The translations under genes were made by a program, and so were the position numbers. The notes beneath the pieces were generated by a model. The model was given only the letters and a program-made list of their open reading frames with translations. It was not told the DNA's origin and did no database searches. Below are positions 1 to 64,000 of a DNA stretch of 64,000 bases, in pieces. The stretch spans positions 62,001-126,000 of the forward strand of contig CALJJQ010000066.1 of assembly GCA_937973965.1 (NCBI GenBank), written 5' to 3'. The stretch's first letter is position 1. The number at the start of each line of letters is the position of its first letter. The DNA is from an uncultured Calothrix sp. (GTDB lineage Bacteria; Cyanobacteriota; Cyanobacteriia; Cyanobacteriales; Nostocaceae).

Positions 1-60
1 GTTGTCAGAAGTAATTAATGCACAAAAGCCATAGTCTACATCAAATATTTTGATTTCCAT
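1..60 (-). CDS. 5'-end of a leftward gene, possibly MBL-fold hydrolase (partial)
   Basis: Only the first 20 codons lie in the window; the gene runs off the left edge. Reading the minus strand from the ATG at 60 gives MEIKIFDVDYGFCALITSDN with no stop. The 'IFDVxxGFCALI' pattern resembles the first strand of metallo-beta-lactamase-fold proteins of the ComEC-like type, which begin this way before the HxHxDH motif. The motif itself is outside the window, so the family call is tentative. Confidence 0.4.
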   Translation of the reverse strand, partial: MEIKIFDVDYGFCALITSDN

Positions 61-331
61 TTAGCCCCTTGTTCTATTTTCTCTATACAAATTTATCGAC
101 TTGATGATTGACAATATATTTGGGTAAAATCGATTTTTACTCAGTAATAATTCATTCATCTTCCTTACTATTCTGAGTTTTTAAGTAATACCAATTATCT
201 AAAATTAGATAATATATGGAATCTAGTAAATCATTGCTAAATCTAGCTTTTGTAATTATGTAGGCGTAGACTAGTTACAAATTACGAATTGTATAAATCC
301 CGCATTCAAACAGAAGTATTCCTGTGATTCT

Positions 332-652
332 TCAATCCATAAAATCCGTAAAATCTGGAGAATCTGCCCCAGAATTAGGTGCAACTGGACGTTTAATCAC
401 CACGCTGTTGTTTGTATCTTTCTGTGCAACTGAAATCAAACTCGCGCCTACTGGACGTACACCTGCCATCAAAAATGTTTTGATGACTTCGATTTGACTA
501 ACCGCAACCGGACGCACTCCAAATACTGACTTTGTGGTTTTCATTGCCGATTTTTGCGGTTTTTCTAACAAAATAGGTAAATCTTGCGCCTTTTGGACTG
601 CATTTACACTATCTATGTCTGAAGTGTTGATTTGTTCTGGTTGGGATTCCAC
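332..652 (-). CDS. Small RPV-repeat hypothetical protein
   Basis: A 106-residue soluble protein with no known catalytic motif. Its centre is built from degenerate units of about 20 residues sharing the core 'GVRPV' (FGVRPVAVSQIEV, AGVRPVGASLISV, then KRPVAP). Similar small RPV-repeat proteins exist in other cyanobacteria, but I know of no assigned function. It is divergently oriented from the ArsR/SulP pair, so the 140-bp gap probably holds both promoters. The acidic end (DFTDFMD) and lack of a signal peptide suggest a cytoplasmic protein. Function unknown. Confidence 0.6.
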   Translation of the reverse strand: MESQPEQINTSDIDSVNAVQKAQDLPILLEKPQKSAMKTTKSVFGVRPVAVSQIEVIKTFLMAGVRPVGASLISVAQKDTNNSVVIKRPVAPNSGADSPDFTDFMD

Positions 653-795
653 CGTAGTTTCCTTCGAGTTTAAGCTGGATTTTTTCCTCGCGCCTAAGTC
701 CTATTGATCTTTGGTAAGTTCATATTCTTCGCTTGCTGAACAATAACACAAATGTTAAACTGTCTGCAAGACTTTGAAGATAGAGAGATAATAAA

Positions 796-1116
796 ATGCC
801 CTTTGAGCCTAGTTACTTTAAGGCAGACTTTTTCAAGGTTCTGTCCAACCCAGTGCGGATTCAAATCTTGGATACTCTGCGTCAGGGTGAACAAAACGTG
901 AATTATATTGCCCAGTGGCTAGAGGTAGACGCTTCGTCCATATCTCAGCAGTTGGCTGTATTACGTCGGCTCAATTTGGTTACGAGTCGTAAACAAGGGA
1001 ACTATGTGTTTTACTCGATTCGTGACCCAGCTATTTTCAAGGTACTGGATGCAGCTCTGGAAGTGTTTAACAACCACCTTGTCGATGTGCGTCAGACATT
1101 GGAAAAGATGGAATAA
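796..1116 (+). CDS. ArsR/SmtB-family transcriptional regulator
   Basis: A 106-residue winged-helix repressor of the ArsR type. The N-terminus 'FFKVLSNPVRIQILDTL' is the characteristic first helix, followed by a recognition helix around residues 45-60 (VDASSISQQLAVLRRLNLV) and the wing (RKQGNYVFYSI). I do not see the CxC metal motif of ArsR or SmtB, so the effector may not be a metal. The gene sits 48 bp upstream of a SulP anion transporter on the same strand, so it probably controls that transporter and itself. This pairing of regulator and SulP permease is inferred to be an operon. Confidence 0.88.
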   Translation: MPFEPSYFKADFFKVLSNPVRIQILDTLRQGEQNVNYIAQWLEVDASSISQQLAVLRRLNLVTSRKQGNYVFYSIRDPAIFKVLDAALEVFNNHLVDVRQTLEKME

Positions 1117-1164
1117 CATTTGTGGATGCATCAACAAAATCATGTTTGGAGTTGAAACAGGAGT

Positions 1165-2853
1165 ATGGCAATCTCTGATAGTATTGAGGAACCCCAGCTG
1201 TTGCGCTTAAATCGCTGGTTGAGTGGATTGCGGGGCGATTTAACGGGGGGATTAACCGCAGCAGTAGTGGCATTACCTTTGGCTCTAGCCTTTGCGGTGG
1301 CTAGTGGTGTGGAACCAAAGGCAGGACTTTATACTGCAATTGTGGCGGGAATTATTGCAGCAATTTTTGGTGGTTCCCCAGTGCAGATTACCGGACCGAC
1401 AGGTGCAATGGCGGTAGTGCTGGTGGGAATTGTTGCTAAATATGGGATTGAAAAGGTTTGGATTGCTGGGGTAATGGCTGGAATTATCCAGGTAGCCTTG
1501 GGTGTTGCTAAACTGGGACGGTTAGTTAAATTTATTCCCTATCCGGTGACAGCTGGTTTCACCAATGGGATTGCGGTAATTATCTTTTGTGGTCAGTTAA
1601 ATAATTTCTTTGGCTTACAGCTACCGCGTAGTGAGCATTTTTTACCTGGATTGTGGCAAACTTTAACTCATGTAGAAGCCTTAAATTGGGGAGCTGTAGG
1701 GTTAGCAACGGTAGTTATTTTGACCAAGGTCTTTTGGCCGAAAATTAATCGGACAGTACCCGGTTCCCTAGTGGGTTTGGTATTAGCAACCAGTATCGCC
1801 ACCTATTTTCATCTAGATGTACCAACAATTGGTAGTATTCCCCAATCTTTACCCATACCTCAAGGTATCCCTCACTGGAATGATTTTCGCTTAATTCGGG
1901 AACTGATTAATCCCGCTTTAGCCTTAGCAGCATTGGGAAGCATTGAATCCTTACTTTCTGCTGTAGTCGCTGACGGGATGACCGTAAGTGAGAAACATAA
2001 TAGCGATCGCGAATTAATTGGTCAGGGCATTGCCAATATAATTGTACCATTTTTTGGTGGTATTCCGGCTACGGGTGCGATCGCGCGGACTGCTGTGAAT
2101 GTGCGTTCTGGTGGTAAAACTAGATTATCTGGGGTAATTCATGGTATTGCTTTAGCCCTGATTGTTTTAGCTTTAGCACCTTTAGCAGCACAGATTCCTC
2201 TAGCTGCATTGGCTGGGATTTTGATGGTGGTGAGTGTACGAATGATTGAGTGGGAAGCGATTGGTTTGTTGGTACGTGCGACCTACTCGGATTTTGCGGT
2301 GATGATTTTGACTTGGCTGGTGACGATTCTGTTTGATTTAGTCTTAGCTGTGGAAGTGGGATTAGTTGCAGCAGGGGTATTGTTTATCAAACGGATGAGT
2401 GATTTAAGTCTGGCAAAAATACCGGAAACGGAAGTATTCCCCCCTGGTACTCCTTTAGAATTAAGTAAGGAAATTGCGGTTTATCGGGTAGATGGTCCGG
2501 TATTTTTTGGTGCTGTGGAAAGGTTTGTCACTTTTCTGCGTGATGAACCAGAAGTGAAATATTTAATTTTACGGATGCGATTTGTGCCGAATATGGATAC
2601 AACTGGATTGGTCGCTTTAGAAGATATTTACCACGATTTAAAACGCCATGACTGTCGCTTAATTTTGACAGGTTTACAACCAGCAGTGAGGCAAATATTA
2701 GAACGTTCCGGATTATTAGAAAAAATAGGCTTGTCGAATTGTTTTGAAACCACTACAGATGCAATTTGTTCCATTAGCCCTCAGATTGCCGGATGTTCCC
2801 AAACTGGAGCAGATGACTTGAAAACGAAGGAATTGATGGAATTAAATGGTTGA
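1165..2853 (+). CDS. SulP-family inorganic anion transporter with STAS domain
   Basis: A 562-residue membrane protein. Residues about 20-430 form the hydrophobic transporter core with the SulP signatures 'GGLTAAVVALPLALAFAVASG' and 'QITGPTGAMAVV'. Residues about 440-545 form a cytoplasmic STAS domain (IAVYRVDGPVFFGAVERF ... DTTGLVALEDI). The length matches SulP/BicA-type permeases, which carry sulfate or bicarbonate in cyanobacteria; the sequence alone does not settle the substrate. It is not a close match to BicA as I remember it. An SD-like GGAG lies 13 nt before the ATG. It is cotranscribed with the ArsR gene by spacing, and a strong hairpin follows the stop. Confidence 0.88.
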   Translation: MAISDSIEEPQLLRLNRWLSGLRGDLTGGLTAAVVALPLALAFAVASGVEPKAGLYTAIVAGIIAAIFGGSPVQITGPTGAMAVVLVGIVAKYGIEKVWIAGVMAGIIQVALGVAKLGRLVKFIPYPVTAGFTNGIAVIIFCGQLNNFFGLQLPRSEHFLPGLWQTLTHVEALNWGAVGLATVVILTKVFWPKINRTVPGSLVGLVLATSIATYFHLDVPTIGSIPQSLPIPQGIPHWNDFRLIRELINPALALAALGSIESLLSAVVADGMTVSEKHNSDRELIGQGIANIIVPFFGGIPATGAIARTAVNVRSGGKTRLSGVIHGIALALIVLALAPLAAQIPLAALAGILMVVSVRMIEWEAIGLLVRATYSDFAVMILTWLVTILFDLVLAVEVGLVAAGVLFIKRMSDLSLAKIPETEVFPPGTPLELSKEIAVYRVDGPVFFGAVERFVTFLRDEPEVKYLILRMRFVPNMDTTGLVALEDIYHDLKRHDCRLILTGLQPAVRQILERSGLLEKIGLSNCFETTTDAICSISPQIAGCSQTGADDLKTKELMELNG

Positions 2854-2883
2854 TAATCTGAAAAATATCTAGTTGATCTCAAG

Positions 2884-2922
2884 GGGTTTGTTGACAGTCA
2901 AAGTTTAATAATCAACAAACCC
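2884..2922 (+). terminator. Perfect 11-bp hairpin downstream of the SulP gene
   Basis: GGGTTTGTTGA and TCAACAAACCC form an 11-bp perfect stem with a 17-nt loop, 31 bp after the SulP stop codon. No U-tract follows, so it may be an RNA 3'-end stabiliser rather than a classical intrinsic terminator. Confidence 0.5.
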
Positions 2923-3034
2923 ATCAAATCCCTCAAAAATAAGTGGTGAAAATAACCTCTTAATCAGATTATCTGAACAGCTAAATATTATCTGATATCT
3001 TGTACCTTGAGAGATATCAAAATAAATCTAACTA

Positions 3035-3261
3035 AACGTGAGTTCGATGCATCATAAAGTCTGAAACTTTTGTCTAGCAATATTCGTGTCAAATAAAAGT
3101 TTTTAAAAATCTCCTGGTATACTGAAAATAAAATTAGTAAACAAGGAATTGGCAGTGATTGACTTTGTTCTCAACTAAACTTCGAGGTTAGTTTGAACCT
3201 GAATGTCCAAAATCTTGGATTCACAAGGATTATAGAGCTTAAAGTCCGTCGAATTCACGTT
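3035..3261. mobile_element. MITE copy 2 (227 bp, intact, 5-bp target duplication)
   Basis: Ends are AACGTGAGTTCGA and TCGAATTCACGTT, which are 13-bp terminal inverted repeats matching at 12 of 13 positions. The element is flanked on both sides by AACTA (3030-3034 and 3262-3266), a direct target-site duplication. The whole length matches, in reverse orientation, the copy at 18457-18814, apart from a 127-bp insertion in that copy. There is no ORF, so this is a non-autonomous element mobilised in trans. Confidence 0.85.
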
Positions 3262-3317
3262 AACTAGGTATCCTCAAACTTTTTGACTCAGCTATCTTCC
3301 GCTAGGGATTGTCAATC

Positions 3318-3433
3318 GGGAGCATCCCAAATACGTAAATTATCTTTTTTGCCTCTCGAACGTGCTTCCGATAAATTAGGGAGCTTTCCGGCTCACAATA
3401 AAAATTGTATTTTTGCAAAATTGGGATGCTCCC
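3318..3433. repeat. 116-bp inverted-repeat element (GGGAGCATCCCAA ends)
   Basis: GGGAGCATCCCAA at 3318-3330 is exactly mirrored by TTGGGATGCTCCC at 3421-3433. The interior holds a second small hairpin (GAGC..GCTC near 3381-3394). No coding potential is convincing: the 97-aa ORF across it is made largely of the repeat. It looks like a MITE or long hairpin repeat. I see no clear target duplication and no second copy in this window. Confidence 0.65.
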
Positions 3434-3572
3434 TTGTAAATCCGTGTCTAACAGGTAAAGTCTCTGAAAATGGACTACAAATAAAACATCAATTTGGAGA
3501 GTTATTTATTCCGAAAAAAAGAATCAAAAATGAATATTTATGCATTTACTTTTCAGGTGCAAGATTTAAGCT

Positions 3573-3989
3573 ATGAAAAATATTTTATTTGTGGAAAATG
3601 ACAGGATTTATCGTCATATTTTCAGTGATTTTTTGAGAAATAATTATTACCATGTAATTGAAGCAAAAAATAACTTTGTGGGTATGCATTTAGCTCAAGA
3701 ACAGTACCCAGATTTAATTATTTACTCGTTAGAAATGGTGGAGGAAATTGGTTATCAAAACTTTCATTATATGTACAAAAGTTTGATAGATAGCCAATTA
3801 CCTTTAATCTTCTTAACAGACAAACAAGATACATGTTTTTCTGGGAAAAAAGTCAGACAAGTTGGTAGTAGTATCTTACTCCAAAAAACGGTAGGATTTA
3901 AGATGATTTTGCTGGAAATTCAAGTTCAATTAGAAAAAAATAGATGTCGAAAATTTCTACATTCAATACTCGATGATATCGCCGAATAA
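3573..3989 (+). CDS. Degenerate response-regulator receiver protein
   Basis: A 138-residue stand-alone receiver-fold protein (MKNILFVENDRIYRHIF). The acidic pocket partly survives (E8, D10) and a lysine stands at the expected place (ILLQKTV). The phosphoacceptor position is Ser52 in 'PDLIIYSLEM', where active receivers have Asp, so phosphorylation as in normal two-component signalling is unlikely. It is followed after 33 bp by a Tat-exported carbonic-anhydrase-like gene on the same strand. No partner kinase adjoins it. A signalling pseudo-receiver is the best description. Confidence 0.65.
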   Translation: MKNILFVENDRIYRHIFSDFLRNNYYHVIEAKNNFVGMHLAQEQYPDLIIYSLEMVEEIGYQNFHYMYKSLIDSQLPLIFLTDKQDTCFSGKKVRQVGSSILLQKTVGFKMILLEIQVQLEKNRCRKFLHSILDDIAE

Positions 3990-4022
3990 AATAATATACA
4001 AGTAAAAGCTGATTGAAATTCA

Positions 4023-4673
4023 ATGTTCAGGCTGCCTATCAATCATTCAGGGTTCAATGTACGTACAAAAATGACACAAAAAATTCATCAATTAACTCAG
4101 CCACCTCATACCCACCAATGTTCTTGTTGTCATAACTTAGCAAGTCGTCGTTACTTTCTTAAATCCTTACTTTCGGGTGTATTCTCGTTGAGTATTCTGC
4201 AATCAACCAAACCCGCAAAAGCCGCAAACCATCCAGTAAAAGCCTTAGTTTTAAGTTGTATTGACTTCCGTTTTGTAAACACGGAAAACTTATTTTTAAG
4301 CAAACAACATTTAACTGGTGAATATGATTGGACAGCCTTAGCTGGTGCTTCTTTAGCTATTAGCGGATTTCCCCACCCATCCGATTCCGAAGCCTTTTGG
4401 GATCAACTAGATTTATCCTATCGTTTACATCATATCAACAAAGTGATGATCATCGACCATCAAGACTGTGGTGCCTATGCAACCATGATTGACCCCAACC
4501 TTAGTCAAGACCCAGTACGGGAATTGCAAGTACATACAGAGTATCTCAATCGAGCTTACCAATCAATCCGCGATCGCTATCCCGATATTCAGGTAGAACT
4601 TTACTTTGCAACCCTCAACAAAGGTGAAGTTAAAACCATTTTACCAAGATTTGCAAATCGGAATTTAACATGA
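4023..4673 (+). CDS. Tat-exported beta-carbonic-anhydrase-like protein
   Basis: A 216-residue protein with a twin-arginine signal (SRRYFLKSLLSG, residues 41-52, ending near PAKAA). The mature part has the beta-CA zinc and catalytic residues: C79-x-D81-x-R83 (SCIDFRF) and H146-x2-C149 (DHQDCGAY). The predicted role is CO2/bicarbonate interconversion in the periplasm or thylakoid lumen. The C-terminal half is shorter and more divergent than in housekeeping beta-CAs, so activity is uncertain. An unusual Cys cluster (HQCSCCHN) precedes the Tat motif. An alternative ATG at 4071 would shorten the leader by 16 residues. A perfect palindrome follows 24 bp after the stop. Confidence 0.7.
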   Translation: MFRLPINHSGFNVRTKMTQKIHQLTQPPHTHQCSCCHNLASRRYFLKSLLSGVFSLSILQSTKPAKAANHPVKALVLSCIDFRFVNTENLFLSKQHLTGEYDWTALAGASLAISGFPHPSDSEAFWDQLDLSYRLHHINKVMIIDHQDCGAYATMIDPNLSQDPVRELQVHTEYLNRAYQSIRDRYPDIQVELYFATLNKGEVKTILPRFANRNLT

Positions 4674-4697
4674 GTTAAAGTCGGGTTTTGGGAATAA

Positions 4698-4725
4698 GTA
4701 GAGACGCGAAATTTCGCGTCTCTAC
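4698..4725. repeat. 28-bp perfect palindrome, GTAGAGACGCG family
   Basis: GTAGAGACGCGAAA is followed directly by its reverse complement. It belongs to a dispersed hairpin family in this window (related copies near 22808, 39790, 44266, 53347, 55256 and 63538). Here it is placed where a terminator would be expected, just after the carbonic-anhydrase-like gene and followed by AATTTTATT. Confidence 0.8.
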
Positions 4726-4784
4726 AATTTTATTCACGTCTCTACAATGATTTTATTATGGTTACGTTACCGGACATCTTTTAA

Positions 4785-5375
4785 TTAGTTGTCTTCAACT
4801 AGGGAACGACGCTTGCGAAAAATTCTCGTCATACTAATACCTGTAAATAACATCCCAATCAATCCTAAACCAACAAGTAAAACATAAATGGGTTTGCCAA
4901 AATCACCGAAATAGCTACCTTGATGAATTTTCATCAAAAACTCAACTTGTTCTTTAGGTAATCCTAACCAACTTCTACTCACTCGATATGCAATACCCGT
5001 AACAGCACTAACTAACAAGGGTAAAAAAACTATCGGTGCAAGAATACTATGAATCCTCCGGATACTTAGTTTCGATTGTGCTTGACTTGAGGTAGATTGC
5101 CGAGATTTCTTGATCATCACCAATCCAGTAATTAACAATCCAATCAGTCCCAATCCTACCAAGGACACATATACTGGTTCTAAGGGTTTACCCAGAAAAG
5201 TACCCTGATGAATTGTCATAAAAATCTTCGCAGTCTCTTTAGGCATTCCGAACCAACTTCTACAGATACGATAACCAATACCAGTTAATCCAGTCAGTAG
5301 TAAGGGAATAAACAAAATTGGTGCAATTTGACGATGGAGTTTACGAAATTTACGAGACTGATTGTCCTTAACCAT
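4785..5375 (-). CDS. PepSY-type membrane protein with internal duplication
   Basis: A 196-residue protein with four predicted membrane helices made of two homologous halves. Residues 11-86 (RKLHRQIAPILFIPLL...GIGYRICRSWFGMPKE...IHQG) repeat at 106-181 (RRIHSILAPIVFLPLL...GIAYRVSRSWLGLPKE...IHQG), offset by 95 residues. The pattern matches the membrane part of PepSY-associated proteins linked to iron or metal uptake and reduction. His14, His56, His109 and His151 fall at equivalent places and could bind haem; that is inference. It is divergent from an OmpR-type two-component system, which may regulate it. Confidence 0.65.
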   Translation of the reverse strand: MVKDNQSRKFRKLHRQIAPILFIPLLLTGLTGIGYRICRSWFGMPKETAKIFMTIHQGTFLGKPLEPVYVSLVGLGLIGLLITGLVMIKKSRQSTSSQAQSKLSIRRIHSILAPIVFLPLLVSAVTGIAYRVSRSWLGLPKEQVEFLMKIHQGSYFGDFGKPIYVLLVGLGLIGMLFTGISMTRIFRKRRSLVEDN

Positions 5376-5624
5376 TACAACCTCTCAAATCGAATACAAA
5401 GTTTCTCCGATTGGCAGCGTAACAATATTTATGCAGTTCCGATAAATATGCTACCTAGCCCAAACCAATTTGAGGATAAAACAGTAAAGGTAAAGAACTT
5501 GGAAAGATTGATAATCAAGCCATAAAAACCGATATAATTCCCTGTGTCTCTGGTTGTAACCCTGCTTATTCTAAGTAAAAAAACTTATTTAAAAAGTAAC
5601 TAAAACTACTTGAATATTTGGAAC

Positions 5625-6302
5625 ATGAAATTTTTATTGGTTGAAGATGATGAAAGGATTGCGGAATCTCTCACAGAAGCTTTAACTGACAATAATTATG
5701 CAGTTGATGTGGCTGGTGATGGGGAGGAAGGATGGGACTTGATCGCAGCATTTGACTATGATCTAATCCTTCTAGATATAATGCTACCGAAATTGAATGG
5801 GATAGAATTGTGTCAAAAAATACGAAAATATCAATATAGCATACCTGTACTGATGTTGACTGCTAGAGATAGCAGCAATGATAAAGTCCTTGGTTTAGAT
5901 GCAGGTGCTGATGATTACGTCATCAAACCTTTCGATTTAAAAGAACTGCTAGCTCGGATTCGGGCTTTACTGCGACGTGGCAATGCCCCATTATCAAGTA
6001 TTTTGGAGTGGGGTGGACTTCAGATTGACCCAGGAACTTGTACTGTTACTTACAAAGGACAATCGTTATCAGTTACACCAAAAGAATACCAGTTATTAGA
6101 ACTCTTTCTCCGTAATCATGGACAGGTTTTGAATCGTCATCAAATTCTCAACCATCTGTGGCCATCTATTGATCCACCTGGGGAAGATACAGTCAAGGTA
6201 CATATCCGAGGAATACGTCAAAAACTCAAAGCCGCAGGAGCAAAAGGTGATTTTATTGAAACTGTTTATGGACTTGGGTATCGTCTAAATCAAAATGCAT
6301 AG
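5625..6302 (+). CDS. OmpR-family response regulator
   Basis: A 225-residue two-domain regulator. The receiver domain (1-120) has the acidic pair (VEDDE), phosphoacceptor D51 (DLILLDIMLP) and Lys of 'VIKPF'. The C-terminal winged helix is of OmpR type (SVTPKEYQLLELFLRNHGQVLNR...VYGLGYRL). The ATG at 5625 starts exactly at the conserved MKFLLVEDD; the longer ORF uses a TTG five codons upstream. The stop overlaps the kinase start by 8 bp, so the two are translationally coupled. The type resembles cyanobacterial metal-sensing regulators (ManR/NrsR group), but the signal is not shown by the sequence. Confidence 0.9.
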   Translation: MKFLLVEDDERIAESLTEALTDNNYAVDVAGDGEEGWDLIAAFDYDLILLDIMLPKLNGIELCQKIRKYQYSIPVLMLTARDSSNDKVLGLDAGADDYVIKPFDLKELLARIRALLRRGNAPLSSILEWGGLQIDPGTCTVTYKGQSLSVTPKEYQLLELFLRNHGQVLNRHQILNHLWPSIDPPGEDTVKVHIRGIRQKLKAAGAKGDFIETVYGLGYRLNQNA

Positions 6303-7662
6303 AAAGTCAAGATGGAAAAGCAGGTTTATTGTCAAAAACTTGATCGGATTTTGCCGGTGGGGAAACACTTTAGCAAATCCTCAATTTCGTAGCACGATTT
6401 TGCGACTATTATTGTCTTATTTAATAGCAATGATGTTAGTGATGACACTATCATCGGTGGTATTATATAATTTCTTCTTTTATAGCCTCACTCAGCAACT
6501 AGACAGCCAACTGTTGACATTGGCAGATGCGGCTGCTCATAATTTATCAGCGATTCAGGCGGATAGAACGGCTATACACCGCAAAATACAAATTATCGAT
6601 GATGATGGGGATTTGGATATTCCTTGGCAAGATTTACGGTTATATCATCAGAGTGTGGAATGGTTTGATGCCGATAAGAAATTATTAGCAAAAGCGGGAG
6701 AGCAGTTTCCGCAAGTACCGTTTGTTAGTAGTTTCCATTCTTGGCAGCAAAATGGGATTAGAACATTAACAATTCCGGTATATGCTTCGGAAACAAATCA
6801 ACAACTTTTAGGTTATGTACGTGTCAGTACATCAATGGTAGGAATACAAAAAGAACTGAATCGACTTTTGATGAGTTTGGGGATTACTGGTGTTCTGGAG
6901 ATAGCTTTGATTGCTGGTACAGGTTGGTGGTTGACGAGTAAAGCTTTGCAACCAATTGAGCGGAGTTTTCTGCAATTACAACAGTTTACTGCTGATGCAT
7001 CCCATGAATTACGCAGTCCCCTAACAGCGATGAAAACCACTGTGGAGGTGATGCAAAGTCACCCGGAACGTATCCATTCCGATGATATCAAAAAAATTGC
7101 CTTGATCGAGAGTGCAATACAGCAGATGACGCACTTGGTGGAGGATTTGCTGTTGTTAGCCAGAAGTGACGTTGCATCTGTAAGTTTGTCCAAAACAGCG
7201 ATTCCCATACCTGTAGATGAAATTTTGTTTGATTTAATTGATAGATTACAGCCACAAGCAGAATCTCAAGGAATTACTTTAGAGGCTGATTTAAGGGATG
7301 AGGTATGGGTTAAGGGGGATGCACATCAGTTACAAAGGTTGTTTGGAAATTTGTTAGAAAATGCTTTGCAATATACACCTCATGGCGGTTTCATTCGAGT
7401 TAAAATGTTTAAGACTGATAGTTTTATGGTGACTGAGGTGACAGATACTGGTATTGGTATCGCACCGGAACATCTGCCTTTGGTATTTAACCGTTTTTGG
7501 CGAGCTGAAAAAGCTCGTTCTCGTCGTCAAGGTGGTTCGGGTTTGGGTTTAGCGATCGCTCAAGCTATTACTTATGCACATGGTGGTGAGATTTCTGTGA
7601 CAAGTAAACTGGGTGTGGGAAGTTGTTTTCGAGTCAAGTTACCAGTCTTTCACAATATCTGA
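6295..7662 (+). CDS. Membrane sensor histidine kinase
   Basis: A 455-residue kinase partnered with the preceding regulator. One membrane helix spans about residues 34-60 and a second about 192-213, enclosing a periplasmic sensor loop of about 130 residues with no recognised fold. The dimerisation helix has phosphoacceptor H237 (FTADASHELRSPLTAM), followed by N-box (NLLENALQYTPHGG), G1 (DTGIGIAPEHL) and G2 (GGSGLGLAIAQ), so it should be catalytically competent. Its 3' end overlaps the convergent transporter gene by 13 bp. The ligand is unknown; neighbours suggest metal or membrane-redox stress. Confidence 0.9.
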   Translation: MHRKSRWKSRFIVKNLIGFCRWGNTLANPQFRSTILRLLLSYLIAMMLVMTLSSVVLYNFFFYSLTQQLDSQLLTLADAAAHNLSAIQADRTAIHRKIQIIDDDGDLDIPWQDLRLYHQSVEWFDADKKLLAKAGEQFPQVPFVSSFHSWQQNGIRTLTIPVYASETNQQLLGYVRVSTSMVGIQKELNRLLMSLGITGVLEIALIAGTGWWLTSKALQPIERSFLQLQQFTADASHELRSPLTAMKTTVEVMQSHPERIHSDDIKKIALIESAIQQMTHLVEDLLLLARSDVASVSLSKTAIPIPVDEILFDLIDRLQPQAESQGITLEADLRDEVWVKGDAHQLQRLFGNLLENALQYTPHGGFIRVKMFKTDSFMVTEVTDTGIGIAPEHLPLVFNRFWRAEKARSRRQGGSGLGLAIAQAITYAHGGEISVTSKLGVGSCFRVKLPVFHNI

Positions 7663-8618
7663 CGACGACGTAGCCGCAGTAACGACTGAGAAACTATAAT
7701 CATTACAGGCAGTTCAATCAACGGACCAATTACTAAAGCAAGGGAAATTAAAGGACGCTCTGCAAAAGTAGAAGTGGCGATCGCCAATGCAATGGGTGAA
7801 TTACGAGCTAGGGTGGTACAGTTAAAACAAGCAACTTCTTCGTCGCTAAATTGAGCTAAATGCCCAATTAACTGTCCTAACCAGAAATTCACACCGAAGA
7901 AAATCAATACAGGTACCAGCATTTTCAACAGTAAATCTGGTCGTTGCAGCAAAATCTTTCCTTGTGACGCAAACATGGCTGCGATCGCAATCACCAAAAA
8001 TATAGTTTGATTTGCGGCTACCTTGAGGAGAATTCGCTGTCCAACTTGATTAATTTTTGGAATCAACCTTTTAACAATTAATGCTAAAAGTAAAGGAATG
8101 ACTAAAACTAATACCACATTTTCAAGCAAAATAAGTATATTAATATTGACTAATTTTCCCGCAAATATTAGTAAATAAATCGGTAATAAAATAACTTGTA
8201 AAAGCAAGTTCCACGGAAGTAAGGCAGTAGCAAGAGTCACATCTCCTCTGGCGATACTGGTAAAAATTAGATACCAATCCGTACAAGGTGTAACCATCAA
8301 CATAATCAATCCTACCCAGAGGTCGGGAGTATCTCTAAGGAAAATTGCTCCCAATCCCCAAGCAAATACAGGAGTCCAAATAAAGTTGATTATTAGACTC
8401 AATCCTGTAACTTTATAGTTTTGCAAAGCATTACCCAAACGATGAAGCGGAGTATTGAAAAATACTCCATAAAGCATCACCATCAGAGCAGGGACAATCA
8501 AATAAACAGCATTTTTGGAGAACCAACTAATTTGTCCTAACCCTAACCCGATAAAAATAGCAGCAATCACCAATAAAGATTGGAATTTTTCCATCCATTT
8601 CAAGTTGGATACCTCCAT
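7650..8618 (-). CDS. Bile-acid/arsenite-type (BASS/ACR3-like) transporter
   Basis: A hydrophobic protein with about 10 membrane helices. The motif 'LIMLMVTPCTDWYLIF' corresponds to the ACR3 'PCTxxxL' segment, and 'ARNSPIALAIATSTF' to the crossover helix of the bile acid:sodium symporter superfamily. It is likely an arsenite efflux or organic-anion symporter; the usual Cys of ACR3 is present in 'TPCT'. I take the start at 8618 (MEVSNLKW); the ORF extends to 8669 but the extra 17 residues look non-coding. A further ATG lies at 8594. It is convergent with, and slightly overlaps, the histidine kinase. Confidence 0.75.
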   Translation of the reverse strand: MEVSNLKWMEKFQSLLVIAAIFIGLGLGQISWFSKNAVYLIVPALMVMLYGVFFNTPLHRLGNALQNYKVTGLSLIINFIWTPVFAWGLGAIFLRDTPDLWVGLIMLMVTPCTDWYLIFTSIARGDVTLATALLPWNLLLQVILLPIYLLIFAGKLVNINILILLENVVLVLVIPLLLALIVKRLIPKINQVGQRILLKVAANQTIFLVIAIAAMFASQGKILLQRPDLLLKMLVPVLIFFGVNFWLGQLIGHLAQFSDEEVACFNCTTLARNSPIALAIATSTFAERPLISLALVIGPLIELPVMIIVSQSLLRLRRRQIL

Positions 8619-9129
8619 TGAATTGATTAAATAAAAATCAACTGTAACTTTTTTTGAATCCCATCTCAAATCAAAATACAGTTAAAGCGATCGCAAATGG
8701 TACTATCATAGAAATAGTTAAAATTATTTTTTCTAATCTTTCAAAAAGTACTATTAGCAAACTAGATGAATAAATACCAAGAAGTAAAAAAATAAACACC
8801 TGACTTTATTAAGAATTTATTTCTATAATGATTTACGTAAGTTCACAAATTGTAGTTTGAATTACTCACAAGATTGGTATTGGTGGGTAAATATAAATAC
8901 TCTCTGGAGTGAACTATCGAGTGATATAGCACTAAAGTGTCTGTTGGTTTGAATCTGCTTTGGGTTAGCGCTAGTCCAGCGTTGAGATGCTTGGATGAAC
9001 CAGTGTTAGATTGCTTGTCTATACCGCGATCGCCAGATGGGAGTACCATCAAACAGTAGATAAAGGGGGTTCTAGTGAGGTTGCAGTTAGCTTGTTATTA
9101 AATATCATTAAGCAAAATAAACGTCCAAT
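8619..9129. other. AT-rich intergenic region, no gene seen
   Basis: About 510 bp between two leftward genes. The 69-aa ORF on the minus strand (8843-9052) has no family features. The leftmost part presumably holds the promoter of the transporter. I see no structured RNA. Confidence 0.5.
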
Positions 9130-9768
9130 TCATTTAATTTGGTCATGGGGTGAGAGGGGTAGAGGGTGATTACCACCTATTAATCCTAGTTGTTGAATCA
9201 CAAGTTCTCGGTTGTGTCGAATCGATTGATTATTAGGAAAAATTGCTAAAGCTCGGTCAAAAGATCTTAAAGACTCTTGATAACGACCTAAATTAAATAA
9301 TACATCACCCTGATTATTCCAAGCTAAAGCTTCTCCTATTTTACCCCATCTTTGGTCTCCGTTGAGAGCGAACTTACAGGAAGTTAATGCTTGAGAATAT
9401 TTTTCTAGTTGACTTAAAACACCACAGCGATTAGCTAAAACTAACGAATATTCGGGACTAATTAATAATGCATGATTATAGGATGTTAAAGCTTCATCAT
9501 AGCGACCTAATGAAAATAGCTTTTCACCACGATTGTTCCATAAAGTATCATTATCTGGATAGAATTTAATTGCGAGGTTACAAGCGTCAATTCCATCCTC
9601 CCCGGATAATATCTGACAATATATAGTCATGACGTGGGGATGAATTGGTAAATTGACGAGTTGTAATTGTAAATTATCATCTAACTGTAATGCATGGACT
9701 GGATTGACAAAGGGGAAAAATCCTATCATTAACACAAGGAGAAATCTAACTATAATTAAATTGAACAT
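9130..9768 (-). CDS. Exported TPR-repeat protein
   Basis: A 212-residue protein with an N-terminal signal peptide (hydrophobic residues 4-25, cleavage near VHA-LQ) and three TPR units with the W/N..G..L/F..GRY..AL..Y/F..AL..P pattern (e.g. 'NRGEKLFSLGRYDEALTSYNHALLISPE', 'NQGDVLFNLGRYQESLRSFDRALAIFPN'). It should be a periplasmic protein-binding scaffold. It is 75 bp downstream of the PepSY gene on the same strand, so it may be the tail of the iron-stress operon. Confidence 0.8.
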   Translation of the reverse strand: MFNLIIVRFLLVLMIGFFPFVNPVHALQLDDNLQLQLVNLPIHPHVMTIYCQILSGEDGIDACNLAIKFYPDNDTLWNNRGEKLFSLGRYDEALTSYNHALLISPEYSLVLANRCGVLSQLEKYSQALTSCKFALNGDQRWGKIGEALAWNNQGDVLFNLGRYQESLRSFDRALAIFPNNQSIRHNRELVIQQLGLIGGNHPLPLSPHDQIK

Positions 9769-9843
9769 ATAATTATCTCAATTTGTCTGGGATAACAAAC
9801 AGTTTAGAATGAATTACTAAATAAGTATGTCATGCTTGAATCA

Positions 9844-10926
9844 TTATTCATTTTTTTTGTTATGCTTTTTTTTAGCAGAACCACGGAATTTGTGCCAAAA
9901 TATAGCCAAACCAGTGATAAATAAAAAAATCGGCACAAAGCCAAATATAAAATAAATTAATTTACTGAATACACCACCGTAACTACCTATATGTAAAGGA
10001 TAAAGAGATACTAATAATTTATCTATCCCACGCATTTTATGGATATTTTCGACCTTTAATACTTCTCCTGTATACTGGTCTAAATAAACATAACTTTTGC
10101 CATTGACATTTAAATCTCCAGCTAGCCTTTTTCCAACAATTACAGGAGATGTCTCGTTTTTTGGTGCTACTAATATAGTTAATTTCCCATCTCCTAAAGC
10201 TAGATTTGCTTTTTCGATAAATTCATCCAAATCTAATTTTTTATTTTCTTTTGGTATTGATGCGATTAATTCTGGTTGAGGAATCCCCATAATTTGGTAT
10301 CCCCAGTATTTAACTGGTTGTTTAAATACCATTAAAGCACCCGTAATACCCATAAAAATTAAAAAAATCACGGATATGACTCCGACCACCTGATGAAAAT
10401 CATAATTAATCAAATGCTTCGGTGCATGAAATCTAATTTTCAAACCAGCAGATAATCTTTTCCATCCCACCCACAGGGATAATCCATTAATCACCCTAAC
10501 CACTAATAAAATACCACAGATGCCAACCAAAAATTCTCCAAAATTACCAGCTAATAAAGTCGTATGAATTCGACGAGTTAATTCTAAAAAATCATTCTTA
10601 TGTATAATCGCTAATATCTCTCCATTGTAGGGATTAACATAGACCTTTTTTGCTGATGTCAACACAACCTGATACGCTTCATCCTGCTGTTGAGGGATTT
10701 TGATATAATCTAAATTTTCTCCAGGATAGTTTTCGCTGGCAATATTGGCAATTTGCTGTATAGAAATACTCGTGGAGCTAGGAGCAAGATGATGTATCTG
10801 TGGATTCAAAAAATAGTTGATTTCTGTACTCAAAACTAATATGCTACCAGTTGCAGCTATAATTGCCAGCAATAATCCCACTAATATGCCAATATAGCGA
10901 TGTATTTGCAGGTGTTGTTTTCGCAT
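9844..10926 (-). CDS. PepSY-domain membrane protein (PiuB-like, iron uptake associated)
   Basis: A 360-residue protein with the PepSY_TM architecture: helix at 10-35 after 'QIHRYIGILVGLLLAI', an extracytoplasmic PepSY segment (YVNPYNGEILAI), further helices near 130-150, 180-205 and 325-345, and conserved His residues (HRYIG, RRIHTTL, DFHQVVG, PLHIGSYGG). Such proteins commonly sit beside TonB-dependent siderophore receptors and are thought to reduce or release iron from siderophores at the inner membrane. Here it is between a TPR gene and a hydrolase gene, all leftward, near flavodoxin and a TonB receptor. Confidence 0.85.
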   Translation of the reverse strand: MRKQHLQIHRYIGILVGLLLAIIAATGSILVLSTEINYFLNPQIHHLAPSSTSISIQQIANIASENYPGENLDYIKIPQQQDEAYQVVLTSAKKVYVNPYNGEILAIIHKNDFLELTRRIHTTLLAGNFGEFLVGICGILLVVRVINGLSLWVGWKRLSAGLKIRFHAPKHLINYDFHQVVGVISVIFLIFMGITGALMVFKQPVKYWGYQIMGIPQPELIASIPKENKKLDLDEFIEKANLALGDGKLTILVAPKNETSPVIVGKRLAGDLNVNGKSYVYLDQYTGEVLKVENIHKMRGIDKLLVSLYPLHIGSYGGVFSKLIYFIFGFVPIFLFITGLAIFWHKFRGSAKKKHNKKNE

Positions 10927-10970
10927 ATTGTGTTAGTATCCTTGTTATCATGACTAATTGACTAATTGGA

Positions 10971-11702
10971 TTAACAGAATGGTTTTTGCAAAATATCTGG
11001 GTAATGATTTCTCCAGAAATTAAGAATATTTTTACCAGTTTTTTCTGGATAGAAAAAATGAAAAAAATGATTGCCAGATTCACATTGCCAAAAAATATCC
11101 CCCGATTTGAGAATTTTTAACCAATTACCTAATTCTGCATCTGTCAAAATAGCATCATTTTGACTACTACACACCATTAAAGGTACATCCACATTACCCG
11201 GTGCTAAATTCATGGTTTTGTACAAAGAATGATGGGAGGGTGCATGATCTAAATCCATATCTAAAGATATAATCAAGGAGTTGAGGGAATAGTCTTTAAT
11301 TTGATTACCAAATAACGTTTGAGCAGTATGGATTAAAGCTCGCTCCCTACTAATATTTAAAAGATGTCTTTTATTGTAGTAATAAACATGCCAAGTATAA
11401 CCAGGTTGGTAAGCTACTGATAACAAAGTTAATGTCTGAACTCGTTGCGGATAAGAGCGTGCAAATAATAGTGCGATCGCGCCATTAATTCCATGACCAA
11501 TGAGATGAAATTTATGATTGCTTGATTTGATAAAATCATACAATAAGACAACTGCTTTTTCGATACAACTACCTTCATCTAAACCTTGTTTATACTCCCA
11601 AATACCGATGCGAACGGAATTAGATAAGTAGTTAATCAGAGGTAAATCAAAACGTTTCAGACTCGGATTTGTACTCAACCATAACACATCAAAAGCTACC
11701 AT
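10971..11702 (-). CDS. Alpha/beta-hydrolase-fold protein lacking the nucleophile Ser
   Basis: A 243-residue protein. The nucleophile elbow reads 'HLIGHGINGAIAL' (residues 67-78), so the usual Ser of GHSxG is Gly71. The acid (SSQNDAI) and histidine (ESGNHFFHFF) regions of the fold remain recognisable. Located 44 bp upstream of the PepSY gene on the same strand, it is likely part of the iron-siderophore operon, where a hydrolase might open ferri-siderophores. With Ser missing, a binding or non-esterase role is more plausible. No signal peptide is seen, so it is cytoplasmic. Confidence 0.7.
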   Translation of the reverse strand: MVAFDVLWLSTNPSLKRFDLPLINYLSNSVRIGIWEYKQGLDEGSCIEKAVVLLYDFIKSSNHKFHLIGHGINGAIALLFARSYPQRVQTLTLLSVAYQPGYTWHVYYYNKRHLLNISRERALIHTAQTLFGNQIKDYSLNSLIISLDMDLDHAPSHHSLYKTMNLAPGNVDVPLMVCSSQNDAILTDAELGNWLKILKSGDIFWQCESGNHFFHFFYPEKTGKNILNFWRNHYPDILQKPFC

Positions 11703-11730
11703 AATTCATGTGATTTCATATAAGAAGAAT

Positions 11731-11760
11731 TACCAGAGAATCATTTTCCCATCTCTGGTA
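11731..11760 (-). promoter_or_regulatory. Hairpin with embedded Fur-box-like half
   Basis: TACCAGAGA and TCTCTGGTA form a 9-bp perfect stem in the gap between the flavodoxin stop and the hydrolase start. Within it, GAGAATCATTTTC (11736-11748) matches 11 of 13 positions of the classical Fur half-site GATAATCATTATC and lies about 35 bp upstream of the hydrolase ATG. It could be the flavodoxin terminator, a Fur operator for the hydrolase/PepSY operon, or both. Confidence 0.35.
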
Positions 11761-11869
11761 AAGCGATGATTAGAATTAACACAATATTTTCAATGAATAA
11801 AAACTGGCATTTCACATAAGTAAATAACTAAGATACACCCAAACATCGGAGAGCTAATTATAAAACAAA

Positions 11870-12382
11870 TTACAATGCTAACTCTTTTTTCAATTGATTA
11901 ACCCAATTAATTACCCTTTCTTCCGTTAAATCTGACTGATTATCCTCATCAATTGCTAAACCACAAAACTTTCCACCTCTGATAGCTCCAGACTCATTAA
12001 AATCATATCCATCAGTAGAAGTATAACCAACTACTTCTGCTCCTCTTTCGGAAATCTTCTCTTCTAAGATTCCCATTGCATCTTGGAAAGAATTGGAATA
12101 ACCAATTTGGTCTCCCACTCCAAAAAAAGCTACTTTCTTTCCAGAGAAATCGATTTCATCCAATTCCTCAAAAAAGTCTTCCCAATCACTTTGTAATTCA
12201 CCAATATTCCAGGTCGAACTACCGATGATTATGTATTCATAATCGCTAAAATCAGCAGGTTCAGCTTGCGATATCTCATGTAGCGCAACAATATCACCAC
12301 CAAAGACATCCTTAATCATCTCAGCGACACTCTCTGTTCGACCTGTAGTTGTCCCATAAAATAAACCGATCTTTTTCGTCAT
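11870..12382 (-). CDS. isiB: Flavodoxin (iron-stress)
   Basis: A 170-residue FMN-binding electron carrier that replaces ferredoxin under iron limitation. The start MTKKIGLFYGTTTGRTE holds the phosphate-binding loop, and the FMN-stacking loops are visible as 'SSTWNIGELQSDW' and 'GVGDQIGYSNSFQDAMG'. It is the long-chain type with the extra loop before the last strand (TSTDGYDFNES). The ORF extends 25 codons further, but the upstream part is non-homologous; an SD (GGAG) precedes ATGATG at 12385/12382. Neighbouring siderophore-uptake genes support Fur control. Confidence 0.93.
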   Translation of the reverse strand: MTKKIGLFYGTTTGRTESVAEMIKDVFGGDIVALHEISQAEPADFSDYEYIIIGSSTWNIGELQSDWEDFFEELDEIDFSGKKVAFFGVGDQIGYSNSFQDAMGILEEKISERGAEVVGYTSTDGYDFNESGAIRGGKFCGLAIDEDNQSDLTEERVINWVNQLKKELAL

Positions 12383-12385
12383 CAT

Positions 12386-12843
12386 CCATTCTCCAAGAAA
12401 TTGAATTGCGAGTCTGTTTGTTTCCACGTACTTTGACGGTTGTGTTGTGATTGGCAATTCCTAGACAACCGGCTTAATGATATTTTATTTCAATATATGA
12501 CATATCTATGGTATCAAATTTTTTAGAAAAAATTGTCAATACTATTACACTTAAATACTAGGAAAGGACTTTTATACTGAATACGGGTAATTCTTCCACA
12601 AATGCAATACAGATAACATGGATTCTGAGGATGGATAGGAAACGAAGCTAGACTTTCAACCTTCAAAATCCTATCAAACCTACTATTAGGTAATTTCAAC
12701 GACTGATGGAAGCTACAGCGGGAAAAATGAATAACCTGTAAATAATTGAAATAGATTCTTAATAAATATGTGATAAATACAACACTAACCTGAAAATAAC
12801 TTAGTTATATTTGCAAGAAAGCTCCATCTTCTAGGGAAGAGTA
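12386..12843. other. Divergent regulatory region between isiB and the TonB receptor operon
   Basis: About 460 bp with no ORF. It should contain the isiB promoter (leftward) and the promoter of the small Cys-rich gene and receptor (rightward). An ATTGAAATA motif occurs on each side: 12745-12753 on the plus strand, and within tatattgaaataaaatatc on the minus strand near 12480-12500. Confidence 0.5.
12746..12762 (+). promoter_or_regulatory. Candidate Fur-type operator
   Basis: TTGAAATAGATTCTTAA lies about 80 bp upstream of the small Cys-rich gene and loosely fits the 7-1-7 Fur pattern (TGAnAAT-n-ATTnTCA). The match is imperfect and the call rests mainly on context (flavodoxin, TonB receptor). 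Confidence 0.25.
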
Positions 12844-13110
12844 ATGCTAGCTATATGCTTTATATGTTTTTGGGTATTGATGATGGCTGTATTTTCCTTA
12901 AGTGTGATTAAAGCATCTAAGGAAGCAGCGATCAACTTAAAAAAGTTACATGAAATACCTTGCTACCGATGTGATTTTTACACTAAAGATCATCGGTTGA
13001 AATGTACTGTACATCCGTTGATTGCTTGTTCAGAAGAAGCTCTTGGATGTTTAGATTTTGAACCAAAGAGAGCTAGTGAAGTGACTTCCCGTCGAAGATG
13101 GGAAAAATAG
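12844..13110 (+). CDS. Small membrane-anchored Cys-rich protein
   Basis: An 88-residue protein with one N-terminal membrane helix (residues 2-24) and a soluble tail containing the cluster C-x2-C-x9-C-x2-HP-x4-C-x6-C (IPCYRCDFYTKDHRLKCTVHPLIACSEEALGCLDF). The spacing suggests binding of a metal or an iron-sulfur cluster. It precedes the TonB receptor by 40 bp on the same strand, so cotranscription is likely and a role in handling imported iron is a reasonable inference. Related small 'C..C..LKC.VHP..A' proteins occur in other cyanobacteria; function is not established. Confidence 0.65.
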   Translation: MLAICFICFWVLMMAVFSLSVIKASKEAAINLKKLHEIPCYRCDFYTKDHRLKCTVHPLIACSEEALGCLDFEPKRASEVTSRRRWEK

Positions 13111-13150
13111 GTGAATTAATTTTTGTGAGTTTATTTGGTGAGGATGAATT

Positions 13151-15916
13151 ATGAGCTTGCGTTTCTTATTTTTCAGTGCTGCTCTGCTCAATTTATGGTT
13201 TATTCAGTCTGCGTCTGCTCAAGTGATTACAACTGGAGAGAATCAGCAAAATGATTCGATGAATTTAATAAATTTAACAGTTTCTAGTCCGGATTTATAT
13301 TTAGCTCAATCTTCTATTGCAATCACTGGAGTCAAAATAGAGAAGGTTGATAATGCAGTCGAATTGTTTTTGGGAACAGTAGCATCTGATAAGTTACAGA
13401 TAGGTGTAAAAGAAGAGGGTAATTCTCTCATTATTGATATACCTAATGCTCGATTGCAATTAAAATCGGAAGAAAAATTAGTTTTTCCCAAACCGATGGA
13501 GGGAATTAGAGAAATTCGAGTGCTTCAGCAGGATAGAAACAGCATTCTAGTAATAATGGTGGGAGAAAAAAGTAGACCACAAGTTGAATTATTTGATGAC
13601 AACAAAGCACTAATTTTTCAGATTAAATCTACAGTTACTAACAATCAAGTTTCTAATTCTCTAGCACCTCAAAAAGTGGAAACACCTTCCATTTCCACAA
13701 CAGCTAATAATACAACTAATAATCTAGCTGTAAATCAAACTTTACCATCTTCAACGACAGATAAAGTTGAAAATTCTCCTTTCTTGCAAAGTAATGCAAA
13801 TACATCGGAGAAAGAATCTGCATCCGATAACGAGACAATTGAATTAGTGGTGACAGCAACACGTTCTGAAGAAAATCTCCGTGATGTTCCCCGAAGTGTG
13901 ACTGTAATTACTAACGAGCAGATTCAAAAATATTCCGGTGCTGGACGCAATTTAAGTGATATCCTAGGGAAAGAAGTTCCCGGTTTAGGTGTCGGAAATA
14001 ATAGTAATGGGGAGTTTTTTCAAACTCTACGGGGACGTTCTCCCTTGATATTAATTGATGGTATACCCCAAAGCACAAATCGTAATGTTTCCCGGAATTT
14101 GAGAACTATTGATCCGAGTATGGTGGAGAGGGTGGAAATTTTACGGGGACCAACTGCATTATATGGAGATGGTGCAACAGGGGGTATTATTAATATAATT
14201 ACTCGCAAACCAACGGAAGACCAGGTGGTTTATTCCTTAGAAACAGGTGTTACAGCTTCCCTTTCTCATTTAGAAGATAGTTTAGGAACTAGTTTTAAAT
14301 TGGGTACTTCTGGAAAAGAAGGTAATGTTGATTATTTTGTGAGTGCAGGTATTGAAAAAAACGGTGGTTTTTTTGATGCTGAAGGTGATAGGATACCTCC
14401 TGATTTACCCAGTACCCAAGGTAGTCTTGCAGATACCACCGCTTTGGGTTTATTCGGAAAAATTGGTTGGAATCTTGGAGACCATCGCTTACAATTTACC
14501 GTTAATCATTACAATACCCAGCAAAATACAGAATACGCAAGTGACCCATCGGTAAATGCATTTCCCCTACAAGCTCAAAAAGCAAGAACCCGTCGAGGTT
14601 TAGAATTATCTACCCAACCAACTACTCGTACCACCCAGTATACCCTAGAATATCAACATCCCAATTTATTCTGGAATAGTACTGTAAATGCTCAATTGTA
14701 TTATCGGGATTATTTTACTCGGTTTTCTCCCTTTGATGGGGGAACCAGTATTAGAACCCCTGAAGGATATCGGATTTTTCAATCTCAAGTTGATTCGGAA
14801 AAATATGGTGGTCGTATATCTGTAAATACTCCTATAGTTCAGGATAGTTTGAGTTTATTAACAGGGGTAGACTATTCTCAAGAGGATGTGGTACAAAATT
14901 TGCTGATTTTTGATAGGAATGAGTTTGTAAGTAGTGGTGGTCTAAGGTTTCGACAAATCGCCAATATACGTCCTTGGACTCCTCCATTAACTCAAACAAA
15001 CTTAGGTTTATTTGCTCAACTTGCTTGGAAACCAGTGAATACATTAACTATTCGTTCGGGAGTGCGTCATGAAAATGTGAAGTTGGATATTAATGATTTT
15101 CAGACTATTACCGGTGTTAATGTTGCTGGTGGGAGTTTAAAATACAGTCCGATGCTATTTAATGTTGGTGCCGTTTATAATCTTACTAATAATATAGATA
15201 TTTTTGCTGATTTTTCTCAAGGTTTTTCTGTCGCAGATGTGGGTGTTTTCCTGCGACAAATATCTCGGCCAGGAAAATCCGTTAATAGCATTAATCCTGA
15301 AGGACAAACTCTAGATAATTATGAAGTGGGAATTCGTGGTAATTGGAATCAACTTCAAGCTTCCCTATCTGCCTTTTATAATAAATCAGATTGGGGTACA
15401 ACCATTGACCAAAACACTTTAAGTCGGGTACGCGCTCCTGAAAGATTATACGGTGTGGAAGCAACTGTGGATTATCAACCTAGCAGTAAATGGAAACTAG
15501 GAAGCACTTTTAGTTATGTGGAAGGGGAAAATGATACGAATTTAGATGGGATTTACAAAGCGTTGAATACTCAACGAATTTCACCTATTAAGGTGACTGC
15601 TTATCTGGAAAATGAAACCCTACCAAATTGGACAAATCGCCTACAATTTTTATACACAGGTAAACGCGATCGCGCTTTTAATGAAATCAATGACCAGGGA
15701 AGAAGGGTTGATTTAGTCAGCATTGAACCAACTTTTACTCTGGACTTGTTTAGTAGTTTGAAGTTGGGTCGAGGAACCTTGAGTTTGGGAGTTTTAAATT
15801 TACTTAACAGTCAGTACTTTACACCAGCTTCCCAATTGTTACGAAATGGTCGTAATGAAACCTATACAGCTGCTCCTGGTCGAGCTTTAACGCTGCAATA
15901 TGGGATTGATTTTTAA
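13151..15916 (+). CDS. TonB-dependent siderophore receptor with N-terminal AMIN domain
   Basis: A 921-residue outer-membrane protein. A signal peptide (1-23, ends SASA) is followed by an AMIN domain (about 55-158; ITGVKIEKVDNAVELFL...LIIDIPNARL), a Thr/Asn/Ser-rich linker, a TonB-box-like 'ETIELVVTATR' near 227-237, a plug domain (YSGAGRNLSDILGKEVPG ... RGPTALYGDGATGGIINIITRKP) and a 22-strand barrel ending in an aromatic residue (LTLQYGIDF). AMIN-fused receptors are typical of cyanobacteria, where AMIN probably contacts peptidoglycan. Ligand specificity (schizokinen-like hydroxamate?) cannot be read off. Start supported by GAGG 7 nt upstream. Confidence 0.93.
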   Translation: MSLRFLFFSAALLNLWFIQSASAQVITTGENQQNDSMNLINLTVSSPDLYLAQSSIAITGVKIEKVDNAVELFLGTVASDKLQIGVKEEGNSLIIDIPNARLQLKSEEKLVFPKPMEGIREIRVLQQDRNSILVIMVGEKSRPQVELFDDNKALIFQIKSTVTNNQVSNSLAPQKVETPSISTTANNTTNNLAVNQTLPSSTTDKVENSPFLQSNANTSEKESASDNETIELVVTATRSEENLRDVPRSVTVITNEQIQKYSGAGRNLSDILGKEVPGLGVGNNSNGEFFQTLRGRSPLILIDGIPQSTNRNVSRNLRTIDPSMVERVEILRGPTALYGDGATGGIINIITRKPTEDQVVYSLETGVTASLSHLEDSLGTSFKLGTSGKEGNVDYFVSAGIEKNGGFFDAEGDRIPPDLPSTQGSLADTTALGLFGKIGWNLGDHRLQFTVNHYNTQQNTEYASDPSVNAFPLQAQKARTRRGLELSTQPTTRTTQYTLEYQHPNLFWNSTVNAQLYYRDYFTRFSPFDGGTSIRTPEGYRIFQSQVDSEKYGGRISVNTPIVQDSLSLLTGVDYSQEDVVQNLLIFDRNEFVSSGGLRFRQIANIRPWTPPLTQTNLGLFAQLAWKPVNTLTIRSGVRHENVKLDINDFQTITGVNVAGGSLKYSPMLFNVGAVYNLTNNIDIFADFSQGFSVADVGVFLRQISRPGKSVNSINPEGQTLDNYEVGIRGNWNQLQASLSAFYNKSDWGTTIDQNTLSRVRAPERLYGVEATVDYQPSSKWKLGSTFSYVEGENDTNLDGIYKALNTQRISPIKVTAYLENETLPNWTNRLQFLYTGKRDRAFNEINDQGRRVDLVSIEPTFTLDLFSSLKLGRGTLSLGVLNLLNSQYFTPASQLLRNGRNETYTAAPGRALTLQYGIDF

Positions 15917-16010
15917 TTCCTGAACCCCTGAATCTTTTTTTTCGGCTTCAAGTATGTCGAATTCACCCTAAATAAAATGTTTGAGCAACTTAATAATTAA
16001 TTTCAAGAGG

Positions 16011-16040
16011 AAAAAAGCGATACCCTTGACGTATCGCTTT
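16011..16040 (-). terminator. Intrinsic terminator of the 122-aa hypothetical gene
   Basis: On the minus strand AAAGCGATAC / GTATCGCTTT form a 10-bp perfect stem with a 7-nt loop, ending in TTTTTT. It lies just after the stop of the leftward gene, and opposes the TonB receptor gene end, so it may serve both. Confidence 0.8.
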
Positions 16041-16049
16041 CAGATTCAC

Positions 16050-16418
16050 TTATCCAAACCAATGGGAAGGTTCACACACGGGTTTAACTGTTTCACAAAG
16101 AATTTGGCTAATTAACTCCGATTCCATTTGCATGATTACACATATCCCTTGATGAATGAGATTTTGTAAGTACAATTGATGTTGGAGGGGAGTACGAGGA
16201 ATTTTTGATACTGGAACTTGGTTTGTGTTTTCCTGACTGGTTCCGACCGGAAAAGCACTATCTGCACCGGGAATTCTCGTCAAGACATACTCAATCAATT
16301 GTTGACGAATATCAGGGATGGAAAAGGCTTTCTGATAAGGATTATATGGATATGTGTCCAGAACTTTCTCGATTTCGCCAACGATGGAATTAGGGGTAAA
16401 ATTTGCTACGGTTTGCAT
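16050..16418 (-). CDS. Cyanobacterial conserved hypothetical protein (ComFB-like?)
   Basis: A 122-residue soluble protein. The central part 'IEKVLDTYPYNPYQ...RQQLIEYVLTRIPGADSAF' recalls the short late-competence ComFB-type fold, in which a helix ends 'YALNRLPP'. The match is weak. The second half (PLQHQLYLQNLIHQGICVIMQMESE) is helical. It is followed by a clear intrinsic terminator and appears monocistronic. Function unknown. Confidence 0.6.
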   Translation of the reverse strand: MQTVANFTPNSIVGEIEKVLDTYPYNPYQKAFSIPDIRQQLIEYVLTRIPGADSAFPVGTSQENTNQVPVSKIPRTPLQHQLYLQNLIHQGICVIMQMESELISQILCETVKPVCEPSHWFG

Positions 16419-17055
16419 ATCCTTTTCTCCCTTGATGGTTTTATTAAGGTTTCTCTCTCAAAAGTCAAGTAAGCAGACAAATGGAAATTATCTGCCGCCG
16501 AATTTACTCCTCATCCCGTCAACTTCCATCCATTGAATTTAGTAGTTAGATATACAAATTATCTGTCTATCACTACTCAATTTTCCATCGATTTAAACTG
16601 TGGGTATAGCAAATTCAACGGATATTATTTTCCACCAATCAAATCCTTTCACCAAAGATTAATTTTTGATTAATTTTGACGATTTTATGAAATAATATTT
16701 TTATTGATTAGGGAGGTTTGATATTTCCATTTTTTTGTCTGTTTATCTACTGCTAATTATTGATATTTTCTGACTTAATGGGGAGATTTGTAATAAAAAT
16801 CATTGTTAACATAAGTAGATAATTTGCTCAATGTAATATTTTCTCAATATAATTTAATTAAAGTTTATGCTTTTTGGTAAATTGATGTGTTGATAAATCC
16901 ACTTGGAACGGTTTAATCTCTAAGTTTTTTAAATTGATCGGACTTCATTTGTAACAAAACAACATGAAAAAATATGAAGAGAAATGGTAATAACCCCCAT
17001 TCATCACAAGAGTGATGTTATTTTAATTTTTCTTTCTTCCCTAGTCACTCAGTGC
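16419..17055. other. AT-rich intergenic region
   Basis: About 640 bp with no convincing ORF, repeat or RNA. Several T-rich tracts are present. The right end is the 3' flank of the FAD oxidoreductase. Confidence 0.4.
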
Positions 17056-18132
17056 TTAATTTTCTTCAGGCAAAAAATAATCATCTGGAATGGGATAATC
17101 AAAAAGTTGTCGATTAATGGCTTGAGTGGTGGCAATTCCGGAATATATGGCATTTTCAATCAAGCTTTCCGTGGAGGGATGACACCAATCCCCGCATAAT
17201 ACTAAAGGTGCTGGAGATGAGGTTGCTAAACAAGTATCGCAGATGTGTTGGGTGGGAAATGCATATCGCCATCGGTGGATTTGTGTCCATTCAGGGGTTT
17301 GTAGCCAATATAATTGGGTAGCTTGGACAGATTGGTTGAGAATTAGGGGGATTGCGGTTTGTAAATCGTCTGTATCGAGATAGGTATGGGCAAATTTTGG
17401 ACTCGTTTGTATACAGAAACAAGGTTGTTCGGGTTGGTGACGTTTGCTGCTATCAAAGCCAATCCATCCAAGAACTTCGTCTGCAAGAAAAGTGAAGGCA
17501 TTCCAAACAGGTAAAGGTGATGATGAAGCAGAATATCCAGCCATTAAGCTCAGACAAGGATGATATTCAATACTATTAACCAGCTCTAGCAAAGATGGAT
17601 CAATTAGGGATGGGGGAATTGTTTTTAACAGGATTGTAGCTTGGGGTGCAGGAATAGCAATAACGAGAGATTTTGCGGTGATAGTATCGTCATCCTCAAG
17701 AAAAATTTGCCAATTACCATTATTAATCGAGAGGGAAATCGCCCGTTTTTGGAAGAGAATTTCCAAAGAGGTAGCTAGAAATTTGGCGATCGCACTCATT
17801 CCAGTTTTGGCAATATACTGGTGATTAAATGGGGATTTGTAAATCTCTGCACCAACGTGGTTAGTTTGCCAGTATTCCCCTTCCCAACCATGTAGGACAT
17901 CTTGAGTAATTAAGGTTTTTAAAAACCTTTGACCAACTTCTCCCTTGGGTTTAAAGTAACAAGCACCGTGATCAACCCGAATCGAATCGCTAATTCGTCG
18001 TGTTGCGACTCGACCTCCCACACCCCGTGATTTTTCGACAACAACCACACTATAGCCCAAATCCCGCAACATGCGTGCAGAGCTGAGACCAGACATTCCT
18101 GCACCAATGATAGCGGTATCCCAGATTTTCAT
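17056..18132 (-). CDS. FAD-dependent amine-oxidase/renalase-like oxidoreductase
   Basis: A 358-residue flavoprotein. The dinucleotide-binding motif is at the N-terminus (AIIGAGMSGLSSARMLRDLG, residues 7-26), followed by 'VVEKSRGVGGRVATRR', the arginine-rich second motif of the renalase/amine oxidase family, and 'VDHGACYF'. The C-terminal FAD contact is 'LCGDWCHPSTESLIENAIYSG'. The substrate is unknown; this cyanobacterial subgroup is generally annotated NAD(P)/FAD-dependent oxidoreductase. It is monocistronic in appearance. Confidence 0.85.
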   Translation of the reverse strand: MKIWDTAIIGAGMSGLSSARMLRDLGYSVVVVEKSRGVGGRVATRRISDSIRVDHGACYFKPKGEVGQRFLKTLITQDVLHGWEGEYWQTNHVGAEIYKSPFNHQYIAKTGMSAIAKFLATSLEILFQKRAISLSINNGNWQIFLEDDDTITAKSLVIAIPAPQATILLKTIPPSLIDPSLLELVNSIEYHPCLSLMAGYSASSSPLPVWNAFTFLADEVLGWIGFDSSKRHQPEQPCFCIQTSPKFAHTYLDTDDLQTAIPLILNQSVQATQLYWLQTPEWTQIHRWRYAFPTQHICDTCLATSSPAPLVLCGDWCHPSTESLIENAIYSGIATTQAINRQLFDYPIPDDYFLPEEN

Positions 18133-18456
18133 AGATTACACCCTAAATAGGATTTTAGATTAGTCTGCGAGAAGGTCTTGTTATATATGGGATTATAAAT
18201 GTTACGCCTAAATTAAATCAATGTGACAGTTCTACTGAAAGTGTGCTTTTTGCTAAATCCCGATATATAAGTTTTAACTGTCGCATTTTTTCATACTGGT
18301 ATTATTTCAAGCTTGCTGAAAAATAATCAAACTTTTATTTTGTGAATTTTTCAGGTTATTTTTGTCGAAAAAAAGTGCAAGTGAATGGGGATATATGGAT
18401 ATATAAAGCTTCGAAACCTTGCTGAATTTTTTTTGGGTTTGTGAAAAGTGTAAATA

Positions 18457-18814
18457 AACGTGAATTCGACGGACTTTAAACTCTATAATTTTTGTGAATC
18501 AAAGACTTTGTCAGTTCAGGTTCAAAGTCAGCTTCTCAGTTTTCGTTGAGAGCAAAGTCAATAACTGCCGATTCCCAGTTGACTGATTTTATTCTCAGTA
18601 AGTAGGTGAGTGCAAATAAACCAAACTATGTATTAGAGTACGAGTTTGAGTAAAAATGCTTATTTAGCTTGAGTTTGAGCCTCTTTACAGAACTAAACAT
18701 AGTTATGTTTTTTAACGCCGACTTACTTAGATGAGGGGGTTTTTAAAAACTTTTATTGGACACGAATATTGCTGGACAAGAGTTTCAGACTTTGTGATTC
18801 ATCGAACTTACGTT
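18457..18814. mobile_element. MITE copy 1 (358 bp) interrupted by a second element
   Basis: Ends AACGTGAATTCGA and TCGAACTTACGTT are inverted repeats (11 of 13 positions), flanked by AAATA on both sides (18452-18456 and 18815-18819), a 5-bp target duplication. The sequence aligns over its full length with the inverted copy at 3035-3261, except for 18601-18729, which is absent from that copy. Confidence 0.85.
18601..18727. mobile_element. 127-bp element nested inside MITE copy 1
   Basis: It begins AGTAGGTGAG and ends GCCGACTTACT, giving imperfect inverted ends (AGTAGGT / AGTAAGT). It is bracketed by TA (18599-18600) and TA (18728-18729), while the uninterrupted MITE copy has a single TA-containing site there. 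TA duplication is typical of IS630/Tc1-mariner transposition. Confidence 0.65.
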
Positions 18815-18900
18815 AAATAAAGGGTTAAAATTGTTAAGAGTTCCTGTTTTCTGCCCTATCCACACTCAAGGATTTTTACGCAACACCCTACTCCTGTCTC

Positions 18901-20661
18901 CTAATCATACGAACGTGGTGTATACACCCACACTCCCCCATCATTGCGAGGAATAGTTTTCGTTCGACTAGAACCGACAATAATTACTGTTCCCATATCC
19001 ACCTGTTCCGGATTTAACTCTGCGAGGGTTTGAATAATCACTTCTTCTTTGCTGCGAGTCAGATTTTTTCCCAGAATTACTGGGGTATGGGAGTGACGAT
19101 ACCGGAGTAAAATTTCTTGAGCTTGGACTAATTGTTGTTTACGGGTTTTCGACACCGGATTATAGAAGGCAATCACAAAATCGGCAGCAGCAGCAGCTTC
19201 AATCCGTTGAGCAATAATTGACCAAGGTTTTAGGATATCCGACAGGGAAATCACGCAAAAATCATGACCAATGGGTGCGCCAACTTTTGCTGCTGCGGTT
19301 TGCACTGCGGAAATACCCGGTGCAACTTCAATTTCCACCGTTGACCAAGCTGGATTTTGGTCTGTGTCGATGACTTCAAAAACGGCTGTAGCCATTGCGT
19401 AAATACCGGGGTCTCCAGAGGAAACAAGGACAACATTTTTACCTGTGACTGCAAGGTTAAGGGCAAATCTAGCTCGATCTAATTCTTGGCGGTTATCGGA
19501 ATCATGGCGGGTTTGTCCAGGTAATAAGGGTTCTACTAAATTTAAGTAGGTTGTATATCCCACTAAATCGGTGGCATTGGTCAAAGCGGTTTGCACTTGG
19601 GGAGACATATTCATTTTATCACCAGGTCCGGTACCAACTATGGTCAATTTTCCCCGTGGTTGTCCGTATTCTTGGGGATGGATAATTTTCGTGCTAATAG
19701 CTGCTAGACAGGTGATTTCCGGAGTGGAGATAATTGGAATCACCTCAGAGGTGGATGTTTTCAGGACTTCGGCAACGATTGTGGTAGCATTAACCATGGC
19801 ATTTTCCCGAAATTCATGGTGGAGAAACCGTAGGGGACGATTTAATTTGTTGGCAATTTCAATGATACTGGGATTTGCACCATCAGTCAGGGGACAAAAA
19901 ATTCCGGCGATCGCACTAATTGCCAAGTTGTGTTCAGCTAAGGTTGTGAGGATAATTTCTTGATCGATTTTGAGGTGGTTGGTTGCAAAATTTTGACCAT
20001 GATGAGTGGCGATGACTAAAATAATTTTTTGGGGATGGTATACTAAACAATCAGGACTAGGTTGGATATTTTTTTCCGTGACTTGAATAGTTAAATTCCC
20101 ATTGGTCACGATTGGCAATTTACTTTCGTATAACCACGGTGCATCCCCTGTTAAGTTGAGTGTATGACCCGCAATTAAATTGGCAATAAATCCTTTAGCA
20201 TCCTCTGGGTTGGCTAAAACATAGCCAGAAGGAGGATTTAACAAGGTGGTGCGAAAACGAATATCCCCCGTAGTTGTAATCCCTGGGGAAATTTCTAAGC
20301 GACTAGCAATAATTCTGGCTAAATCATTCACCCCATGTAAACCACCGAGTAAGGGAACTACCGCACTACCATCCTCAGCTACCGCAATCACAGGGGGTTC
20401 TAAATATTTATTATTCAGTAAACTTGCCAAAGTCCGAATTAAAATTCCTGCTGCACAAATACCAATTATTGGTGTTCCAACTGTAAATAATTCCCGTAAA
20501 GTTGGGCCAAATTCCTCATAAAAAACATCTGCATCGGTCACCCTAGTTGATAATCCATAAATTTGACCGCCTGGTAAATCTTGAATAATCTTTCTGGCTA
20601 AGGGAACACTAGTTTGAGTTAGCACAATTACCACAGGTGATGGTAGCAGAGAGAGATTCAT
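18901..20661 (-). CDS. cobJ: CbiG-CobJ fusion: precorrin-3B C17-methyltransferase
   Basis: A 586-residue bifunctional cobalamin-pathway enzyme. Residues 1-330 are CbiG-like (cobalt-precorrin-5A hydrolase family; 'GICAAGILIRTLASLL', 'PPVIAVAEDGSAVVPLLGGLHG', 'GVNDLARIIA'). Residues about 340-586 are the CobJ/CbiH SAM-dependent methyltransferase (KLTIVGTGPGDKMNMSPQ ... VSSGDPGIYAMA ... FYNPVSKTR), which methylates C17 and drives ring contraction of the corrin precursor. The fusion is common in cyanobacteria. No cobalamin riboswitch is visible upstream. A methyltransferase gene lies 65 bp upstream on the same strand. Confidence 0.93.
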   Translation of the reverse strand: MNLSLLPSPVVIVLTQTSVPLARKIIQDLPGGQIYGLSTRVTDADVFYEEFGPTLRELFTVGTPIIGICAAGILIRTLASLLNNKYLEPPVIAVAEDGSAVVPLLGGLHGVNDLARIIASRLEISPGITTTGDIRFRTTLLNPPSGYVLANPEDAKGFIANLIAGHTLNLTGDAPWLYESKLPIVTNGNLTIQVTEKNIQPSPDCLVYHPQKIILVIATHHGQNFATNHLKIDQEIILTTLAEHNLAISAIAGIFCPLTDGANPSIIEIANKLNRPLRFLHHEFRENAMVNATTIVAEVLKTSTSEVIPIISTPEITCLAAISTKIIHPQEYGQPRGKLTIVGTGPGDKMNMSPQVQTALTNATDLVGYTTYLNLVEPLLPGQTRHDSDNRQELDRARFALNLAVTGKNVVLVSSGDPGIYAMATAVFEVIDTDQNPAWSTVEIEVAPGISAVQTAAAKVGAPIGHDFCVISLSDILKPWSIIAQRIEAAAAADFVIAFYNPVSKTRKQQLVQAQEILLRYRHSHTPVILGKNLTRSKEEVIIQTLAELNPEQVDMGTVIIVGSSRTKTIPRNDGGVWVYTPRSYD

Positions 20662-20726
20662 GGAATTTGAGATGGAAAATAGGGATTTGCAATTGTTCTT
20701 TGAGGAAGTACAGGGGTAGGAGCAAG

Positions 20727-21509
20727 TTATTTTTTTTCAAACACAAACAGGTTAGTTGTCGCAATATTAGCCGGAAACTGCCAACGATAGGCTAAATTAT
20801 TTAACCGCAAAAGCAACCTTCGAGGAATCCCATCTAGACGACATTGAATTTCTGATAATTCACCAATTCCCCGATAATACAATTGCAAACCACGCTCGGC
20901 TAAATAATTCACGATACTATCCCCATCAAATCGCCATAGCCACAAATCCTCATGATTCATCTGATAACAGTAGCCATCACCAAGTTGCGATCGCACAACT
21001 GGAGATAATGGTTTAGATAACATAAATCGGGCTATATTTTCAATTTTATGGTCAAGTGCATCCTGATTGGTCAGATACAAAGCTAATTTTCCCCCAGGTT
21101 CGACAATCCGTGCAAGTTCATCTAAAGCTTTTTCGACTGCGGGAATGTGAATAATTACCCCCCAAGAAAATACATAACGAAAGGAATGATCTGCATAACT
21201 CAACTGAGTTAAATCCATTTGCCGCAAATCCACCCTATCACTCAAATTGCTATCGGCAATTCGATGTTTAGCATGATTTAACATCGTTTCCGAGATATCA
21301 ATCCCTTGGACTCGATACCCAGCTTTTGCTACGCGTATACTGTGTACACCAGGACCACAACCCGCATCTAATACGGTTGCACCTGGTGGTACATCCATAA
21401 TTCGCAACATATCCGCGACAGCCCAATCATAATATTTAATGGCAATCGGGTGATAATAATCCACATCCCATTGTTCTACAGTCGTCTGTTGGTTAAATAC
21501 TGCCTTCAT
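20727..21509 (-). CDS. SAM-dependent class I methyltransferase
   Basis: A 260-residue soluble enzyme. Motif I is 'VLDAGCGPGVHSIRVAKAGYRV' (near residue 47), motif II/III 'VDLRQMDLTQLSYADHSFRYVFSWGVIIHI', with the post-I acidic residue in 'GIDIS'. The Methyltransf_11 fold is clear but the acceptor substrate is not. I choose the ATG at 21509; a GTG two codons upstream is the ORF-track start. An AGGA lies about 10 nt before the ATG. Position just upstream of cobJ could indicate cotranscription, but a link with corrin methylation is not supported by motifs. Confidence 0.82.
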   Translation of the reverse strand: MKAVFNQQTTVEQWDVDYYHPIAIKYYDWAVADMLRIMDVPPGATVLDAGCGPGVHSIRVAKAGYRVQGIDISETMLNHAKHRIADSNLSDRVDLRQMDLTQLSYADHSFRYVFSWGVIIHIPAVEKALDELARIVEPGGKLALYLTNQDALDHKIENIARFMLSKPLSPVVRSQLGDGYCYQMNHEDLWLWRFDGDSIVNYLAERGLQLYYRGIGELSEIQCRLDGIPRRLLLRLNNLAYRWQFPANIATTNLFVFEKK

Positions 21510-22236
21510 AACCACGATATCCTAACTAGACTCAGATTACTTAGATATTGAAATTTGTAGTGTGTTTGGCACACTCAATCTACGTAAGCATTATTTTGCG
21601 CGAAAAAAGTATTTCTGGCGATAGATTTTTTTTGAGAGGTTATGCGATATGGGATTTTAGATTTTGGATTTTGGATTAAACTTGGATTTCTTTCTCCCTT
21701 GTAACCATTCATCAAAATAAAGTTGACAGACCTCTACAGAGAGCAGGGAGTAGGGAGTAGTGTAGACGCGTAGCGTCTTCCCATAGGGTGTAAAAGGAAA
21801 ATTCATCCGTCACTTAAGACTTAGTATCGCAACCCCAAATGAATTGTAAAATCTGAGATATCGGGTCGTTGACTGTTAACCGTTGACAGTCACCAGTTTC
21901 CCGCAGGATATAACTAAAACCCATATTTTCACTACTTAAACCGGATTACCATAACTTATATCGATTCTCTTGTACTTTGCAATAAATGAAACTAAAATAA
22001 TCAACGGTTACAGCCCCTGATATGTAGCAAGCATTAGCTTAAACGATATTACTTGTGATAAATCCTATATTCTCATACATTCTGGTGTAATGTTTACATA
22101 ACGCCTACTCCCGACTCCCATCACGGACTACTCACTCTATATTACAGGTGAGAATAATTATTGAGAACCAAAGGGGAGTGGGTTGAATCTATAATCAAAA
22201 ATGTAAAATAATTAACTTTTGAGAAAAATCTTGGCA
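21510..22236. other. Intergenic region rich in short repeats
   Basis: About 730 bp without a gene. It contains an AAAATCY-type heptad tract (21651-21680), a GGGAGTA tract (21741-21761) running into AGACGCGTAGCGTCT (a short hairpin), and a TTAACCGTTGACAGT stretch. Confidence 0.6.
21741..21782. repeat. GGGAGTA short tandem repeat plus AGACGC hairpin
   Basis: GAGCAGGGAGTAGGGAGTAG is followed by TAGACGCGTAGCGTCTTCCC. Similar GGGAGTAGGGAGTAG tracts recur at 25482-25516, 35453-35480, 35584-35598, 56959-56986 and 63524-63540. This is the STRR class seen in heterocystous cyanobacteria. Confidence 0.7.
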
Positions 22237-22716
22237 ATGACTATATACTTTTATAAAGCCAGTGATGCCTACGGTTGTTTTTCCAACTTTTCCCTGCATG
22301 GAATCGAAATTCAAGGGACATACTGGATGACCGTTGAGCATTATTATCAATCACAAAAATTTGTTGGTAGTATTGATGAAAAAATTATTCCCCTAATTCA
22401 AGCTGCTCCAACTCCAGAAATAGCTGCGGCTTTAGGGAGAGATTGTTATCGCAAAATTCGTGATGATTGGGATTTAGTTAAAATCCAAGTTATGAGACGT
22501 GCTGTGATGCAGAAGTTTTCTACCCATGCAGATATTCGTCGTATCCTGTTGAATACTGGTGAGGAAATTTTAATCGAAGATTCACCCAGAGATTATTTTT
22601 GGGGGTGTGGTGCAGATAAATCTGGACAAAATCAACTGGGAAGAATTTTGATGAATGTGCGGACAGAACTGCGCCAAATTTATCATGTCACGGAAACAGA
22701 ATATTTGTTCCACTAA
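22237..22716 (+). CDS. NADAR-family protein (YbiA-like N-glycosidase)
   Basis: A 159-residue protein from the ATG at 22237 (MTIYFYKASDAYG); the ORF track begins six codons earlier at a TTG. NADAR signatures are 'CFSNFSLHGIEIQGTYWMTVEHYYQSQKF', 'RDDWDLVKIQVMRRAVMQKF' and 'DYFWGCGADKSGQNQLGRILM'. YbiA-type enzymes hydrolyse the N-glycosidic bond of toxic early riboflavin intermediates; other NADAR proteins act on ADP-ribose, including reversal of DNA ADP-ribosylation. Here it stands alone between repeat-rich gaps, so housekeeping damage control is the simplest reading. Confidence 0.88.
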   Translation: MTIYFYKASDAYGCFSNFSLHGIEIQGTYWMTVEHYYQSQKFVGSIDEKIIPLIQAAPTPEIAAALGRDCYRKIRDDWDLVKIQVMRRAVMQKFSTHADIRRILLNTGEEILIEDSPRDYFWGCGADKSGQNQLGRILMNVRTELRQIYHVTETEYLFH

Positions 22717-23226
22717 AAGGATGTTTGTCAAGTATTAATTATCACTATTTTGACTATCGTCATGACTCTGGACATGGGGTTATAAAGCTGATTTTTCCTT
22801 CGAGAGTACAGACGCGAAATGTCGCGTCTCTTCCTGCTCATAAAAACGATAATTCAAGTATTAAAAATGACTTTTTAAACAACCTCTCAGCATGGTTATA
22901 CAACTTTGCATACTGATATATTTCCCCTTTGGTTTGTTGAGAGTTAATTGGTGAAGGTTGACTGTTGAACTTGAATTATTACCTATTTCAAATCAAAGTT
23001 CACTTATTTACCGTGTAAATTATAAATTAGGGGAATAAAAAGAAACTCTAAAATTGACAACAGATCCAAATATGATTGTGCTAGGCTGGGGTAGTTAAGT
23101 ACCCATACATGATTAATTCTATGAAGTAATCGCCTTTGTTTGAGATTGCTTCACTGTCACTCGCAATGACACAAATAATTGGGTGTACCCACTGACGAAC
23201 CTAACTAGTAATACAAATGGTGAATC
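22717..23226. other. Intergenic region with dispersed repeat
   Basis: About 510 bp. The left part contains the 86-bp hairpin-headed repeat described next. The right part includes TCACTCGCAATGACAC-type sequence common in cyanobacterial spacers. No ORF of interest. Confidence 0.5.
22808..22893. repeat. Extended hairpin repeat (copy a)
   Basis: Starts with AGACGCGA-AATG-TCGCGTCT and continues through ATTCAAGTATTAAAAATGACTTTT to TCTCAGCAT. The same succession (hairpin, AAGTATTAAAAGTGACTTTT, TCTCAGC) appears at 44263-44350, so the repeat unit is larger than the palindrome alone. Confidence 0.7.
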
Positions 23227-24255
23227 ATGTCACAAACCGGAAGTTATTCTCGTCCTCAGACATGTGAAACGCTATCTCCGGATATTCAAAACCAAACCCA
23301 ATCTCAACCATCTAAGCGTAGATGGTTTTTGCTTATTATTACCACATTTATTCTTGCAATTATCCTATACTGGCAAATAAATATTCACAATTCCCAGACT
23401 CCCAACCCTTCTTCCCCTTCCCCAGCAACTACAACAGAAATATGGATGAATCAGGGAATTATGGCGATGCAAAGTCATAACTATCCCCTGGCAATTACAG
23501 CATTTTCTCAGCAAATTGCGCAACAAACCCACATTGCTAGTGCCTATAGTAATCGTTGTTTAGCCTACCTTCAAATCCAAGCATACGAGAATGCGATCGC
23601 AGATTGCAACCAAGCCATTAAACTCAATCCCAATAACACGGAAGCCTATCTAAATCGAGGTATCAGCTATTACCAAATCGGCGACTATCAACAAGCCCTC
23701 AATAATACTCAACAAGTAATTATCCGCCATCCGGGTGACTTTCGAGCCTACTACAATCGCGCTCTCGCAAACGCTGCTCTCGGTAACTATCCCCAAACCA
23801 TTCATGATTATCACATAGCCTTGATCAGCTTTACCTGTCACCCTTCCCACCATCCATCCCTACTTGCAGATATTTACAATGACCTGGGTTTAGCCTATTT
23901 CCAACTCCACAACCTTAACAGCGCTATAGACCAGTTTAACTTGGCAATTCGCACCTATCCCATCCACGAATTTGCCCATTTTAATCGCGGTTGTAGCTGT
24001 GGAAAACAAGGTAATTATCGCGATGCTATCCGTGATTTTAGCCAAGTCGTCAGAATCAACCCCAGCAATACCAATGCCTATGTTAACCGAGGTATGGCTT
24101 ATCACTATCTTGGTTATGAAAGTGCTGCGATCGCTGACTTAAAAACCGCTATTCAGCAATTTTCCACTCAAAACAACCAAATCGCCTACCAAAAGACCCT
24201 CAACCTACTCAAATTTGTACAAACACAAATACATTCCTTCTCCCAAATCGGTTGA
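23227..24255 (+). CDS. Membrane-anchored TPR protein
   Basis: A 342-residue protein with a short N-terminal cytoplasmic part, one membrane helix (about residues 35-54, RWFLLIITTFILAIILYWQI), a Pro/Ser linker, then six or so TPR units (e.g. 'YSNRCLAYLQIQAYENAIADCNQAIKLNPN', 'YLNRGISYYQIGDYQQALNNTQQVIIRHPG', 'YVNRGMAYHYLGYESAAIADLKTAI'). It probably acts as a periplasm- or lumen-facing scaffold for protein assembly. No specific family name is justified, and no operon partner is evident. Confidence 0.8.
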   Translation: MSQTGSYSRPQTCETLSPDIQNQTQSQPSKRRWFLLIITTFILAIILYWQINIHNSQTPNPSSPSPATTTEIWMNQGIMAMQSHNYPLAITAFSQQIAQQTHIASAYSNRCLAYLQIQAYENAIADCNQAIKLNPNNTEAYLNRGISYYQIGDYQQALNNTQQVIIRHPGDFRAYYNRALANAALGNYPQTIHDYHIALISFTCHPSHHPSLLADIYNDLGLAYFQLHNLNSAIDQFNLAIRTYPIHEFAHFNRGCSCGKQGNYRDAIRDFSQVVRINPSNTNAYVNRGMAYHYLGYESAAIADLKTAIQQFSTQNNQIAYQKTLNLLKFVQTQIHSFSQIG

Positions 24256-24600
24256 CTTAATTCCCAAGGGAGTAGTGAATAGTCTTTGATTCCGATCAAC
24301 TGGAGGGTAGAAAAACTACTTTCCGGAACCCAGGGAAACTGTGCTACGCACATCTACAACATCTACTGCTATGATGTCATACCAAAAAAGGCTCAAGCAA
24401 GAAAAGCCTGAACCCTTTACCAGTCAAATTCAAAAAATCAAACAAGGTAATACTCGTTTGAAAAATTTAATTACAACAGATGGAAATATAAAAAGCTTAT
24501 ACAGCAAATATTTCGCAATCTAAAATCCATAGACGAACAGCAAGAAGACCGCAGGCTCATCGAATATGGTATAACTATGACTTTATTGTCTCCAATTTAC
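24256..24600. other. Short intergenic region between convergent genes
   Basis: 345 bp. The 60-aa ORF at 24341-24523 has no family resemblance. No terminator with a convincing U-tract is seen. Confidence 0.35.
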
Positions 24601-24903
24601 CTAGTAACGATTACGACCACCGTAACCACCTCGATTCCCAGCAAAGGAACCCCGATTGTTTTCTCTGGGTTTGGCCTTATTAACCTTTAGGTCACGACCC
24701 ATCCACTCAGCACCATCAAGGGCTTCAATTGCAGCTTCCTCCTCTGCATCTGAACTCATTTCCACAAAACCAAAACCGCGCAAGCGACCTGTTTCACGAT
24801 CAACTGGAAGCTGAACCCTTTTCACAGAACCGTATTCTGCAAAAACAGCATTCAAGTTATCTTCCGTCACATCGTAAGAAAGATTACCTACATAAACTGA
24901 CAT
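24601..24903 (-). CDS. RNA-binding protein, single RRM with Gly-rich tail
   Basis: A 100-residue cyanobacterial Rbp. RNP2 is 'VYVGNL' (residues 3-8) and RNP1 'RGFGFVEM' (about 43-50). The C-terminus is Gly/Arg/Asn-rich (GSFAGNRGGYGGRNRY), as in the cold-induced Rbp group. It binds RNA and is associated with cold acclimation or mRNA localisation. The 150-200 bp upstream of the ATG lacks ORFs and is consistent with the long regulatory leader known for cold-inducible rbp genes, though no specific element is identified. Confidence 0.92.
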   Translation of the reverse strand: MSVYVGNLSYDVTEDNLNAVFAEYGSVKRVQLPVDRETGRLRGFGFVEMSSDAEEEAAIEALDGAEWMGRDLKVNKAKPRENNRGSFAGNRGGYGGRNRY

Positions 24904-25822
24904 AGATTGTCTCCGAAATCATAAAACATGTAGAGATTTAATCGTCGGAGAAAAGTCTGTGAATACCAAAAGGAAAAGCCTAACAACTACTAAAACCTAT
25001 CAATACTGAAAACAAACACTGTCTGCCGAATTAATTCTCAACATGCTCCCAGTGTAGCGCACTTTAAAGTCTTTTAGTGTTTCCTTTACAAAAAGTAACA
25101 AAACTTTACCTTTTCAGAAAATTTCAACGGTAATGACCTCAATCCACCAACCTAGTTACGGAAAACCTAGTCTAATATTTAACTTTATAAATCAGAATTT
25201 ATACTTTGTTATTGGAGGAAAATGTGATATATATTCTTTACGATTGCGGGATTTGCGCATAAACTACCTATTTACATTAGGTCATTAAGCCAGGGGAGCG
25301 ATCGCAGGTGAAGATATTAGGCAATCTCAAAACCTAATTTTTCCCTTGAAAGCTCGCAAGATCGAGATTCCTGTCAGGGACAGTTCCAAAATCAAATAAT
25401 CGAAATCAAGTAAATGGTTTATACACATGAATATTCGAGCTAGTCTACCATGTCATTTGGACACAACTAAATCATGTAAATAGGAGAGGGGGTAGGGAAT
25501 GGGGAGTAGGGAGTTGGAATCAGCTATTTTCCTGTTTGGTTGTGGGTTTTTCCCGTGAAGAACTGACTTGAAAGTGAGAGGGGGAAAAACAGCCTTTATC
25601 TTTAAAGAATGCGCATCTACGGTTCTAGTGTAAGCCTTACATGTAGACTACTCCCAACTTCCTGCTCCCTATTTACAAGCACGACTTCCGGTTGAAGAAA
25701 CGCCTACAACCTGAATTAGGAAAAATAAAATAGTATTAATAAAAGGGCTAGACATTCTATCGCACAAATAGAATGATTATTCTTGGATTGAAAACACTGT
25801 AAAAAAAAGCACGATAGGCGAT
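24904..25822. other. Long intergenic region (rbp leader and repeats)
   Basis: About 920 bp. The left part is the probable rbp promoter and 5'-UTR. The right part holds a GGGAGTA tract (25482-25516) and the left copy of a direct repeat that also follows the next gene. I see no ORF or clear structured RNA. Confidence 0.5.
25516..25576 (+). repeat. Imperfect direct repeat, left copy
   Basis: GGAATCAGCTATTTTCCTGTTTGGTTGTG...AACTGACTTGAAAGTG recurs at 26663-26722 as GGAATGAGCTATTTTCTGGTTTGGTTGTG...GACTGAGTTGAAAGTG. The two copies flank the 275-aa gene in the same orientation. Confidence 0.6.
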
Positions 25823-26650
25823 ATGCAACGCGAGCAAAATGTATGCCTATTGCCGCAAGCAGATAACCAGACGTTGATGGCAACTTTGGATACCTACACT
25901 GACTTGGCAGTAGCTCTATTAACCCATTACAGTTTTGATTTAGGTGGATACGATCCGCAGGAGATTGTCAACCAATGGCAAAGACATTATCCTGTGAATT
26001 GGTTGCATTTGGCAGTAATAGAAGCCCTTTACCAAGGTCGCTACAAAGCTTTTTCGGTACAGCAGATACTATCGATGTGGCATCGTCGCCAACATGCGAC
26101 TTACCATTTTAACATGGAATTTGAGCGATTAATTTGTAGTAAGTTTCCGGTGAATTTGACTGAAACTCAACCATTGACGTTACCTGGGACATCATCCTCC
26201 TACACGACAAAAAATCAGCGATCGCATTCCCAGCAACAAATGCATTTACTCAATGGTAGTGGGTACGATAGTACTACAAATCCAGAAATTTATAACCATG
26301 ATTCCCATCGTCTCTCTCCGGAGGATCGGAAACAGCCATATCAAAATTTGCCAGTTGATATTCCCTCCCCAGAAAGGGTTGAAAACAGTCAATTAGCAAC
26401 CAAATCAACCTACCAAACAGTCAATCCTCCCATCCCCCATTTTCAACCCCAGCAAAGTCAACCGATCACCAGGGGAAATATTACCCAGAGAAATGATTTT
26501 AGGGATAATTTTAGCGAAAAATTAACAGCACAAATAGAGAAATCATCATCCACAACCAATCATCCCCCCATTGGTCAATTCACACCCACAGAGGATAATT
26601 CCTCCCTCACCTTCACCTCAAAATTACATGCAATAGTCGCAACGGAATAG
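25823..26650 (+). CDS. Cyanobacterial hypothetical protein with conserved N-domain and disordered tail
   Basis: A 275-residue protein. Residues 18-112 form a compact helical region with conserved-looking core 'PVNWLHLAVIEALYQGRYKAFSVQQILSMWHRR...YHFNMEFERLI', known to me only as a cyanobacterial family without assigned function. Residues 120-275 are rich in Gln, Ser, Thr, Asn and Pro and should be disordered. No membrane segment or signal is seen. Imperfect direct repeats flank the gene. Confidence 0.65.
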   Translation: MQREQNVCLLPQADNQTLMATLDTYTDLAVALLTHYSFDLGGYDPQEIVNQWQRHYPVNWLHLAVIEALYQGRYKAFSVQQILSMWHRRQHATYHFNMEFERLICSKFPVNLTETQPLTLPGTSSSYTTKNQRSHSQQQMHLLNGSGYDSTTNPEIYNHDSHRLSPEDRKQPYQNLPVDIPSPERVENSQLATKSTYQTVNPPIPHFQPQQSQPITRGNITQRNDFRDNFSEKLTAQIEKSSSTTNHPPIGQFTPTEDNSSLTFTSKLHAIVATE

Positions 26651-26662
26651 TTATAGTCCGTG

Positions 26663-26722
26663 GGAATGAGCTATTTTCTGGTTTGGTTGTGTCCCAAGAA
26701 TGTGGGGACTGAGTTGAAAGTG
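26663..26722 (+). repeat. Imperfect direct repeat, right copy
   Basis: Partner of 25516-25576, with most positions shared over about 60 bp. It could be a recombination footprint or simply a dispersed repeat. Confidence 0.55.
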
Positions 26723-26941
26723 TAGGGAATGGGGAATAGTGAGTAGTATTCGACTGCATAAGTTATGAGGGGTTTTTAGTAGTGGCTTTAGCCACGAAAA
26801 AGCTTAAATATAGAGCGCTAAAGTGCAACTATACACCTTAATATAGCAATCCACCAGGTCAACTTTGCCGGGTTCATGCTTCTTCACCTGTATCTCCTGC
26901 TCCCTACTTCCCCCCTATATACAAGCTGAAAACAAAAATCA

Positions 26942-26972
26942 AAGCCGTTCTCAACAAAGAAAGGAACGGCTT
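26942..26972 (-). terminator. Hairpin terminator of the 78-aa gene
   Basis: AAGCCGTTC / GAACGGCTT give a 9-bp perfect stem with a 13-nt loop. On the minus strand it is followed by TGATTTTTG, fitting termination of the leftward 78-aa gene about 130 bp upstream. Confidence 0.65.
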
Positions 26973-27105
26973 AATTAACTGGATATAGTTTTAAATTATT
27001 CTCAACTTGCAAAACTGAAAAGTTCAGTATTCAAAACACAGTTTTCCCCAAAACCAGTAAAGTCGGCCAAGTTGAGATCGATGGGATTATATGGGATTGC
27101 AAATA

Positions 27106-27342
27106 CTAAACTGTGGGTTCTTCGTTCGGACAGTCAAAAACGATCATGAAATTTGTACTCGGAGCTGTACGTTGCAATAATTGCATCCGTCCTTCTGCAT
27201 CGGAACGACTGCGGAAGCGAGCAACAACCTCTCGACTCATATCCGGAAGTAAACGCGCGATCGCCCACCCTTTGAGTTTAGCTCGATATTTATTTGCAGA
27301 ATTTTCGTCAATTGTGTGGAAGGAAACTGTCGCTTGTGTCAT
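27106..27342 (-). CDS. Small cyanobacterial hypothetical protein
   Basis: A 78-residue soluble protein (MTQATVSFHTIDENSANKYRAKLKGWAIARLLPDMSREVVARFRSRSDAEGRMQLL...). The shape, with a basic central segment and 'ARFRSRSDAEGHxxxL', suggests a compact alpha/beta fold. I recognise no family with known function. It is followed by a hairpin terminator and has its own upstream spacer, so it is probably monocistronic. Confidence 0.65.
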   Translation of the reverse strand: MTQATVSFHTIDENSANKYRAKLKGWAIARLLPDMSREVVARFRSRSDAEGRMQLLQRTAPSTNFMIVFDCPNEEPTV

Positions 27343-27606
27343 GATATATGTTATCCTTTTCTAATTTCGTCTGCGGCAGTAGTTCTTCCTTGCGGGGGAT
27401 GAACTATTGCCGATTTATGCATTTGTCACCTGGATATCACAGTAATTTGGGAACGTCAAGGGTAGAGAACCACTCTTTTAGTCAATTTCCGGTGAAAGTT
27501 GCTTTACAGATTCCGCAAAAATTATGCATTCATACCCAAATATGGGGATATTTTCCCTTTAACGGCGAATTTGTACATAAGTATTTTGGGGTAAATTCCT
27601 TCCCGG

Positions 27607-28800
27607 TCAACCAACTAAGCGAACCACCTCTCCAAAGGGAAAATTATTTGAATCCAAACCTCCAGGAGTAACAACCCACAATACAGGTAACTGGGGTTTT
27701 TCTTCTGGGAAAGTACCATATCCATCGGTTAAATAGACAATGACACTGGTGGTTTGACCATCCCAGACCTGAGCAATATGCTCAAAAAATATGGTAAAAC
27801 TGGTTCCTCCACCTCCTTCCGGGGTGGGAATCGCTGTAGAAGCATCTAATTGGTAAGGACCGTACACTTCCACATCAACGAAATATAGTTGACACTGAAC
27901 GTGGGGATAGGAACGCAGGATTCCCCGTACTTCAGTGAAAAAATTACCTAAACTATCGTTATTAATGGAACCACTGGTGTCTATGGCTACGTAAACATGG
28001 AGGGATTCGCCCTGGAGACTTTCGAGATATAATTTATTCCCGATAAATCGGCGATCAAAACCGGAAAAGTCATTCGGGGTTTGGACTAGATATCGCCAGA
28101 GATAGCTACGCCAATCTAGTTGAGAAGAGTTAGCAGCAGCAAATTCCCGTGTCATCCCCCCTGGTAATTCGCCTTTGTCTTGATTTTGGGAAATTATAGC
28201 TGCATGTTGCAGAGCATTACGCCAATGGGATTCAATTTCTTGTTGACGGGATACCTCGATTGTTGATTGTTGATTCGATTCTTGGTGATGATCGTCGTTA
28301 TCGGTGGAGTTTGTTTCGTTGGTTTCCCCTTCCTCATTGGTAATAGGAACTTCAAGCAGGTCAACCATTGCTAATTCGGGTAAATTTTCTTGATTTTGGA
28401 TGAGTAATTCATAGATTTCTTCAACGCTAAAATTTTCTAAATTTTCGTCCCGAATTGCTCCATCAGGTAAATCAAATTGACCTGATTGTTGCATGATAAT
28501 GCCATTAGTCACAATATCGGCTGCGATATTCCATACGTGACTATCCCGTACACCTCTACGTGTAACATGAAGTAGGGCCGCATGTAAGACTTCATGTAGT
28601 AGTAATCCGTCTTGTTGTTTCGGATTTAAATTGAGGAAATATTCGGGATTTATATAAATATCTCTGCCGTTTGTCGCGGCGGTTTCGACTTTATTGCTGG
28701 GGATGAATTTGGCAAATAAAGCCAGTGTGGCAAAGAAGGGTGATTTAGTTCGTAAGCGTAAAACTGCCGCACTGATGGCTTTAGTAATGGGGGAATTCAT
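27607..28800 (-). CDS. VWA-like protein with metallopeptidase-type N-domain (DUF2201-like)
   Basis: A 397-residue protein. The N-terminal domain contains the zinc-type motif 'LLLHEVLHAALLHVTRR' (HEVLH at 69-73) followed by 'VWNIAADIVTN', the pattern of the putative metallopeptidase domain in this family. An acidic linker (150-185) leads to a VWA-like domain with MIDAS 'VYVAIDTSGSINND' (about 270-283) and 'VIVYLTDGYG'. Relatives are usually encoded next to a MoxR-type AAA+ ATPase as chaperone or metal-insertion modules; no MoxR gene is in this window. The start codon abuts an AAAATCY heptad tract, and no SD is visible. Confidence 0.85.
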   Translation of the reverse strand: MNSPITKAISAAVLRLRTKSPFFATLALFAKFIPSNKVETAATNGRDIYINPEYFLNLNPKQQDGLLLHEVLHAALLHVTRRGVRDSHVWNIAADIVTNGIIMQQSGQFDLPDGAIRDENLENFSVEEIYELLIQNQENLPELAMVDLLEVPITNEEGETNETNSTDNDDHHQESNQQSTIEVSRQQEIESHWRNALQHAAIISQNQDKGELPGGMTREFAAANSSQLDWRSYLWRYLVQTPNDFSGFDRRFIGNKLYLESLQGESLHVYVAIDTSGSINNDSLGNFFTEVRGILRSYPHVQCQLYFVDVEVYGPYQLDASTAIPTPEGGGGTSFTIFFEHIAQVWDGQTTSVIVYLTDGYGTFPEEKPQLPVLWVVTPGGLDSNNFPFGEVVRLVG

Positions 28801-28840
28801 GGGATTTTAGATTTTAGATTTTGGATTTTAGGTTTTGGTT
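28801..28840. repeat. AAAATCY heptad tract abutting the VWA-like start codon
   Basis: GGGATTTTAGATTTTAGATTTTGGATTTTAGGTTTTGG, a roughly heptameric STRR. On the gene strand it reads CCAAAACCTAAAATCCAAAATCTAAAATCTAAAATCCC directly before ATG. Confidence 0.75.
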
Positions 28841-29170
28841 ATTCAGCATCTTTTGTGCTAAATCTGCTTGATGTAATTTGGAAATATTTCTGAGCAATAG
28901 AAAATCATCTTTATTTTCCAGATACAACGGTTGATTATCACCTTTTTTCTTTATTATCTATTTCCTCCTGCTGGCTGTAAATTGGATATCAAAGGTAGGA
29001 TATAACCTGGATTTTAGGGTTTTATTTGTAATTGGATTTTGAATAATTTGCAGGTGTGTCTAGTTAGATAAATTAGATAGGATTAAATGTAAAATCTCAC
29101 GATGATGATAATTACTTTTCAAATCATCACAGGAGACGACCCATCGGTTCATCTCTACATAATTCAAAAA
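28841..29170. other. Intergenic region, nothing recognised
   Basis: About 330 bp, AT-rich, between two leftward genes. It presumably holds the promoter of the VWA-like gene and the 3' end of the ferritin-like transcript. Confidence 0.4.
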
Positions 29171-29638
29171 TCATTGCAAAAATTCGGTATCTAGAATTTT
29201 GTATTCCGCTAGTACTGCTTGCATTTCTTGATGGTGACTACTTTCTTCTGTGAGCATATTTTGGGCAAATTGCCTAATTTCTTGATAGGTTACATCAGTT
29301 TCATCAATCCCATCAAAAAGAGATTTATACATCGCGATCGCACGATTTTCATGTGCAATACTGGCAGCTAAAATTTCTTGGATTGAATAATCTGTCGGTT
29401 GTTCTAGGGATGCAATTCTAGGTTTAGGTATTCCCCCTAAACTAATAAAAAATTTCCCGGCTCTTTGTGCATGTTCTAGAGATTCAGTCGCTTGTTCGCG
29501 TAAAAAATCGATAATCGGACTTTTTTGACAATCTATTACTAAGAGGGAATAGTGGGTATAGCAAATTGCTCCTGCTAATTCAAATTCGACGATATTTTGG
29601 AGCAGCTCGAGAATTTCTTGATGGCTTAGTTTTGACAT
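29171..29638 (-). CDS. Bacterioferritin-like ferritin-fold protein (paralog 1)
   Basis: A 155-residue four-helix-bundle protein. Candidate di-iron ligands occur on each helix: E18/E20 region 'IVEFELAGAICYTHYS', 'ATESLEHAQRAG', 'AHENRAIAMY' and 'LTEESSHHQEM'. The family stores or detoxifies iron. It is about 35-40% similar by eye to the second copy at 31109. The pair brackets an FTR1 permease, all leftward. Helix-2 spacing (E-S-L-E-H) differs slightly from classical Bfr, so haem binding is uncertain. Confidence 0.82.
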   Translation of the reverse strand: MSKLSHQEILELLQNIVEFELAGAICYTHYSLLVIDCQKSPIIDFLREQATESLEHAQRAGKFFISLGGIPKPRIASLEQPTDYSIQEILAASIAHENRAIAMYKSLFDGIDETDVTYQEIRQFAQNMLTEESSHHQEMQAVLAEYKILDTEFLQ

Positions 29639-30011
29639 TAGTTTAGTAAGTTTAGTAATTACTTTTGAGGATTTTCTGGTGTGCGCTACAAAATTTAGAT
29701 TTAATTTATAATCGCAGCTGCATGTAAAGGTGAATTCTAGACAATCATTGTGATAATTAAATTTGTGCCAAGAATAGGGAATATAGGGGTGCTTCTTGAC
29801 TTGATATAGGTCTTCAGAATCTCAATTACTGTATTTTTGATCAACGATTGTCATCCATCCTGGATTATACTGATTTCTTGGTATTTTTTTTGTATAAAAT
29901 ATCCAGTCTGGAAAAAATTGAACTAAAAATATCCCCAACTTATTCATCAAAGTCGGGGAATGTTTCCAAAATGCTGAAGATATGCAGTTGTTAAACTAGC
30001 TTGAACCAGTT
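29639..30011. other. Intergenic region after FTR1
   Basis: About 370 bp. It holds the FTR1 terminator on its right side and probably a promoter for the 155-aa ferritin-like gene. No ORF. Confidence 0.5.
29925..29959 (-). terminator. Intrinsic terminator of the FTR1 gene
   Basis: On the minus strand TCCCCGACTT / AAGTTGGGGA form a 10-bp stem with one mismatch and an 8-nt loop, followed by TATTTTTAG. It lies about 50 bp after the FTR1 stop. Confidence 0.7.
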
Positions 30012-30959
30012 CTATTTTTGCGGGATAGGTATTTTGTTACTAGTTTGAGGTGGGGTAGAATTCAAACTACGCAAATAGAGACCACTAACAGTAATTAAAA
30101 AGACAATATAACTGACTGCTTGTACCAGATAAATGTATTCTCGATAACCAAATAGGGATTTGAAAAGAATTCCAGGAAATTCTTTTTCCGGTAGCAATTT
30201 AGTTCCATTCCATACCAATGGTCCTAATATGCAAGAATGGACTGGAGCAAATTGTTCGGAGTAGAAACATAAACCTGTAGCATCTGGATTTGCTAATAAC
30301 AAAGCAGTCATTGTTTGATCGATTCGCTTCCAGGCTGTCATCACTAATCCGGATACAATTAAAATTAACACTATACCCATCACCTGGAAAAATAGACGAA
30401 CATTAATCTTAACACCCAATTTAAATAGTAATACTCCAATTCCAGCCGCAACAAATACCCCTGCTAATGCTCCCAAACTCGCAGCTAGACCATTTCTAAA
30501 ACTACCGGTAATAAATAAAACTGTTTCTAAACCTTCTCGCACAACCGCAACCAAAATTAAACTAAAAACCCCCCAACCAACCCCTTTTTCCTGTTGTAAA
30601 GCTTCCGTCAACACACCTTCAACCTGAGCTTTCATCAATCGCGCTTGTCGAGTCATCCAAATCAACATCCAACTCAGCATGGCGATCGCTAATATGCAGA
30701 ATACACCTTCGTAGGTTGGTTCAATAATACCTATATACTGAGGATAGGTCGCTTCCAAAACAGTAACCACCCTATTCAATAAAAATCCTAATAAGGCACT
30801 GGTAATAATACCAACTCCTACCCCCGTATAAACCCAGATATTCAAGTGGGACCGATGGGCTTTTTTGAGAAAGGCTAAGACAATCCCGACAACTAAAGCT
30901 GCTTCCACACCCTCTCGCAGTGTAATCAAAAATGTTGGTAAAGCTGTACTTAAATCCAT
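30012..30959 (-). CDS. FTR1-family iron permease
   Basis: A 315-residue membrane protein with about seven helices. The two iron-binding REGxE motifs are intact: REGVE at 15-19 in helix 1 and REGLE at 141-145 in helix 4. Family members (EfeU, Ftr1) import iron, usually with an oxidase or EfeO partner. Here the partners are two ferritin-like genes, one on each side. The gene is 150 bp downstream of the 144-aa ferritin-like gene and followed by a terminator. A role in moving iron between membrane and storage protein is inferred from context. Confidence 0.92.
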   Translation of the reverse strand: MDLSTALPTFLITLREGVEAALVVGIVLAFLKKAHRSHLNIWVYTGVGVGIITSALLGFLLNRVVTVLEATYPQYIGIIEPTYEGVFCILAIAMLSWMLIWMTRQARLMKAQVEGVLTEALQQEKGVGWGVFSLILVAVVREGLETVLFITGSFRNGLAASLGALAGVFVAAGIGVLLFKLGVKINVRLFFQVMGIVLILIVSGLVMTAWKRIDQTMTALLLANPDATGLCFYSEQFAPVHSCILGPLVWNGTKLLPEKEFPGILFKSLFGYREYIYLVQAVSYIVFLITVSGLYLRSLNSTPPQTSNKIPIPQK

Positions 30960-31108
30960 AGGTAGCTAGGAAAAATGAAAGTCATCTTAATTTCTTGATA
31001 TTGCCATGTTTATCGCTGTTACATGACCGATATCTTTACTTTTAAGATGACACACCTCAATTAATTTCCTCACTCAAATCATCAGAATTACAGCTTTAGT
31101 AAATCCTA

Positions 31109-31543
31109 CTAGCTAAAATCCCGTAACATTTTTTTCAGTTCCAAATTATGTAACTCTTCCTGACCAATCATTGTCCGGGCGAATTCCTCTAAGTAGATAC
31201 TCGCATCACTAACAACGTTTAATAATTTTTTATACAAATCTAGTGCAGTACGTTCATGGGACAAGCTTTCTTCCAAAATATCTTTGACAGTATGCTTGTA
31301 GCTTTCTTCCATCGGTGCAATTTTCAGACTCGGATGTCCGTCCAAACCAGTGAGAATTTCACCAACCTGCTGCGCATGTAGTAGAGATTCACTCGCTTGT
31401 GCTTTAAAAAAATCGACAATGGGAATCCGATTTGGACCTGTCACCATCAGGGAATAGTGGGTATAACGGACAACTCCCGCAAGTTCAAATTCCATGATGG
31501 AATTGAGCAGATCAATGGCTTTTTGTTGGTCTAGTTCTCGCAT
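31109..31543 (-). CDS. Bacterioferritin-like ferritin-fold protein (paralog 2)
   Basis: A 144-residue four-helix protein. Ligand-like segments are 'IMEFELAGVVRYTHYS', 'ASESLLHAQQVG', 'LSHERTALDLY' and 'IGQEELHNLEL'. It is clearly homologous to the 155-aa protein at 29171. The 150-bp gap to the FTR1 gene, with no terminator seen, allows cotranscription, giving a unit of ferritin-like plus permease. It probably stores or buffers iron. Confidence 0.82.
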   Translation of the reverse strand: MRELDQQKAIDLLNSIMEFELAGVVRYTHYSLMVTGPNRIPIVDFFKAQASESLLHAQQVGEILTGLDGHPSLKIAPMEESYKHTVKDILEESLSHERTALDLYKKLLNVVSDASIYLEEFARTMIGQEELHNLELKKMLRDFS

Positions 31544-32050
31544 TTGCAGTCAAATTATGGGTGTCGATAGGTCGATAAAAATATGCGGAAGACTAACTTC
31601 CAGGTTTCTTCATTTGCAGTTTCGGGGTAGCGTCACCTGGATGGGTATCGTCATTAGCTGTTCTAAGATGGTCATATCCTCCGCATTTCCATTATTTTAA
31701 CCTCAGCTTAAACTTTTGTTATCAAAATTATCGAATTACTCAATTATTCCGGTTTCAACCTGGATTTGGAGCAAATTCCTATCAAGGCTTATCACTCCCT
31801 TGCTCAAAATACGGGTCATTGATTTTTATGATTAGTTCTACTAATTAATCGCTACTTTTTCGTAATTAACCTAAGTTATCATAGGCTTTTTAGCAACCCA
31901 TGTCAATAACTGAAAATTGAAGATTGTATTTACAATAGTTTACAATGGAGGTGAGACATGTTGCGTCTGTTAGTTGGTGTAAGTCTCCCATAGGGCGTAC
32001 CAGCTTAGTCACGGTTTATTTCAATCCAAAATCTAAAATCCAAAATCAAA
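31544..32050. other. Divergent intergenic region
   Basis: About 500 bp between the leftward ferritin-like gene and the rightward MFS gene. It contains a CTCCCATAGGGCGTACC segment like that at 21779, and ends in a heptad tract directly against the MFS start. Confidence 0.5.
32021..32050. repeat. AAAATCY heptad tract abutting the MFS start codon
   Basis: CAATCCAAAATCTAAAATCCAAAATCAAA runs directly into ATG at 32051. This is the same repeat class that precedes the VWA-like gene start, here replacing any recognisable Shine-Dalgarno sequence. Confidence 0.7.
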
Positions 32051-33259
32051 ATGCCTATACAAGTATGGATACAAACCATTGGTAGAGGACTATACCAACT
32101 CGGTTCGGCTGTGTTGTTGTTTTATATGCCGATTGTGTTTGTGAATTATGGTAACTTGTCAGCGACGGAGGTTGGTTTAGCAGTTGGTGGTGGTTCGGTT
32201 GCTGGATTTGCTGGTAATATTCTGGGTGGTATTCTCACCGATTCCCAATTATTTGGGCGTAAATATACCTTATTGGGTGCGAGTATTTTTGCAATTATTG
32301 CCTGCGCGATCGCGACAATCACTGTCAATTTCCCCTTATTATTGTTAGCAAATATTATCTTTGGTTTGAGTACGGGTTTATACTGGACATCCGCCGATGC
32401 TTCCGTGATGGATGTAACTACTCCTGAACAGCGACAGACAGCATTTTCCTGGTTAGGGGTAGCAGATAATCTCGGTTTCGGGATGGGAACCCTAGGAGGG
32501 GGATTGTTGTTAAAGGTGGTAAAACCAGCCGAATACGTATTTGCTGCTGGGGGGATTACCTTTGGGGTTTTACTGTTATTATTTGCCCTAGGGGCAAAGG
32601 AAACCCGTGTAGCAAGGGAAAGTCACCAGACGCAAAAGAGTTGGTTGACGGCACTAACGGATTCTCGGTTAATGATTTATCTATTGGTGAATACCCTATT
32701 TATTATGTATATTGCTCTGGTGGGAGGAACCCTACCCCTTTATTTTGTTAACTTTGGTGGCACTACGGATGCCGTGGTGGCTAACTTATTTACATGGGGT
32801 TCTGTGGGGTTAGGAGCATTATTACAGGTTCCTGTGATTAGAGCGATCGCAGCTTTAAATTATCTACATGCCTTAATGGTATCGATGGGTGTATGGGGTG
32901 TGGGTTTTGGGATTGTGGCGATTTTAGGTAATTATGCAGATATGACGGAAGTATCTCAATTGGGAGTATTTGCCGTATTTGCGATCGCTACAATTATATA
33001 TAAACCCACTTCATCAGCCTGGATTTCCGAACTTGCACCCGCAAATCTGAGGGGAGCTTATACTGCGATCGCCTATCAATGTTGGACTATCGGCTATGTA
33101 ATTGGACCAATTATTGGTGGTTGGGCAATGGATCAGCCTCGGAATGTAGCCCAGTATACATGGCTGGGGATTGGTCTGAGTACCTTGTTAGGTCTATTAG
33201 TGTTGCAAATTTTGAGCAGACAAAATCAATCAACTCAGATCATTGAAAATCAACAGTAA
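32051..33259 (+). CDS. Major facilitator superfamily transporter
   Basis: A 402-residue protein with 12 predicted membrane helices and the MFS motif-A-like loop 'GGILTDSQLFGRKYTLL' between helices 2 and 3. The C-terminal half repeats the fold (LAPANLRGAYTAIAYQCWTIGYVIGPIIGGWAMD). The substrate is not predictable; drug or metabolite efflux is typical. It has no neighbouring regulator. Two HIP1-type GCGATCGC sites lie within the gene, as expected of native cyanobacterial DNA. Confidence 0.87.
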   Translation: MPIQVWIQTIGRGLYQLGSAVLLFYMPIVFVNYGNLSATEVGLAVGGGSVAGFAGNILGGILTDSQLFGRKYTLLGASIFAIIACAIATITVNFPLLLLANIIFGLSTGLYWTSADASVMDVTTPEQRQTAFSWLGVADNLGFGMGTLGGGLLLKVVKPAEYVFAAGGITFGVLLLLFALGAKETRVARESHQTQKSWLTALTDSRLMIYLLVNTLFIMYIALVGGTLPLYFVNFGGTTDAVVANLFTWGSVGLGALLQVPVIRAIAALNYLHALMVSMGVWGVGFGIVAILGNYADMTEVSQLGVFAVFAIATIIYKPTSSAWISELAPANLRGAYTAIAYQCWTIGYVIGPIIGGWAMDQPRNVAQYTWLGIGLSTLLGLLVLQILSRQNQSTQIIENQQ

Positions 33260-33903
33260 CAGCACTTACGTAACCTATAATTTAGGGGTAATTGATGAAT
33301 TGAGTCTGATGCCATTAATGAAGAGGTAGAGAATTGCCTACTCCACCCCGATTGAAGATGGGGGTATAAATCATGGTAGTTTTCAATTCCTTACTAAATC
33401 CGTCAAAAATGCCTCATTGAAGGTTAAGATAATTATTCGTGACAAGTTAAGGTGAAAATAGTTTTGTCAACTCGTAATTATCCTTAAAAGTGAAGTCAAG
33501 GAAAAGTATTAAATTCACCTTCGCACCGAGTTTCCAGCGCCAGAATCAATTATGCATTGAAAATTGAGCGATCGCATCCTTCAAAATCATGTTTATTCTA
33601 TTCATCCAGATTTGGATCAGGTTTTGAGCATTATTGCTGAGTGCAAAGAAGACCTAGAACAAGGATCAGCCATTACAGTTGAGCCTAGTTGTATCCGTGT
33701 TCACCGCTTACCGTTAGTATCAGATGTTTAACGACCCTAACAACACAATTAGAGCAACCTTTCAAAATAAAGCTGCATTGACGGATTTTATGCGCAAAAT
33801 AGGAAGTTAATCTGTATTATCCCCCTCCTGTTCCCAAAAACTAGATCCGCTTTTTGGGAAAAATGCTTTACATTAATTAATAAAGTTCTCCAGAAATCAG
33901 CGT
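33260..33903. other. Intergenic region with a toxin-like gene remnant
   Basis: About 640 bp. Apart from the short DUF5615-like remnant at 33561-33731, I see no gene or repeat. Confidence 0.5.
33561..33731 (+). pseudogene. C-terminal remnant of a DUF5615-like (PIN-type toxin) gene
   Basis: An open frame without a start codon, immediately after an in-frame TGA, reads KLSDRILQNHVYSIHPDLDQVLSIIAECKEDLEQG..., ending RVHRLPLVSDV. The ending 'a[L/I]..eLexGsaitvEp.rirvrrLP' resembles the C-terminus of DUF5615 Mut7-type PIN-like proteins of toxin-antitoxin loci. The N-terminal catalytic part is absent. It is too short for the ORF track. Confidence 0.45.
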
Positions 33904-35436
33904 ATGTCAGAAGCGTCCCAGGGTCGGAAAGTAGTCGTAGTTGGTGCAGGTTGGTCTGGATTGGGTGCGACCTATCACTTGGTAAAACAAGGTTATGATG
34001 TCACCTTGCTGGAAGCGGGTGCTTATCCTGGGGGTTTGGTTGCGGGTTGGAAAACTCCGGGGGGTCGGTCAGTGGAAGCGGGGATTCATGGGTTTTGGTA
34101 TCCCTACCGTAATATTTTTTCTTTGGTGGATGAGTTGGGGATTAATCCGTTTACCGATTGGACGCGTTCGAGTCAGTATTCTCCCTTGGGATTGGAGGTG
34201 GAGTCACCAATTTTCCAGGATTTACCCCGTTTACCTACACCTCTGGGTACTTTTATCTACACAAAGTTTCAGCGTTTACCCTTGGTTGACAGGTTGAGTG
34301 CGTTACCGTTGTTGTATGCGGTGGTGGATTTTGATAATTCGGATGAGGCTTGGTGCAGATATGATTGTGTGACTGCAAGGGAGTTGTTTAAGCAGTTTGG
34401 GGTTTCGGCTCGGTTATATAAGGAAGCCTTTGAACCGATGTTGTTGGTGGGGTTATTTGCACCTGGGGAACAATGTTCAGCAGCCGCGACCTTGGGGATG
34501 TTGTATTATTTTATTCTTGCTCACCAACCTGACTTTGATGTGGTGTGGTGTCGGGGGACAGTGGGGGAAAAAATCTTTCGTCCTTGGGTGGAAAGGATTG
34601 AGAAGTTGGGGGGAAAAATTTATGCAAATCGTCGGGTGACTGATGTGATTACCGAGAATAATCGAGCGACGGGGGTGGTGTGTGGTGAGGAGGTTTTTGA
34701 TGCGGATGCGGTGATTTTTGCTGTGGGGATTACCGGGATGAAAAAGATAGTTGCTGGTAGTCCGAGTTTACGGAATCGCAAGGAATTTCGCGAAGTATCT
34801 AATTTGGGTGGAATTGATGTTTTAGCAACTAGATTGTGGTGCGATACTCCACAGGAGTCGCTTCGCAATCGCAAGATTAATATACCCCATCCTTCCAATG
34901 CTTGTTTCGGTTTTGATAAAACCACGGGTTGGACATTTTTTGACTTAAATGCTTTGCATGATGAATATCGAGATGAACCGTTAACCGTGATTGAGGCAGA
35001 TTTTTATCACGCAAATCAATTTTTACCCCTATCAGATGAAGAGATTATTTCCATCGTTAAAGGGTATTTAAAAACCTGTATCCCCGAATTCGCTCAAGCA
35101 AATATTATCGACAGCAGTGTAATTCGCTTACATCAAGCTGTTTCCCATTTCGCTCCTGGAAGCTATCGTTATTTATTACCAGCCCAAACCAGTTTTGATA
35201 ATATTTTTATGAGTGGGGATTGGATTGTCAATCGTCACGGTTCCTGGTCTCAAGAAAAAGCCTATGTCACAGGATTGGAAGCTGCTAATTTAGTTATTTC
35301 CCATTTTCAAACTGGAAATTATGCCAATATTATTCCCGTGGAAGCAGACGAACCCCATATTCAAACACTGCGGGAGATTAATAAAAGTGTACGCGATATT
35401 GCTAAATTAGTTTTACCCGATTTTTGGCTACCATAG
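33904..35436 (+). CDS. Carotenoid-desaturase-like FAD oxidoreductase
   Basis: A 510-residue flavoprotein of the phytoene-desaturase/amine-oxidase superfamily. It has the Rossmann motif 'VVVVGAGWSGLGATYHLVKQG' (residues 10-30), 'LLEAGAYPGGLVAGW', 'EAGIHGFW', and the C-terminal FAD motif 'MSGDWIVNRHGSWSQEKAYVTGLEAANLV'. Carotenoid or related isoprenoid oxidation is likely; crtP/zds identity is not claimed. Oddity: residues about 311-323 (CDTPQESLRNR) are encoded by a dispersed palindromic repeat inserted in frame. The gene is G-rich at the start compared with flanks. Confidence 0.85.
   Translation: MSEASQGRKVVVVGAGWSGLGATYHLVKQGYDVTLLEAGAYPGGLVAGWKTPGGRSVEAGIHGFWYPYRNIFSLVDELGINPFTDWTRSSQYSPLGLEVESPIFQDLPRLPTPLGTFIYTKFQRLPLVDRLSALPLLYAVVDFDNSDEAWCRYDCVTARELFKQFGVSARLYKEAFEPMLLVGLFAPGEQCSAAATLGMLYYFILAHQPDFDVVWCRGTVGEKIFRPWVERIEKLGGKIYANRRVTDVITENNRATGVVCGEEVFDADAVIFAVGITGMKKIVAGSPSLRNRKEFREVSNLGGIDVLATRLWCDTPQESLRNRKINIPHPSNACFGFDKTTGWTFFDLNALHDEYRDEPLTVIEADFYHANQFLPLSDEEIISIVKGYLKTCIPEFAQANIIDSSVIRLHQAVSHFAPGSYRYLLPAQTSFDNIFMSGDWIVNRHGSWSQEKAYVTGLEAANLVISHFQTGNYANIIPVEADEPHIQTLREINKSVRDIAKLVLPDFWLP
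34834..34876. repeat. Dispersed palindromic repeat inside a coding sequence
   Basis: TTGTGGTGCGATACTCCACAGGAGTCGCTTCGCAATCGCAAGA matches, in reverse complement and with only two or three differences, the intergenic copy at 39328-39370. It contains the hairpin ACTCC-ACA-GGAGT. It encodes part of the FAD oxidoreductase without breaking the frame. Confidence 0.8.
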
Positions 35437-35803
35437 GTCATTATTTGCCATCGGGAGTGGGGAGTAGGGAGTAGGGAATGTGTAACTGGGGGGAGTTACA
35501 ATCTAGCTTGAAAGGCTGATCACATAATTCAACCCATTTTCTATCTCTGTTTGCGCTTTAGCACTATAGGTGAAGCCTTCATAGGGAGTAGGGAGTAGTG
35601 CAGACAGGTAGCATCTATGCTCAAAACCCGACTTCTGGGACAACTATTTGGCAAAAATATTTTTTCAGTAAACCTTTTGTGTTGTGGTTGTGTTTATTAG
35701 AATATTTTTATTTATCAAACATTCATTATTTTTACAGTAAGAAAACTATGGAAGATATATTTCAGCAATATTTAAAAGTGTCAAGCATTTTTAATTCATT
35801 CAT
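35437..35803. other. Intergenic region with repeats
   Basis: About 365 bp. It has two GGGAGTAGGGAGTAG tracts and the phrase AAAACCCGACTTCTGGG, a common spacer repeat. The 69-aa ORF at 35598 lies across repeat sequence and is not supported. Confidence 0.5.
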
Positions 35804-36447
35804 ATGAATATTCAAAAACTTTTAGAGTGGATTGTGAATGTGGGGATTCAAGGCTTCGGGGTGCTACCTCCTGCTGAGAAAGTAGCTGAAGACCATTTGA
35901 GTAACTGTGGAAATGACTGTGAAAAAGCGATAAATTCAATTATATCCTGGAGGACAACTTACGCTGCCACCGCAGAACTAGTAACTGGTCTAGGCGGTTT
36001 ATTCACCCTACCTGTTAGTATTCCTTCCTGCCTCTTTTGCCTCATCCTATGCTTTGGCGGCAAATACATCAGCGGCTATAGCCTTTCTCAGAGGATATGA
36101 CATTCAGTCTGATCAGGTGCGTACTTTCATACTACTAACACTGATTGGGGATTCAGCGACGGAAATAGTGAAAAATGTTGGTATTAATTATTAATTTAGG
36201 AACAAAAGTCACTAAATCTCTGATTAGCCAAGTTCCCGGTAAGGTGTTAATAGAAATCAACAAAAAAGTAGGTTTCAGATTAATTACTAAAGCTGGAGAA
36301 AAGGGAGTTATCAACTTAATGAAATTAGCACCTCTAGCAGGTGGATTGGTTGGAGCTTGCGTTGACGGAGCTTTTGTGAATAAGTGTGGAAATACGGCCA
36401 AAAAGATGTTTCCTAAAAATGATGACAGTGATAATAACTTTATTTGA
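35804..36447 (+). pseudogene. EcsC-family protein, two frameshifts
   Basis: Three successive frames together give a normal EcsC protein of about 211 residues: 'ISWRTTYAATAELVTGLGGLFTLPVSIP' (frame of 35804), then 'ASFASSYALAANTSAAIAFLRGYDIQSDQVRTFILLTLIGDSATEIVKNVGIN' (frame of 36030), then 'LGTKVTKSLISQVPGKVLIEINKKVGFRL...' (frame of 36175). The breaks fall at a 4-nt tandem duplication (ATTCCTTCCTGCC, near 36023) and a 7-nt one (ATTAATTATTAATT, near 36182). Removing one copy of each restores the reading frame. EcsC proteins are membrane-associated with uncertain role. Confidence 0.85.
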
Positions 36448-36453
36448 ACTGGG

Positions 36454-36521
36454 TAAGAAGTCGGATTTTTATAGGGGTCATCTTGTTTCATCGATGTTTT
36501 TCCTCAAAAACCGACTTCTTA
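36454..36521. repeat. Long-loop inverted repeat between convergent genes
   Basis: TAAGAAGTCGG (36454-36464) and CCGACTTCTTA (36511-36521) form an 11-bp perfect stem with a 46-nt loop. It lies between the EcsC pseudogene and the acnB stop and may act as a bidirectional end signal. Confidence 0.5.
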
Positions 36522-36550
36522 ATACGCTTTCCAAAATCCAAATTAGGGTA

Positions 36551-39154
36551 TTATTTAGCGCTCATTTGCAAAATCTTCGCTTCTTCCTCCTGACTAATTA
36601 CCCTTCCTTCATCTACAAAACCTGATATTTGGTCGAAGTTCAAATATCTATACAAATTCTCCGCGAAGGGCTGGATTTTCTCGCCGACAATTTGCAAATA
36701 TTCCTGTACTGTGGGGATTCTCCCTAATAATGCACAAACTGCGGCTAATTCGGCGGAGCCAAGGTAAACTCGTGCGTCTTTACCCATGCGGTTATTAAAG
36801 TTGCGGGTGGAAGTTGAAAACACCGTTGTTCCGTCTGCAACTCTGGCTTGGTTCCCCATACATAGACTACATCCTGGCATTTCGGTACGGGCATTGGCGG
36901 CAACAAATGTATCATAAACCCCTTCTTTTCTGAGCTGGGTTTCGTCCATTCTCGTTGGGGGTGCAATCCAGAGTCTGGTGTTGACTTGACCTGCTCCTTC
37001 TAATACCTTGGCGGTAGCGCGGTAATGACCGATATTGGTCATGCAGGAGCCGACGAATACTTCCTGTACCGGGTCTCCCGCTACTTCCGAGAGAAGTTTC
37101 ACATTATCGGGGTCATTAGGTGCAGCGACGATGGGTTCTTTGATTTCGTTGAGGTCAATTTCAATGATTTCCGCGTATTCCGCATCGGGGTCTGCCTCCA
37201 TTAATACCGGGTTGGCTAGCCATTCCTCCATTTTGGCAACGCGACGGAGGATGGTACGGGCATCTCCGTAACCCCGTGCAACCATGTTTTTCAATAGTGC
37301 CACATTGGAACGCAGATATTCGGAAACGGTTTCGATACTGAGTTTAATGGTACAGCCCGCGCAGGAACGTTCGGCGGTAGCATCGGTAAGTTCAAAGGCT
37401 TGCTCCACCTTCAGGTCGGGTAAACCTTCGATTTCCATGATTTTACCAGCAAAGATATTTTTCTTGTTCTGTTTCTCAACCGTGAGTAAACCCCTTTGGA
37501 TAGCGACGTAGGGAATGGCATTGACGATATCGCGGAGGGTGACACCGGGTTGTAATTCGCCTTTAAACCGGACTAAAACGGATTCGGGCATATCTAAAGG
37601 CATTACTCCCAAGGCTGCGGCAAAAGCAACCAAACCGGAACCAGCAGGGAAGGAGATACCTAGGGGGAAACGGGTGTGGGAATCGCCACCAGTACCGACG
37701 GTATCGGGTAATAACATCCGGTTTAACCAGGAATGGATAATACCATCACCAGGACGTAACGCCACACCTCCCCGTTGGGCGAAAAAGTCTGGTAGTTCCC
37801 TATGGGTAATAATATCCACAGGTTTGGGATAGGCAGCAGTGTGGCAGAAACTTTGCATCACCAAATCGGCAGAGAAACCCAAACAAGCCAGTTCCTTGAG
37901 TTCATCGCGGGTCATAGGTCCGGTAGTATCTTGGGAACCGACGGTAGTCATAATTGGTTCACAAGATGTACCGGGACGGACTCCGGGTAAACCGCAGGCT
38001 TTACCGACCATTTTTTGTGCAAGGGTATAACCTTTACCAGTGTCTTGGGGGGGTTGGGGACGGGTAAAGACGGTGCTGGGAGGTAATCCCAAGGCTGCGC
38101 GGGTTTTGTCGGTGAGACTGCGACCGATGAGGAGGGGAATACGTCCTCCTGCACGCACTTCATCAAGGATGGTATCAGGTTTGAGTTGGAAGGTGGAGAT
38201 GATTTCCCCTTTTTCGTTGGTAATTTCGCCTTTGTAGGGGTGGATGGTGATTACCATTCCCGTTTCCATCTGGGTGACATCACATTCAATGGGTAATGCA
38301 CCTGCATCCTCGGCGGTGTTAAAGAAAATCGGAGCAATGGTTCCACCGAGGATGTAACCACCAGCTCGTTTATTGGGGATGAAGGGGATATCTTGACCCA
38401 GATGCCAAAGGACGGAGTTGATGGCGGATTTACGGGAGGAACCAGTGCCAACCACATCACCAACATAGGCTACAGGATAGCCTTTTTGTTTTAACTGGGC
38501 AATGGTTTCCAAACTACCAGGTTGACGAGTTTCCAACATTGCCAAGGCGTGGAGGGGAATGTCGGGACGGGTGGTAGCATGGGTTGCGGGGGAAAGGTCG
38601 TCGGTATTTGTTTCCCCAGGAACTTTAAAGACGGTGACGGTAATTGCCACAGGGAGGGTGGGACGGGAAGTAAACCAGTTAGCTTCAGCCCAGGAATCTA
38701 CTACTTGCTGCGCGCAGGGATTGGTGGCAGCCAAATCGATAACATCGTGGTAGGCATCGTAAACCAGGGTGATGTGAGATAGGGCTGTGGCAGCAGCTTG
38801 AGCCAGATTGGTATCCTTAGACTGAAGTAGCTCAATTAAAGCACCCACATTATAACCCCCTAACATAGTCCCCAACAAAGCGATCGCATTTTCCGGAGCA
38901 ATCACAGGACTGGTAATTTCCCCCTTAGCAATCCCTGTGAGAAATCCGGCTTTAACATAGGCTGCTGGATCAACACCAGGGGGAACGCGATCGCGTATTA
39001 ATCCCAGTAAATATTCCTCTTCTGTGGCGGGAGGATTTTTCAGTAATTCACACAGTTCTGATGTTTGCTGTGCATCTATTGGTAGGGGTGGTATCCCCAG
39101 GGCGGCGCGTTCGGCAACATGTTGACGGTATGATTCCAGCATTCTACTCTCCAA
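36551..39154 (-). CDS. acnB: Aconitate hydratase B
   Basis: An 867-residue TCA-cycle enzyme interconverting citrate and isocitrate, also active on 2-methylisocitrate. AcnB domain order is seen: N-terminal HEAT-like domain (1-160), swivel domain (about 165-380; '[22 protein letters not shown]'), then the catalytic domains with '[18 protein letters not shown]'. The [4Fe-4S] ligands are in '[16 protein letters not shown]' and '[13 protein letters not shown]'. Length matches E. coli AcnB (865). The gene is monocistronic. Confidence 0.97.
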
Positions 39155-39327
39155 TTCTGATCCAAATTATTTGGTGTTGAGGGTTACTTAGCCAGTGCGA
39201 TTTATGGTTCCCCATGTCAACACCAACTGAATACAGCACCTACCTAAAAATCAAAATTTTTCCGGCAAGGGCTTATAATTACCACTGTATAGCTACTATG
39301 CTTAGGATTGGAATCGATAGCAGCTTT

Positions 39328-39370
39328 TCTTGCGATTCGCATAGCGACTCCTGTGGAGTATTGCACCACA
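39328..39370. repeat. Intergenic copy of the ACTCCACAGGAGT repeat
   Basis: On the minus strand TGTGGTGCAATACTCCACAGGAGTCGCTATGCGAATCGCAAGA, matching the copy embedded in the FAD oxidoreductase (34834-34876) with a single-base indel and a few substitutions. It lies in the acnB-ferredoxin divergent gap. Confidence 0.8.
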
Positions 39371-39439
39371 TTATCCAGGTACAAGCTGGCTAGTTAGTTT
39401 TAGTAACTTAGTTAATTACATTCCTCGCAACTTTTTGAT

Positions 39440-39757
39440 ATGACTCAAACCTACACGGTAGAAATTAACCATCAAGGTCAAAGTTTAACAATCCAAGTTC
39501 CGGAAAATGAAACCATTTTATCGGTAGCGGAAAAACAAGGCTTGGAATTACCTGCATCTTGTCATGCTGGAGTTTGTACTACCTGTGCAGCAAAAATTAC
39601 CAATGGTGGTACTGTTGACCAAAGTGAAGGGATGGGTGTTAGTCCGGATTTGCAAGCAGAAGGCTATGTATTATTATGCGTTGCCTATCCCCGTTCCGAT
39701 TTGAAAATTATTACTGACCAGGAAGAAATCGTTTATCAAAAACAGTTTGGTAAGTAG
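39440..39757 (+). CDS. Plant-type [2Fe-2S] ferredoxin
   Basis: A 105-residue electron carrier. The cluster ligands are C41-x4-C46-x2-C49 (ASCHAGVCTTCAAKI) and C80 (YVLLCVAYP). Length is slightly above photosynthetic PetF (about 98), with a C-terminal extension (IVYQKQFGK), so it may be a minor ferredoxin isoform rather than the main photosystem I acceptor. The gene is divergent from acnB. No SD is evident before the ATG. Confidence 0.9.
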   Translation: MTQTYTVEINHQGQSLTIQVPENETILSVAEKQGLELPASCHAGVCTTCAAKITNGGTVDQSEGMGVSPDLQAEGYVLLCVAYPRSDLKIITDQEEIVYQKQFGK

Positions 39758-39789
39758 GTGGGTGGTAAAAATTGTCGTGGAAATCAGGG

Positions 39790-39817
39790 AGTACAGACGC
39801 GATATATCGCGTCTGTA
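39790..39817. repeat. 28-bp perfect palindrome, GACGCG family
   Basis: GTACAGACGCGATA followed directly by its reverse complement. It lies 33 bp after the ferredoxin stop, again in a terminator-like position. Confidence 0.8.
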
Positions 39818-39994
39818 CGGGAGTAAGGCTTTGAGACGAATGAACGGTTGCGTTACGGTTTTATGTTTAATTGCACCGACCTACTTAAATAGTTCAGAGG
39901 AGACAGGAGATAGGAGGAGTACTCTGGTGTTGAATCTTAATTCTTCTTAAATCTTGAATCTTGTGGGAAAGACCAATCCAATGGCTTATTTCCA

Positions 39995-40831
39995 TCAATC
40001 TTTAAATTCTAAAACTTTATTTTCTAAAGCTTTGCGAGCAACTTGAGTCACATAAATGGTGACAGCAACAGTAGCGATGAAGCCAAGAATCCGAATTGTC
40101 CACTGCACACCCGGATTACCAGGTTGAGATGCGGTGCCAATCGTGGCAATATTACCAGCTAAGGAACCGATATAAACATACATAATTGTGCCAGGTATCA
40201 TACCGATGGAGGCAACCACGTAGTCTCTGAGGGAAACTCCCGTCACCCCATAGGCATAGTTCAATAAATTGAAAGGAAACACAGGAGAAAGTCGAGTGAG
40301 CAGGACGATTTTTAACCCTTCCCGACCTACGGCTTCATCAATCGCGCGGAATTTCTGATTTCCAGCAATTTTCTTTGCAACCCATCCCCTCGCTAAATAA
40401 CGTCCAACTAAAAAAGCAGCCGTCGCACCAATAGTTGCACCAATAAACACGTACACTGAACCCATCACCACACCAAAGACAACACCTGCACCTAGAGTCA
40501 GGATTGACCCTGGTAAAAAAGCAACTGTGGCAATAATATAAATAAATATGAATGCTAATGCTCCCCCAGTACCCAGACCGTCAATCCACAGTAAAGCATC
40601 CTTTAACCAGATTTGGGGATTAAATCCGGAAACCTGTTGTGCCGATTCTTGTCCTAAAGCTGGTTCCGTGGTGAATATAAAAGTCAAAGCAAATGTCATC
40701 AGCATCAGAAACATAAATTGAGCTGGAAATTTAAATTTAATAAATCTTTGCTGATTCCTAGTTGACATTTCGGGGATGATTTTATTTTTCTGTTGGGAAA
40801 CAGTCAAATTCAGATTCACAGATTGGTGCAT
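39995..40831 (-). CDS. TVP38/TMEM64-family membrane protein
   Basis: A 278-residue DedA-superfamily protein with about five to six helices and the VTT signature 'LTLGAGVVFGVVMGSVYVFIGATIGATAAFLVGRYLARGWV', followed by 'RLSPVFPFNLLNYAYGVTGVSLRDYVVASIGMIPGTIMYVYIG'. Relatives act in lipid or ion homeostasis (VTT proteins are lipid scramblases in eukaryotes). A basic N-terminal stretch of about 30 residues precedes a hydrophobic segment. SD GGAAG lies about 10 nt before the chosen ATG. Confidence 0.85.
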   Translation of the reverse strand: MHQSVNLNLTVSQQKNKIIPEMSTRNQQRFIKFKFPAQFMFLMLMTFALTFIFTTEPALGQESAQQVSGFNPQIWLKDALLWIDGLGTGGALAFIFIYIIATVAFLPGSILTLGAGVVFGVVMGSVYVFIGATIGATAAFLVGRYLARGWVAKKIAGNQKFRAIDEAVGREGLKIVLLTRLSPVFPFNLLNYAYGVTGVSLRDYVVASIGMIPGTIMYVYIGSLAGNIATIGTASQPGNPGVQWTIRILGFIATVAVTIYVTQVARKALENKVLEFKD

Positions 40832-41060
40832 GGGTAATTTCTTCCAGTTTCAAGAATATTTTGGCTGTGTCCAAATCAGATGGATAACTTCCTGCAAATC
40901 GCCTGTGTTTTGATTATGCAACTTAAATATTAAACTAGTATTAAAACCTCAACATATTTTCCACAATTCCATCCTCATTTAAGTTAAGTATTTAAGACGA
41001 GGTTTACCCCAAATATGAGACAATAGAAATGTTTTTGTTTGGGCGATCGCTAGTATCTTC

Positions 41061-42785
41061 ATGAAAACCTTCCCATCTCCCGAAGCGCTACGGCGTTTTC
41101 CCTTTGGGCTGGCAGATATTGCCGTAATTCTTGGTACTTTGGTTCTACTCGCATTGATTGCTCAGATTGGGGCTGGGGCACTGGTTAGTTTTAAACCTCC
41201 GGAAATTGTGCCCACAATCGATCTCAATCCACGGAACTTGCCGTACTATGCAGGGCGATCGACCCTACGCATGTTCATTGCCTTGTTTTTTTCCACCCTG
41301 TTCACCTTGGTCTATGGATATATTGCAGCGAATAGTCGCCGGGCTGAACAGGTGATGATCCCATTGCTGGATATTTTGCAATCTGTTCCTGTACTGGGAT
41401 TTCTTTCGATTACGGTGACTGGCTTTATCGCCTTGTTTCCAGGTAGCTTACTCGGACTGGAAGCAGCTTCTATCTTTGCGATATTTACCAGTCAGGTCTG
41501 GAACATGACCTTTTCCTTCTATCAGTCCCTACGGACAATTCCCAAAGAACTCGATGAAGCGGCAACCCTCTACCAACTTTCGCGTTGGCAACGATTTACA
41601 AAGCTGGAAGTTCCATCGGCCACAATTGGACTACTGTGGAATGCCATGATGAGCTTTGGTGGGGGCTGGTTTTTTGTGGCGGCTAGTGAAGCCATTAGCG
41701 TGCTAAATCAGGAGTATACTCTACCGGGGATTGGCTCCTATGTCGCAGCTGCGATCGCGGCTGAAAATTTGGCGGCGTTGGGCTGGGCACTGCTGACTAT
41801 TGCGATTGTAATCGTGTTGGTGGATCAGTTATTTTGGCGACCCCTAATTGCCTGGTCAGACAAATTTCGCATGGAGCAAAGCGCTTCCGGGTCAGTACCG
41901 GAATCCTGGGTGTATGACCTGTTACAAGCGGCACGGATTCCGCGAATGCTAGGCAAGGCACTTACCCCAGTCAGGGAAACTATTAACGGTGTTTTGTCTC
42001 GACTCACCCGCTCTCAATCCACTGTTCAACTTGATACCAGGCAACAACAGAGCGATCGCTTGTATAACTTAGTTTTACTGGTTATTATTGGTTTCCTAGT
42101 TGCCTGGGCGTTGCACTTTATCCTGACTACAGTGGGCATGGGGGAAGTGTTCAAAACCTTTGGGCTAGGTATTCTGACCCTGCTGCGGGTGACAGTCCTC
42201 CTGGTGTTTGCCACGGTAATTTGGACACCTATCGGCGTGGCAATCGGATTTAACCCCGAGTTGGCCCGTACTCTACAACCTGTGGTGCAGTTCCTCGCCT
42301 CCTTTCCTGCCAACTTTATTTTTCCCTTTGCCACCCTGTTTTTCATCCGTGCCAACATTAGCATCGAATGGGGTAGCATTTTGCTGATGGCACTAGGGGC
42401 GCAGTGGTATATTCTGTTCAACTCAATTGCTGGCGCTCAGAGCATTCCCACTGACCTGCGGGAAATGGCAACCGATATCGGTTTGCAAGGTTGGCAGCGT
42501 TGGTGGAAACTAATTATACCAGGTATTTTCTCGGCTTGGGTAACGGGAGGCGTGACCGCAAGTGGGGGAGCCTGGAACGCCAGTATTGTATCCGAAGTTG
42601 TGGCTTGGGGATCGACGACCCTGACCGCCACTGGATTAGGTACCTATATTGCAGAAGCCACCGTTGCCGGAGATTGGCCCCGCATCACCCTTGGTATTGG
42701 TATGATGAGTCTGTTTGTCGTGGGTTTGAACCGTCTGCTATGGCGAAAACTCTATCAGTTAGCCGAAGCGAAATATCATCTCTAG
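41061..42785 (+). CDS. ABC transporter permease, fused double domain (NitT/TauT type)
   Basis: A 574-residue protein with two BPD-type permease domains. Each has an EAA loop: 'DEAATLYQLSRWQRFTKLEVP' (about 170) and 'REMATDIGLQGWQRWWKLIIP' (about 472). About 12 helices are predicted. Nitrate/sulfonate/taurine-type importers use single-domain permeases as dimers, so this is a natural fusion. The ATPase gene follows after 13 bp; no substrate-binding protein is next to the pair. The region looks more GC-rich than its neighbours, suggesting transfer or strong codon selection. Confidence 0.88.
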   Translation: MKTFPSPEALRRFPFGLADIAVILGTLVLLALIAQIGAGALVSFKPPEIVPTIDLNPRNLPYYAGRSTLRMFIALFFSTLFTLVYGYIAANSRRAEQVMIPLLDILQSVPVLGFLSITVTGFIALFPGSLLGLEAASIFAIFTSQVWNMTFSFYQSLRTIPKELDEAATLYQLSRWQRFTKLEVPSATIGLLWNAMMSFGGGWFFVAASEAISVLNQEYTLPGIGSYVAAAIAAENLAALGWALLTIAIVIVLVDQLFWRPLIAWSDKFRMEQSASGSVPESWVYDLLQAARIPRMLGKALTPVRETINGVLSRLTRSQSTVQLDTRQQQSDRLYNLVLLVIIGFLVAWALHFILTTVGMGEVFKTFGLGILTLLRVTVLLVFATVIWTPIGVAIGFNPELARTLQPVVQFLASFPANFIFPFATLFFIRANISIEWGSILLMALGAQWYILFNSIAGAQSIPTDLREMATDIGLQGWQRWWKLIIPGIFSAWVTGGVTASGGAWNASIVSEVVAWGSTTLTATGLGTYIAEATVAGDWPRITLGIGMMSLFVVGLNRLLWRKLYQLAEAKYHL

Positions 42786-42798
42786 GGAAGGCAATATT

Positions 42799-44169
42799 AT
42801 GATGACAGAAGCAACTTCGACGAATTTAAATTTAATTACCGTCGAGCAGGTTTCTAAAAGTTTCCCCCTACCTGATGGGAAAGGAGAGTTTACGGTTCTC
42901 AGTGGTGTGAGTTTAATCGTCAAATCCGGTGAGGTTGTGGCCTTACTTGGGCGTAGTGGTAGTGGTAAGAGTACCCTATTGCGGATTATGGCGGGTTTGA
43001 TCCCACCCAGCGAAGGTCAGGTTTTCAGTAGCGGTAAGCCCCTGCGCGGTGCAAACAACGATGTGGCGATGGTGTTTCAAAGTTTCGCCCTATTGCCTTG
43101 GTTGACGGTTCTGGAAAATGTAGAATTAGGTTTAGAAGTACGGGGAGTCAAGCGAGAGGAACGCCGCCAACGGGCACTGAAAGCCATTGACCTGGTGGGT
43201 TTAGATGGTTTTGAAAGTGCCTATCCGAAAGAGTTATCGGGTGGTATGAAGCAGCGAGTCGGCTTCGCACGGGCATTTGTCTTAGAACCCCAGGTGCTGT
43301 TTATGGATGAACCCTTTAGTGCCCTGGATGTTCTCACCTCGGAAAACCTACGGGGTGAAATTGATGATCTGTGGAATGCGAAAACCTTCCCATCTAAAAG
43401 CATTTTAATTGTCACCCACAATATTGAAGAGGCTGTATTTTTAGCTGATCGGGTGGTGATTTTAGGATCGAATCCGGGGCGTATTCGTGGTGAAGTGATG
43501 ATTGACTTACCCCGTCCTCACGATCGCACCCATCCCCGCTTTGCTTCCCTAGTCGATTATATCTACACCGTCATGACCAACCCGGAAATCGAAGTGACAG
43601 GGGAAGTGTCCGATAAGACTGTGCCACCATCAGAAATCACATCTCCCTATGCGATCGCTTTACCCCATGTACGAGTGGGTGGTATCAGTGGTTTATTGGA
43701 GCTGATTGTTGATCGACCATCGGGGACAGATGATATTCCCCGACTTGCCGATCGGTTGCAGCTGGCGGTAGACGACCTGTTACCGATTTTAGATGCCGCC
43801 GTTCTGCTAGGATTTGCTGAAGTTTCTCAAGGAGATGTGCGACTGACTGAAATCGGACAAGATTTTGCCACCACCACCATTCTACGTAGTAAAGATATCT
43901 TTCGACAGCAGGTTCTAACCCGTGTTCCTGTTTTGAGCAGCATAGTCCAAACCCTACAGGAAAAACGCAGTGGTTCCATGCGAGCTGATTTCTTTCTCGA
44001 TCTATGGGATGAACATTTCCCCCACGAGGAAGCCGAACGCCAGTTCGCCACCAGCGTAGACTGGGGGCGTTATGCGGAGCTATTCGAGTATGATGCTGGT
44101 GAAGGACGACTTTATCTATCGGAAACCAACCCTGGGTTAGAGAATCCTGTACCCTTAGAGGATGTTTGA
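42799..44169 (+). CDS. ABC transporter ATPase with C-terminal AAA-associated domain
   Basis: A 456-residue protein partnered with the preceding fused permease. The NBD (1-260) has Walker A 'GRSGSGKST', the ABC signature 'LSGGMKQR' and Walker B 'VLFMDEPFSALD'. Residues about 290-440 form the C-terminal domain seen in some nitrate/sulfonate-type ATPases ('VGGISGLLELIVDRPSGTDDIPRLADRLQLAVDDLLPILDAAVLLGFAEV...'), likely a winged-helix regulatory domain. The substrate is unknown. The domain could sense a metabolite to gate uptake; inference. Confidence 0.9.
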   Translation: MMTEATSTNLNLITVEQVSKSFPLPDGKGEFTVLSGVSLIVKSGEVVALLGRSGSGKSTLLRIMAGLIPPSEGQVFSSGKPLRGANNDVAMVFQSFALLPWLTVLENVELGLEVRGVKREERRQRALKAIDLVGLDGFESAYPKELSGGMKQRVGFARAFVLEPQVLFMDEPFSALDVLTSENLRGEIDDLWNAKTFPSKSILIVTHNIEEAVFLADRVVILGSNPGRIRGEVMIDLPRPHDRTHPRFASLVDYIYTVMTNPEIEVTGEVSDKTVPPSEITSPYAIALPHVRVGGISGLLELIVDRPSGTDDIPRLADRLQLAVDDLLPILDAAVLLGFAEVSQGDVRLTEIGQDFATTTILRSKDIFRQQVLTRVPVLSSIVQTLQEKRSGSMRADFFLDLWDEHFPHEEAERQFATSVDWGRYAELFEYDAGEGRLYLSETNPGLENPVPLEDV

Positions 44170-44262
44170 AAAGTGTCAAGAAATACTTTATTAATCACTT
44201 CTGAGAGACAGGAAATAACTACAAAAAGTATATTTGTAGTTATCGACTACTCCCGATTCCCC

Positions 44263-44350
44263 TACAGACGCGACATGTCGCGTCTCTTCCCACTCTCGAA
44301 AAACAAGCTTGTTAAGTATTAAAAGTGACTTTTCTTCCAATTTCTCAGCT
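44263..44350. repeat. Extended hairpin repeat (copy b)
   Basis: AGACGCGACATGTCGCGTCT (44266-44285, perfect 20-bp palindrome) continues into AAGTATTAAAAGTGACTTTT and TCTCAGC, matching the copy at 22808-22893. It sits between the ABC transporter and the convergent caspase-like gene. Confidence 0.7.
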
Positions 44351-44364
44351 ACCCACGCACCAAT

Positions 44365-46713
44365 TTATAGGATACAGTTACAATGTTTATAAAACTTATA
44401 GATTAATAGGGATATTATTAGTAATAATACAATCATAAAGGGGAAAAAGGTAATTACTATTATATTCCCAAGATAATTACGGTAATTAATTTTTTCCTGA
44501 CCAGCTTCAATATATCTGGTAATTAAATCTGATTCTGAGGATGTAAGAAGTTCCCCATACTGCTTCATAAATACTTTGTATTCTTCAAGTTGTTGAGAAT
44601 TAGGTAATCGGCTCGCTTTTTTAGTAATATCTTCTTTATCCCATTCCTGAGCGTAATTAATAATTTGATTTTTCCGGATATCTATATAGCGATTTTCTTG
44701 AGTCCATTCCCGTAACTTTTTCCAGTGCTGGGTTAATATTTCATGGGATAAGGTGACGACTTGTTTTTTCTCTCCGTTTTCTTGGGTATCTTCTTCTAGG
44801 ATAATTAAATCACTCTTTTGCAAATATTCAATAGTACTTTTAATTTGTTTCCAACTAATATTTTGCTGATTATCTAACTGATTTTTCCGTCTGCATATTT
44901 CCATAAAGTTTTCCAGTAAGACTTTTTTTCTGGTATAACCTGTTGTTCCGTCTCCTAGTGCGACTAAATTAATTAAGATAGTTTTGGCAATAGCACCCTG
45001 ACCCTGATTTTTTAATTCCTCATAGACTTTATTTCCATGTTGATTTAAAATGCCTTTAAGTCTTCCCAGCTTATTATAATTAATCAGCGTTAGTGTTTGA
45101 TGGTCTTGTTGCTCCCAAAGATTAGTTAACATATATTGTAATAAAGCTAAGTTCCCAGAGACAGGTTTCATGTCATTGATTAACCTGTCTATCAGTTTTT
45201 TTTCTACCCTCACACCTACTTTTTCTGCTGGTTTAACAATTACTTCTCGTAATATATCTGGGTTCATCGGTGTAATCGCGACAAGGTTTTGCTGGATATT
45301 TGCTGCTAGTCCAAAGTATGGTCTCTCAGTGCATTTACCAATAAAATCTGCACGGATAGCTAAAACCAAGGAAAATTTAGAACTCCATGCTTCTAATTTT
45401 TCTAATAAACAACGGATAAACAGATATTGTTCCGAGTTATCCCCTAAACGTTCACCCGGTGCTTGATTTTTACGCAGAGAGAAAACTTCTTCAAATTGAT
45501 CGATAACTAAAATAACCCGTTCTTTACTACATCTTTTGATTACTTGGTCAATCATTGCTTCTAAAGCATCGGTAATTTTCTCTCCGTTATTTTCTTTCTT
45601 CGCGTCTAATAATTTAATAAACTCTCTAAACTGTGATTTTTGTTCCTCAGTAGATAAGCTGGTATCAACAAATGCCTGGGCTAAACTATTGAGGGGTTTT
45701 TCTCCTGGTTGAATCACTGGAGGAATGTACCAGTTATCACTTCCAGATATGTGTAAACCCTCTTTCAATCGATAAACTAAACCAGCACGAATAACACTAG
45801 ATTTTCCAACTCCAACTGTACCAATAACTGCGAGAAAGTTATTTTTACTAATTTTTTCTAGTAATTGATTTATTGTGCGATCGCGTCCATAAAAGTTACT
45901 AGCATCTTCTGGATTACTATCAAAATAAGCTAGTCCTTTGTATGGACATTGGTGAGAATCTAAAGTGTTTTTAGATTCTTCTGGTTGATTATTTTCTGAA
46001 ATTGCTAAATTATTTATTGTTCCAAGATACACGCGTTTGAAGTCACCTAGTTTTTGCAAAGAGGCTTCATAGCTTTTGATATATTTTACTAATTCTGTAT
46101 TATCATTACCATATTTATTTTGATTCTCTAAGGCAATGATGACGGATTTGGTTAAACTACTACATCTATCCCTATTTTGTTGAAATTCTTGTTTTGATTT
46201 TTGAAAAGAAAAGAGAAAAAAGCGACTTTTATTTAAACAGTTATCCAAAATAAAATTATCTAAATTTAATTTATTATTAACGCCTTGATGATGACAACAG
46301 TCAATAATCACTATTTGTTGCTCTATTCTGCTACGTTTTAAAACCTCTATCAACCAGTGTAAGGATATTCCTAAATCATCCTGTGCTGGATTAGAATCAC
46401 TTGTTGTTAAAAAAACTTCTGTTACACCTGAATTTTTGACTAAAATATATCCAGAGAAGTAGAATAAAGCCATCTTCGGAGGATTACCGCTTGGAAGAAA
46501 AAGTTTAATAATTTCGTCCTTGAGCTGTTTCCGATCCGGTTTACTAAAATCTGATACCTGAAAGCCACATCTTTGCTTCAAAATATTCTTCATGTCTTTT
46601 GCATTGCGGTTAGGTGCTTTCAACGCTGGAAATATTTTGCCCTTTTCATATTTATTTATACCTACAACTAAAGCTTGACGAGATGATACTTGAGAAGGGA
46701 TATTTGGAGTCAT
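44365..46713 (-). CDS. Caspase-like / STAND ATPase fusion with C-terminal membrane anchor
   Basis: A 782-residue protein. Residues 10-160 are a caspase-fold domain (RQALVVGINKYEKG...; catalytic Cys region 'IIDCCHHQG', C140). The usual His of 'FSGHG' is Tyr89 in 'FYFSGYILV', so protease activity is doubtful. Residues about 255-500 are an nSTAND1-type NTPase ('CPYKGLAYFDSNPEDASNFYGRD', Walker A GTVGVGKSS near 298-306, Walker B 'ILVIDQFEEVF' near 401-411). A helical region leads to one C-terminal membrane helix (about 752-775). Related cyanobacterial proteins usually end in WD40 or TPR sensors; here there is none. The pentapeptide gene is 100 bp upstream on the same strand. Confidence 0.85.
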   Translation of the reverse strand: MTPNIPSQVSSRQALVVGINKYEKGKIFPALKAPNRNAKDMKNILKQRCGFQVSDFSKPDRKQLKDEIIKLFLPSGNPPKMALFYFSGYILVKNSGVTEVFLTTSDSNPAQDDLGISLHWLIEVLKRSRIEQQIVIIDCCHHQGVNNKLNLDNFILDNCLNKSRFFLFSFQKSKQEFQQNRDRCSSLTKSVIIALENQNKYGNDNTELVKYIKSYEASLQKLGDFKRVYLGTINNLAISENNQPEESKNTLDSHQCPYKGLAYFDSNPEDASNFYGRDRTINQLLEKISKNNFLAVIGTVGVGKSSVIRAGLVYRLKEGLHISGSDNWYIPPVIQPGEKPLNSLAQAFVDTSLSTEEQKSQFREFIKLLDAKKENNGEKITDALEAMIDQVIKRCSKERVILVIDQFEEVFSLRKNQAPGERLGDNSEQYLFIRCLLEKLEAWSSKFSLVLAIRADFIGKCTERPYFGLAANIQQNLVAITPMNPDILREVIVKPAEKVGVRVEKKLIDRLINDMKPVSGNLALLQYMLTNLWEQQDHQTLTLINYNKLGRLKGILNQHGNKVYEELKNQGQGAIAKTILINLVALGDGTTGYTRKKVLLENFMEICRRKNQLDNQQNISWKQIKSTIEYLQKSDLIILEEDTQENGEKKQVVTLSHEILTQHWKKLREWTQENRYIDIRKNQIINYAQEWDKEDITKKASRLPNSQQLEEYKVFMKQYGELLTSSESDLITRYIEAGQEKINYRNYLGNIIVITFFPFMIVLLLIISLLIYKFYKHCNCIL

Positions 46714-46813
46714 TTTAATTAATTAAAACGGTAGATAACTTGAGATAATTTGAAGTCAATAGATATCGTGACTGGAAATTAGATAGCCAACTTTTATGGG
46801 AATTGAATAATAA

Positions 46814-48565
46814 TCAAAATAAACCTAGCAACTGAGCAAAAGATTTATCATACGTAGCTTTTTCCCAATTTTTATTTCTAGTAATTTGCCTAGGAACCAA
46901 ATTTATAGCTCCAATAAAGTTAGCTCCCTCTAGATCTGCATCTTGAATATCAGCTCCACTAAAATCTGCACCTTTAAGATTAACTTTCTGCAAATTAGTC
47001 TCGGCAAATTTAACTTCTGCTAACTTTGTATTTTCCAGATTAGCTCCAGATAAATCGGTATGGGTAAAATCACTATTACTGAGGTTTGCATCAATTAAAT
47101 TTACTTCCCTCAAATTTGCATGGGAAAAATCTTGATTGCGAAGGTCTTTATTTTGAGTTTTTGAATTAACAATTTGCCAAACTAAACGCCATTTTTCACT
47201 AATTTGTGTCTGAGCATCGATGATTGCACCTTTAAAATTTGCACTGCTAAAATCAACTTCTGTGAGGTTAGCATTAAAAAACTTTGCATCCCTGAGATTT
47301 GCTGATTTTAAGTTAGCATGACTAAGATTAGCTCCTTTCAAGTTAGCATTAGATAAATTAGCACCACTTAAATCAGCTTCAACTAGTTCTACATCGACTA
47401 AGCTACTATTTTCTAATTGTGCATCATTGAGTTTGGCTTGAGTAAATTTAATCCTATCTAAAATCAAATTGCTCAGTATGGCATTCCTTAAGTCAGCAGC
47501 AGATAAATTAGCACCGCTTAAATCGACATCTTGGAAACTAATATTATTAAAAGTTGCACCACTCAGGTTCGCACCACAAAGCTTTGTTTGATATAAATTT
47601 GTACCAAAAAAAATAGCTCCAGAAAAGTCTACACCGTTAAGGGTTAGGTGACTCAGATTTACACCAGTGAGATCAGTACCAATAAAATTTGTATTACTAG
47701 GATAGGTTTCTTGAAAGTTTACATAACTAAGTTCTGCATTTTCTAGATTTGTCTGGTTGAGAATTGCTTGACTGAGGTCAGCATACCTCAGGTCAGCATA
47801 ACTCAGGTCTGCTTTAGTCAGGTTTGTACCTATTAACTTAGTATTTGTTAAGTCTGCACCTACTAATTTAGCATCACTTAGATCTGCATAACTCAGGTCT
47901 GCATAACAGAGATTTGCTGGACTTAAATCGGCGTATTTAAGTTGTGCTTGATTTAGTTTTGCGTGATTTAAATCTGCATATTTGAAGATAGATTTACACA
48001 AATTAGTACCAGTAAAATTTGCTCTTGCTAAATCCCCATATGCTAATTTAATCCCTGATAAATCAGCTCCTGTTGCTGTTAAACCAGCTAAACTAACGCC
48101 GTCTTTATTTAAATCTTGAAGTGCTGTTACTCTTCCACCACTTCCTCCCTGACCTTCTGCAGAATTAATTAATTGCCAAGCTTCGTAATGGGTACGTTTT
48201 TGCTGTTCAGGAAAATTAACAAGAAAAATTATTAAACCAATTAAAATACTGAACTGTTCGAGCTTATAAAATATAGGATTATTAATATACGGAAGGAATT
48301 TATCACATCGTGAAGATTCCTCACTATCTTTTGAGGATTTACATTCTGACCATTTAGGAAACAATGTATCACTTAATGGTTTACTCATAAGTATTACACA
48401 AATAAAGATAAACGTCATTAATGGCACAATGTACTGTTTAACTTTATTTCTAATTTTTTTAATTCTCTTCTTAGAAGACAAGTCTTTTCTTTGATACTTT
48501 TTTTTGCTGCTTTTTTCCAATTTTATACCTCTTGGGAAATCATTAATTATTCTGTCTACCGTCAA
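46814..48565 (-). CDS. Membrane pentapeptide-repeat protein
   Basis: A 583-residue protein. A very basic N-terminus (1-45) is followed by a membrane helix (46-60), a Cys-containing loop, and a second helix (104-118). From about 150 onward come two long runs of A(D/N)LxX pentapeptides forming a right-handed beta-helix, split by a short non-repeat break (IIDAQTQISEKWRLVWQIVNSK) near 470. It is upstream of, and probably cotranscribed with, the caspase-like STAND gene (100-bp gap). The helix may act as the interaction surface of the pair; inference. Confidence 0.85.
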   Translation of the reverse strand: MTVDRIINDFPRGIKLEKSSKKKYQRKDLSSKKRIKKIRNKVKQYIVPLMTFIFICVILMSKPLSDTLFPKWSECKSSKDSEESSRCDKFLPYINNPIFYKLEQFSILIGLIIFLVNFPEQQKRTHYEAWQLINSAEGQGGSGGRVTALQDLNKDGVSLAGLTATGADLSGIKLAYGDLARANFTGTNLCKSIFKYADLNHAKLNQAQLKYADLSPANLCYADLSYADLSDAKLVGADLTNTKLIGTNLTKADLSYADLRYADLSQAILNQTNLENAELSYVNFQETYPSNTNFIGTDLTGVNLSHLTLNGVDFSGAIFFGTNLYQTKLCGANLSGATFNNISFQDVDLSGANLSAADLRNAILSNLILDRIKFTQAKLNDAQLENSSLVDVELVEADLSGANLSNANLKGANLSHANLKSANLRDAKFFNANLTEVDFSSANFKGAIIDAQTQISEKWRLVWQIVNSKTQNKDLRNQDFSHANLREVNLIDANLSNSDFTHTDLSGANLENTKLAEVKFAETNLQKVNLKGADFSGADIQDADLEGANFIGAINLVPRQITRNKNWEKATYDKSFAQLLGLF

Positions 48566-49195
48566 AACTATCCAACCAAATACTTATACCTGCATTTCTC
48601 ACAAATTCCCAAAACTTACAGGGAGTAAGGAGTAGAAAGAAAATCAATCCTTCACCCAAGACTTATAACCGACTCGTGAGAAATCCGGGTGATAGCAATT
48701 CCCAAAATCTTTGTGACACATATACCTGTTACCAAATATCTCTCATATCGACATGTCCATAATTGCATGTCTACAATACTGTCGATATTGTCAAATATAT
48801 TACAAAATGTATTCTGTATAAATACACAAAAAAAGGCGATCGCAATTCATCTCCACTTGAACCATCGATGACTGCTGCTGATTTCTCAATGGATGTACAT
48901 ATTTCATCTTCGTTTGTAGTATATTAGCAAATCACGAAACTAAAAAGTATGCTTTTACACAAACATGATTTAATTTTCATATATTTGACGTATGGTCAAA
49001 ATTCCATTGAGAGAATTTGCATATATCCGTTGCTTCCGCTTCTTCAAGACTAAAATGTAGTATGCGAATGGTAGGAATGGTAGGCGATCGCATGATGATT
49101 ATCACTCGATCAAAATCCTAACTGACTCCAATAAATCCCCGTCTTCTCCCAATTCTGGATATGAACTTTTTATCAAGCTATTGATTTTATTTTAA
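48566..49195. other. Intergenic region, gene remnants possible
   Basis: About 630 bp, AT-rich, holding a GGGAGTAAGGAGTAG tract (48618-48635). It lies where the N-terminus of the DUF5682-like gene should be, but I cannot read a remnant in it. It also serves as promoter region of the pentapeptide/caspase operon. Confidence 0.4.
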
Positions 49196-49422
49196 ATGTA
49201 TTATTTTACACTGGATTGGGGGTATAGTGGGAGTTTGAAAATAGATTGCGATCGCATGGGGAGTTTTTCGGATATTACGGCTGAAAATTTGCTTGCATCC
49301 AGTGAAATATTTGGATTGATGCGATTCGATAATTGTTGTTGGAGTCTGCAAACTTTGGCTATGACTGTAAAGAAAAAGGTGATTTATACAGGACAGAATA
49401 TAGCTAAGTTTATTCAGGGTAA
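49196..49422 (+). pseudogene. 5'-fragment of the DUF5682-like gene in another frame
   Basis: The ORF at 49196-49540 reads '...LMRFDNCCWSLQTLAMTVKKKVIYTGQNIAKFIQGK' before going out of frame, and the downstream ORF takes over at once with 'QGKGIQPEEAIYSGAAHTASDVPEF'. The two reads join smoothly as '...AKFIQGKGIQPEEA', so a frameshift near 49420-49435 splits one gene. The downstream ATG directly follows an in-frame TAA. Confidence 0.6.
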
Positions 49423-51468
49423 ATGCAAGGAAAGGGAATTCAACCAGAGGAAGCTATTTATAGTGGTGCAGCCCATACTGCTAGTGATGTCCCGGAGTTT
49501 GGTGTTGGTAATAATACGGTTTGGGATATTCCAGATTTGAGTCAAACTACGTGGATGTACGGATTAATTTCCTCTAGCTTTGCGGCTATTGAATACCAGT
49601 TCGCCCATCCACCGGGTACGGTAGCAATGGCAGAAGCAAGTTGGAAAAAGAATTTAAAAGCATCTAATCTCAAGCCTTTTAGTTTGGGTGAACAAAAGAA
49701 AACTCAAAAGCCTAAAAATCACAACCATACACCCCTAAAACCTGTCACCGCAAACATTCTCACATCCTTCCTCACCCGTCCCCCGGAACAAGTCGCAGCA
49801 GATACCGAACAATTACTACAATGGTGTGCCGATATTGTCGGATTAGCGCGTAAAAATGGTTACTTAGCCAGTACCGCCGATTCGATTGCGATTTACCAAA
49901 CATCCCTCCTACTTGCAGGGATGCGTAACCGTTTACATCCTACTCCCTACGACTTTCAGGATGCAGCAATTACCTGCTTAGAAAAAGACCGTACTCCGAA
50001 AAAACGCGATATTTTCCAGCTTTGTCAAATTTTACTCGGTGGCGATCGCATTGGTCTGGTGGGTTATGCATCTCTCCCCTCTCTAGCGCAAAATGTGTAT
50101 TGTCGGCTTGCACCTTTGAATGTGAATTTGCAAGGGCAGACCAATCAACGTGCTTTAATGGATTTTAAACGGGAACCCCAATTATTGCCCTGTTCCGAGG
50201 TGTTATGGCGACTGTATTATTTATTAGGTTCCCATATTGTGCAACCGATTATGGGGGAACGTCGTCTTGGATTTAAACCGATTCAGGAATCCTGGGAAAT
50301 TCGCATCGGTAAATACCAGCGTCAATTAATCATGTTGGGTTATGAAGGTGTCACCCTGGAACAGGTAATAGAACAACGCCTACAAAAAACTGCCTTCGAT
50401 TCCCAAGGGACAGCAAAAGCCGCCTTACAAACAGCAGAAGATAGTATTTTATACTTGCACAGTCCCCGTCTCACCAGTAAATTAGGGGAACATGCCATAT
50501 CCCTATTAGTGCGGGAAACCGGAGCTAAAGATGCACCAGAGATATTTACCATCATCCGACGCTTAGTCCATTATTACCGCACCACCCCCACAGGATTACC
50601 GACCTGGATTGAAAACTTTGTCACCATCGGTTATCGTCACTACACTACTCTCCTACCCAAAGCCTTCGGTGACAGGGGAACAAAACCGGAGCAAATAGCC
50701 GGGATGCTCCATTTTATCTTTACTCTAGAAAGTTTAGCATTATCCCTGGGATGCGATCGCACTCAATTATTAATAAGTGTTAAACAAGCAGCAAGTGAAC
50801 AACCAGACCCAGCCAAACTAGGTTTAATCTGGACAACGGAATGGTTATTAGGATTGCGAACAATTCCCCAAATGCGGGAATTTTTCCACCATGTTTTCAG
50901 CAATGAAATGTTAATCCGCACCCTTCCCGATTATCTGAACGGTTTTCTCCTTTCCCTGGGTTTTGCACCCCGAATCAACCGTTTTGTAGTCGAGTTACTT
51001 GCTCAATTATTCGCTTCCGTCCCCGACCAAACTCTGTTACCGTGGTTACCCAATTTAATTTTACGCTTGCGTCCCCATCGGGAAATCCTGCAAAACCTGA
51101 TTAAAGAAGCAGCAAATACCTATCCCCAGCAATTACAAGGATTTGCTAATTGGGTTCCGGTATGGGAAAAAGAGAACATTCCAGAAGTTAAAACAGCAAC
51201 CCAAACTCCATCCCAAACATTATTAACAAGCTTTACAGAAGTAGAGATAAATGCACGGCAATTAATATTTAAGTATGAAGGAACAAATGCGATCGCGCAA
51301 CTATTAAACATAGAAAATATTCAATGGCAAGAATTTGAAATTAACTCAAAAGAAGAAAATAAACACTCCCAGAATAGCTTCATCACTGAAACAGAAGTGC
51401 AAATTCAAAACCTCTTAAAATCTCATCCAGCCACAATGGAATCATTCTCTCCACAAGACCATTTGTAA
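49423..51468 (+). CDS. DUF5682-like protein, N-terminally truncated by a frameshift
   Basis: A 681-residue ORF. Segments such as 'STADSIAIYQTSLLLAGMRNRLHPTPYDFQDAAITCLEKDRTPKKRDIFQLCQILLGGDRIGLVGYASLPSLAQNVYCRLAPLN' fit the DUF5682 family, usually encoded with MoxR and VWA genes. The start is doubtful: the ATG follows a stop codon directly, has no SD, and homologous sequence continues upstream in another frame. About 200 N-terminal residues of the family appear to be missing. No MoxR neighbour is present. It is probably a decaying gene; the long intact C-terminal frame suggests recent damage or residual function. Confidence 0.6.
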   Translation: MQGKGIQPEEAIYSGAAHTASDVPEFGVGNNTVWDIPDLSQTTWMYGLISSSFAAIEYQFAHPPGTVAMAEASWKKNLKASNLKPFSLGEQKKTQKPKNHNHTPLKPVTANILTSFLTRPPEQVAADTEQLLQWCADIVGLARKNGYLASTADSIAIYQTSLLLAGMRNRLHPTPYDFQDAAITCLEKDRTPKKRDIFQLCQILLGGDRIGLVGYASLPSLAQNVYCRLAPLNVNLQGQTNQRALMDFKREPQLLPCSEVLWRLYYLLGSHIVQPIMGERRLGFKPIQESWEIRIGKYQRQLIMLGYEGVTLEQVIEQRLQKTAFDSQGTAKAALQTAEDSILYLHSPRLTSKLGEHAISLLVRETGAKDAPEIFTIIRRLVHYYRTTPTGLPTWIENFVTIGYRHYTTLLPKAFGDRGTKPEQIAGMLHFIFTLESLALSLGCDRTQLLISVKQAASEQPDPAKLGLIWTTEWLLGLRTIPQMREFFHHVFSNEMLIRTLPDYLNGFLLSLGFAPRINRFVVELLAQLFASVPDQTLLPWLPNLILRLRPHREILQNLIKEAANTYPQQLQGFANWVPVWEKENIPEVKTATQTPSQTLLTSFTEVEINARQLIFKYEGTNAIAQLLNIENIQWQEFEINSKEENKHSQNSFITETEVQIQNLLKSHPATMESFSPQDHL

Positions 51469-51917
51469 GTAGTAGTGCAAAATTAATTTGACATTCCGAA
51501 ACGCTGAAATCCCTGGGATTACTACTCTTTGAGAAGGCTTCACCAACGTTCCAACTCCTGGGGACAGTATATATTAATTTTGCATAAGCACTTATCCAGT
51601 AAGAGGGATTCAAAAAATGTTGAAACCCTCAAGAGGTCAACAGTTAACTCTTTTTTATTGTGTGAAGTTCAGTTTAGTTAAAATTTGGGAAAAATGGGCT
51701 AAGAGAAAAATTAGAAGATAGAATGTTTTTCTCAACTAGGAGAAGGAACCGAAATTTCCATCCAAATTCCCACTCAAATTAGAAATTAACCTTGTTAACT
51801 TTTTTGAGTTTGAGCAAATAGCTTCCCATTAAGATTCAAGCTTTTCCGTATAGTATTAAACACAAGTCAAGCATAGATGTACAGCTTGAGCTTTCGCACT
51901 CTACACCTAAATACCTC
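51469..51917. other. Intergenic region with a kinase remnant
   Basis: About 450 bp. It carries a 24-codon C-terminal histidine-kinase remnant (below) and otherwise nothing recognisable. Confidence 0.5.
51715..51789 (+). pseudogene. C-terminal remnant of a histidine kinase
   Basis: After an in-frame TAG, the reading KIECFSQLGEGTEISIQIPT... to a stop resembles the end of HATPase domains ('I.v.S.lG.GT.F.i.iP'). No N-terminal kinase sequence precedes it. Too short for the ORF track. Confidence 0.4.
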
Positions 51918-53210
51918 CTACTTCCGACCCCCAGTCAACACTTCCACAACATCAGTATACTGGTTAAACTCAGCTAACATTAAAGCCGTATATCCACCTT
52001 GATTACGTAGATCCATATCGGCTCCAGCATCTAATAAAATTTGCGCCAATGGTGCATTACCGTGGGAAGCAGACCACATGAGAGCAGTTGCACCAACCTG
52101 GTCTTGGAAATTGACGTTAGCGCCGGATGCTGCTAAATATTTAGCAATGGTAGTATGGTTTTGTTCCGCAGCCAGTAGCAATAAACTCTTACCCTGGGAG
52201 TTGCAAAAATTTGGGTCAGCGTGATAATCCAATAATAGCTCGACTATTTCCTCATGCTGTTGGCAAACTGCCAAACTTAATGCCGTCTCCCCCAAATTAC
52301 TCGCATTGACATCTGCATTTCTTTTGAGTAAAGCTTCCACAATTTGTTTCTGACCTTGCAAAGTTGCTAGGAGTAAGGGGGTATCACCCAACTTATTACG
52401 TAGATTCACATTGGCATCGCGATTGAGCAACACCGTCACAAAATCTAAATGTCCTTCCACAGTAGCAATATGTAGTGCCGTATCCCCATCCAGATTTTGG
52501 GCATTGACATCTGCCCCATAATTTAATAGGAGAGCTGCGATCGCACTATGTCCTAAAGCCGCAGCAGCCATCAGTGCAGTTTCTTGACTCAAATTGTGTT
52601 GATTCACATTTGCTCCACCATTGAGCAATAATTGAACCATTTCCCCATCCCCTGCATCCACAGCCATCATCAAAGGGGTTTCCCCTGTTGCATCAGTGGT
52701 ATTGACATCCGCACCTGCACCAACTAATAATTCAACAATCGAACGATGACCACCGGCGATCGCTAATCTTAAACTGGTATCGCGATCGCGATCGCAAATA
52801 TTCACATCCGCTTCAGCTTGCAGCAATACCTCCACAATTCCCCGATTCCCTTTCTGGGATGCCACCATTAAAGCTGTACTCCCATCCTCATTAGTAGCAT
52901 TCACATCAGCGTGGTTTTGAATTAATAACTTAACCACATCCAGTTTTTGCGCAGCCGCAGCCACCATAAGGGGTGTGATACCATATTGCTGACGACGGAA
53001 ATTCACATTCGCACCCGCAGCAATCAAAGTACGCACAATTTCCGTATACCCATAATTAGCAGCATACATCAATCCTGTTGTCCCATTCTGTTGTGCCCCA
53101 TCCGGTGCTGCACCAACAGCCAATAGCGCCTTCACCTTCCCCAAGTTACCACTTTGTGCCGCTAACAGCAGCAACTCATCAGTCGTATTACCAGTCATTC
53201 CCATACACAA
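51918..53210 (-). CDS. Ankyrin-repeat protein
   Basis: A 430-residue protein composed almost wholly of about twelve 33-residue ankyrin units (pattern 'DxxGxTALMxAAxxGHxxIVxLLLxxGADVNxx'). There is no signal peptide or other domain; it is a cytoplasmic protein-binding scaffold. Imperfect units near the middle (DKDTSLRLAIAGGHRSIVELLVGAGADVN) keep the phase. Partners are unknown, and neighbouring genes give no clear clue. Confidence 0.9.
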   Translation of the reverse strand: MCMGMTGNTTDELLLLAAQSGNLGKVKALLAVGAAPDGAQQNGTTGLMYAANYGYTEIVRTLIAAGANVNFRRQQYGITPLMVAAAAQKLDVVKLLIQNHADVNATNEDGSTALMVASQKGNRGIVEVLLQAEADVNICDRDRDTSLRLAIAGGHRSIVELLVGAGADVNTTDATGETPLMMAVDAGDGEMVQLLLNGGANVNQHNLSQETALMAAAALGHSAIAALLLNYGADVNAQNLDGDTALHIATVEGHLDFVTVLLNRDANVNLRNKLGDTPLLLATLQGQKQIVEALLKRNADVNASNLGETALSLAVCQQHEEIVELLLDYHADPNFCNSQGKSLLLLAAEQNHTTIAKYLAASGANVNFQDQVGATALMWSASHGNAPLAQILLDAGADMDLRNQGGYTALMLAEFNQYTDVVEVLTGGRK

Positions 53211-53717
53211 TCACCCATCATCAATAAGCGTAAAGGTAAAGTTCACTATAGGGAAGGGGTCAGCCGACAGAAATGTGGAAAAAAGCGTTGCTGAATTTGT
53301 GTATGAATTATAGTTATTTATTTGTATTAAAACCAAAATTATAGTAGAGACGTAGCAATGCTACGTCTCAAATAGTTTTCCCGCCAACCCTATTTTATTG
53401 TGACAGTAAAATCGTAATCAATGAAACGATTACATATACACACGTATACATACGTTGAACTTCAAACTACACGCGATATAGCTCCAGTACCCTTGTTTAC
53501 TTTTAACGCTAAGATACTACTTTTAGGTTAATACTGAGTATTTTATGTCCATCAATTTTTTTTGATGCAAGATGTGATTTTCCCGACCTTGTTTGGTCAG
53601 GGTTGGGAATTTAGGATATAATTAGGAGCAGTCCTCTCCCTGAAAATGTAGAGTTAATGGGAAAATCAAAATAAAATAAACCTTGTTGCGCGGACGAACT
53701 ACCTGTAGAACACAATT
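53211..53717. other. Divergent intergenic region upstream of ffh
   Basis: About 500 bp with promoters for the leftward ankyrin gene and rightward ffh. It contains the palindromic repeat at 53347-53369 and an imperfect hairpin (CCCGACC...TGGTCAGGG) near 53581-53603. No ORF. Confidence 0.5.
53347..53369. repeat. GAGACGTAGC hairpin repeat
   Basis: GAGACGTAGC-AAT-GCTACGTCTC, a 10-bp perfect stem. It is a variant of the GTAGAGACG hairpin family in which the core is GTAGC. Confidence 0.7.
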
Positions 53718-55190
53718 ATGTTTGATGCATTAGCTGACCGTTTAGAATCTGCCTGGAAAAAACTGCGGGGACAGGATAAAATCTCCCAATCAAATATTCA
53801 AGATGCCCTGCGAGAAGTGCGCCGTGCCTTGCTAGAAGCAGATGTAAACCTTCAGGTAGTTAAGGATTTTATTACCGAAGTTGAAACCAAGGCAATGGGG
53901 GCTGAGGTAATTAGTGGTGTTCGCCCCGCCCAACAGTTTATTAAAATAGTTCATGATGAACTTGTCAAAGTTATGGGGGAAGAAAATGTTCCCCTCGCTC
54001 ACTCCGCAACTGCACCCACAGTCGTCCTGATGGCGGGATTGCAAGGTACAGGTAAAACCACCGCCACTGCAAAATTGGCTCTACATCTGCGCAAACTGGA
54101 ACGTTCCTGTATGATGGTTGCTACTGACGTGTATCGTCCTGCTGCCATCGACCAGTTAATTACCCTCGGTAAACAAATTGACGTACCCGTATTTGAGTTA
54201 GGTAGTGATGCTAACCCAGTGGAAATCGCCCGTCAAGGGGTAGAACGGGCTAGGACGGAAGGAATAGATACGGTTATTATTGATACCGCCGGACGCTTGC
54301 AAATCGATGACAGCATGATGGCGGAATTGGCTCGTATCAAGGAAACCGTGCAACCCGATGAAACCCTGCTGGTCGTCGATGCCATGACCGGTCAAGAAGC
54401 AGCCAATTTAACCCGCACTTTCCACGAACAAATTGGGATTACCGGAGCAATCCTGACGAAAATGGACGGTGATAGCCGAGGTGGTGCAGCCTTGTCTGTA
54501 CGGCGAATTTCCGGACAACCAATCAAGTTTATCGGGGTAGGGGAAAAAGTTGAAGCACTGCAACCATTCTACCCAGAACGGATGGCTTCGCGGATTTTGG
54601 GGATGGGTGATGTACTCACCCTAGTAGAAAAAGCCCAGGAAGAGATCGATTTGGCAGACGCGGAAAAAATGCAGGAAAAAATCCTGTCTGCCAAGTTTGA
54701 TTTTACCGACTTCCTCAAACAGTTACGCCTACTAAAAAATATGGGTTCCCTGGGTGGGATTATGAAACTCATCCCTGGAATGGGTAAACTTTCTGACGAC
54801 CAACTGCGTCAGGGGGAAACCCAACTCAAACGCTGCGAAGCCATGATTAATTCCATGACCCCCCAGGAACGACGGGACCCCGATTTACTTGCAAGTTCCC
54901 CCAGTCGTCGTCGTCGTGTCGCTAAAGGTTCAGGTTACAAAGAACCCGATGTGAGTAAACTAGTGAGCGACTTTCAACGAATGCGTAGCTTAATGCAACA
55001 AATGGGACAAGGGAACTTTCCGGGTATGCCGGGAGGTGGAGGAATGTTCGGTGGTGGTGGGGGAATGTTTGGTGGTGGAAACCGTCAGACATCTCCGGGT
55101 TGGCGAGGATATCCTGGAGGTGGGAATCCCGGTGGCAAAAAATCCAAACCGAAAAAAGATAAGAAGAAAAAGGGTTTTGGTCAACTTTAA
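53718..55190 (+). CDS. ffh: Signal recognition particle protein
   Basis: A 490-residue SRP54 GTPase that targets ribosomes with nascent membrane proteins to FtsY. The N domain (1-90; FDALADRLESAWKKLRGQ), the G domain with G1 'GLQGTGKTT', 'DTAGRLQID', 'TKMDGDSRGGAALS', and the methionine-rich M domain (about 320-450; 'SPSRRRRVAKGSG') are in order. The C-terminus has a Gly-rich, Lys-rich tail (GGGGMFGGGGGMFGGG...KKDKKKKGF), common in cyanobacterial Ffh. Intact and clearly housekeeping. Confidence 0.97.
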   Translation: MFDALADRLESAWKKLRGQDKISQSNIQDALREVRRALLEADVNLQVVKDFITEVETKAMGAEVISGVRPAQQFIKIVHDELVKVMGEENVPLAHSATAPTVVLMAGLQGTGKTTATAKLALHLRKLERSCMMVATDVYRPAAIDQLITLGKQIDVPVFELGSDANPVEIARQGVERARTEGIDTVIIDTAGRLQIDDSMMAELARIKETVQPDETLLVVDAMTGQEAANLTRTFHEQIGITGAILTKMDGDSRGGAALSVRRISGQPIKFIGVGEKVEALQPFYPERMASRILGMGDVLTLVEKAQEEIDLADAEKMQEKILSAKFDFTDFLKQLRLLKNMGSLGGIMKLIPGMGKLSDDQLRQGETQLKRCEAMINSMTPQERRDPDLLASSPSRRRRVAKGSGYKEPDVSKLVSDFQRMRSLMQQMGQGNFPGMPGGGGMFGGGGGMFGGGNRQTSPGWRGYPGGGNPGGKKSKPKKDKKKKGFGQL

Positions 55191-55255
55191 TTCTTGCATC
55201 CCAGGATGAAAATGGTGCTTCGATTACGTGGCAGAATCGGGGTGTAATTTATGAC

Positions 55256-55284
55256 GTAGAGACATAGTATTGCTACGTCTCTAC
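55256..55284. repeat. GTAGAGAC hairpin repeat (imperfect)
   Basis: GTAGAGACATAG-TATTG-CTACGTCTCTAC, a 12-bp stem with one mismatch, related to the copies at 4698 and 53347. It lies directly upstream of the Uma2 pseudogene. Confidence 0.65.
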
Positions 55285-55329
55285 ATGATTGTTGGTAAGA
55301 TGGGGGTGGCTGAATTTAGGAGGTGGAAT

Positions 55330-55570
55330 ATGACCATCGTTAACAAGCCTGATATTTTCATTCCCTATTTAGAAAGCGGCGATCGCTTAACTCGATTTGA
55401 GTTTGAACGTCGCTACATGGCTATGCCTAACTTGAAAAAGGCTGAATTAATTGATTGAAGGAGTTGTTTACGTGGCTTCACCCCGAAGATATCGTCAACA
55501 CGGAAAACCCCATAGTCGGATATTGGTTGGTTGGCGGTTTACGAGGCGGCAACACCGGGTTAGGAGTTAG
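55330..55570 (+). pseudogene. Uma2-family (DUF820) endonuclease, decayed
   Basis: The ATG at 55330 starts MTIVNKPDIFIPYLESGDRLTRF...MPNLKKAELID and stops early. The family continues 'ELIEGVVYVASP'; here ATTGATTGAAGG at 55450-55461 holds a 4-nt tandem duplication (TTGA) that creates the stop. The next frame then reads GVVYVASPRRYRQHGKPHSRI, after which a further -1 change near TTGGTTGGTTGG brings 'LAVYEAATPG' back in frame before a TAG. Uma2 proteins are abundant cyanobacterial PD-(D/E)XK-like nucleases of unclear role. Confidence 0.85.
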
Positions 55571-55607
55571 ACTATTTTTCAGCAACACCCAATTATTGTA
55601 ACTTTAC

Positions 55608-55691
55608 ACAGTCAATAAGTGAGCTTTTTGTTTACATGGTTAATGTTTGAAGGTCAACTATCAACTTTCAACAAACCAAAAGGTATATCAG
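55608..55691. repeat. Dispersed repeat (copy 1 of 2)
   Basis: CAGTCAATAAGTGAGCTTTTT...AACTTTCAACAAACC...AAGGTATATC matches 63284-63366 (CAGTCAATCAGTGAGCTTTTTT...AACTGTCAACAAACT...AAAGTATATC) in the same orientation. Confidence 0.55.
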
Positions 55692-55715
55692 CGTGCCTGT
55701 TAAGATACTAATACA

Positions 55716-56837
55716 CTACATAGGTGTATTGGGACGTAATAACCACACGGTTTCAACACCCAAAAATACATCTGCACCTTCATGACGCACTAATGCAGGG
55801 TGGGAACTCGCTTGAGCGAAGGAAACAGTTCCATCGGTAGCAAATTCATTAGAGACGCAAACACGGGTGTGTCCACCATTAATCACCGTATCACCGGGAT
55901 AGCCAACCATGACAAATTCCCCTGGTTTCACCTGCGCTAGTAACTGACGGATTCGTTGTAATTGTTGGTCTTGGTTAGGAATGGATGTGACTTTGACTTC
56001 ATCAACCAGTTTAAAACGGACGGGATTACCATGACTTGCTGCATAGCGATCGCTCCATTTGTACCATTGATTAGCATTGGCATATTCACCTCTATTACTA
56101 TTATTGTTCCGATAGTAAGGAGGTTCAAACCCACCTTTACGTAAAACATTACCACCAAATAAATTACATTTAAACACATTACGCAACACACCGATGGGTA
56201 CACCGACAGGTGCGTTATGTCTAGGGTCAAGATTTACCCAAGGTTCTGAGAAATCATAATTTTTGGCCAATTCTGGTGTACACAGTTCATTCGCTGCACT
56301 CACAATATCTTGTAAAGTCGCTTGGGTAATTCCTGGTACACGGGTTCTGCGTAATTCCCGGTCTAAAGCCTGAGCAGTTTTTTGACCAACTTTACCATCA
56401 ACAACCAATCCGTTCTGACGTTGAAATTCTCTCACGGCTTTGACGGTTTCATTACCATAGTCACCGTCTGCACCAAATTCTAACAACATGTAACTCAAAT
56501 TTTTTGTCCGACTTGCTAAAGCGATTAAAGCCTTTTGTACTGCTAATACAGAAGGATGTTTCCGTCCTGCATCCGGAAGTAACACCCGTCCTGCTAATAA
56601 ATCAGCTTCACTGCTGAGATTTGCGATCGCGGTTCCGACACGGACTCGGCTACCGAGACTTTGAAGTAGTTGATTTAACCAACTACCGACACCTGCTTCT
56701 AGGGTATCAACATAGCGGGTAGCAATCATCTCTGCATCTAGACGGTTATTGCTAAGTCTTTCTAATTGAGCCATTTCCCCGCAGTTGAAGCGAGCATTTT
56801 TGACTAAAGATTGAACAGTGGTGGAAAGAACTGGCAT
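55716..56837 (-). CDS. Peptidoglycan-binding-domain protein with Cys/His C-domain
   Basis: A 373-residue protein. Residues about 85-165 form a PG_binding_1 domain (SVLAVQKALIALASRTKNLSYMLLEFGADGDYGNETVKAVREFQRQNGLVVDGKVGQKTAQAL). The C-terminal half contains 'VFKCNLFGGNVLRKGGFEPP' and 'TVINGGHTRVCVSN', a Cys and a His placed as in NlpC/P60- or CHAP-type amidases; a catalytic role is inference. The N-terminal segment (1-80) is unfamiliar. No signal peptide is seen, unusual for a cell-wall protein, so export by another route or a role as a cargo or effector is possible. Confidence 0.7.
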   Translation of the reverse strand: MPVLSTTVQSLVKNARFNCGEMAQLERLSNNRLDAEMIATRYVDTLEAGVGSWLNQLLQSLGSRVRVGTAIANLSSEADLLAGRVLLPDAGRKHPSVLAVQKALIALASRTKNLSYMLLEFGADGDYGNETVKAVREFQRQNGLVVDGKVGQKTAQALDRELRRTRVPGITQATLQDIVSAANELCTPELAKNYDFSEPWVNLDPRHNAPVGVPIGVLRNVFKCNLFGGNVLRKGGFEPPYYRNNNSNRGEYANANQWYKWSDRYAASHGNPVRFKLVDEVKVTSIPNQDQQLQRIRQLLAQVKPGEFVMVGYPGDTVINGGHTRVCVSNEFATDGTVSFAQASSHPALVRHEGADVFLGVETVWLLRPNTPM

Positions 56838-57158
56838 ATTACGCTCCGATTGTAAAGTGTGAAATTAAGTAATCTATGTAACTAGCTACAATCGGCTGGG
56901 GTATGATTTCGCAAAAGAGAATATAGGAATCCGGTTTGGTTTTTGAATCCATCTATTGGGGTGAGGGAGTAGGGAGTAGTGAGTAGAAATTGTACTGAGT
57001 TTTGTTCAATATTCAAATAGGAGTCCTATAGTTCTTTCGTGATGTGGAAATTTAGAGAATAGATTAAATGAACTGTGTACACCAGAACCGTAGATACGCG
57101 TAGCGCAGCTTCTCTTTGAGATGAAAGTAGTTTTTTTCCTACTCCCTATTCCCCACAA
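56838..57158. other. Short intergenic region with repeats
   Basis: About 320 bp, containing a GGGAGTAGGGAGTAGTGAGTAG tract (56959-56986) and a GATACGCGTAGCGCAGCTTCTCTTTGAGA segment (57093-57121), a common cyanobacterial hairpin-type repeat. No ORF. Confidence 0.5.
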
Positions 57159-58550
57159 TTAAAAACGATAGGCTAAAAATGGGATGAGCATTTCCGCACG
57201 ACTTAAACCTCCATGTAAACCAGCATTCACATTTTTCCTATCCTCCAGGGACACAGGTGGGAACGAATGAAAACAACTCCATTCGTCGCGGGGAAATACA
57301 ATTAAATCACCAATGCGATCGCGGGAATAAGGGGGAATGTCTGCTAGTCCAAATAAACCTAGTTGACAAGCGGTGTCCGTGGAAATCACCATAAAATCAT
57401 CATCCAGGTAATTTTCAATATAGTTAATTACCTGAGCTTCGCGATGGTGTTTCACGTGTAGGTATCGAGCTTGACTGCTTCCAGTCGGAGGAACAAACAA
57501 ATGGTCGGTGATACCTGGATGGTCATTTAACCAGAGAATTTGCTCCTTGTTTGTCACCCGTTGTCCGTGGTCGGCAATTAAAATTAATACGGTATCCTCA
57601 CGACCTTGGAGTGGTTGCAAAATTTCCCGTTCCAAAGCAAAATCAATCCCAATGATTTCGGCTCGGTAGTGAGGACTTAAGGGAGCGTGTCGATGGGCAC
57701 TAGCATCAACATTAGGTACGTACATATAGGTAAAACTTTTCGGACCAACCTGGGTAGAAATGCGTTCAGCCGAAGGCTTTACGCCAAGCGTATCCCGTAG
57801 TTGGACAAACCCCTGTTGTGGTGTCAAGTAACCATGAAAACCATCTTTCCCTGCTTTACTACCAACACTGGTATAACGGCTAATACTAGATTGCTTGAAG
57901 GCATGGTAATTCACAATTTCCGTATTTACCCCTGTCTGTTCTAAACGCAGATAAATATTTGGCACAGGGACAAATGTATCGGGGTTGAGTTGGGTATCTA
58001 ACAAAGGTGCATTAGTCGGTGATATTTTTGGTCGCCAAGCAATAAAATCCACAATGCTACCTAGTTCCCGGAGATACATGCTAGTAGCTAAAATTCCATG
58101 TTGAGCCGGACTCGTAGCTGTTGCCGCCGAAGTCAGAGCCACCGTAGTTGTACTGGGAAATACGGAAGTAATAGGCATAAAAAATGCCTGGGGACTAGAG
58201 CAGGCTTGAGCAAGATTAGGTGTATCCCCATTTGCGATTAAATCCTGGAGCTGGTCGTACCCCAAACCATCCAAAATCAGAAAAATCACATGATTAATTG
58301 CTCCAGCATTTAACCACTGTTCCCAAGCCTTAGTCACCAACTCATCACCCAGTAGTTGTGGTTGAAGGGGAGGTAAGGTGGTAGCAGCAAACCCATCTTT
58401 ATCAGCCCCTAGCCATTGTAAAATCAAAGCCGGAACATTTGCCAAACCCAATCCATCGTAACTCGGACGGATGCGTGTTCGTTTAAAACCTTGAGTCCAT
58501 TGCTGTCTTGCGATTAAACTGGCTTCAGCACGGGAAAGTATACCAGGCAT
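57159..58550 (-). CDS. Alkaline-phosphatase-superfamily phosphodiesterase-like protein
   Basis: A 463-residue protein. Metal site and nucleophile patterns are present: 'FLILDGLGYD' (D94), the Thr nucleophile in 'PSTTTVAL' (T134-136), 'YVPNVDASAHRHAP' and 'ILIADHGQR'. This fits the nucleotide pyrophosphatase/phosphodiesterase branch (type I phosphodiesterase). No signal peptide is visible, so it may be cytoplasmic; substrates are unknown. The C-terminal region (PPYSRDRIGDLIVFPRDEW) is family-typical. Confidence 0.85.
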   Translation of the reverse strand: MPGILSRAEASLIARQQWTQGFKRTRIRPSYDGLGLANVPALILQWLGADKDGFAATTLPPLQPQLLGDELVTKAWEQWLNAGAINHVIFLILDGLGYDQLQDLIANGDTPNLAQACSSPQAFFMPITSVFPSTTTVALTSAATATSPAQHGILATSMYLRELGSIVDFIAWRPKISPTNAPLLDTQLNPDTFVPVPNIYLRLEQTGVNTEIVNYHAFKQSSISRYTSVGSKAGKDGFHGYLTPQQGFVQLRDTLGVKPSAERISTQVGPKSFTYMYVPNVDASAHRHAPLSPHYRAEIIGIDFALEREILQPLQGREDTVLILIADHGQRVTNKEQILWLNDHPGITDHLFVPPTGSSQARYLHVKHHREAQVINYIENYLDDDFMVISTDTACQLGLFGLADIPPYSRDRIGDLIVFPRDEWSCFHSFPPVSLEDRKNVNAGLHGGLSRAEMLIPFLAYRF

Positions 58551-58636
58551 ATTTTTGTTATTAACCCAATATCCCTATTCTAGAATATTGCCACAAGTTT
58601 CTTTCCTCAACTCCCAACCCCAAAAAATACCTAGTC

Positions 58637-58942
58637 TCAAATAGTCATCGAGGATTCCCCATCGAATTCAAGTTGATTTAACAGACTTTTCAAATCTTCC
58701 ACCAATAATTCATCTGCATACAAGGAGAAATTACTGACTTGATTTTGATGATATTTTCGAGTTGACTGACTGCTTTGATCAATTTCATCAACATCAAATA
58801 ATGATAGTTGTGCTAATTTTGTTCTACACTCCTGCTTACTAGTTTTATTTGTATTCACGAAATCACCCATTGGCTGACAACCATCAGAGAAACGTCTTAA
58901 AGTTGTGGCGATCGCTTCCAAGCTATTATCAATTAATTCCAA
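58637..58942 (-). CDS. Small hypothetical protein
   Basis: A 101-residue acidic protein (MELIDNSLEAIATTLRRFSDGCQPMGDFV...). I recognise no domain. Ser/Gln-rich central part (DQSSQSTRKYHQNQVSN) suggests partial disorder. It lies between the phosphatase-like gene and the hybrid kinase, all leftward. Function unknown. Confidence 0.45.
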   Translation of the reverse strand: MELIDNSLEAIATTLRRFSDGCQPMGDFVNTNKTSKQECRTKLAQLSLFDVDEIDQSSQSTRKYHQNQVSNFSLYADELLVEDLKSLLNQLEFDGESSMTI

Positions 58943-58975
58943 TCCATTTACGTTTTAATTCGGAAGCTTTTAATA

Positions 58976-59071
58976 TTAAGCAATATCTGGATAATATTCC
59001 CCACTAACTAATGTTATCCAATTATGTGCATCTTGCTGATAATCTGCAAAGGATTTAATTTGACTGGGCAT
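58976..59071 (-). CDS. Very short ORF upstream of the 101-aa gene
   Basis: 31 codons (MPSQIKSFADYQQDAHNWITLVSGEYYPDIA) too short for the ORF track. It ends 34 bp before the 101-aa gene start and sits 12 bp after the hybrid kinase stop. It could be a small peptide or the 5' piece of a decayed gene. Low confidence. Confidence 0.25.
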   Translation of the reverse strand: MPSQIKSFADYQQDAHNWITLVSGEYYPDIA

Positions 59072-59083
59072 GAATAAATATAA

Positions 59084-60295
59084 TTAACTTGAATCAGAAA
59101 TATCCTCATGATAAATTACAGGTAAAATCACAGTAAAAGTAGTTCCAATTCCAACTTGACTCCAAACGGAAATTTCACCCCGATGAGCGTCAACACATTT
59201 CTTCACAATTGCTAATCCTAAACCTGTTCCAGTAATTTTCCCTACGTTATCAGCACGATGAAAGGGTTGGAAAATACGGGGTAAATCGGCTTGAGGAATG
59301 CCAATTCCAGAGTCTTGAATTTGGATGATTACACGATTTTTCTGATTCAATAACTCCCAGTTAATTTGACTGGGAGGAAGGGAATATTTAATCGCATTAT
59401 TCAGTAAATTTCCAATAATATGTCTGAGTAAGGTTTCATCCCATAATGCACCTTGATGAAATTCGCCACAGATTTTTAATAAAATTTTTATATTATTTTC
59501 TGCTGCTAATAGCCGATATTCTTCTAATAGCTGGTGACAAAACTGCTTTAAGTCAATTACCTCCAAATCACAGGGTATTTTCCCCGTATCTGCTTTGCCA
59601 ATGAAAGAAGCCTCATCTAATAATTGTGCCATTGATTTAATCGCCGATCGGATTAATTGATAATGAGATTGTTTTTTCTCTGGAGAAACTTTCCCATCGC
59701 TATTTTGTAATAACCCCGCAGCTAATAAAATTGTGTTTAAAGGATTACGAATATCATGGGACAGCATCGAGACAAATTCCGATTTAAATTGATTAATCTC
59801 TCGTGCTTTGAGCAATTCGCTTGTCCTTTCTTCCACACAAGTTTCTAGGGATTTGTTCAGAGCGCGTAGATGTTCGAGAGCATGTTTGCGCTCAATCGCA
59901 TATCGTAGCGATCGCAATAACAACACACCGTTTTCTTGATGAATTTCTCGCTTAACTAGGTAATCTTGCGCTCCTTGACGTACTGCTTCTACCGCTAAAT
60001 CATCATCATTGGTATTAGTTAGCACCACAATCGGAATACTGGGAGCTAGGTGCATTAAAGGAGGTAGGGAATTTAACCCTGTGCTGTCAGGTAAGGTTAA
60101 ATCCAACAAAATCACATCAAAGGGACAAACCATACCCTGAATTTGTAATTGCATCAAATGTTGCAGTGCATCACCTAAACGTTGGCAGTGTAGCAAACTT
60201 ATCTCGTAGGTGGGTGATGCTGTCAACAATTCCCTGAATAACCTTGCTTCTGCCAAGTTATCCTCTATTAATAGGATTTTGACTAAAGTTACCAT
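59084..60295 (-). CDS. Hybrid response regulator / histidine kinase
   Basis: A 403-residue soluble protein: an N-terminal receiver (phosphoacceptor D65 in 'FDVILLDLTLPD', Lys115 in 'DYLVKREI'), a coiled-coil linker (about 130-170), then HisKA with H180 (SMLSHDIRNPLN) and HATPase_c ('NLLNNAIKYSLPPS', 'DSGIGIPQADL', 'TGLGLAIVKK'). No membrane helix or sensor domain is seen, so input is through the receiver. It is 142 bp downstream of the Rcp1-type gene in a leftward cassette with a phytochrome, suggesting a relay in which Rcp1-type phosphate or light signal is passed on; inference. Confidence 0.9.
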   Translation of the reverse strand: MVTLVKILLIEDNLAEARLFRELLTASPTYEISLLHCQRLGDALQHLMQLQIQGMVCPFDVILLDLTLPDSTGLNSLPPLMHLAPSIPIVVLTNTNDDDLAVEAVRQGAQDYLVKREIHQENGVLLLRSLRYAIERKHALEHLRALNKSLETCVEERTSELLKAREINQFKSEFVSMLSHDIRNPLNTILLAAGLLQNSDGKVSPEKKQSHYQLIRSAIKSMAQLLDEASFIGKADTGKIPCDLEVIDLKQFCHQLLEEYRLLAAENNIKILLKICGEFHQGALWDETLLRHIIGNLLNNAIKYSLPPSQINWELLNQKNRVIIQIQDSGIGIPQADLPRIFQPFHRADNVGKITGTGLGLAIVKKCVDAHRGEISVWSQVGIGTTFTVILPVIYHEDISDSS

Positions 60296-60300
60296 AATCG

Positions 60301-60370
60301 AGAGGGAGTGGGAGTTGGGAATGGAGAGGGGATCAAAGGAGAGAGGGAGAAGGGAAGCGGGGGAGACCGG
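60301..60370 (+). repeat. Purine-rich G-run tract between rcp1-like gene and hybrid kinase
   Basis: The plus strand reads as an almost uninterrupted G/A tract (AGAGGGAGTGGGAGTTGGGAATGGAGAGGGGATC...GAAGCGGGGGAGACC). It resembles the GGGAGTA short-repeat class but is longer. The corresponding transcript strand would be C/T-rich. Confidence 0.5.
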
Positions 60371-60437
60371 ATACTAATACATCTCTAAGTATCTTAAGTG
60401 TGATGAAAGTTTCTTCTCCCCTGGGTTCCCAGTTGTC

Positions 60438-60884
60438 CTATTCCAGGGGTAAAGTTACTGTTGATAACCAAAAATCCTCGATCCCTTTGACGATTTGAAA
60501 GAGTTCGCTGAGGTTGCGAGATTTAGTGATGTAGCAATTGACGTGGAGGTCATAGCTATGAAAAATATCTTCTTCATTCCGGGAAGTAGTCAGTACAACT
60601 ACGGGTATTCTCCGGAGGTTGGGGTCAGCTTTGATTTCTGCTAAGACTTCTCTGCCATCTTTTTTCGGTAAATTCAGGTCAAGTAAGATGAGGTCTGGTC
60701 GAGGTGCGTTTTCATACTCCCCTTCCCGACGCAGGTAAGCCATCGCATCCATACCGTCGCGAACTGTCACCACTTCATGAGGAAGGGAACTATGTTTCAG
60801 CGCTTCGAGAATCAGACGAATATCGGCTTTATTATCCTCGACCAAAAATATTTGCCTTGACTTTACGTCGTTTGACTCGTTCAC
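60438..60884 (-). CDS. Rcp1-type phytochrome response regulator
   Basis: A 148-residue single-domain receiver starting at GTG 60884 (VNESNDVKSRQIFLVEDN). The start is supported by GGGAGGAAGC 8 nt upstream; the longer ORF-track start at 60974 would overlap the phytochrome by 143 bp. Phosphoacceptor D69 (DLILLDLNLPKKDG), acidic pair in 'VEDNKAD' and Lys in 'CYITKSRNL' are intact. No output domain, as in Synechocystis Rcp1. It overlaps the phytochrome 3' end by 53 bp, so the two are translationally coupled. Confidence 0.92.
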   Translation of the reverse strand: MNESNDVKSRQIFLVEDNKADIRLILEALKHSSLPHEVVTVRDGMDAMAYLRREGEYENAPRPDLILLDLNLPKKDGREVLAEIKADPNLRRIPVVVLTTSRNEEDIFHSYDLHVNCYITKSRNLSELFQIVKGIEDFWLSTVTLPLE

Positions 60885-63138
60885 GTTCGCTTCCTCCCAA
60901 TGGAAGTGTAAAGTAGAAAGTAGCACCTTCCCCTGGTTGGGATTCGACCCAAATTCTTCCTCGATGACATTCAATAATTTTTTTACAAATCGCTAAACCC
61001 ATACCCGTGCCATGATATTCGTCACGGGTATGTAAACGTTGGAAGATGACGAAAATGCGATCGCTAAATTTGGGATCTAATCCAATTCCGTTATCGCTCA
61101 CAGAAAACAACCATTCTTCTTCTAGTCGAGTTGCATCGATATGAATCACTGGTGGTTTGTCGCTGCGGAATTTAATCGCATTACCCACTAGGTTTTGAAA
61201 TAGTTGCATAATCTGTGTACTATCTGCCATGACTGTTGGTAAATCGTCATGGGTAATAGTTGCTTTGGTTTCGTTAATGCGTTGACGTAAATTCCCTAAT
61301 GCTCGCTCTAAAGCTAGATTAACATCTGTTAGTTGAAATTCCACAGCTTGCATATCAACTTTGGAATATGCTAACACATCATCAATTAAGGTTTGCATTA
61401 AGCTGACACCTTCCACAACATAACTGATGAACTCGTTTGCATCTTCATCCAGTTGATTTTGATAACGCATTTCCAACAGTTGTACATAGTTAGCAACCTG
61501 ATTTAATGGTTCTTGTAAATCATGGGAAGCAACATAGGCAAATTTTTTCAATTCGGCGTTAGAAAGTTCTAAATCATGAGCTAACTGGGCTAATTCATCG
61601 GCTTGTTTCAGCACAATATTCACAATCGCTTTGCGCAATTCTAATGCTGCTTTTATCTCTACATACTTCCAATTTAAAGAGGTTAATTGGACGGTTTCTT
61701 TCCACAGTTCAAAGGATTTACGTGGACGTAAACGTAGATTACCATCACTTTGTGTTAAAGCAAAAGCATTATTGGGATCACCACCCCAATTAACGGTTTG
61801 GATGACCTCTGGACGGAACCACAGCACGTAATTTCGCTTGGATATCGGTATCGCTAATAGTCCACTGGCTACATGTTTATATTTTTCCGCATCCGGATAA
61901 ATCTTGGGTAGGGAATCTGTATAAAACACCTCCTCATTCACGTTTGAGCGTAGCCATTGCAGCAAGTAATTTAAATCCTCTTCGCTAGGTGTTTTTCCTA
62001 TCAAAGTATAATTACCAGCAAAACAAATTGCCGCACCTTGTGCATTAACTAAATCTAATATATTTGGTTGATCAACTTGGACTAAGCCATCAATAAAGTT
62101 TTCCTCCTGGGACATTTGTTCAACTAATGCAGATTGAACATGAGCTAATTGCATTCGATAATCGTAATCTTCTGTTTCTTCCCTTGCGGAAATTTCTGCA
62201 AATACCACCCTCCCTAAAAATTCACAGGCTTTTCGCAATTCATAGGATACATATTTTGGTGTTTGATGATGACAAGCGATTAATCCCCACAATTTACCTT
62301 CCTTAATCAGGGAGATTGTTAAGGATGCACCCACACCCATATTGTGCAAATATTCAATATGACAGGGAGATGCACTCCGCAAAATAGAGTTAGTTAAATC
62401 TGTCGCCGTTTTGCTAACTGGATTGATTGCTGGAATAATTTTGACTGGCTCTACATGGGTATTGGGAATAATCCGAATCCAATTTGAGGTAAATAGTTTG
62501 CGAGCAGGTTTAGGAATATCTGATTCGGGATAATGTAAACCTAAATAGGATTCTAAATGACTCAGTTTTTCTTCCCCAATTACGGAACCATGTCCATCTT
62601 CATCAAATTTATAAAGCATTACCCGATCAAATCCAGTAATCTTGCGCACCTCTTGCACAATGATTTGACAAAAATCGTGGTTACTACTATTAGCTGAAAG
62701 CTGGTTAATCGAAGCTCTAGCTAGGTGATAAAAACTTAAAAAAGGAATACTTTCCTGTGATAATGCTGGTTCCAGTTCTAAAACTAAAAATCCCTCTTGA
62801 TTACGATGGAAAACCGCATCAAACACACTATAATCATCACCAGATTTACGAATCCAGACCTTACTAGGATTAATAAAATCCAGACTTTCTGCGGTTAAAC
62901 CCTGTTGAATTTGCCCGATTTGATAGGTATCCAGTAAGTCCTCTAGTTTCATTCCTAATACCGCTTCCGGTGCAATCCCAAAATGAGTCTGGACGTTACT
63001 ACTAACTTGTAAAATGGTTAATTCCGGTTCTTGCAATACCAAAAGTACACCGTGTGGTTGAATTTCATCGTAAAGATGGATTGGTGCATCTTTGAGTTGC
63101 ATCCATTCCCGGTTTTCCTGCTGTAAAATACTGGTCAT
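60832..63138 (-). CDS. Cph1-type phytochrome histidine kinase
   Basis: A 768-residue red/far-red photoreceptor kinase with PAS (20-130), GAF (about 135-310), PHY (about 330-500; PRKSF at 472-476) and kinase modules. The bilin-attachment Cys is C259 in 'SPCHIEYLHNMGV', at the same number as Cph1 C259, so phycocyanobilin binding is expected; there is no N-terminal Cys of the BphP type. The GAF carries 'YPESDIP' and 'GHGSVIGEE'. H539 (YVASHDLQEPLN) and 'DNGIGLDP', 'GTGMGLAICKKI' show an active kinase. It heads the cassette with the Rcp1-type gene. Confidence 0.95.
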   Translation of the reverse strand: MTSILQQENREWMQLKDAPIHLYDEIQPHGVLLVLQEPELTILQVSSNVQTHFGIAPEAVLGMKLEDLLDTYQIGQIQQGLTAESLDFINPSKVWIRKSGDDYSVFDAVFHRNQEGFLVLELEPALSQESIPFLSFYHLARASINQLSANSSNHDFCQIIVQEVRKITGFDRVMLYKFDEDGHGSVIGEEKLSHLESYLGLHYPESDIPKPARKLFTSNWIRIIPNTHVEPVKIIPAINPVSKTATDLTNSILRSASPCHIEYLHNMGVGASLTISLIKEGKLWGLIACHHQTPKYVSYELRKACEFLGRVVFAEISAREETEDYDYRMQLAHVQSALVEQMSQEENFIDGLVQVDQPNILDLVNAQGAAICFAGNYTLIGKTPSEEDLNYLLQWLRSNVNEEVFYTDSLPKIYPDAEKYKHVASGLLAIPISKRNYVLWFRPEVIQTVNWGGDPNNAFALTQSDGNLRLRPRKSFELWKETVQLTSLNWKYVEIKAALELRKAIVNIVLKQADELAQLAHDLELSNAELKKFAYVASHDLQEPLNQVANYVQLLEMRYQNQLDEDANEFISYVVEGVSLMQTLIDDVLAYSKVDMQAVEFQLTDVNLALERALGNLRQRINETKATITHDDLPTVMADSTQIMQLFQNLVGNAIKFRSDKPPVIHIDATRLEEEWLFSVSDNGIGLDPKFSDRIFVIFQRLHTRDEYHGTGMGLAICKKIIECHRGRIWVESQPGEGATFYFTLPLGGSERERVKRRKVKANIFGRG

Positions 63139-63283
63139 TGATTGTACTCCTGCAATATTCAGGATGATTGGGGATTTGAGGTAAATTCAAATAATATTTA
63201 TTAGCCTTAATGTGCTGCCTTCACTACAAATGAAAGTCTGCCTGTAAGTAGAAAAAAATTCCTATCTCATCGTTTACTCAGTC

Positions 63284-63366
63284 AATCAGTGAGCTTTTTT
63301 AGATAGCTAATCCTTAAAGACCATCTGTCATCTGCTAACTGTCAACAAACTCAGTCTAAAAGTATA
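63284..63366. repeat. Dispersed repeat (copy 2 of 2)
   Basis: CAGTCAATCAGTGAGCTTTTTT...AACTGTCAACAAACT...AAAGTATATC; direct partner of 55608-55691. Likely a dispersed spacer repeat. Confidence 0.55.
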
Positions 63367-63537
63367 TCTATTTAATTTATACTCACGCCTCGTATTCTAA
63401 CAACAGGTTATAGGAAAAACAGATAATAAATGTGAAAATACTTAGACTCATACCCCTCGCTTTGTTTAAGAAATAAGTTATTAAGTAACAATAGTTTAAT
63501 AAAAAATAAAATTTACTCGTGAGGAGGGAGTGGGAGA

Positions 63538-63565
63538 GTACAAACGCGATATGTCGCGTCTGTAG
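63538..63565. repeat. GACGCG hairpin repeat (imperfect)
   Basis: GTACAAACGCGATATGTCGCGTCTGTAG, nearly palindromic over 28 bp; same family as 4698 and 39790. Confidence 0.7.
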
Positions 63566-63805
63566 GAGAGTTGGGAGTAGAAAAAACTTTCATTAATTTT
63601 GGTGTCAGCATTATATGTTTACTACTCCCTATTTTCTAGATATTGATGATTAAGTATAAATCTAGATTTCCAGTCGATATTGAGTATTGATGAGAATTTT
63701 CTCATGGAAAATTCATCAAATTTTCATGCTGCTCTGTAAGGATATATACCAGCAAACACATAGGCTGTTTTGCGGAAATTATTTCCTGAGATAGAGGTTA
63801 TCACC

Positions 63806-64000
63806 ATGCGAGTTTGCGTTATCGGTACGGGATATGTTGGCTTGGTTACAGGTGCTTGTCTCGCAAAAATTGGACACCATGTCATCTGTATTGATAATAA
63901 TGCAGAAAAGGTGGCACTAATGCAATCTGGAAGGTCTCCAATTTTTGAACCTGGTTTAGATGAAATTATGCAGTCGGGGATGGAAGCAGGAAGATTGCAG
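63806..64000 (+). CDS. UDP-glucose 6-dehydrogenase (partial, 5' end)
   Basis: The first 65 codons reach the right edge: MRVCVIGTGYVGLVTGACLAKIGHHVICIDNN... The 'GTGYVGLVTGACLA' NAD-binding loop followed by 'ICID' and 'SPIFEPGLDEI' are diagnostic of UDP-glucose/GDP-mannose dehydrogenases. It converts UDP-glucose to UDP-glucuronate for exopolysaccharide. Not in the ORF track because it is truncated. Confidence 0.9.
   Translation, partial: MRVCVIGTGYVGLVTGACLAKIGHHVICIDNNAEKVALMQSGRSPIFEPGLDEIMQSGMEAGRLQ

Follow-up and report, generated by a model that had tools for sequence, protein, structure and literature searches.

The question at this locus is whether a short repeated element of Calothrix was entered by a second mobile element, and whether the arrangement dates the two families against each other. 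In the window, that is, the whole stretch of 64,000 nucleotides that was analysed, one copy of the repeat (MITE-1) is interrupted by 127 bp (MITE-2), and another copy is not. Our reading, to which we give a probability of roughly 95%, is that a non-autonomous IS630-type MITE (127 bp, TA target) entered a TA within a single copy of another MITE family, which is ~229 bp long and leaves 5-bp AT-rich duplications. The features are collected in Table 1.

Table 1. Positions in the window of the interrupted MITE-1 copy, its insert and its uninterrupted sibling
Feature	Position	Strand	Remarks
MITE-1, interrupted copy	18457-18814		358 bp with insert, 229 bp without
MITE-1, left target duplication AAATA	18452-18456		Read from the sequence
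MITE-1, right target duplication AAATA	18815-18819		Read from the sequence
MITE-1, left part, first TA included	18457-18600	+	Aligns with other copies, query 1-144
MITE-1, left terminal inverted repeat AACGTGAATTCGA	18457-18469	+	Ends conserved genome-wide
MITE-1, right part, end TCGAACTTACGTT	18730-18814	+	Aligns with other copies, query 278-358
TA left of MITE-2	18599-18600		Single TA here in empty copies of the closest MITE-1 subfamily
MITE-2, 127 bp, non-coding, putative IS630-type MITE	18601-18727	+	Ends TAAGTAGGTGAGTGC... / TAAGTAAGTCGGCGT..., TA counted in
TA right of MITE-2	18728-18729		Other side of the duplication
MITE-1, uninterrupted sibling	3035-3261	-	227 bp; AACTA at 3030-3034 and 3262-3266

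The host element and its surroundings

The composite is intergenic, between an amine-oxidase-like gene (17056-18132, minus strand) and a CbiG/CobJ-type, tetrapyrrole-methylase gene (18901-20661, minus strand). In Calothrix sp. NIES-3974, MITE-1 is missing from the corresponding locus, where ~190 bp of unrelated DNA lie between the flanking matches. This lack of resemblance, together with a short tandem repeat (ATATATGAATCAGACGCG) that fills the NIES-3974 intergenic region, left the precise MITE-1 pre-insertion site unreadable there.

The initial annotation had described the host as a MITE with 13-bp inverted ends and an AAATA target duplication. The duplication was found intact on both sides, and the ends, AACGTGAATTCGA and AACGTAAGTTCGA, proved to be imperfect repeats with 11 of 13 positions matching. 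Genome-wide, ends of the MITE-1 type gave 33 + 34 matches vs 2 + 1 for the control. In the fetched loci, an exact 5-bp duplication flanked 37 of the 80 distinct MITE-1 end pairs, as compared with 0-7 at other lengths. With its inverted ends, target duplication of constant length and many copies, MITE-1 fits the description of a MITE. It belongs to a group with AACGTGARTTCGAYG-like ends in common, within which several different interiors occur.

The 127 bp are an insertion, not a part lost elsewhere

The stretch bounded by TA on each side is, as had been claimed, absent from the sibling copy in the window, which shows 84.6% identity to the host. As an empty-site control, the sibling indeed has no insert, but its site, CAGTATACC, holds two adjacent TAs and is thus slightly ambiguous. 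Copies of the same subfamily showed a clean single TA, CAGTAGAC. The junction of the closest subfamily reads ATTCTCAG-TA-GACCAGGAGG, that of the window copy CTCAG-TA-(127 bp)-TA-GATGAGGGGG, and empty copies typically have one CAG-TA-GA site. We extracted 36 distinct insert-free junctions, 31 of them from the genome itself.

The search of the own genome covered 5.4 Mb in 165 contigs. Among the matches listed, the 358-bp query was aligned end to end at the window locus only, and most other copies matched query positions 1-144 and ~278-358 as adjacent pieces. At least about 30 insert-free copies, the sibling included, were present besides the interrupted one. In Calothrix sp. NIES-3974, a member of the same genus, we counted at least about 35-40 MITE-1 copies, mostly near full length and uninterrupted, and the full-length 127-bp element was not found there among the matches listed. 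The opposite picture, with the 127 bp in all other MITE-1 copies, had been named in advance as the one that would overturn the insertion; it is the short form that prevails in both genomes. Given these short-form copies, the 127 bp are an insertion rather than an ancestral part, and the short form of MITE-1 is ancestral. Were the 358-bp form ancestral instead, the ~228-bp form would be a precise internal deletion derivative. The single long copy is all that favours this view, which has to face both the number of short copies in two genomes and the fact that the 127 bp have inverted ends of their own and are found alone at three other loci. We consider it next to impossible.

The insert is a mobile element of its own

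MITE-2 ends in imperfect inverted repeats of 33 bp that are 73% complementary. A search for the same element at other sites of the genome, as had been advised, recovered three other copies (131-134 bp, 87-92% identity, E down to 3.6e-48) on contigs C56, C95 and C6, in unrelated DNA, each beside a TA and none within MITE-1. The dispersal of MITE-2 thus amounts to 4 close copies, or to 151 sites by the wider pattern of TAAGTARGTNNGYGC-like ends (at most one mismatch), vs 17 sites for the reversed control pattern. TA stands on both sides of the insert and only once at this place in the closest subfamily's empty MITE-1 copies, as a TA target duplication would have it. An exact 31-bp MITE-2 end had no match in the named genome collection. 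Elsewhere in the window (39751-39887), we noticed a second member of the family with TAAGTAGGT ends, 137 bp long.

Could the 127-bp segment be chance or low-complexity sequence and not a mobile element? The single-strand fold of the window copy, no stronger than that of shuffled sequences (z -1.1), would suit this view. Yet the three further TA-bounded copies, the 33-bp inverted ends and the IS630 relatives with matching ends (see below) argue against it, leaving it a negligible probability. For the window copy, strong folding as a hallmark of MITE-2 was rejected on the same z value, though one of the other copies does fold well (z -3.0). MITE-1 and MITE-2 are separate families, in agreement with the initial annotation, which had proposed two different mobile families and an insertion at TA.

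IS630 elements share the ends of MITE-2

Members of the IS630 family (IS630/Tc1-mariner) duplicate a TA target. The ends of MITE-2 are shared with transposase-coding IS630 elements on Nostoc and Oscillatoria plasmids. One, on a plasmid of Oscillatoria acuminata PCC 6304, is 1189 bp long, has MITE-2-type ends and carries an annotated IS630 transposase, which matched NCBIfam NF033545 with 162.9 bits (cut-off 100; E 1.1e-47) and also PF13358. The other, on a plasmid of Nostoc sp. UHCC 0302, is 1175 bp long, with ends of the same type and an annotated IS630 transposase whose gene is apparently split by a frameshift.

In the own genome, only three matches to the Oscillatoria transposase were obtained: on C139 a degraded copy interrupted by stops, on C78 a terminal piece, and on C5 another piece. 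This last one lies within a 381-bp deletion relic of an IS630 element (C5:125061-125441), which is bordered on either side by TAAGTA-type ends and keeps the start and end of the gene. An intact IS630 transposase was not found in the assembly, where one might still escape notice because contigs break at repeats. Four contigs (C27, C49, C69 and C98) end inside a similar transposase gene, suggesting an assembly-collapsed IS.

Based on its own copies, its TAAGTA-type ends and the plasmid IS630 elements with matching ends, MITE-2 is, as far as sequence can tell, best described as an IS630-type MITE. We also observed an apparent parallel nesting on plasmid2 of Calothrix brevissima NIES-22. There, a 1303-bp element (fetched locus 2501-3803), which has ends of the TAAGTA type and pieces annotated as transposase, appears to enclose a MITE of 129 bp (3155-3283) that belongs to this end family.

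The search for a transposase with matching ends, advised at the outset, succeeded in part: for MITE-2 it led to plasmid IS630 elements and, in the own genome, to remnants only, and for MITE-1 it led to none. An autonomous MITE-1 partner, sought as AACGTGARTTCGA ends with 5-bp duplications at IS-like distances, was not found in the fetched loci of the own genome or near DDE_Tnp_1 matches. Nor was a transposase-coding element with MITE-1 ends present in 40 loci drawn from four related genomes, NIES-3974 among them, and the MITE-1 family is therefore left without a name. It seems rather doubtful that MITE-1, with its AACGTGARTTCGAYG ends, its 5-bp duplication, often AANNN, and its several interiors, needs a transposase family whose same-ended members remain unrecognised.

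What the nesting dates

From the nesting it follows that this MITE-1 copy was already in existence when the insert entered it. This had been claimed before and stands, at least about 30 copies in the own genome and at least about 40 in NIES-3974 being without the insert. The further claim of a relative date for the two mobile families was too strong. One nested copy dates itself: it orders two events in one copy only and does not order the MITE-1 and MITE-2 families. Divergence is about equal and gives no clear gap between host and insert: the host is 93.9% identical to the consensus of a 12-copy subfamily, and for the insert, against a consensus of 4 copies, the value is 93.1%. Both identities are rough, as the 12 copies were picked for their likeness to the host and the insert is itself one of the 4.

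It is even conceivable that the insert is older than the arrival of the MITE at this site, namely if it had entered a donor MITE-1 at another place and the two had since moved here as one unit. An intact AAATA around the composite is expected in that case, and equally if the insert came later. The usual trace of such a move is a second composite copy, and the assembly has one copy only among the matches listed, which makes the move improbable. Both families have relatives elsewhere among the sampled Nostocaceae. The 131-bp MITE-2 subfamily was missing from the matches listed for NIES-3974, where MITE-1 abounds. This fits a later local spread of the subfamily, for the proof of which two genomes are too few.

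Other MITE copies of this genome also hold inserts. A MITE-1 copy on C5 (fetched locus, about 3381-3620) contains a third element, ~240 bp long, whose ends are CATYSGTGAGAGGTTAAG-like and whose 9-bp duplication has one mismatch; this element has diverged relatives at further loci fetched from the own genome. On C135 (fetched locus, about 11127-11241), a MITE-1 copy contains a fourth, short element, which begins with GGACTCATATTTGAT, is flanked by TATA and has copies at 90-93% identity on C6 and C52. A wider-family MITE-2 at C6:54182-54477 holds an unrelated insert. Thus, the window locus is no exception: nesting is common in this genome. MITE-1 within MITE-2 was not seen in the partial sample of loci.

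Proposed course of events and relation to known systems

Starting from the observed nesting, target duplications, empty sites, further copies and shared IS630 ends, we infer which transposase moved MITE-1 or MITE-2, and when. MITE-1 would have been moved by some transposase that leaves 5-bp duplications. MITE-2 would have moved in trans, most likely by an IS630-family transposase recognising TAAGTA(A/G)GT... ends. Such IS630 elements are present on plasmids of other cyanobacteria, but in the own genome only fragments and degraded copies were found.

Trichormus variabilis ATCC 29413 is reportedly the strain in which the MITE Nezha was described. Plasmid A of ATCC 29413 carries a 130-bp element with ends of the MITE-2 kind, and by the likeness of this one element MITE-2 and Nezha possibly form one broad group. 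Nezha is a MITE of cyanobacteria (Zhou et al. 2008, doi 10.1016/j.bbrc.2007.11.038), for the mobilisation of which ISNpu3-like elements have been proposed (PMC3049150). RUP of Streptococcus pneumoniae is an IS630-family MITE with a TIR similar to that of IS630-Spn1 (PMC3049150). MITE-2 resembles IS630-family MITEs such as RUP in its TA duplication, its short non-coding sequence and its ends shared with IS630 elements. It differs from them in its cyanobacterial TAAGTA(A/G)GT... ends and in that an intact IS630 partner was not seen in the draft genome. For the type II MITEs of Anabaena sp. 90, the inverted repeats were not traceable to any IS in that genome (PMC3542288), much as with the repeats of MITE-1 in the loci searched here.

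The nested locus is a fresh instance of a known, ordinary kind, and it leaves existing knowledge of MITEs unchanged. As a clean case of nested insertion with many empty-site controls, it is useful for annotating the MITE families of the Calothrix lineage.

What the first reader, a model, noticed from the sequence alone, without database searches (positions are those of the whole stretch)
44365..48565. Candidate two-gene system: pentapeptide-repeat membrane protein plus membrane-anchored caspase-like STAND ATPase
A 583-aa membrane pentapeptide-repeat protein and a 782-aa caspase-fold/STAND ATPase with its own C-terminal membrane helix are adjacent, leftward and 100 bp apart. STAND NTPases fused to caspase folds are known in bacterial conflict and programmed-cell-death systems; pairing with a two-helix pentapeptide protein, and replacement of the usual C-terminal WD40 or TPR sensor by a membrane anchor, are not described to my knowledge.
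Basis: partly seen in the sequence, partly recalled or inferred. Interest (0 to 1): 0.7.

Follow-up and report, generated by a model that had tools for sequence, protein, structure and literature searches.

The report
Dead-caspase STAND switch with pentapeptide partner
Two neighbouring genes of a filamentous cyanobacterium encode a membrane-bound ATPase switch that carries a caspase-like domain with a lost active site, and a membrane protein with a long pentapeptide coil; the same pair recurs in ten related genomes, so it is a real two-gene system, probably a cell-death or defence-type alarm whose trigger is unknown.

Summary
P1 (44365-46713, -) is caspase fold + nSTAND1 ATPase + one membrane helix; P2 (46814-48565, -) is two membrane helices, a conserved linker and a pentapeptide coil. 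The same P2->P1 order recurs in 11 of 218 genomes of the family, in three genus-level groups and different chromosomal contexts, gaps -4 to 188 bp, no other shared gene. On the ATPase domain alone the 11 form one clade (100/100).

Two corrections. First, P1 is a pseudo-caspase: the catalytic His is Tyr in all 11, Cys stays, ATPase motifs are intact and the domain is under purifying selection; probably an adaptor, not a protease. Second, the membrane helix did not replace the sensor: most relatives have that helix followed by WD40 or pentapeptides, and four sister pairs still carry WD40 behind it. Many intact-caspase relatives carry a helix-linker-pentapeptide tail on the same chain, a fusion link between P1 and P2.

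Best guess: a membrane-tethered STAND switch with P2 as sensor or scaffold; the conflict or cell-death role is inference. New variant of a known kind; no published description found in the papers searched.

The parts
46814..48565 (-). P2: membrane pentapeptide-repeat protein, 583 aa (TTG start; probable true start TTG at 48520)
   Evidence: ORF; Pfam pentapeptide E 3e-91; orthologues next to P1 in 10 other genomes; AlphaFold pLDDT 80
48374..48430 (-). P2 membrane helix 1 (residues 46-64), basic residues before it (N terminus predicted cytoplasmic)
   Evidence: hydropathy and charge, helix in model
48218..48274 (-). P2 membrane helix 2 (residues 98-116)
   Evidence: hydropathy, helix in model
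48080..48211 (-). P2 linker (residues 119-162, KR-x2-YEAWQ-x-INSA...GR..AL..LN...LAG), the most conserved part of P2
   Evidence: invariant columns over 11 members; profile of helix 2 + linker matches the tails of one-chain caspase-STAND-pentapeptide relatives, E 3e-7, and the linker alone, E 3e-6
46907..48079 (-). P2 pentapeptide beta-helix (residues 163-553)
   Evidence: Pfam, model mostly above pLDDT 80, Foldseek best match HetL 3du1
46714..46813 (-). 100-bp gap between the genes, without terminator, conserved with Calothrix sp. NIES-3974
44365..46713 (-). P1: pseudo-caspase - nSTAND1 - membrane helix, 782 aa
   Evidence: ORF; Pfam; model pLDDT 84
46087..46680 (-). P1 caspase-fold domain (residues 12-209), predicted inactive
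   Evidence: Pfam C14 E 2e-12; Foldseek MALT1 paracaspase
46447..46449 (-). Tyr89 at the catalytic-His site (SGY instead of SGHG)
   Evidence: alignments: Tyr in 11 of 11 pair members, His in 76 relatives
46294..46296 (-). Cys140 at the catalytic-Cys site, retained
44629..45945 (-). P1 nSTAND1 ATPase (residues 257-695), Walker A GTVGVGKSS and Walker B LVIDQFEE intact
   Evidence: Pfam E 2e-97; G298, G303, K304, S306, D405, E408, E409 invariant in 43 sequences
44407..44463 (-). P1 C-terminal membrane helix (residues 751-769)
   Evidence: hydropathy 3.04; same place as the helix before WD40 or pentapeptides in relatives
48773..48825 (.). upstream region with two inverted repeats (48773-48791, 48809-48825), conserved with NIES-3974; putative promoter/operator
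   Evidence: pattern reading only

Best explanation
The two genes form an operon for a membrane-tethered signalling complex. Shown: P2 then P1 in 11 genomes; P1 = caspase fold without catalytic His, intact STAND ATPase motifs, membrane helix; P2 = two helices, invariant linker, pentapeptide coil. Inferred: both proteins sit in one membrane; P2's extra first helix puts its pentapeptide coil on the cytoplasmic side, next to P1. P2, by its coil or by the variable loop between its helices, senses a stimulus or holds P1 inactive. Release lets P1 bind ATP and oligomerise in the STAND manner. The dead caspase domain then works as a protein-binding adaptor: it recruits or restrains a separate effector, for instance the one intact caspase found in this genome (a caspase-nSTAND1 protein on contig C120) or an unknown target. 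The outcome is probably a stress, cell-death or defence response.
For: Conserved order and strand in 11 genomes of 3 genus-level groups, gaps -4 to 188 bp, one 4-bp overlap; flanking genes differ between groups and nothing else is shared. No intact-caspase relative has a P2-like gene upstream: of 85 loci with at least 1.4 kb of upstream sequence only three do, all SGY members. Fusion link: many SGHG relatives carry a helix-linker-pentapeptide tail on the same chain; a profile of P2's helix 2 and linker, without repeats, finds it at E 3e-7. The 11 are one clade on the ATPase domain (100/100) and on the caspase domain. His->Tyr in 11 of 11, Cys kept; ATPase motifs invariant; dN/dS of the caspase domain 0.14-0.28 in five couples. 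100-bp gap without terminator. Dead caspase domains are described as regulators or peptide binders in related conflict systems (PMC7159879).
Against: No biochemical, expression or phage data. The split arrangement and the Tyr arose once, so their association has no independent repeats. 17 neighbourhoods of stand-alone P2-like proteins hold no such partner, so the module can work without P1. A similar helix-linker-pentapeptide module sits behind tandem globins in other proteins, which fits an output or scaffold role as well as a sensor role. The charge around P1's helix is ambiguous in the window itself.
Confidence: 0.5

Rival explanations
1. P2 is the effector and P1 the switch: activated P1 makes the two-helix pentapeptide protein perturb the membrane, so the lost protease is not missed.
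For: The caspase domain is dead, so an effector is needed; P2 has two helices and a fast-changing helix-1/loop region; the module also follows tandem globins, where it would be the output; PMC8195603 proposes membrane-pore domains behind caspase modules.
Against: In single-chain relatives the pentapeptide tail stands at the usual sensor end and the caspase is intact; no pore-like features were tested.
Confidence: 0.2
2. P1 is a dominant-negative regulator (like c-FLIP) that restrains intact caspase-STAND paralogues in the same cell.
For: Dead caspase domain close to the intact ones (163-181 bits to the best of the pentapeptide-fused group); G235 holds both a pair and an intact fused protein; inactive enzyme domains as decoys are described for related systems.
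Against: In the window's genome the only intact caspase found (C120) is a distant relative (36.6 bits) and no intact pentapeptide-fused paralogue was found.
Confidence: 0.12
3. A degenerating remnant of a caspase-STAND-WD40 protein that happens to lie beside a common membrane pentapeptide protein.
For: WD40 lost in the short forms (a WD40 fragment still follows P1 in G237); higher dN/dS than most neighbours (0.30 and 0.39).
Against: Long open frames in 11 genomes, purifying selection on the domains of P1, invariant ATPase motifs, invariant linker, adjacency kept in different chromosomal contexts.
Confidence: 0.08
4. A regulator of ordinary physiology (redox, photosynthesis or heterocyst biology) rather than a conflict system, as proposed for YS pseudo-orthocaspases.
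For: The title of PMC6426788 proposes a role of cyanobacterial pseudo-orthocaspases in photosynthesis; P2's coil is most like HetL.
Against: P1 is not closely related to the YS-like type (17 bits); patchy distribution, 11 of 218 genomes; relatives on conjugative or mobilizable plasmids; mosaic divergence within the pair, more typical of conflict genes.
Confidence: 0.1

Closest known systems
Caspase-nSTAND1-helix-pentapeptide and caspase-nSTAND1-helix-WD40 single-chain proteins of cyanobacteria
   Same: Same domain order up to the membrane helix, about 30-40% identity; helix-linker-pentapeptide tail similar to P2's
   Different: One chain, intact His-Cys dyad, no P2-like gene upstream
EACC1-caspase two-gene conflict system (Kaur et al. 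2020, system 4; PMC7159879)
   Same: 5' gene for a small membrane protein, 3' gene for an N-terminal caspase domain fused to variable domains, STAND among them
   Different: P2 is not EACC1 (two helices, pentapeptide coil); P1's caspase scores 72 against a cut-off of 140 for the EACC1-associated type; the caspase is dead; cyanobacteria, not mainly actinobacteria
Pseudo-orthocaspases of cyanobacteria (YS, YN; PMC6426788, PMC8283722)
   Same: Catalytic His replaced by Tyr in a caspase fold
   Different: Cys retained (a YC dyad), fused to STAND and a membrane helix; YS and YN types lack other domains, and the YS-like copy of the same genome is not a close relative
HetL-like pentapeptide-repeat proteins
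   Same: Pentapeptide beta-helix
   Different: P2 adds two membrane helices and the YEAWQ-INSA linker; 216 bits against a cut-off of 260

Membership tests
Active caspase / orthocaspase (Peptidase C14) | Caspase fold | tested here: met
   Pfam E 2e-12; Foldseek MALT1 E about 1e-7
Active caspase / orthocaspase (Peptidase C14) | His-Cys catalytic dyad | tested here: not met
   Tyr89 / Cys140 in P1 and in all 11 members
Pseudo-orthocaspase, YS/YN type | Dyad lost | tested here: met
Pseudo-orthocaspase, YS/YN type | Tyr-Ser or Tyr-Asn dyad, no further domain | tested here: not met
   Tyr-Cys, STAND and membrane helix present; definition from PMC6426788; 17 bits to the YS-like copy in the same genome
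STAND NTPase, nSTAND1 family | nSTAND1 profile above the gathering score | tested here: met
   324.6 bits against 27.1
STAND NTPase, nSTAND1 family | Intact Walker A and B | tested here: met
STAND NTPase, nSTAND1 family | ATP-dependent oligomerisation | not testable with these tools
   needs biochemistry
EACC1-caspase two-gene system | 5' gene encodes EACC1 | tested here: not met
   No EACC1 match for P2 in Pfam; P2 has two helices and pentapeptides
EACC1-caspase two-gene system | 3' gene with caspase of the EACC1-associated type (NF047832) | tested here: not met
   71.7 bits against a cut-off of 140
Known anti-phage system in PADLOC-DB | Full-length match of its proteins | tested here: not met
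   Only a partial match to a caspase model (residues 14-144) for P1, a weak mad8 match, and nothing for P2
Hailong effector HalA | HalA profile above cut-off | tested here: not met
   31 bits against 250, over the pentapeptide part only

The most novel reading that the evidence does not exclude
A conserved two-component bacterial signalosome in which a catalytically dead caspase on a STAND ATPase serves as adaptor and a separate membrane pentapeptide protein, akin to what is a fused tail in sister proteins, is its sensor: a split receptor-switch pair, comparable to adaptor-type inflammasomes, in Calothrix-type cyanobacteria.
Probability: 0.3. Interest if true: 0.72.

Novelty: new variant of a known kind. 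Interest (0 to 1): 0.55.

Why it matters
Cyanobacterial caspase homologues are usually discussed as proteases of cell death. Here is a lineage in which a STAND-linked caspase lost its catalytic His yet is kept under selection with a dedicated membrane partner. That makes a question testable: whether the caspase fold works as a signalling adaptor in bacteria, as pseudo-caspases do in animals. It also offers a reading of the widespread membrane pentapeptide proteins of cyanobacteria, whose function is mostly unknown: at least one group is the separate partner of a STAND switch.

Tried and rejected
Search of solved structures by sequence with P1: nothing at E 0.01. Rfam on the region: nothing. 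Viral contigs for the SGY caspase: none. Promoter/terminator scan: no more hits than in shuffles. Domain-wise covariation of P1 and P2: a partial correlation of the caspase with the N-terminal part of P2 (0.64) shrank and lost its specificity with one genome per close couple, so it is not used. Mosaic synonymous divergence (abrupt change at the caspase/STAND border in G240/G237) suggests recombination; it is reported but not leaned on. Simple fission of a caspase-STAND-helix-pentapeptide gene was considered and not adopted: the pentapeptide gene lies upstream of P1, not downstream, so the fused and split forms are related by rearrangement or separate recruitment, and the placement of the pair clade among the fused forms is poorly supported (open fork).

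Full report
OBSERVATION. The two ORFs are present at the stated coordinates, strand and spacing. P1, 782 aa, matches Peptidase_C14 (12-209) and nSTAND1 (257-695, 324.6 bits); P2, 583 aa, matches pentapeptide repeats. Hydropathy gives one helix in P1 (751-769) and two in P2 (46-64, 98-116). AlphaFold models agree: P1 mean pLDDT 84, pTM 0.78, with Foldseek matches to MALT1 paracaspase and to Orc1/Cdc6-type AAA+ proteins; P2 mean pLDDT 80, helices followed by a continuous coil from about residue 163, best match HetL. P2 probably starts at the second TTG (48520): AAGAGG lies just upstream of it and several other members begin about there.

CONSERVATION OF THE PAIR. The nearest relative is Calothrix sp. 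NIES-3974 (87% identity for P1), with the pair at the same chromosomal place. A search of all 218 held genomes of the family and a look at the neighbourhoods gave nine more genomes with the same arrangement: a membrane pentapeptide gene with P2's linker (BLAST E about 1e-24 to 1e-34), then the STAND gene, same strand, gap -4 to 188 bp. In total 11 of 218 genomes: both of genus group g1, two of g30, seven of g45. The flanking genes differ between the groups (most g45 members lie between a permease-like and an oxidoreductase-like gene; g1, g30 and G238 lie elsewhere) and no third gene is shared. With the caspase domain of the 11 as a profile, 391 genomes of the order gave two members at 368-371 bits and then nothing above 179 bits: the type seems confined to this family, within that sample. 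Viral contigs gave none.

THE CASPASE IS DEAD. At the catalytic-His site P1 has Tyr89 (YFSGYILV for YFSGHGL); Cys140 is kept. 76 other aligned relatives have His and Cys. Tyr89 and Cys140 are invariant in the 11 members. The ATPase is intact: G298, G303, K304, S306, D405, E408 and E409 are invariant in 43 sequences. The caspase domain evolves under constraint: dN/dS 0.14-0.28 in five couples of genomes. Its nearest kin are the intact caspase-STAND proteins (up to 181 bits), not the YS-like pseudo-orthocaspase of the same genome (17 bits), so the His was lost within the STAND-linked group; the stem branch of the 11 is long (1.05). The literature names YC among rare dyads and lists 60 AAA_16-linked cyanobacterial orthocaspases, all of the true type, none pseudo (PMC8283722).

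THE MEMBRANE HELIX IS NOT A REPLACEMENT. Most full-length relatives have a helix just behind nSTAND1, followed by WD40 (about 1200-1800 aa) or by pentapeptides (about 900-1150 aa). Within the pair clade four members (L201, L202, L206, L209) are 1446-1521 aa and carry WD40-type repeats behind the helix (Pfam for L201 and L206; alignment for L202 and L209); the others end soon after it, and in G237 a 168-aa WD40 fragment follows the shortened gene. The window's form is thus most simply explained by loss of WD40.

FUSION LINK. More than a dozen SGHG relatives carry pentapeptides on the same chain behind the helix (Pfam for one). A profile of P2's helix 2 and linker, without repeats, finds this tail at E 3e-7 (linker alone 3e-6). 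A similar helix-linker-pentapeptide module occurs in 37 of 100 related genomes, without a caspase-STAND protein next to it in the 17 neighbourhoods read, and in some proteins behind tandem globin domains. It is therefore a mobile membrane module; P2 is its free-standing form allied with P1.

PHYLOGENY. On the nSTAND1 domain alone the 11 pair members are one clade (100/100; 100); pentapeptide tails come and go several times. Where the pair clade attaches is not resolved. The two traits, separate P2 and Tyr89, are seen in one clade only, so their coincidence is not independently repeated. Intact relatives have no P2-like gene upstream (0 of about 80 with at least 1.4 kb of upstream sequence).

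TOPOLOGY (inference). Charges put the STAND side of the helix inside and what follows outside in most relatives; P2's N terminus is basic, so its two helices bring the coil back inside. If so, the split form places the pentapeptide coil on the same side as the ATPase, whereas the fused form would place it outside. This needs an experiment; for the window's own P1 the charges are ambiguous.

MECHANISM. Shown: gene pair, domains, lost dyad, intact ATPase motifs, selection, fusion link. Inferred: complex formation, sensing by P2, STAND-type oligomerisation, adaptor use of the caspase fold, and a stress, death or defence outcome. [quoted passage not shown]

COMPARISON. The nearest described two-gene system is EACC1-caspase (PMC7159879): same logic (5' membrane gene, 3' caspase gene), but P2 is not EACC1 and P1 fails the EACC1-caspase cut-off. 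No report of this pair was found in the papers searched; subscription journals are mostly absent from that library.

Noticed in passing
window 48773-48791 and 48809-48825: Two inverted repeats (ACAATA-N7-TATTGT; GTATT...AATAC) upstream of P2 in a stretch conserved with NIES-3974; possible operator.
   Followed up: partly
L174 8865-10838, L175 9646-11565, L176 9884-11908: Proteins with globin domains (two stretches each) followed by two membrane helices, a P2-like linker and pentapeptides: a possible haem-sensor use of the same membrane module.
   Followed up: partly
L092 3204-6818; L096 212-1384: A second, separate group of STAND-linked caspases with a lost dyad (SGN / DCYH type) in Microcoleaceae and Okeania genomes.
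   Followed up: partly
L206/L207 and window/L032: Mosaic synonymous divergence: in G240/G237 P2 and the caspase domain are far more diverged than the STAND part, with an abrupt change at the domain border; suggests exchange of P2 plus caspase as a block.
   Followed up: partly
own genome G000:C5:82180-82914 and C120:3981-6854: The only other C14 proteins found: a YS-like pseudo-orthocaspase (SGYG, twin-arginine N terminus) and an intact caspase-nSTAND1 protein of about 1719 aa.
   Followed up: partly
plasmid records: Caspase-nSTAND1 relatives, some with pentapeptides, lie on conjugative or mobilizable cyanobacterial plasmids (Tolypothrix, Acaryochloris, Nostoc).
   Followed up: no
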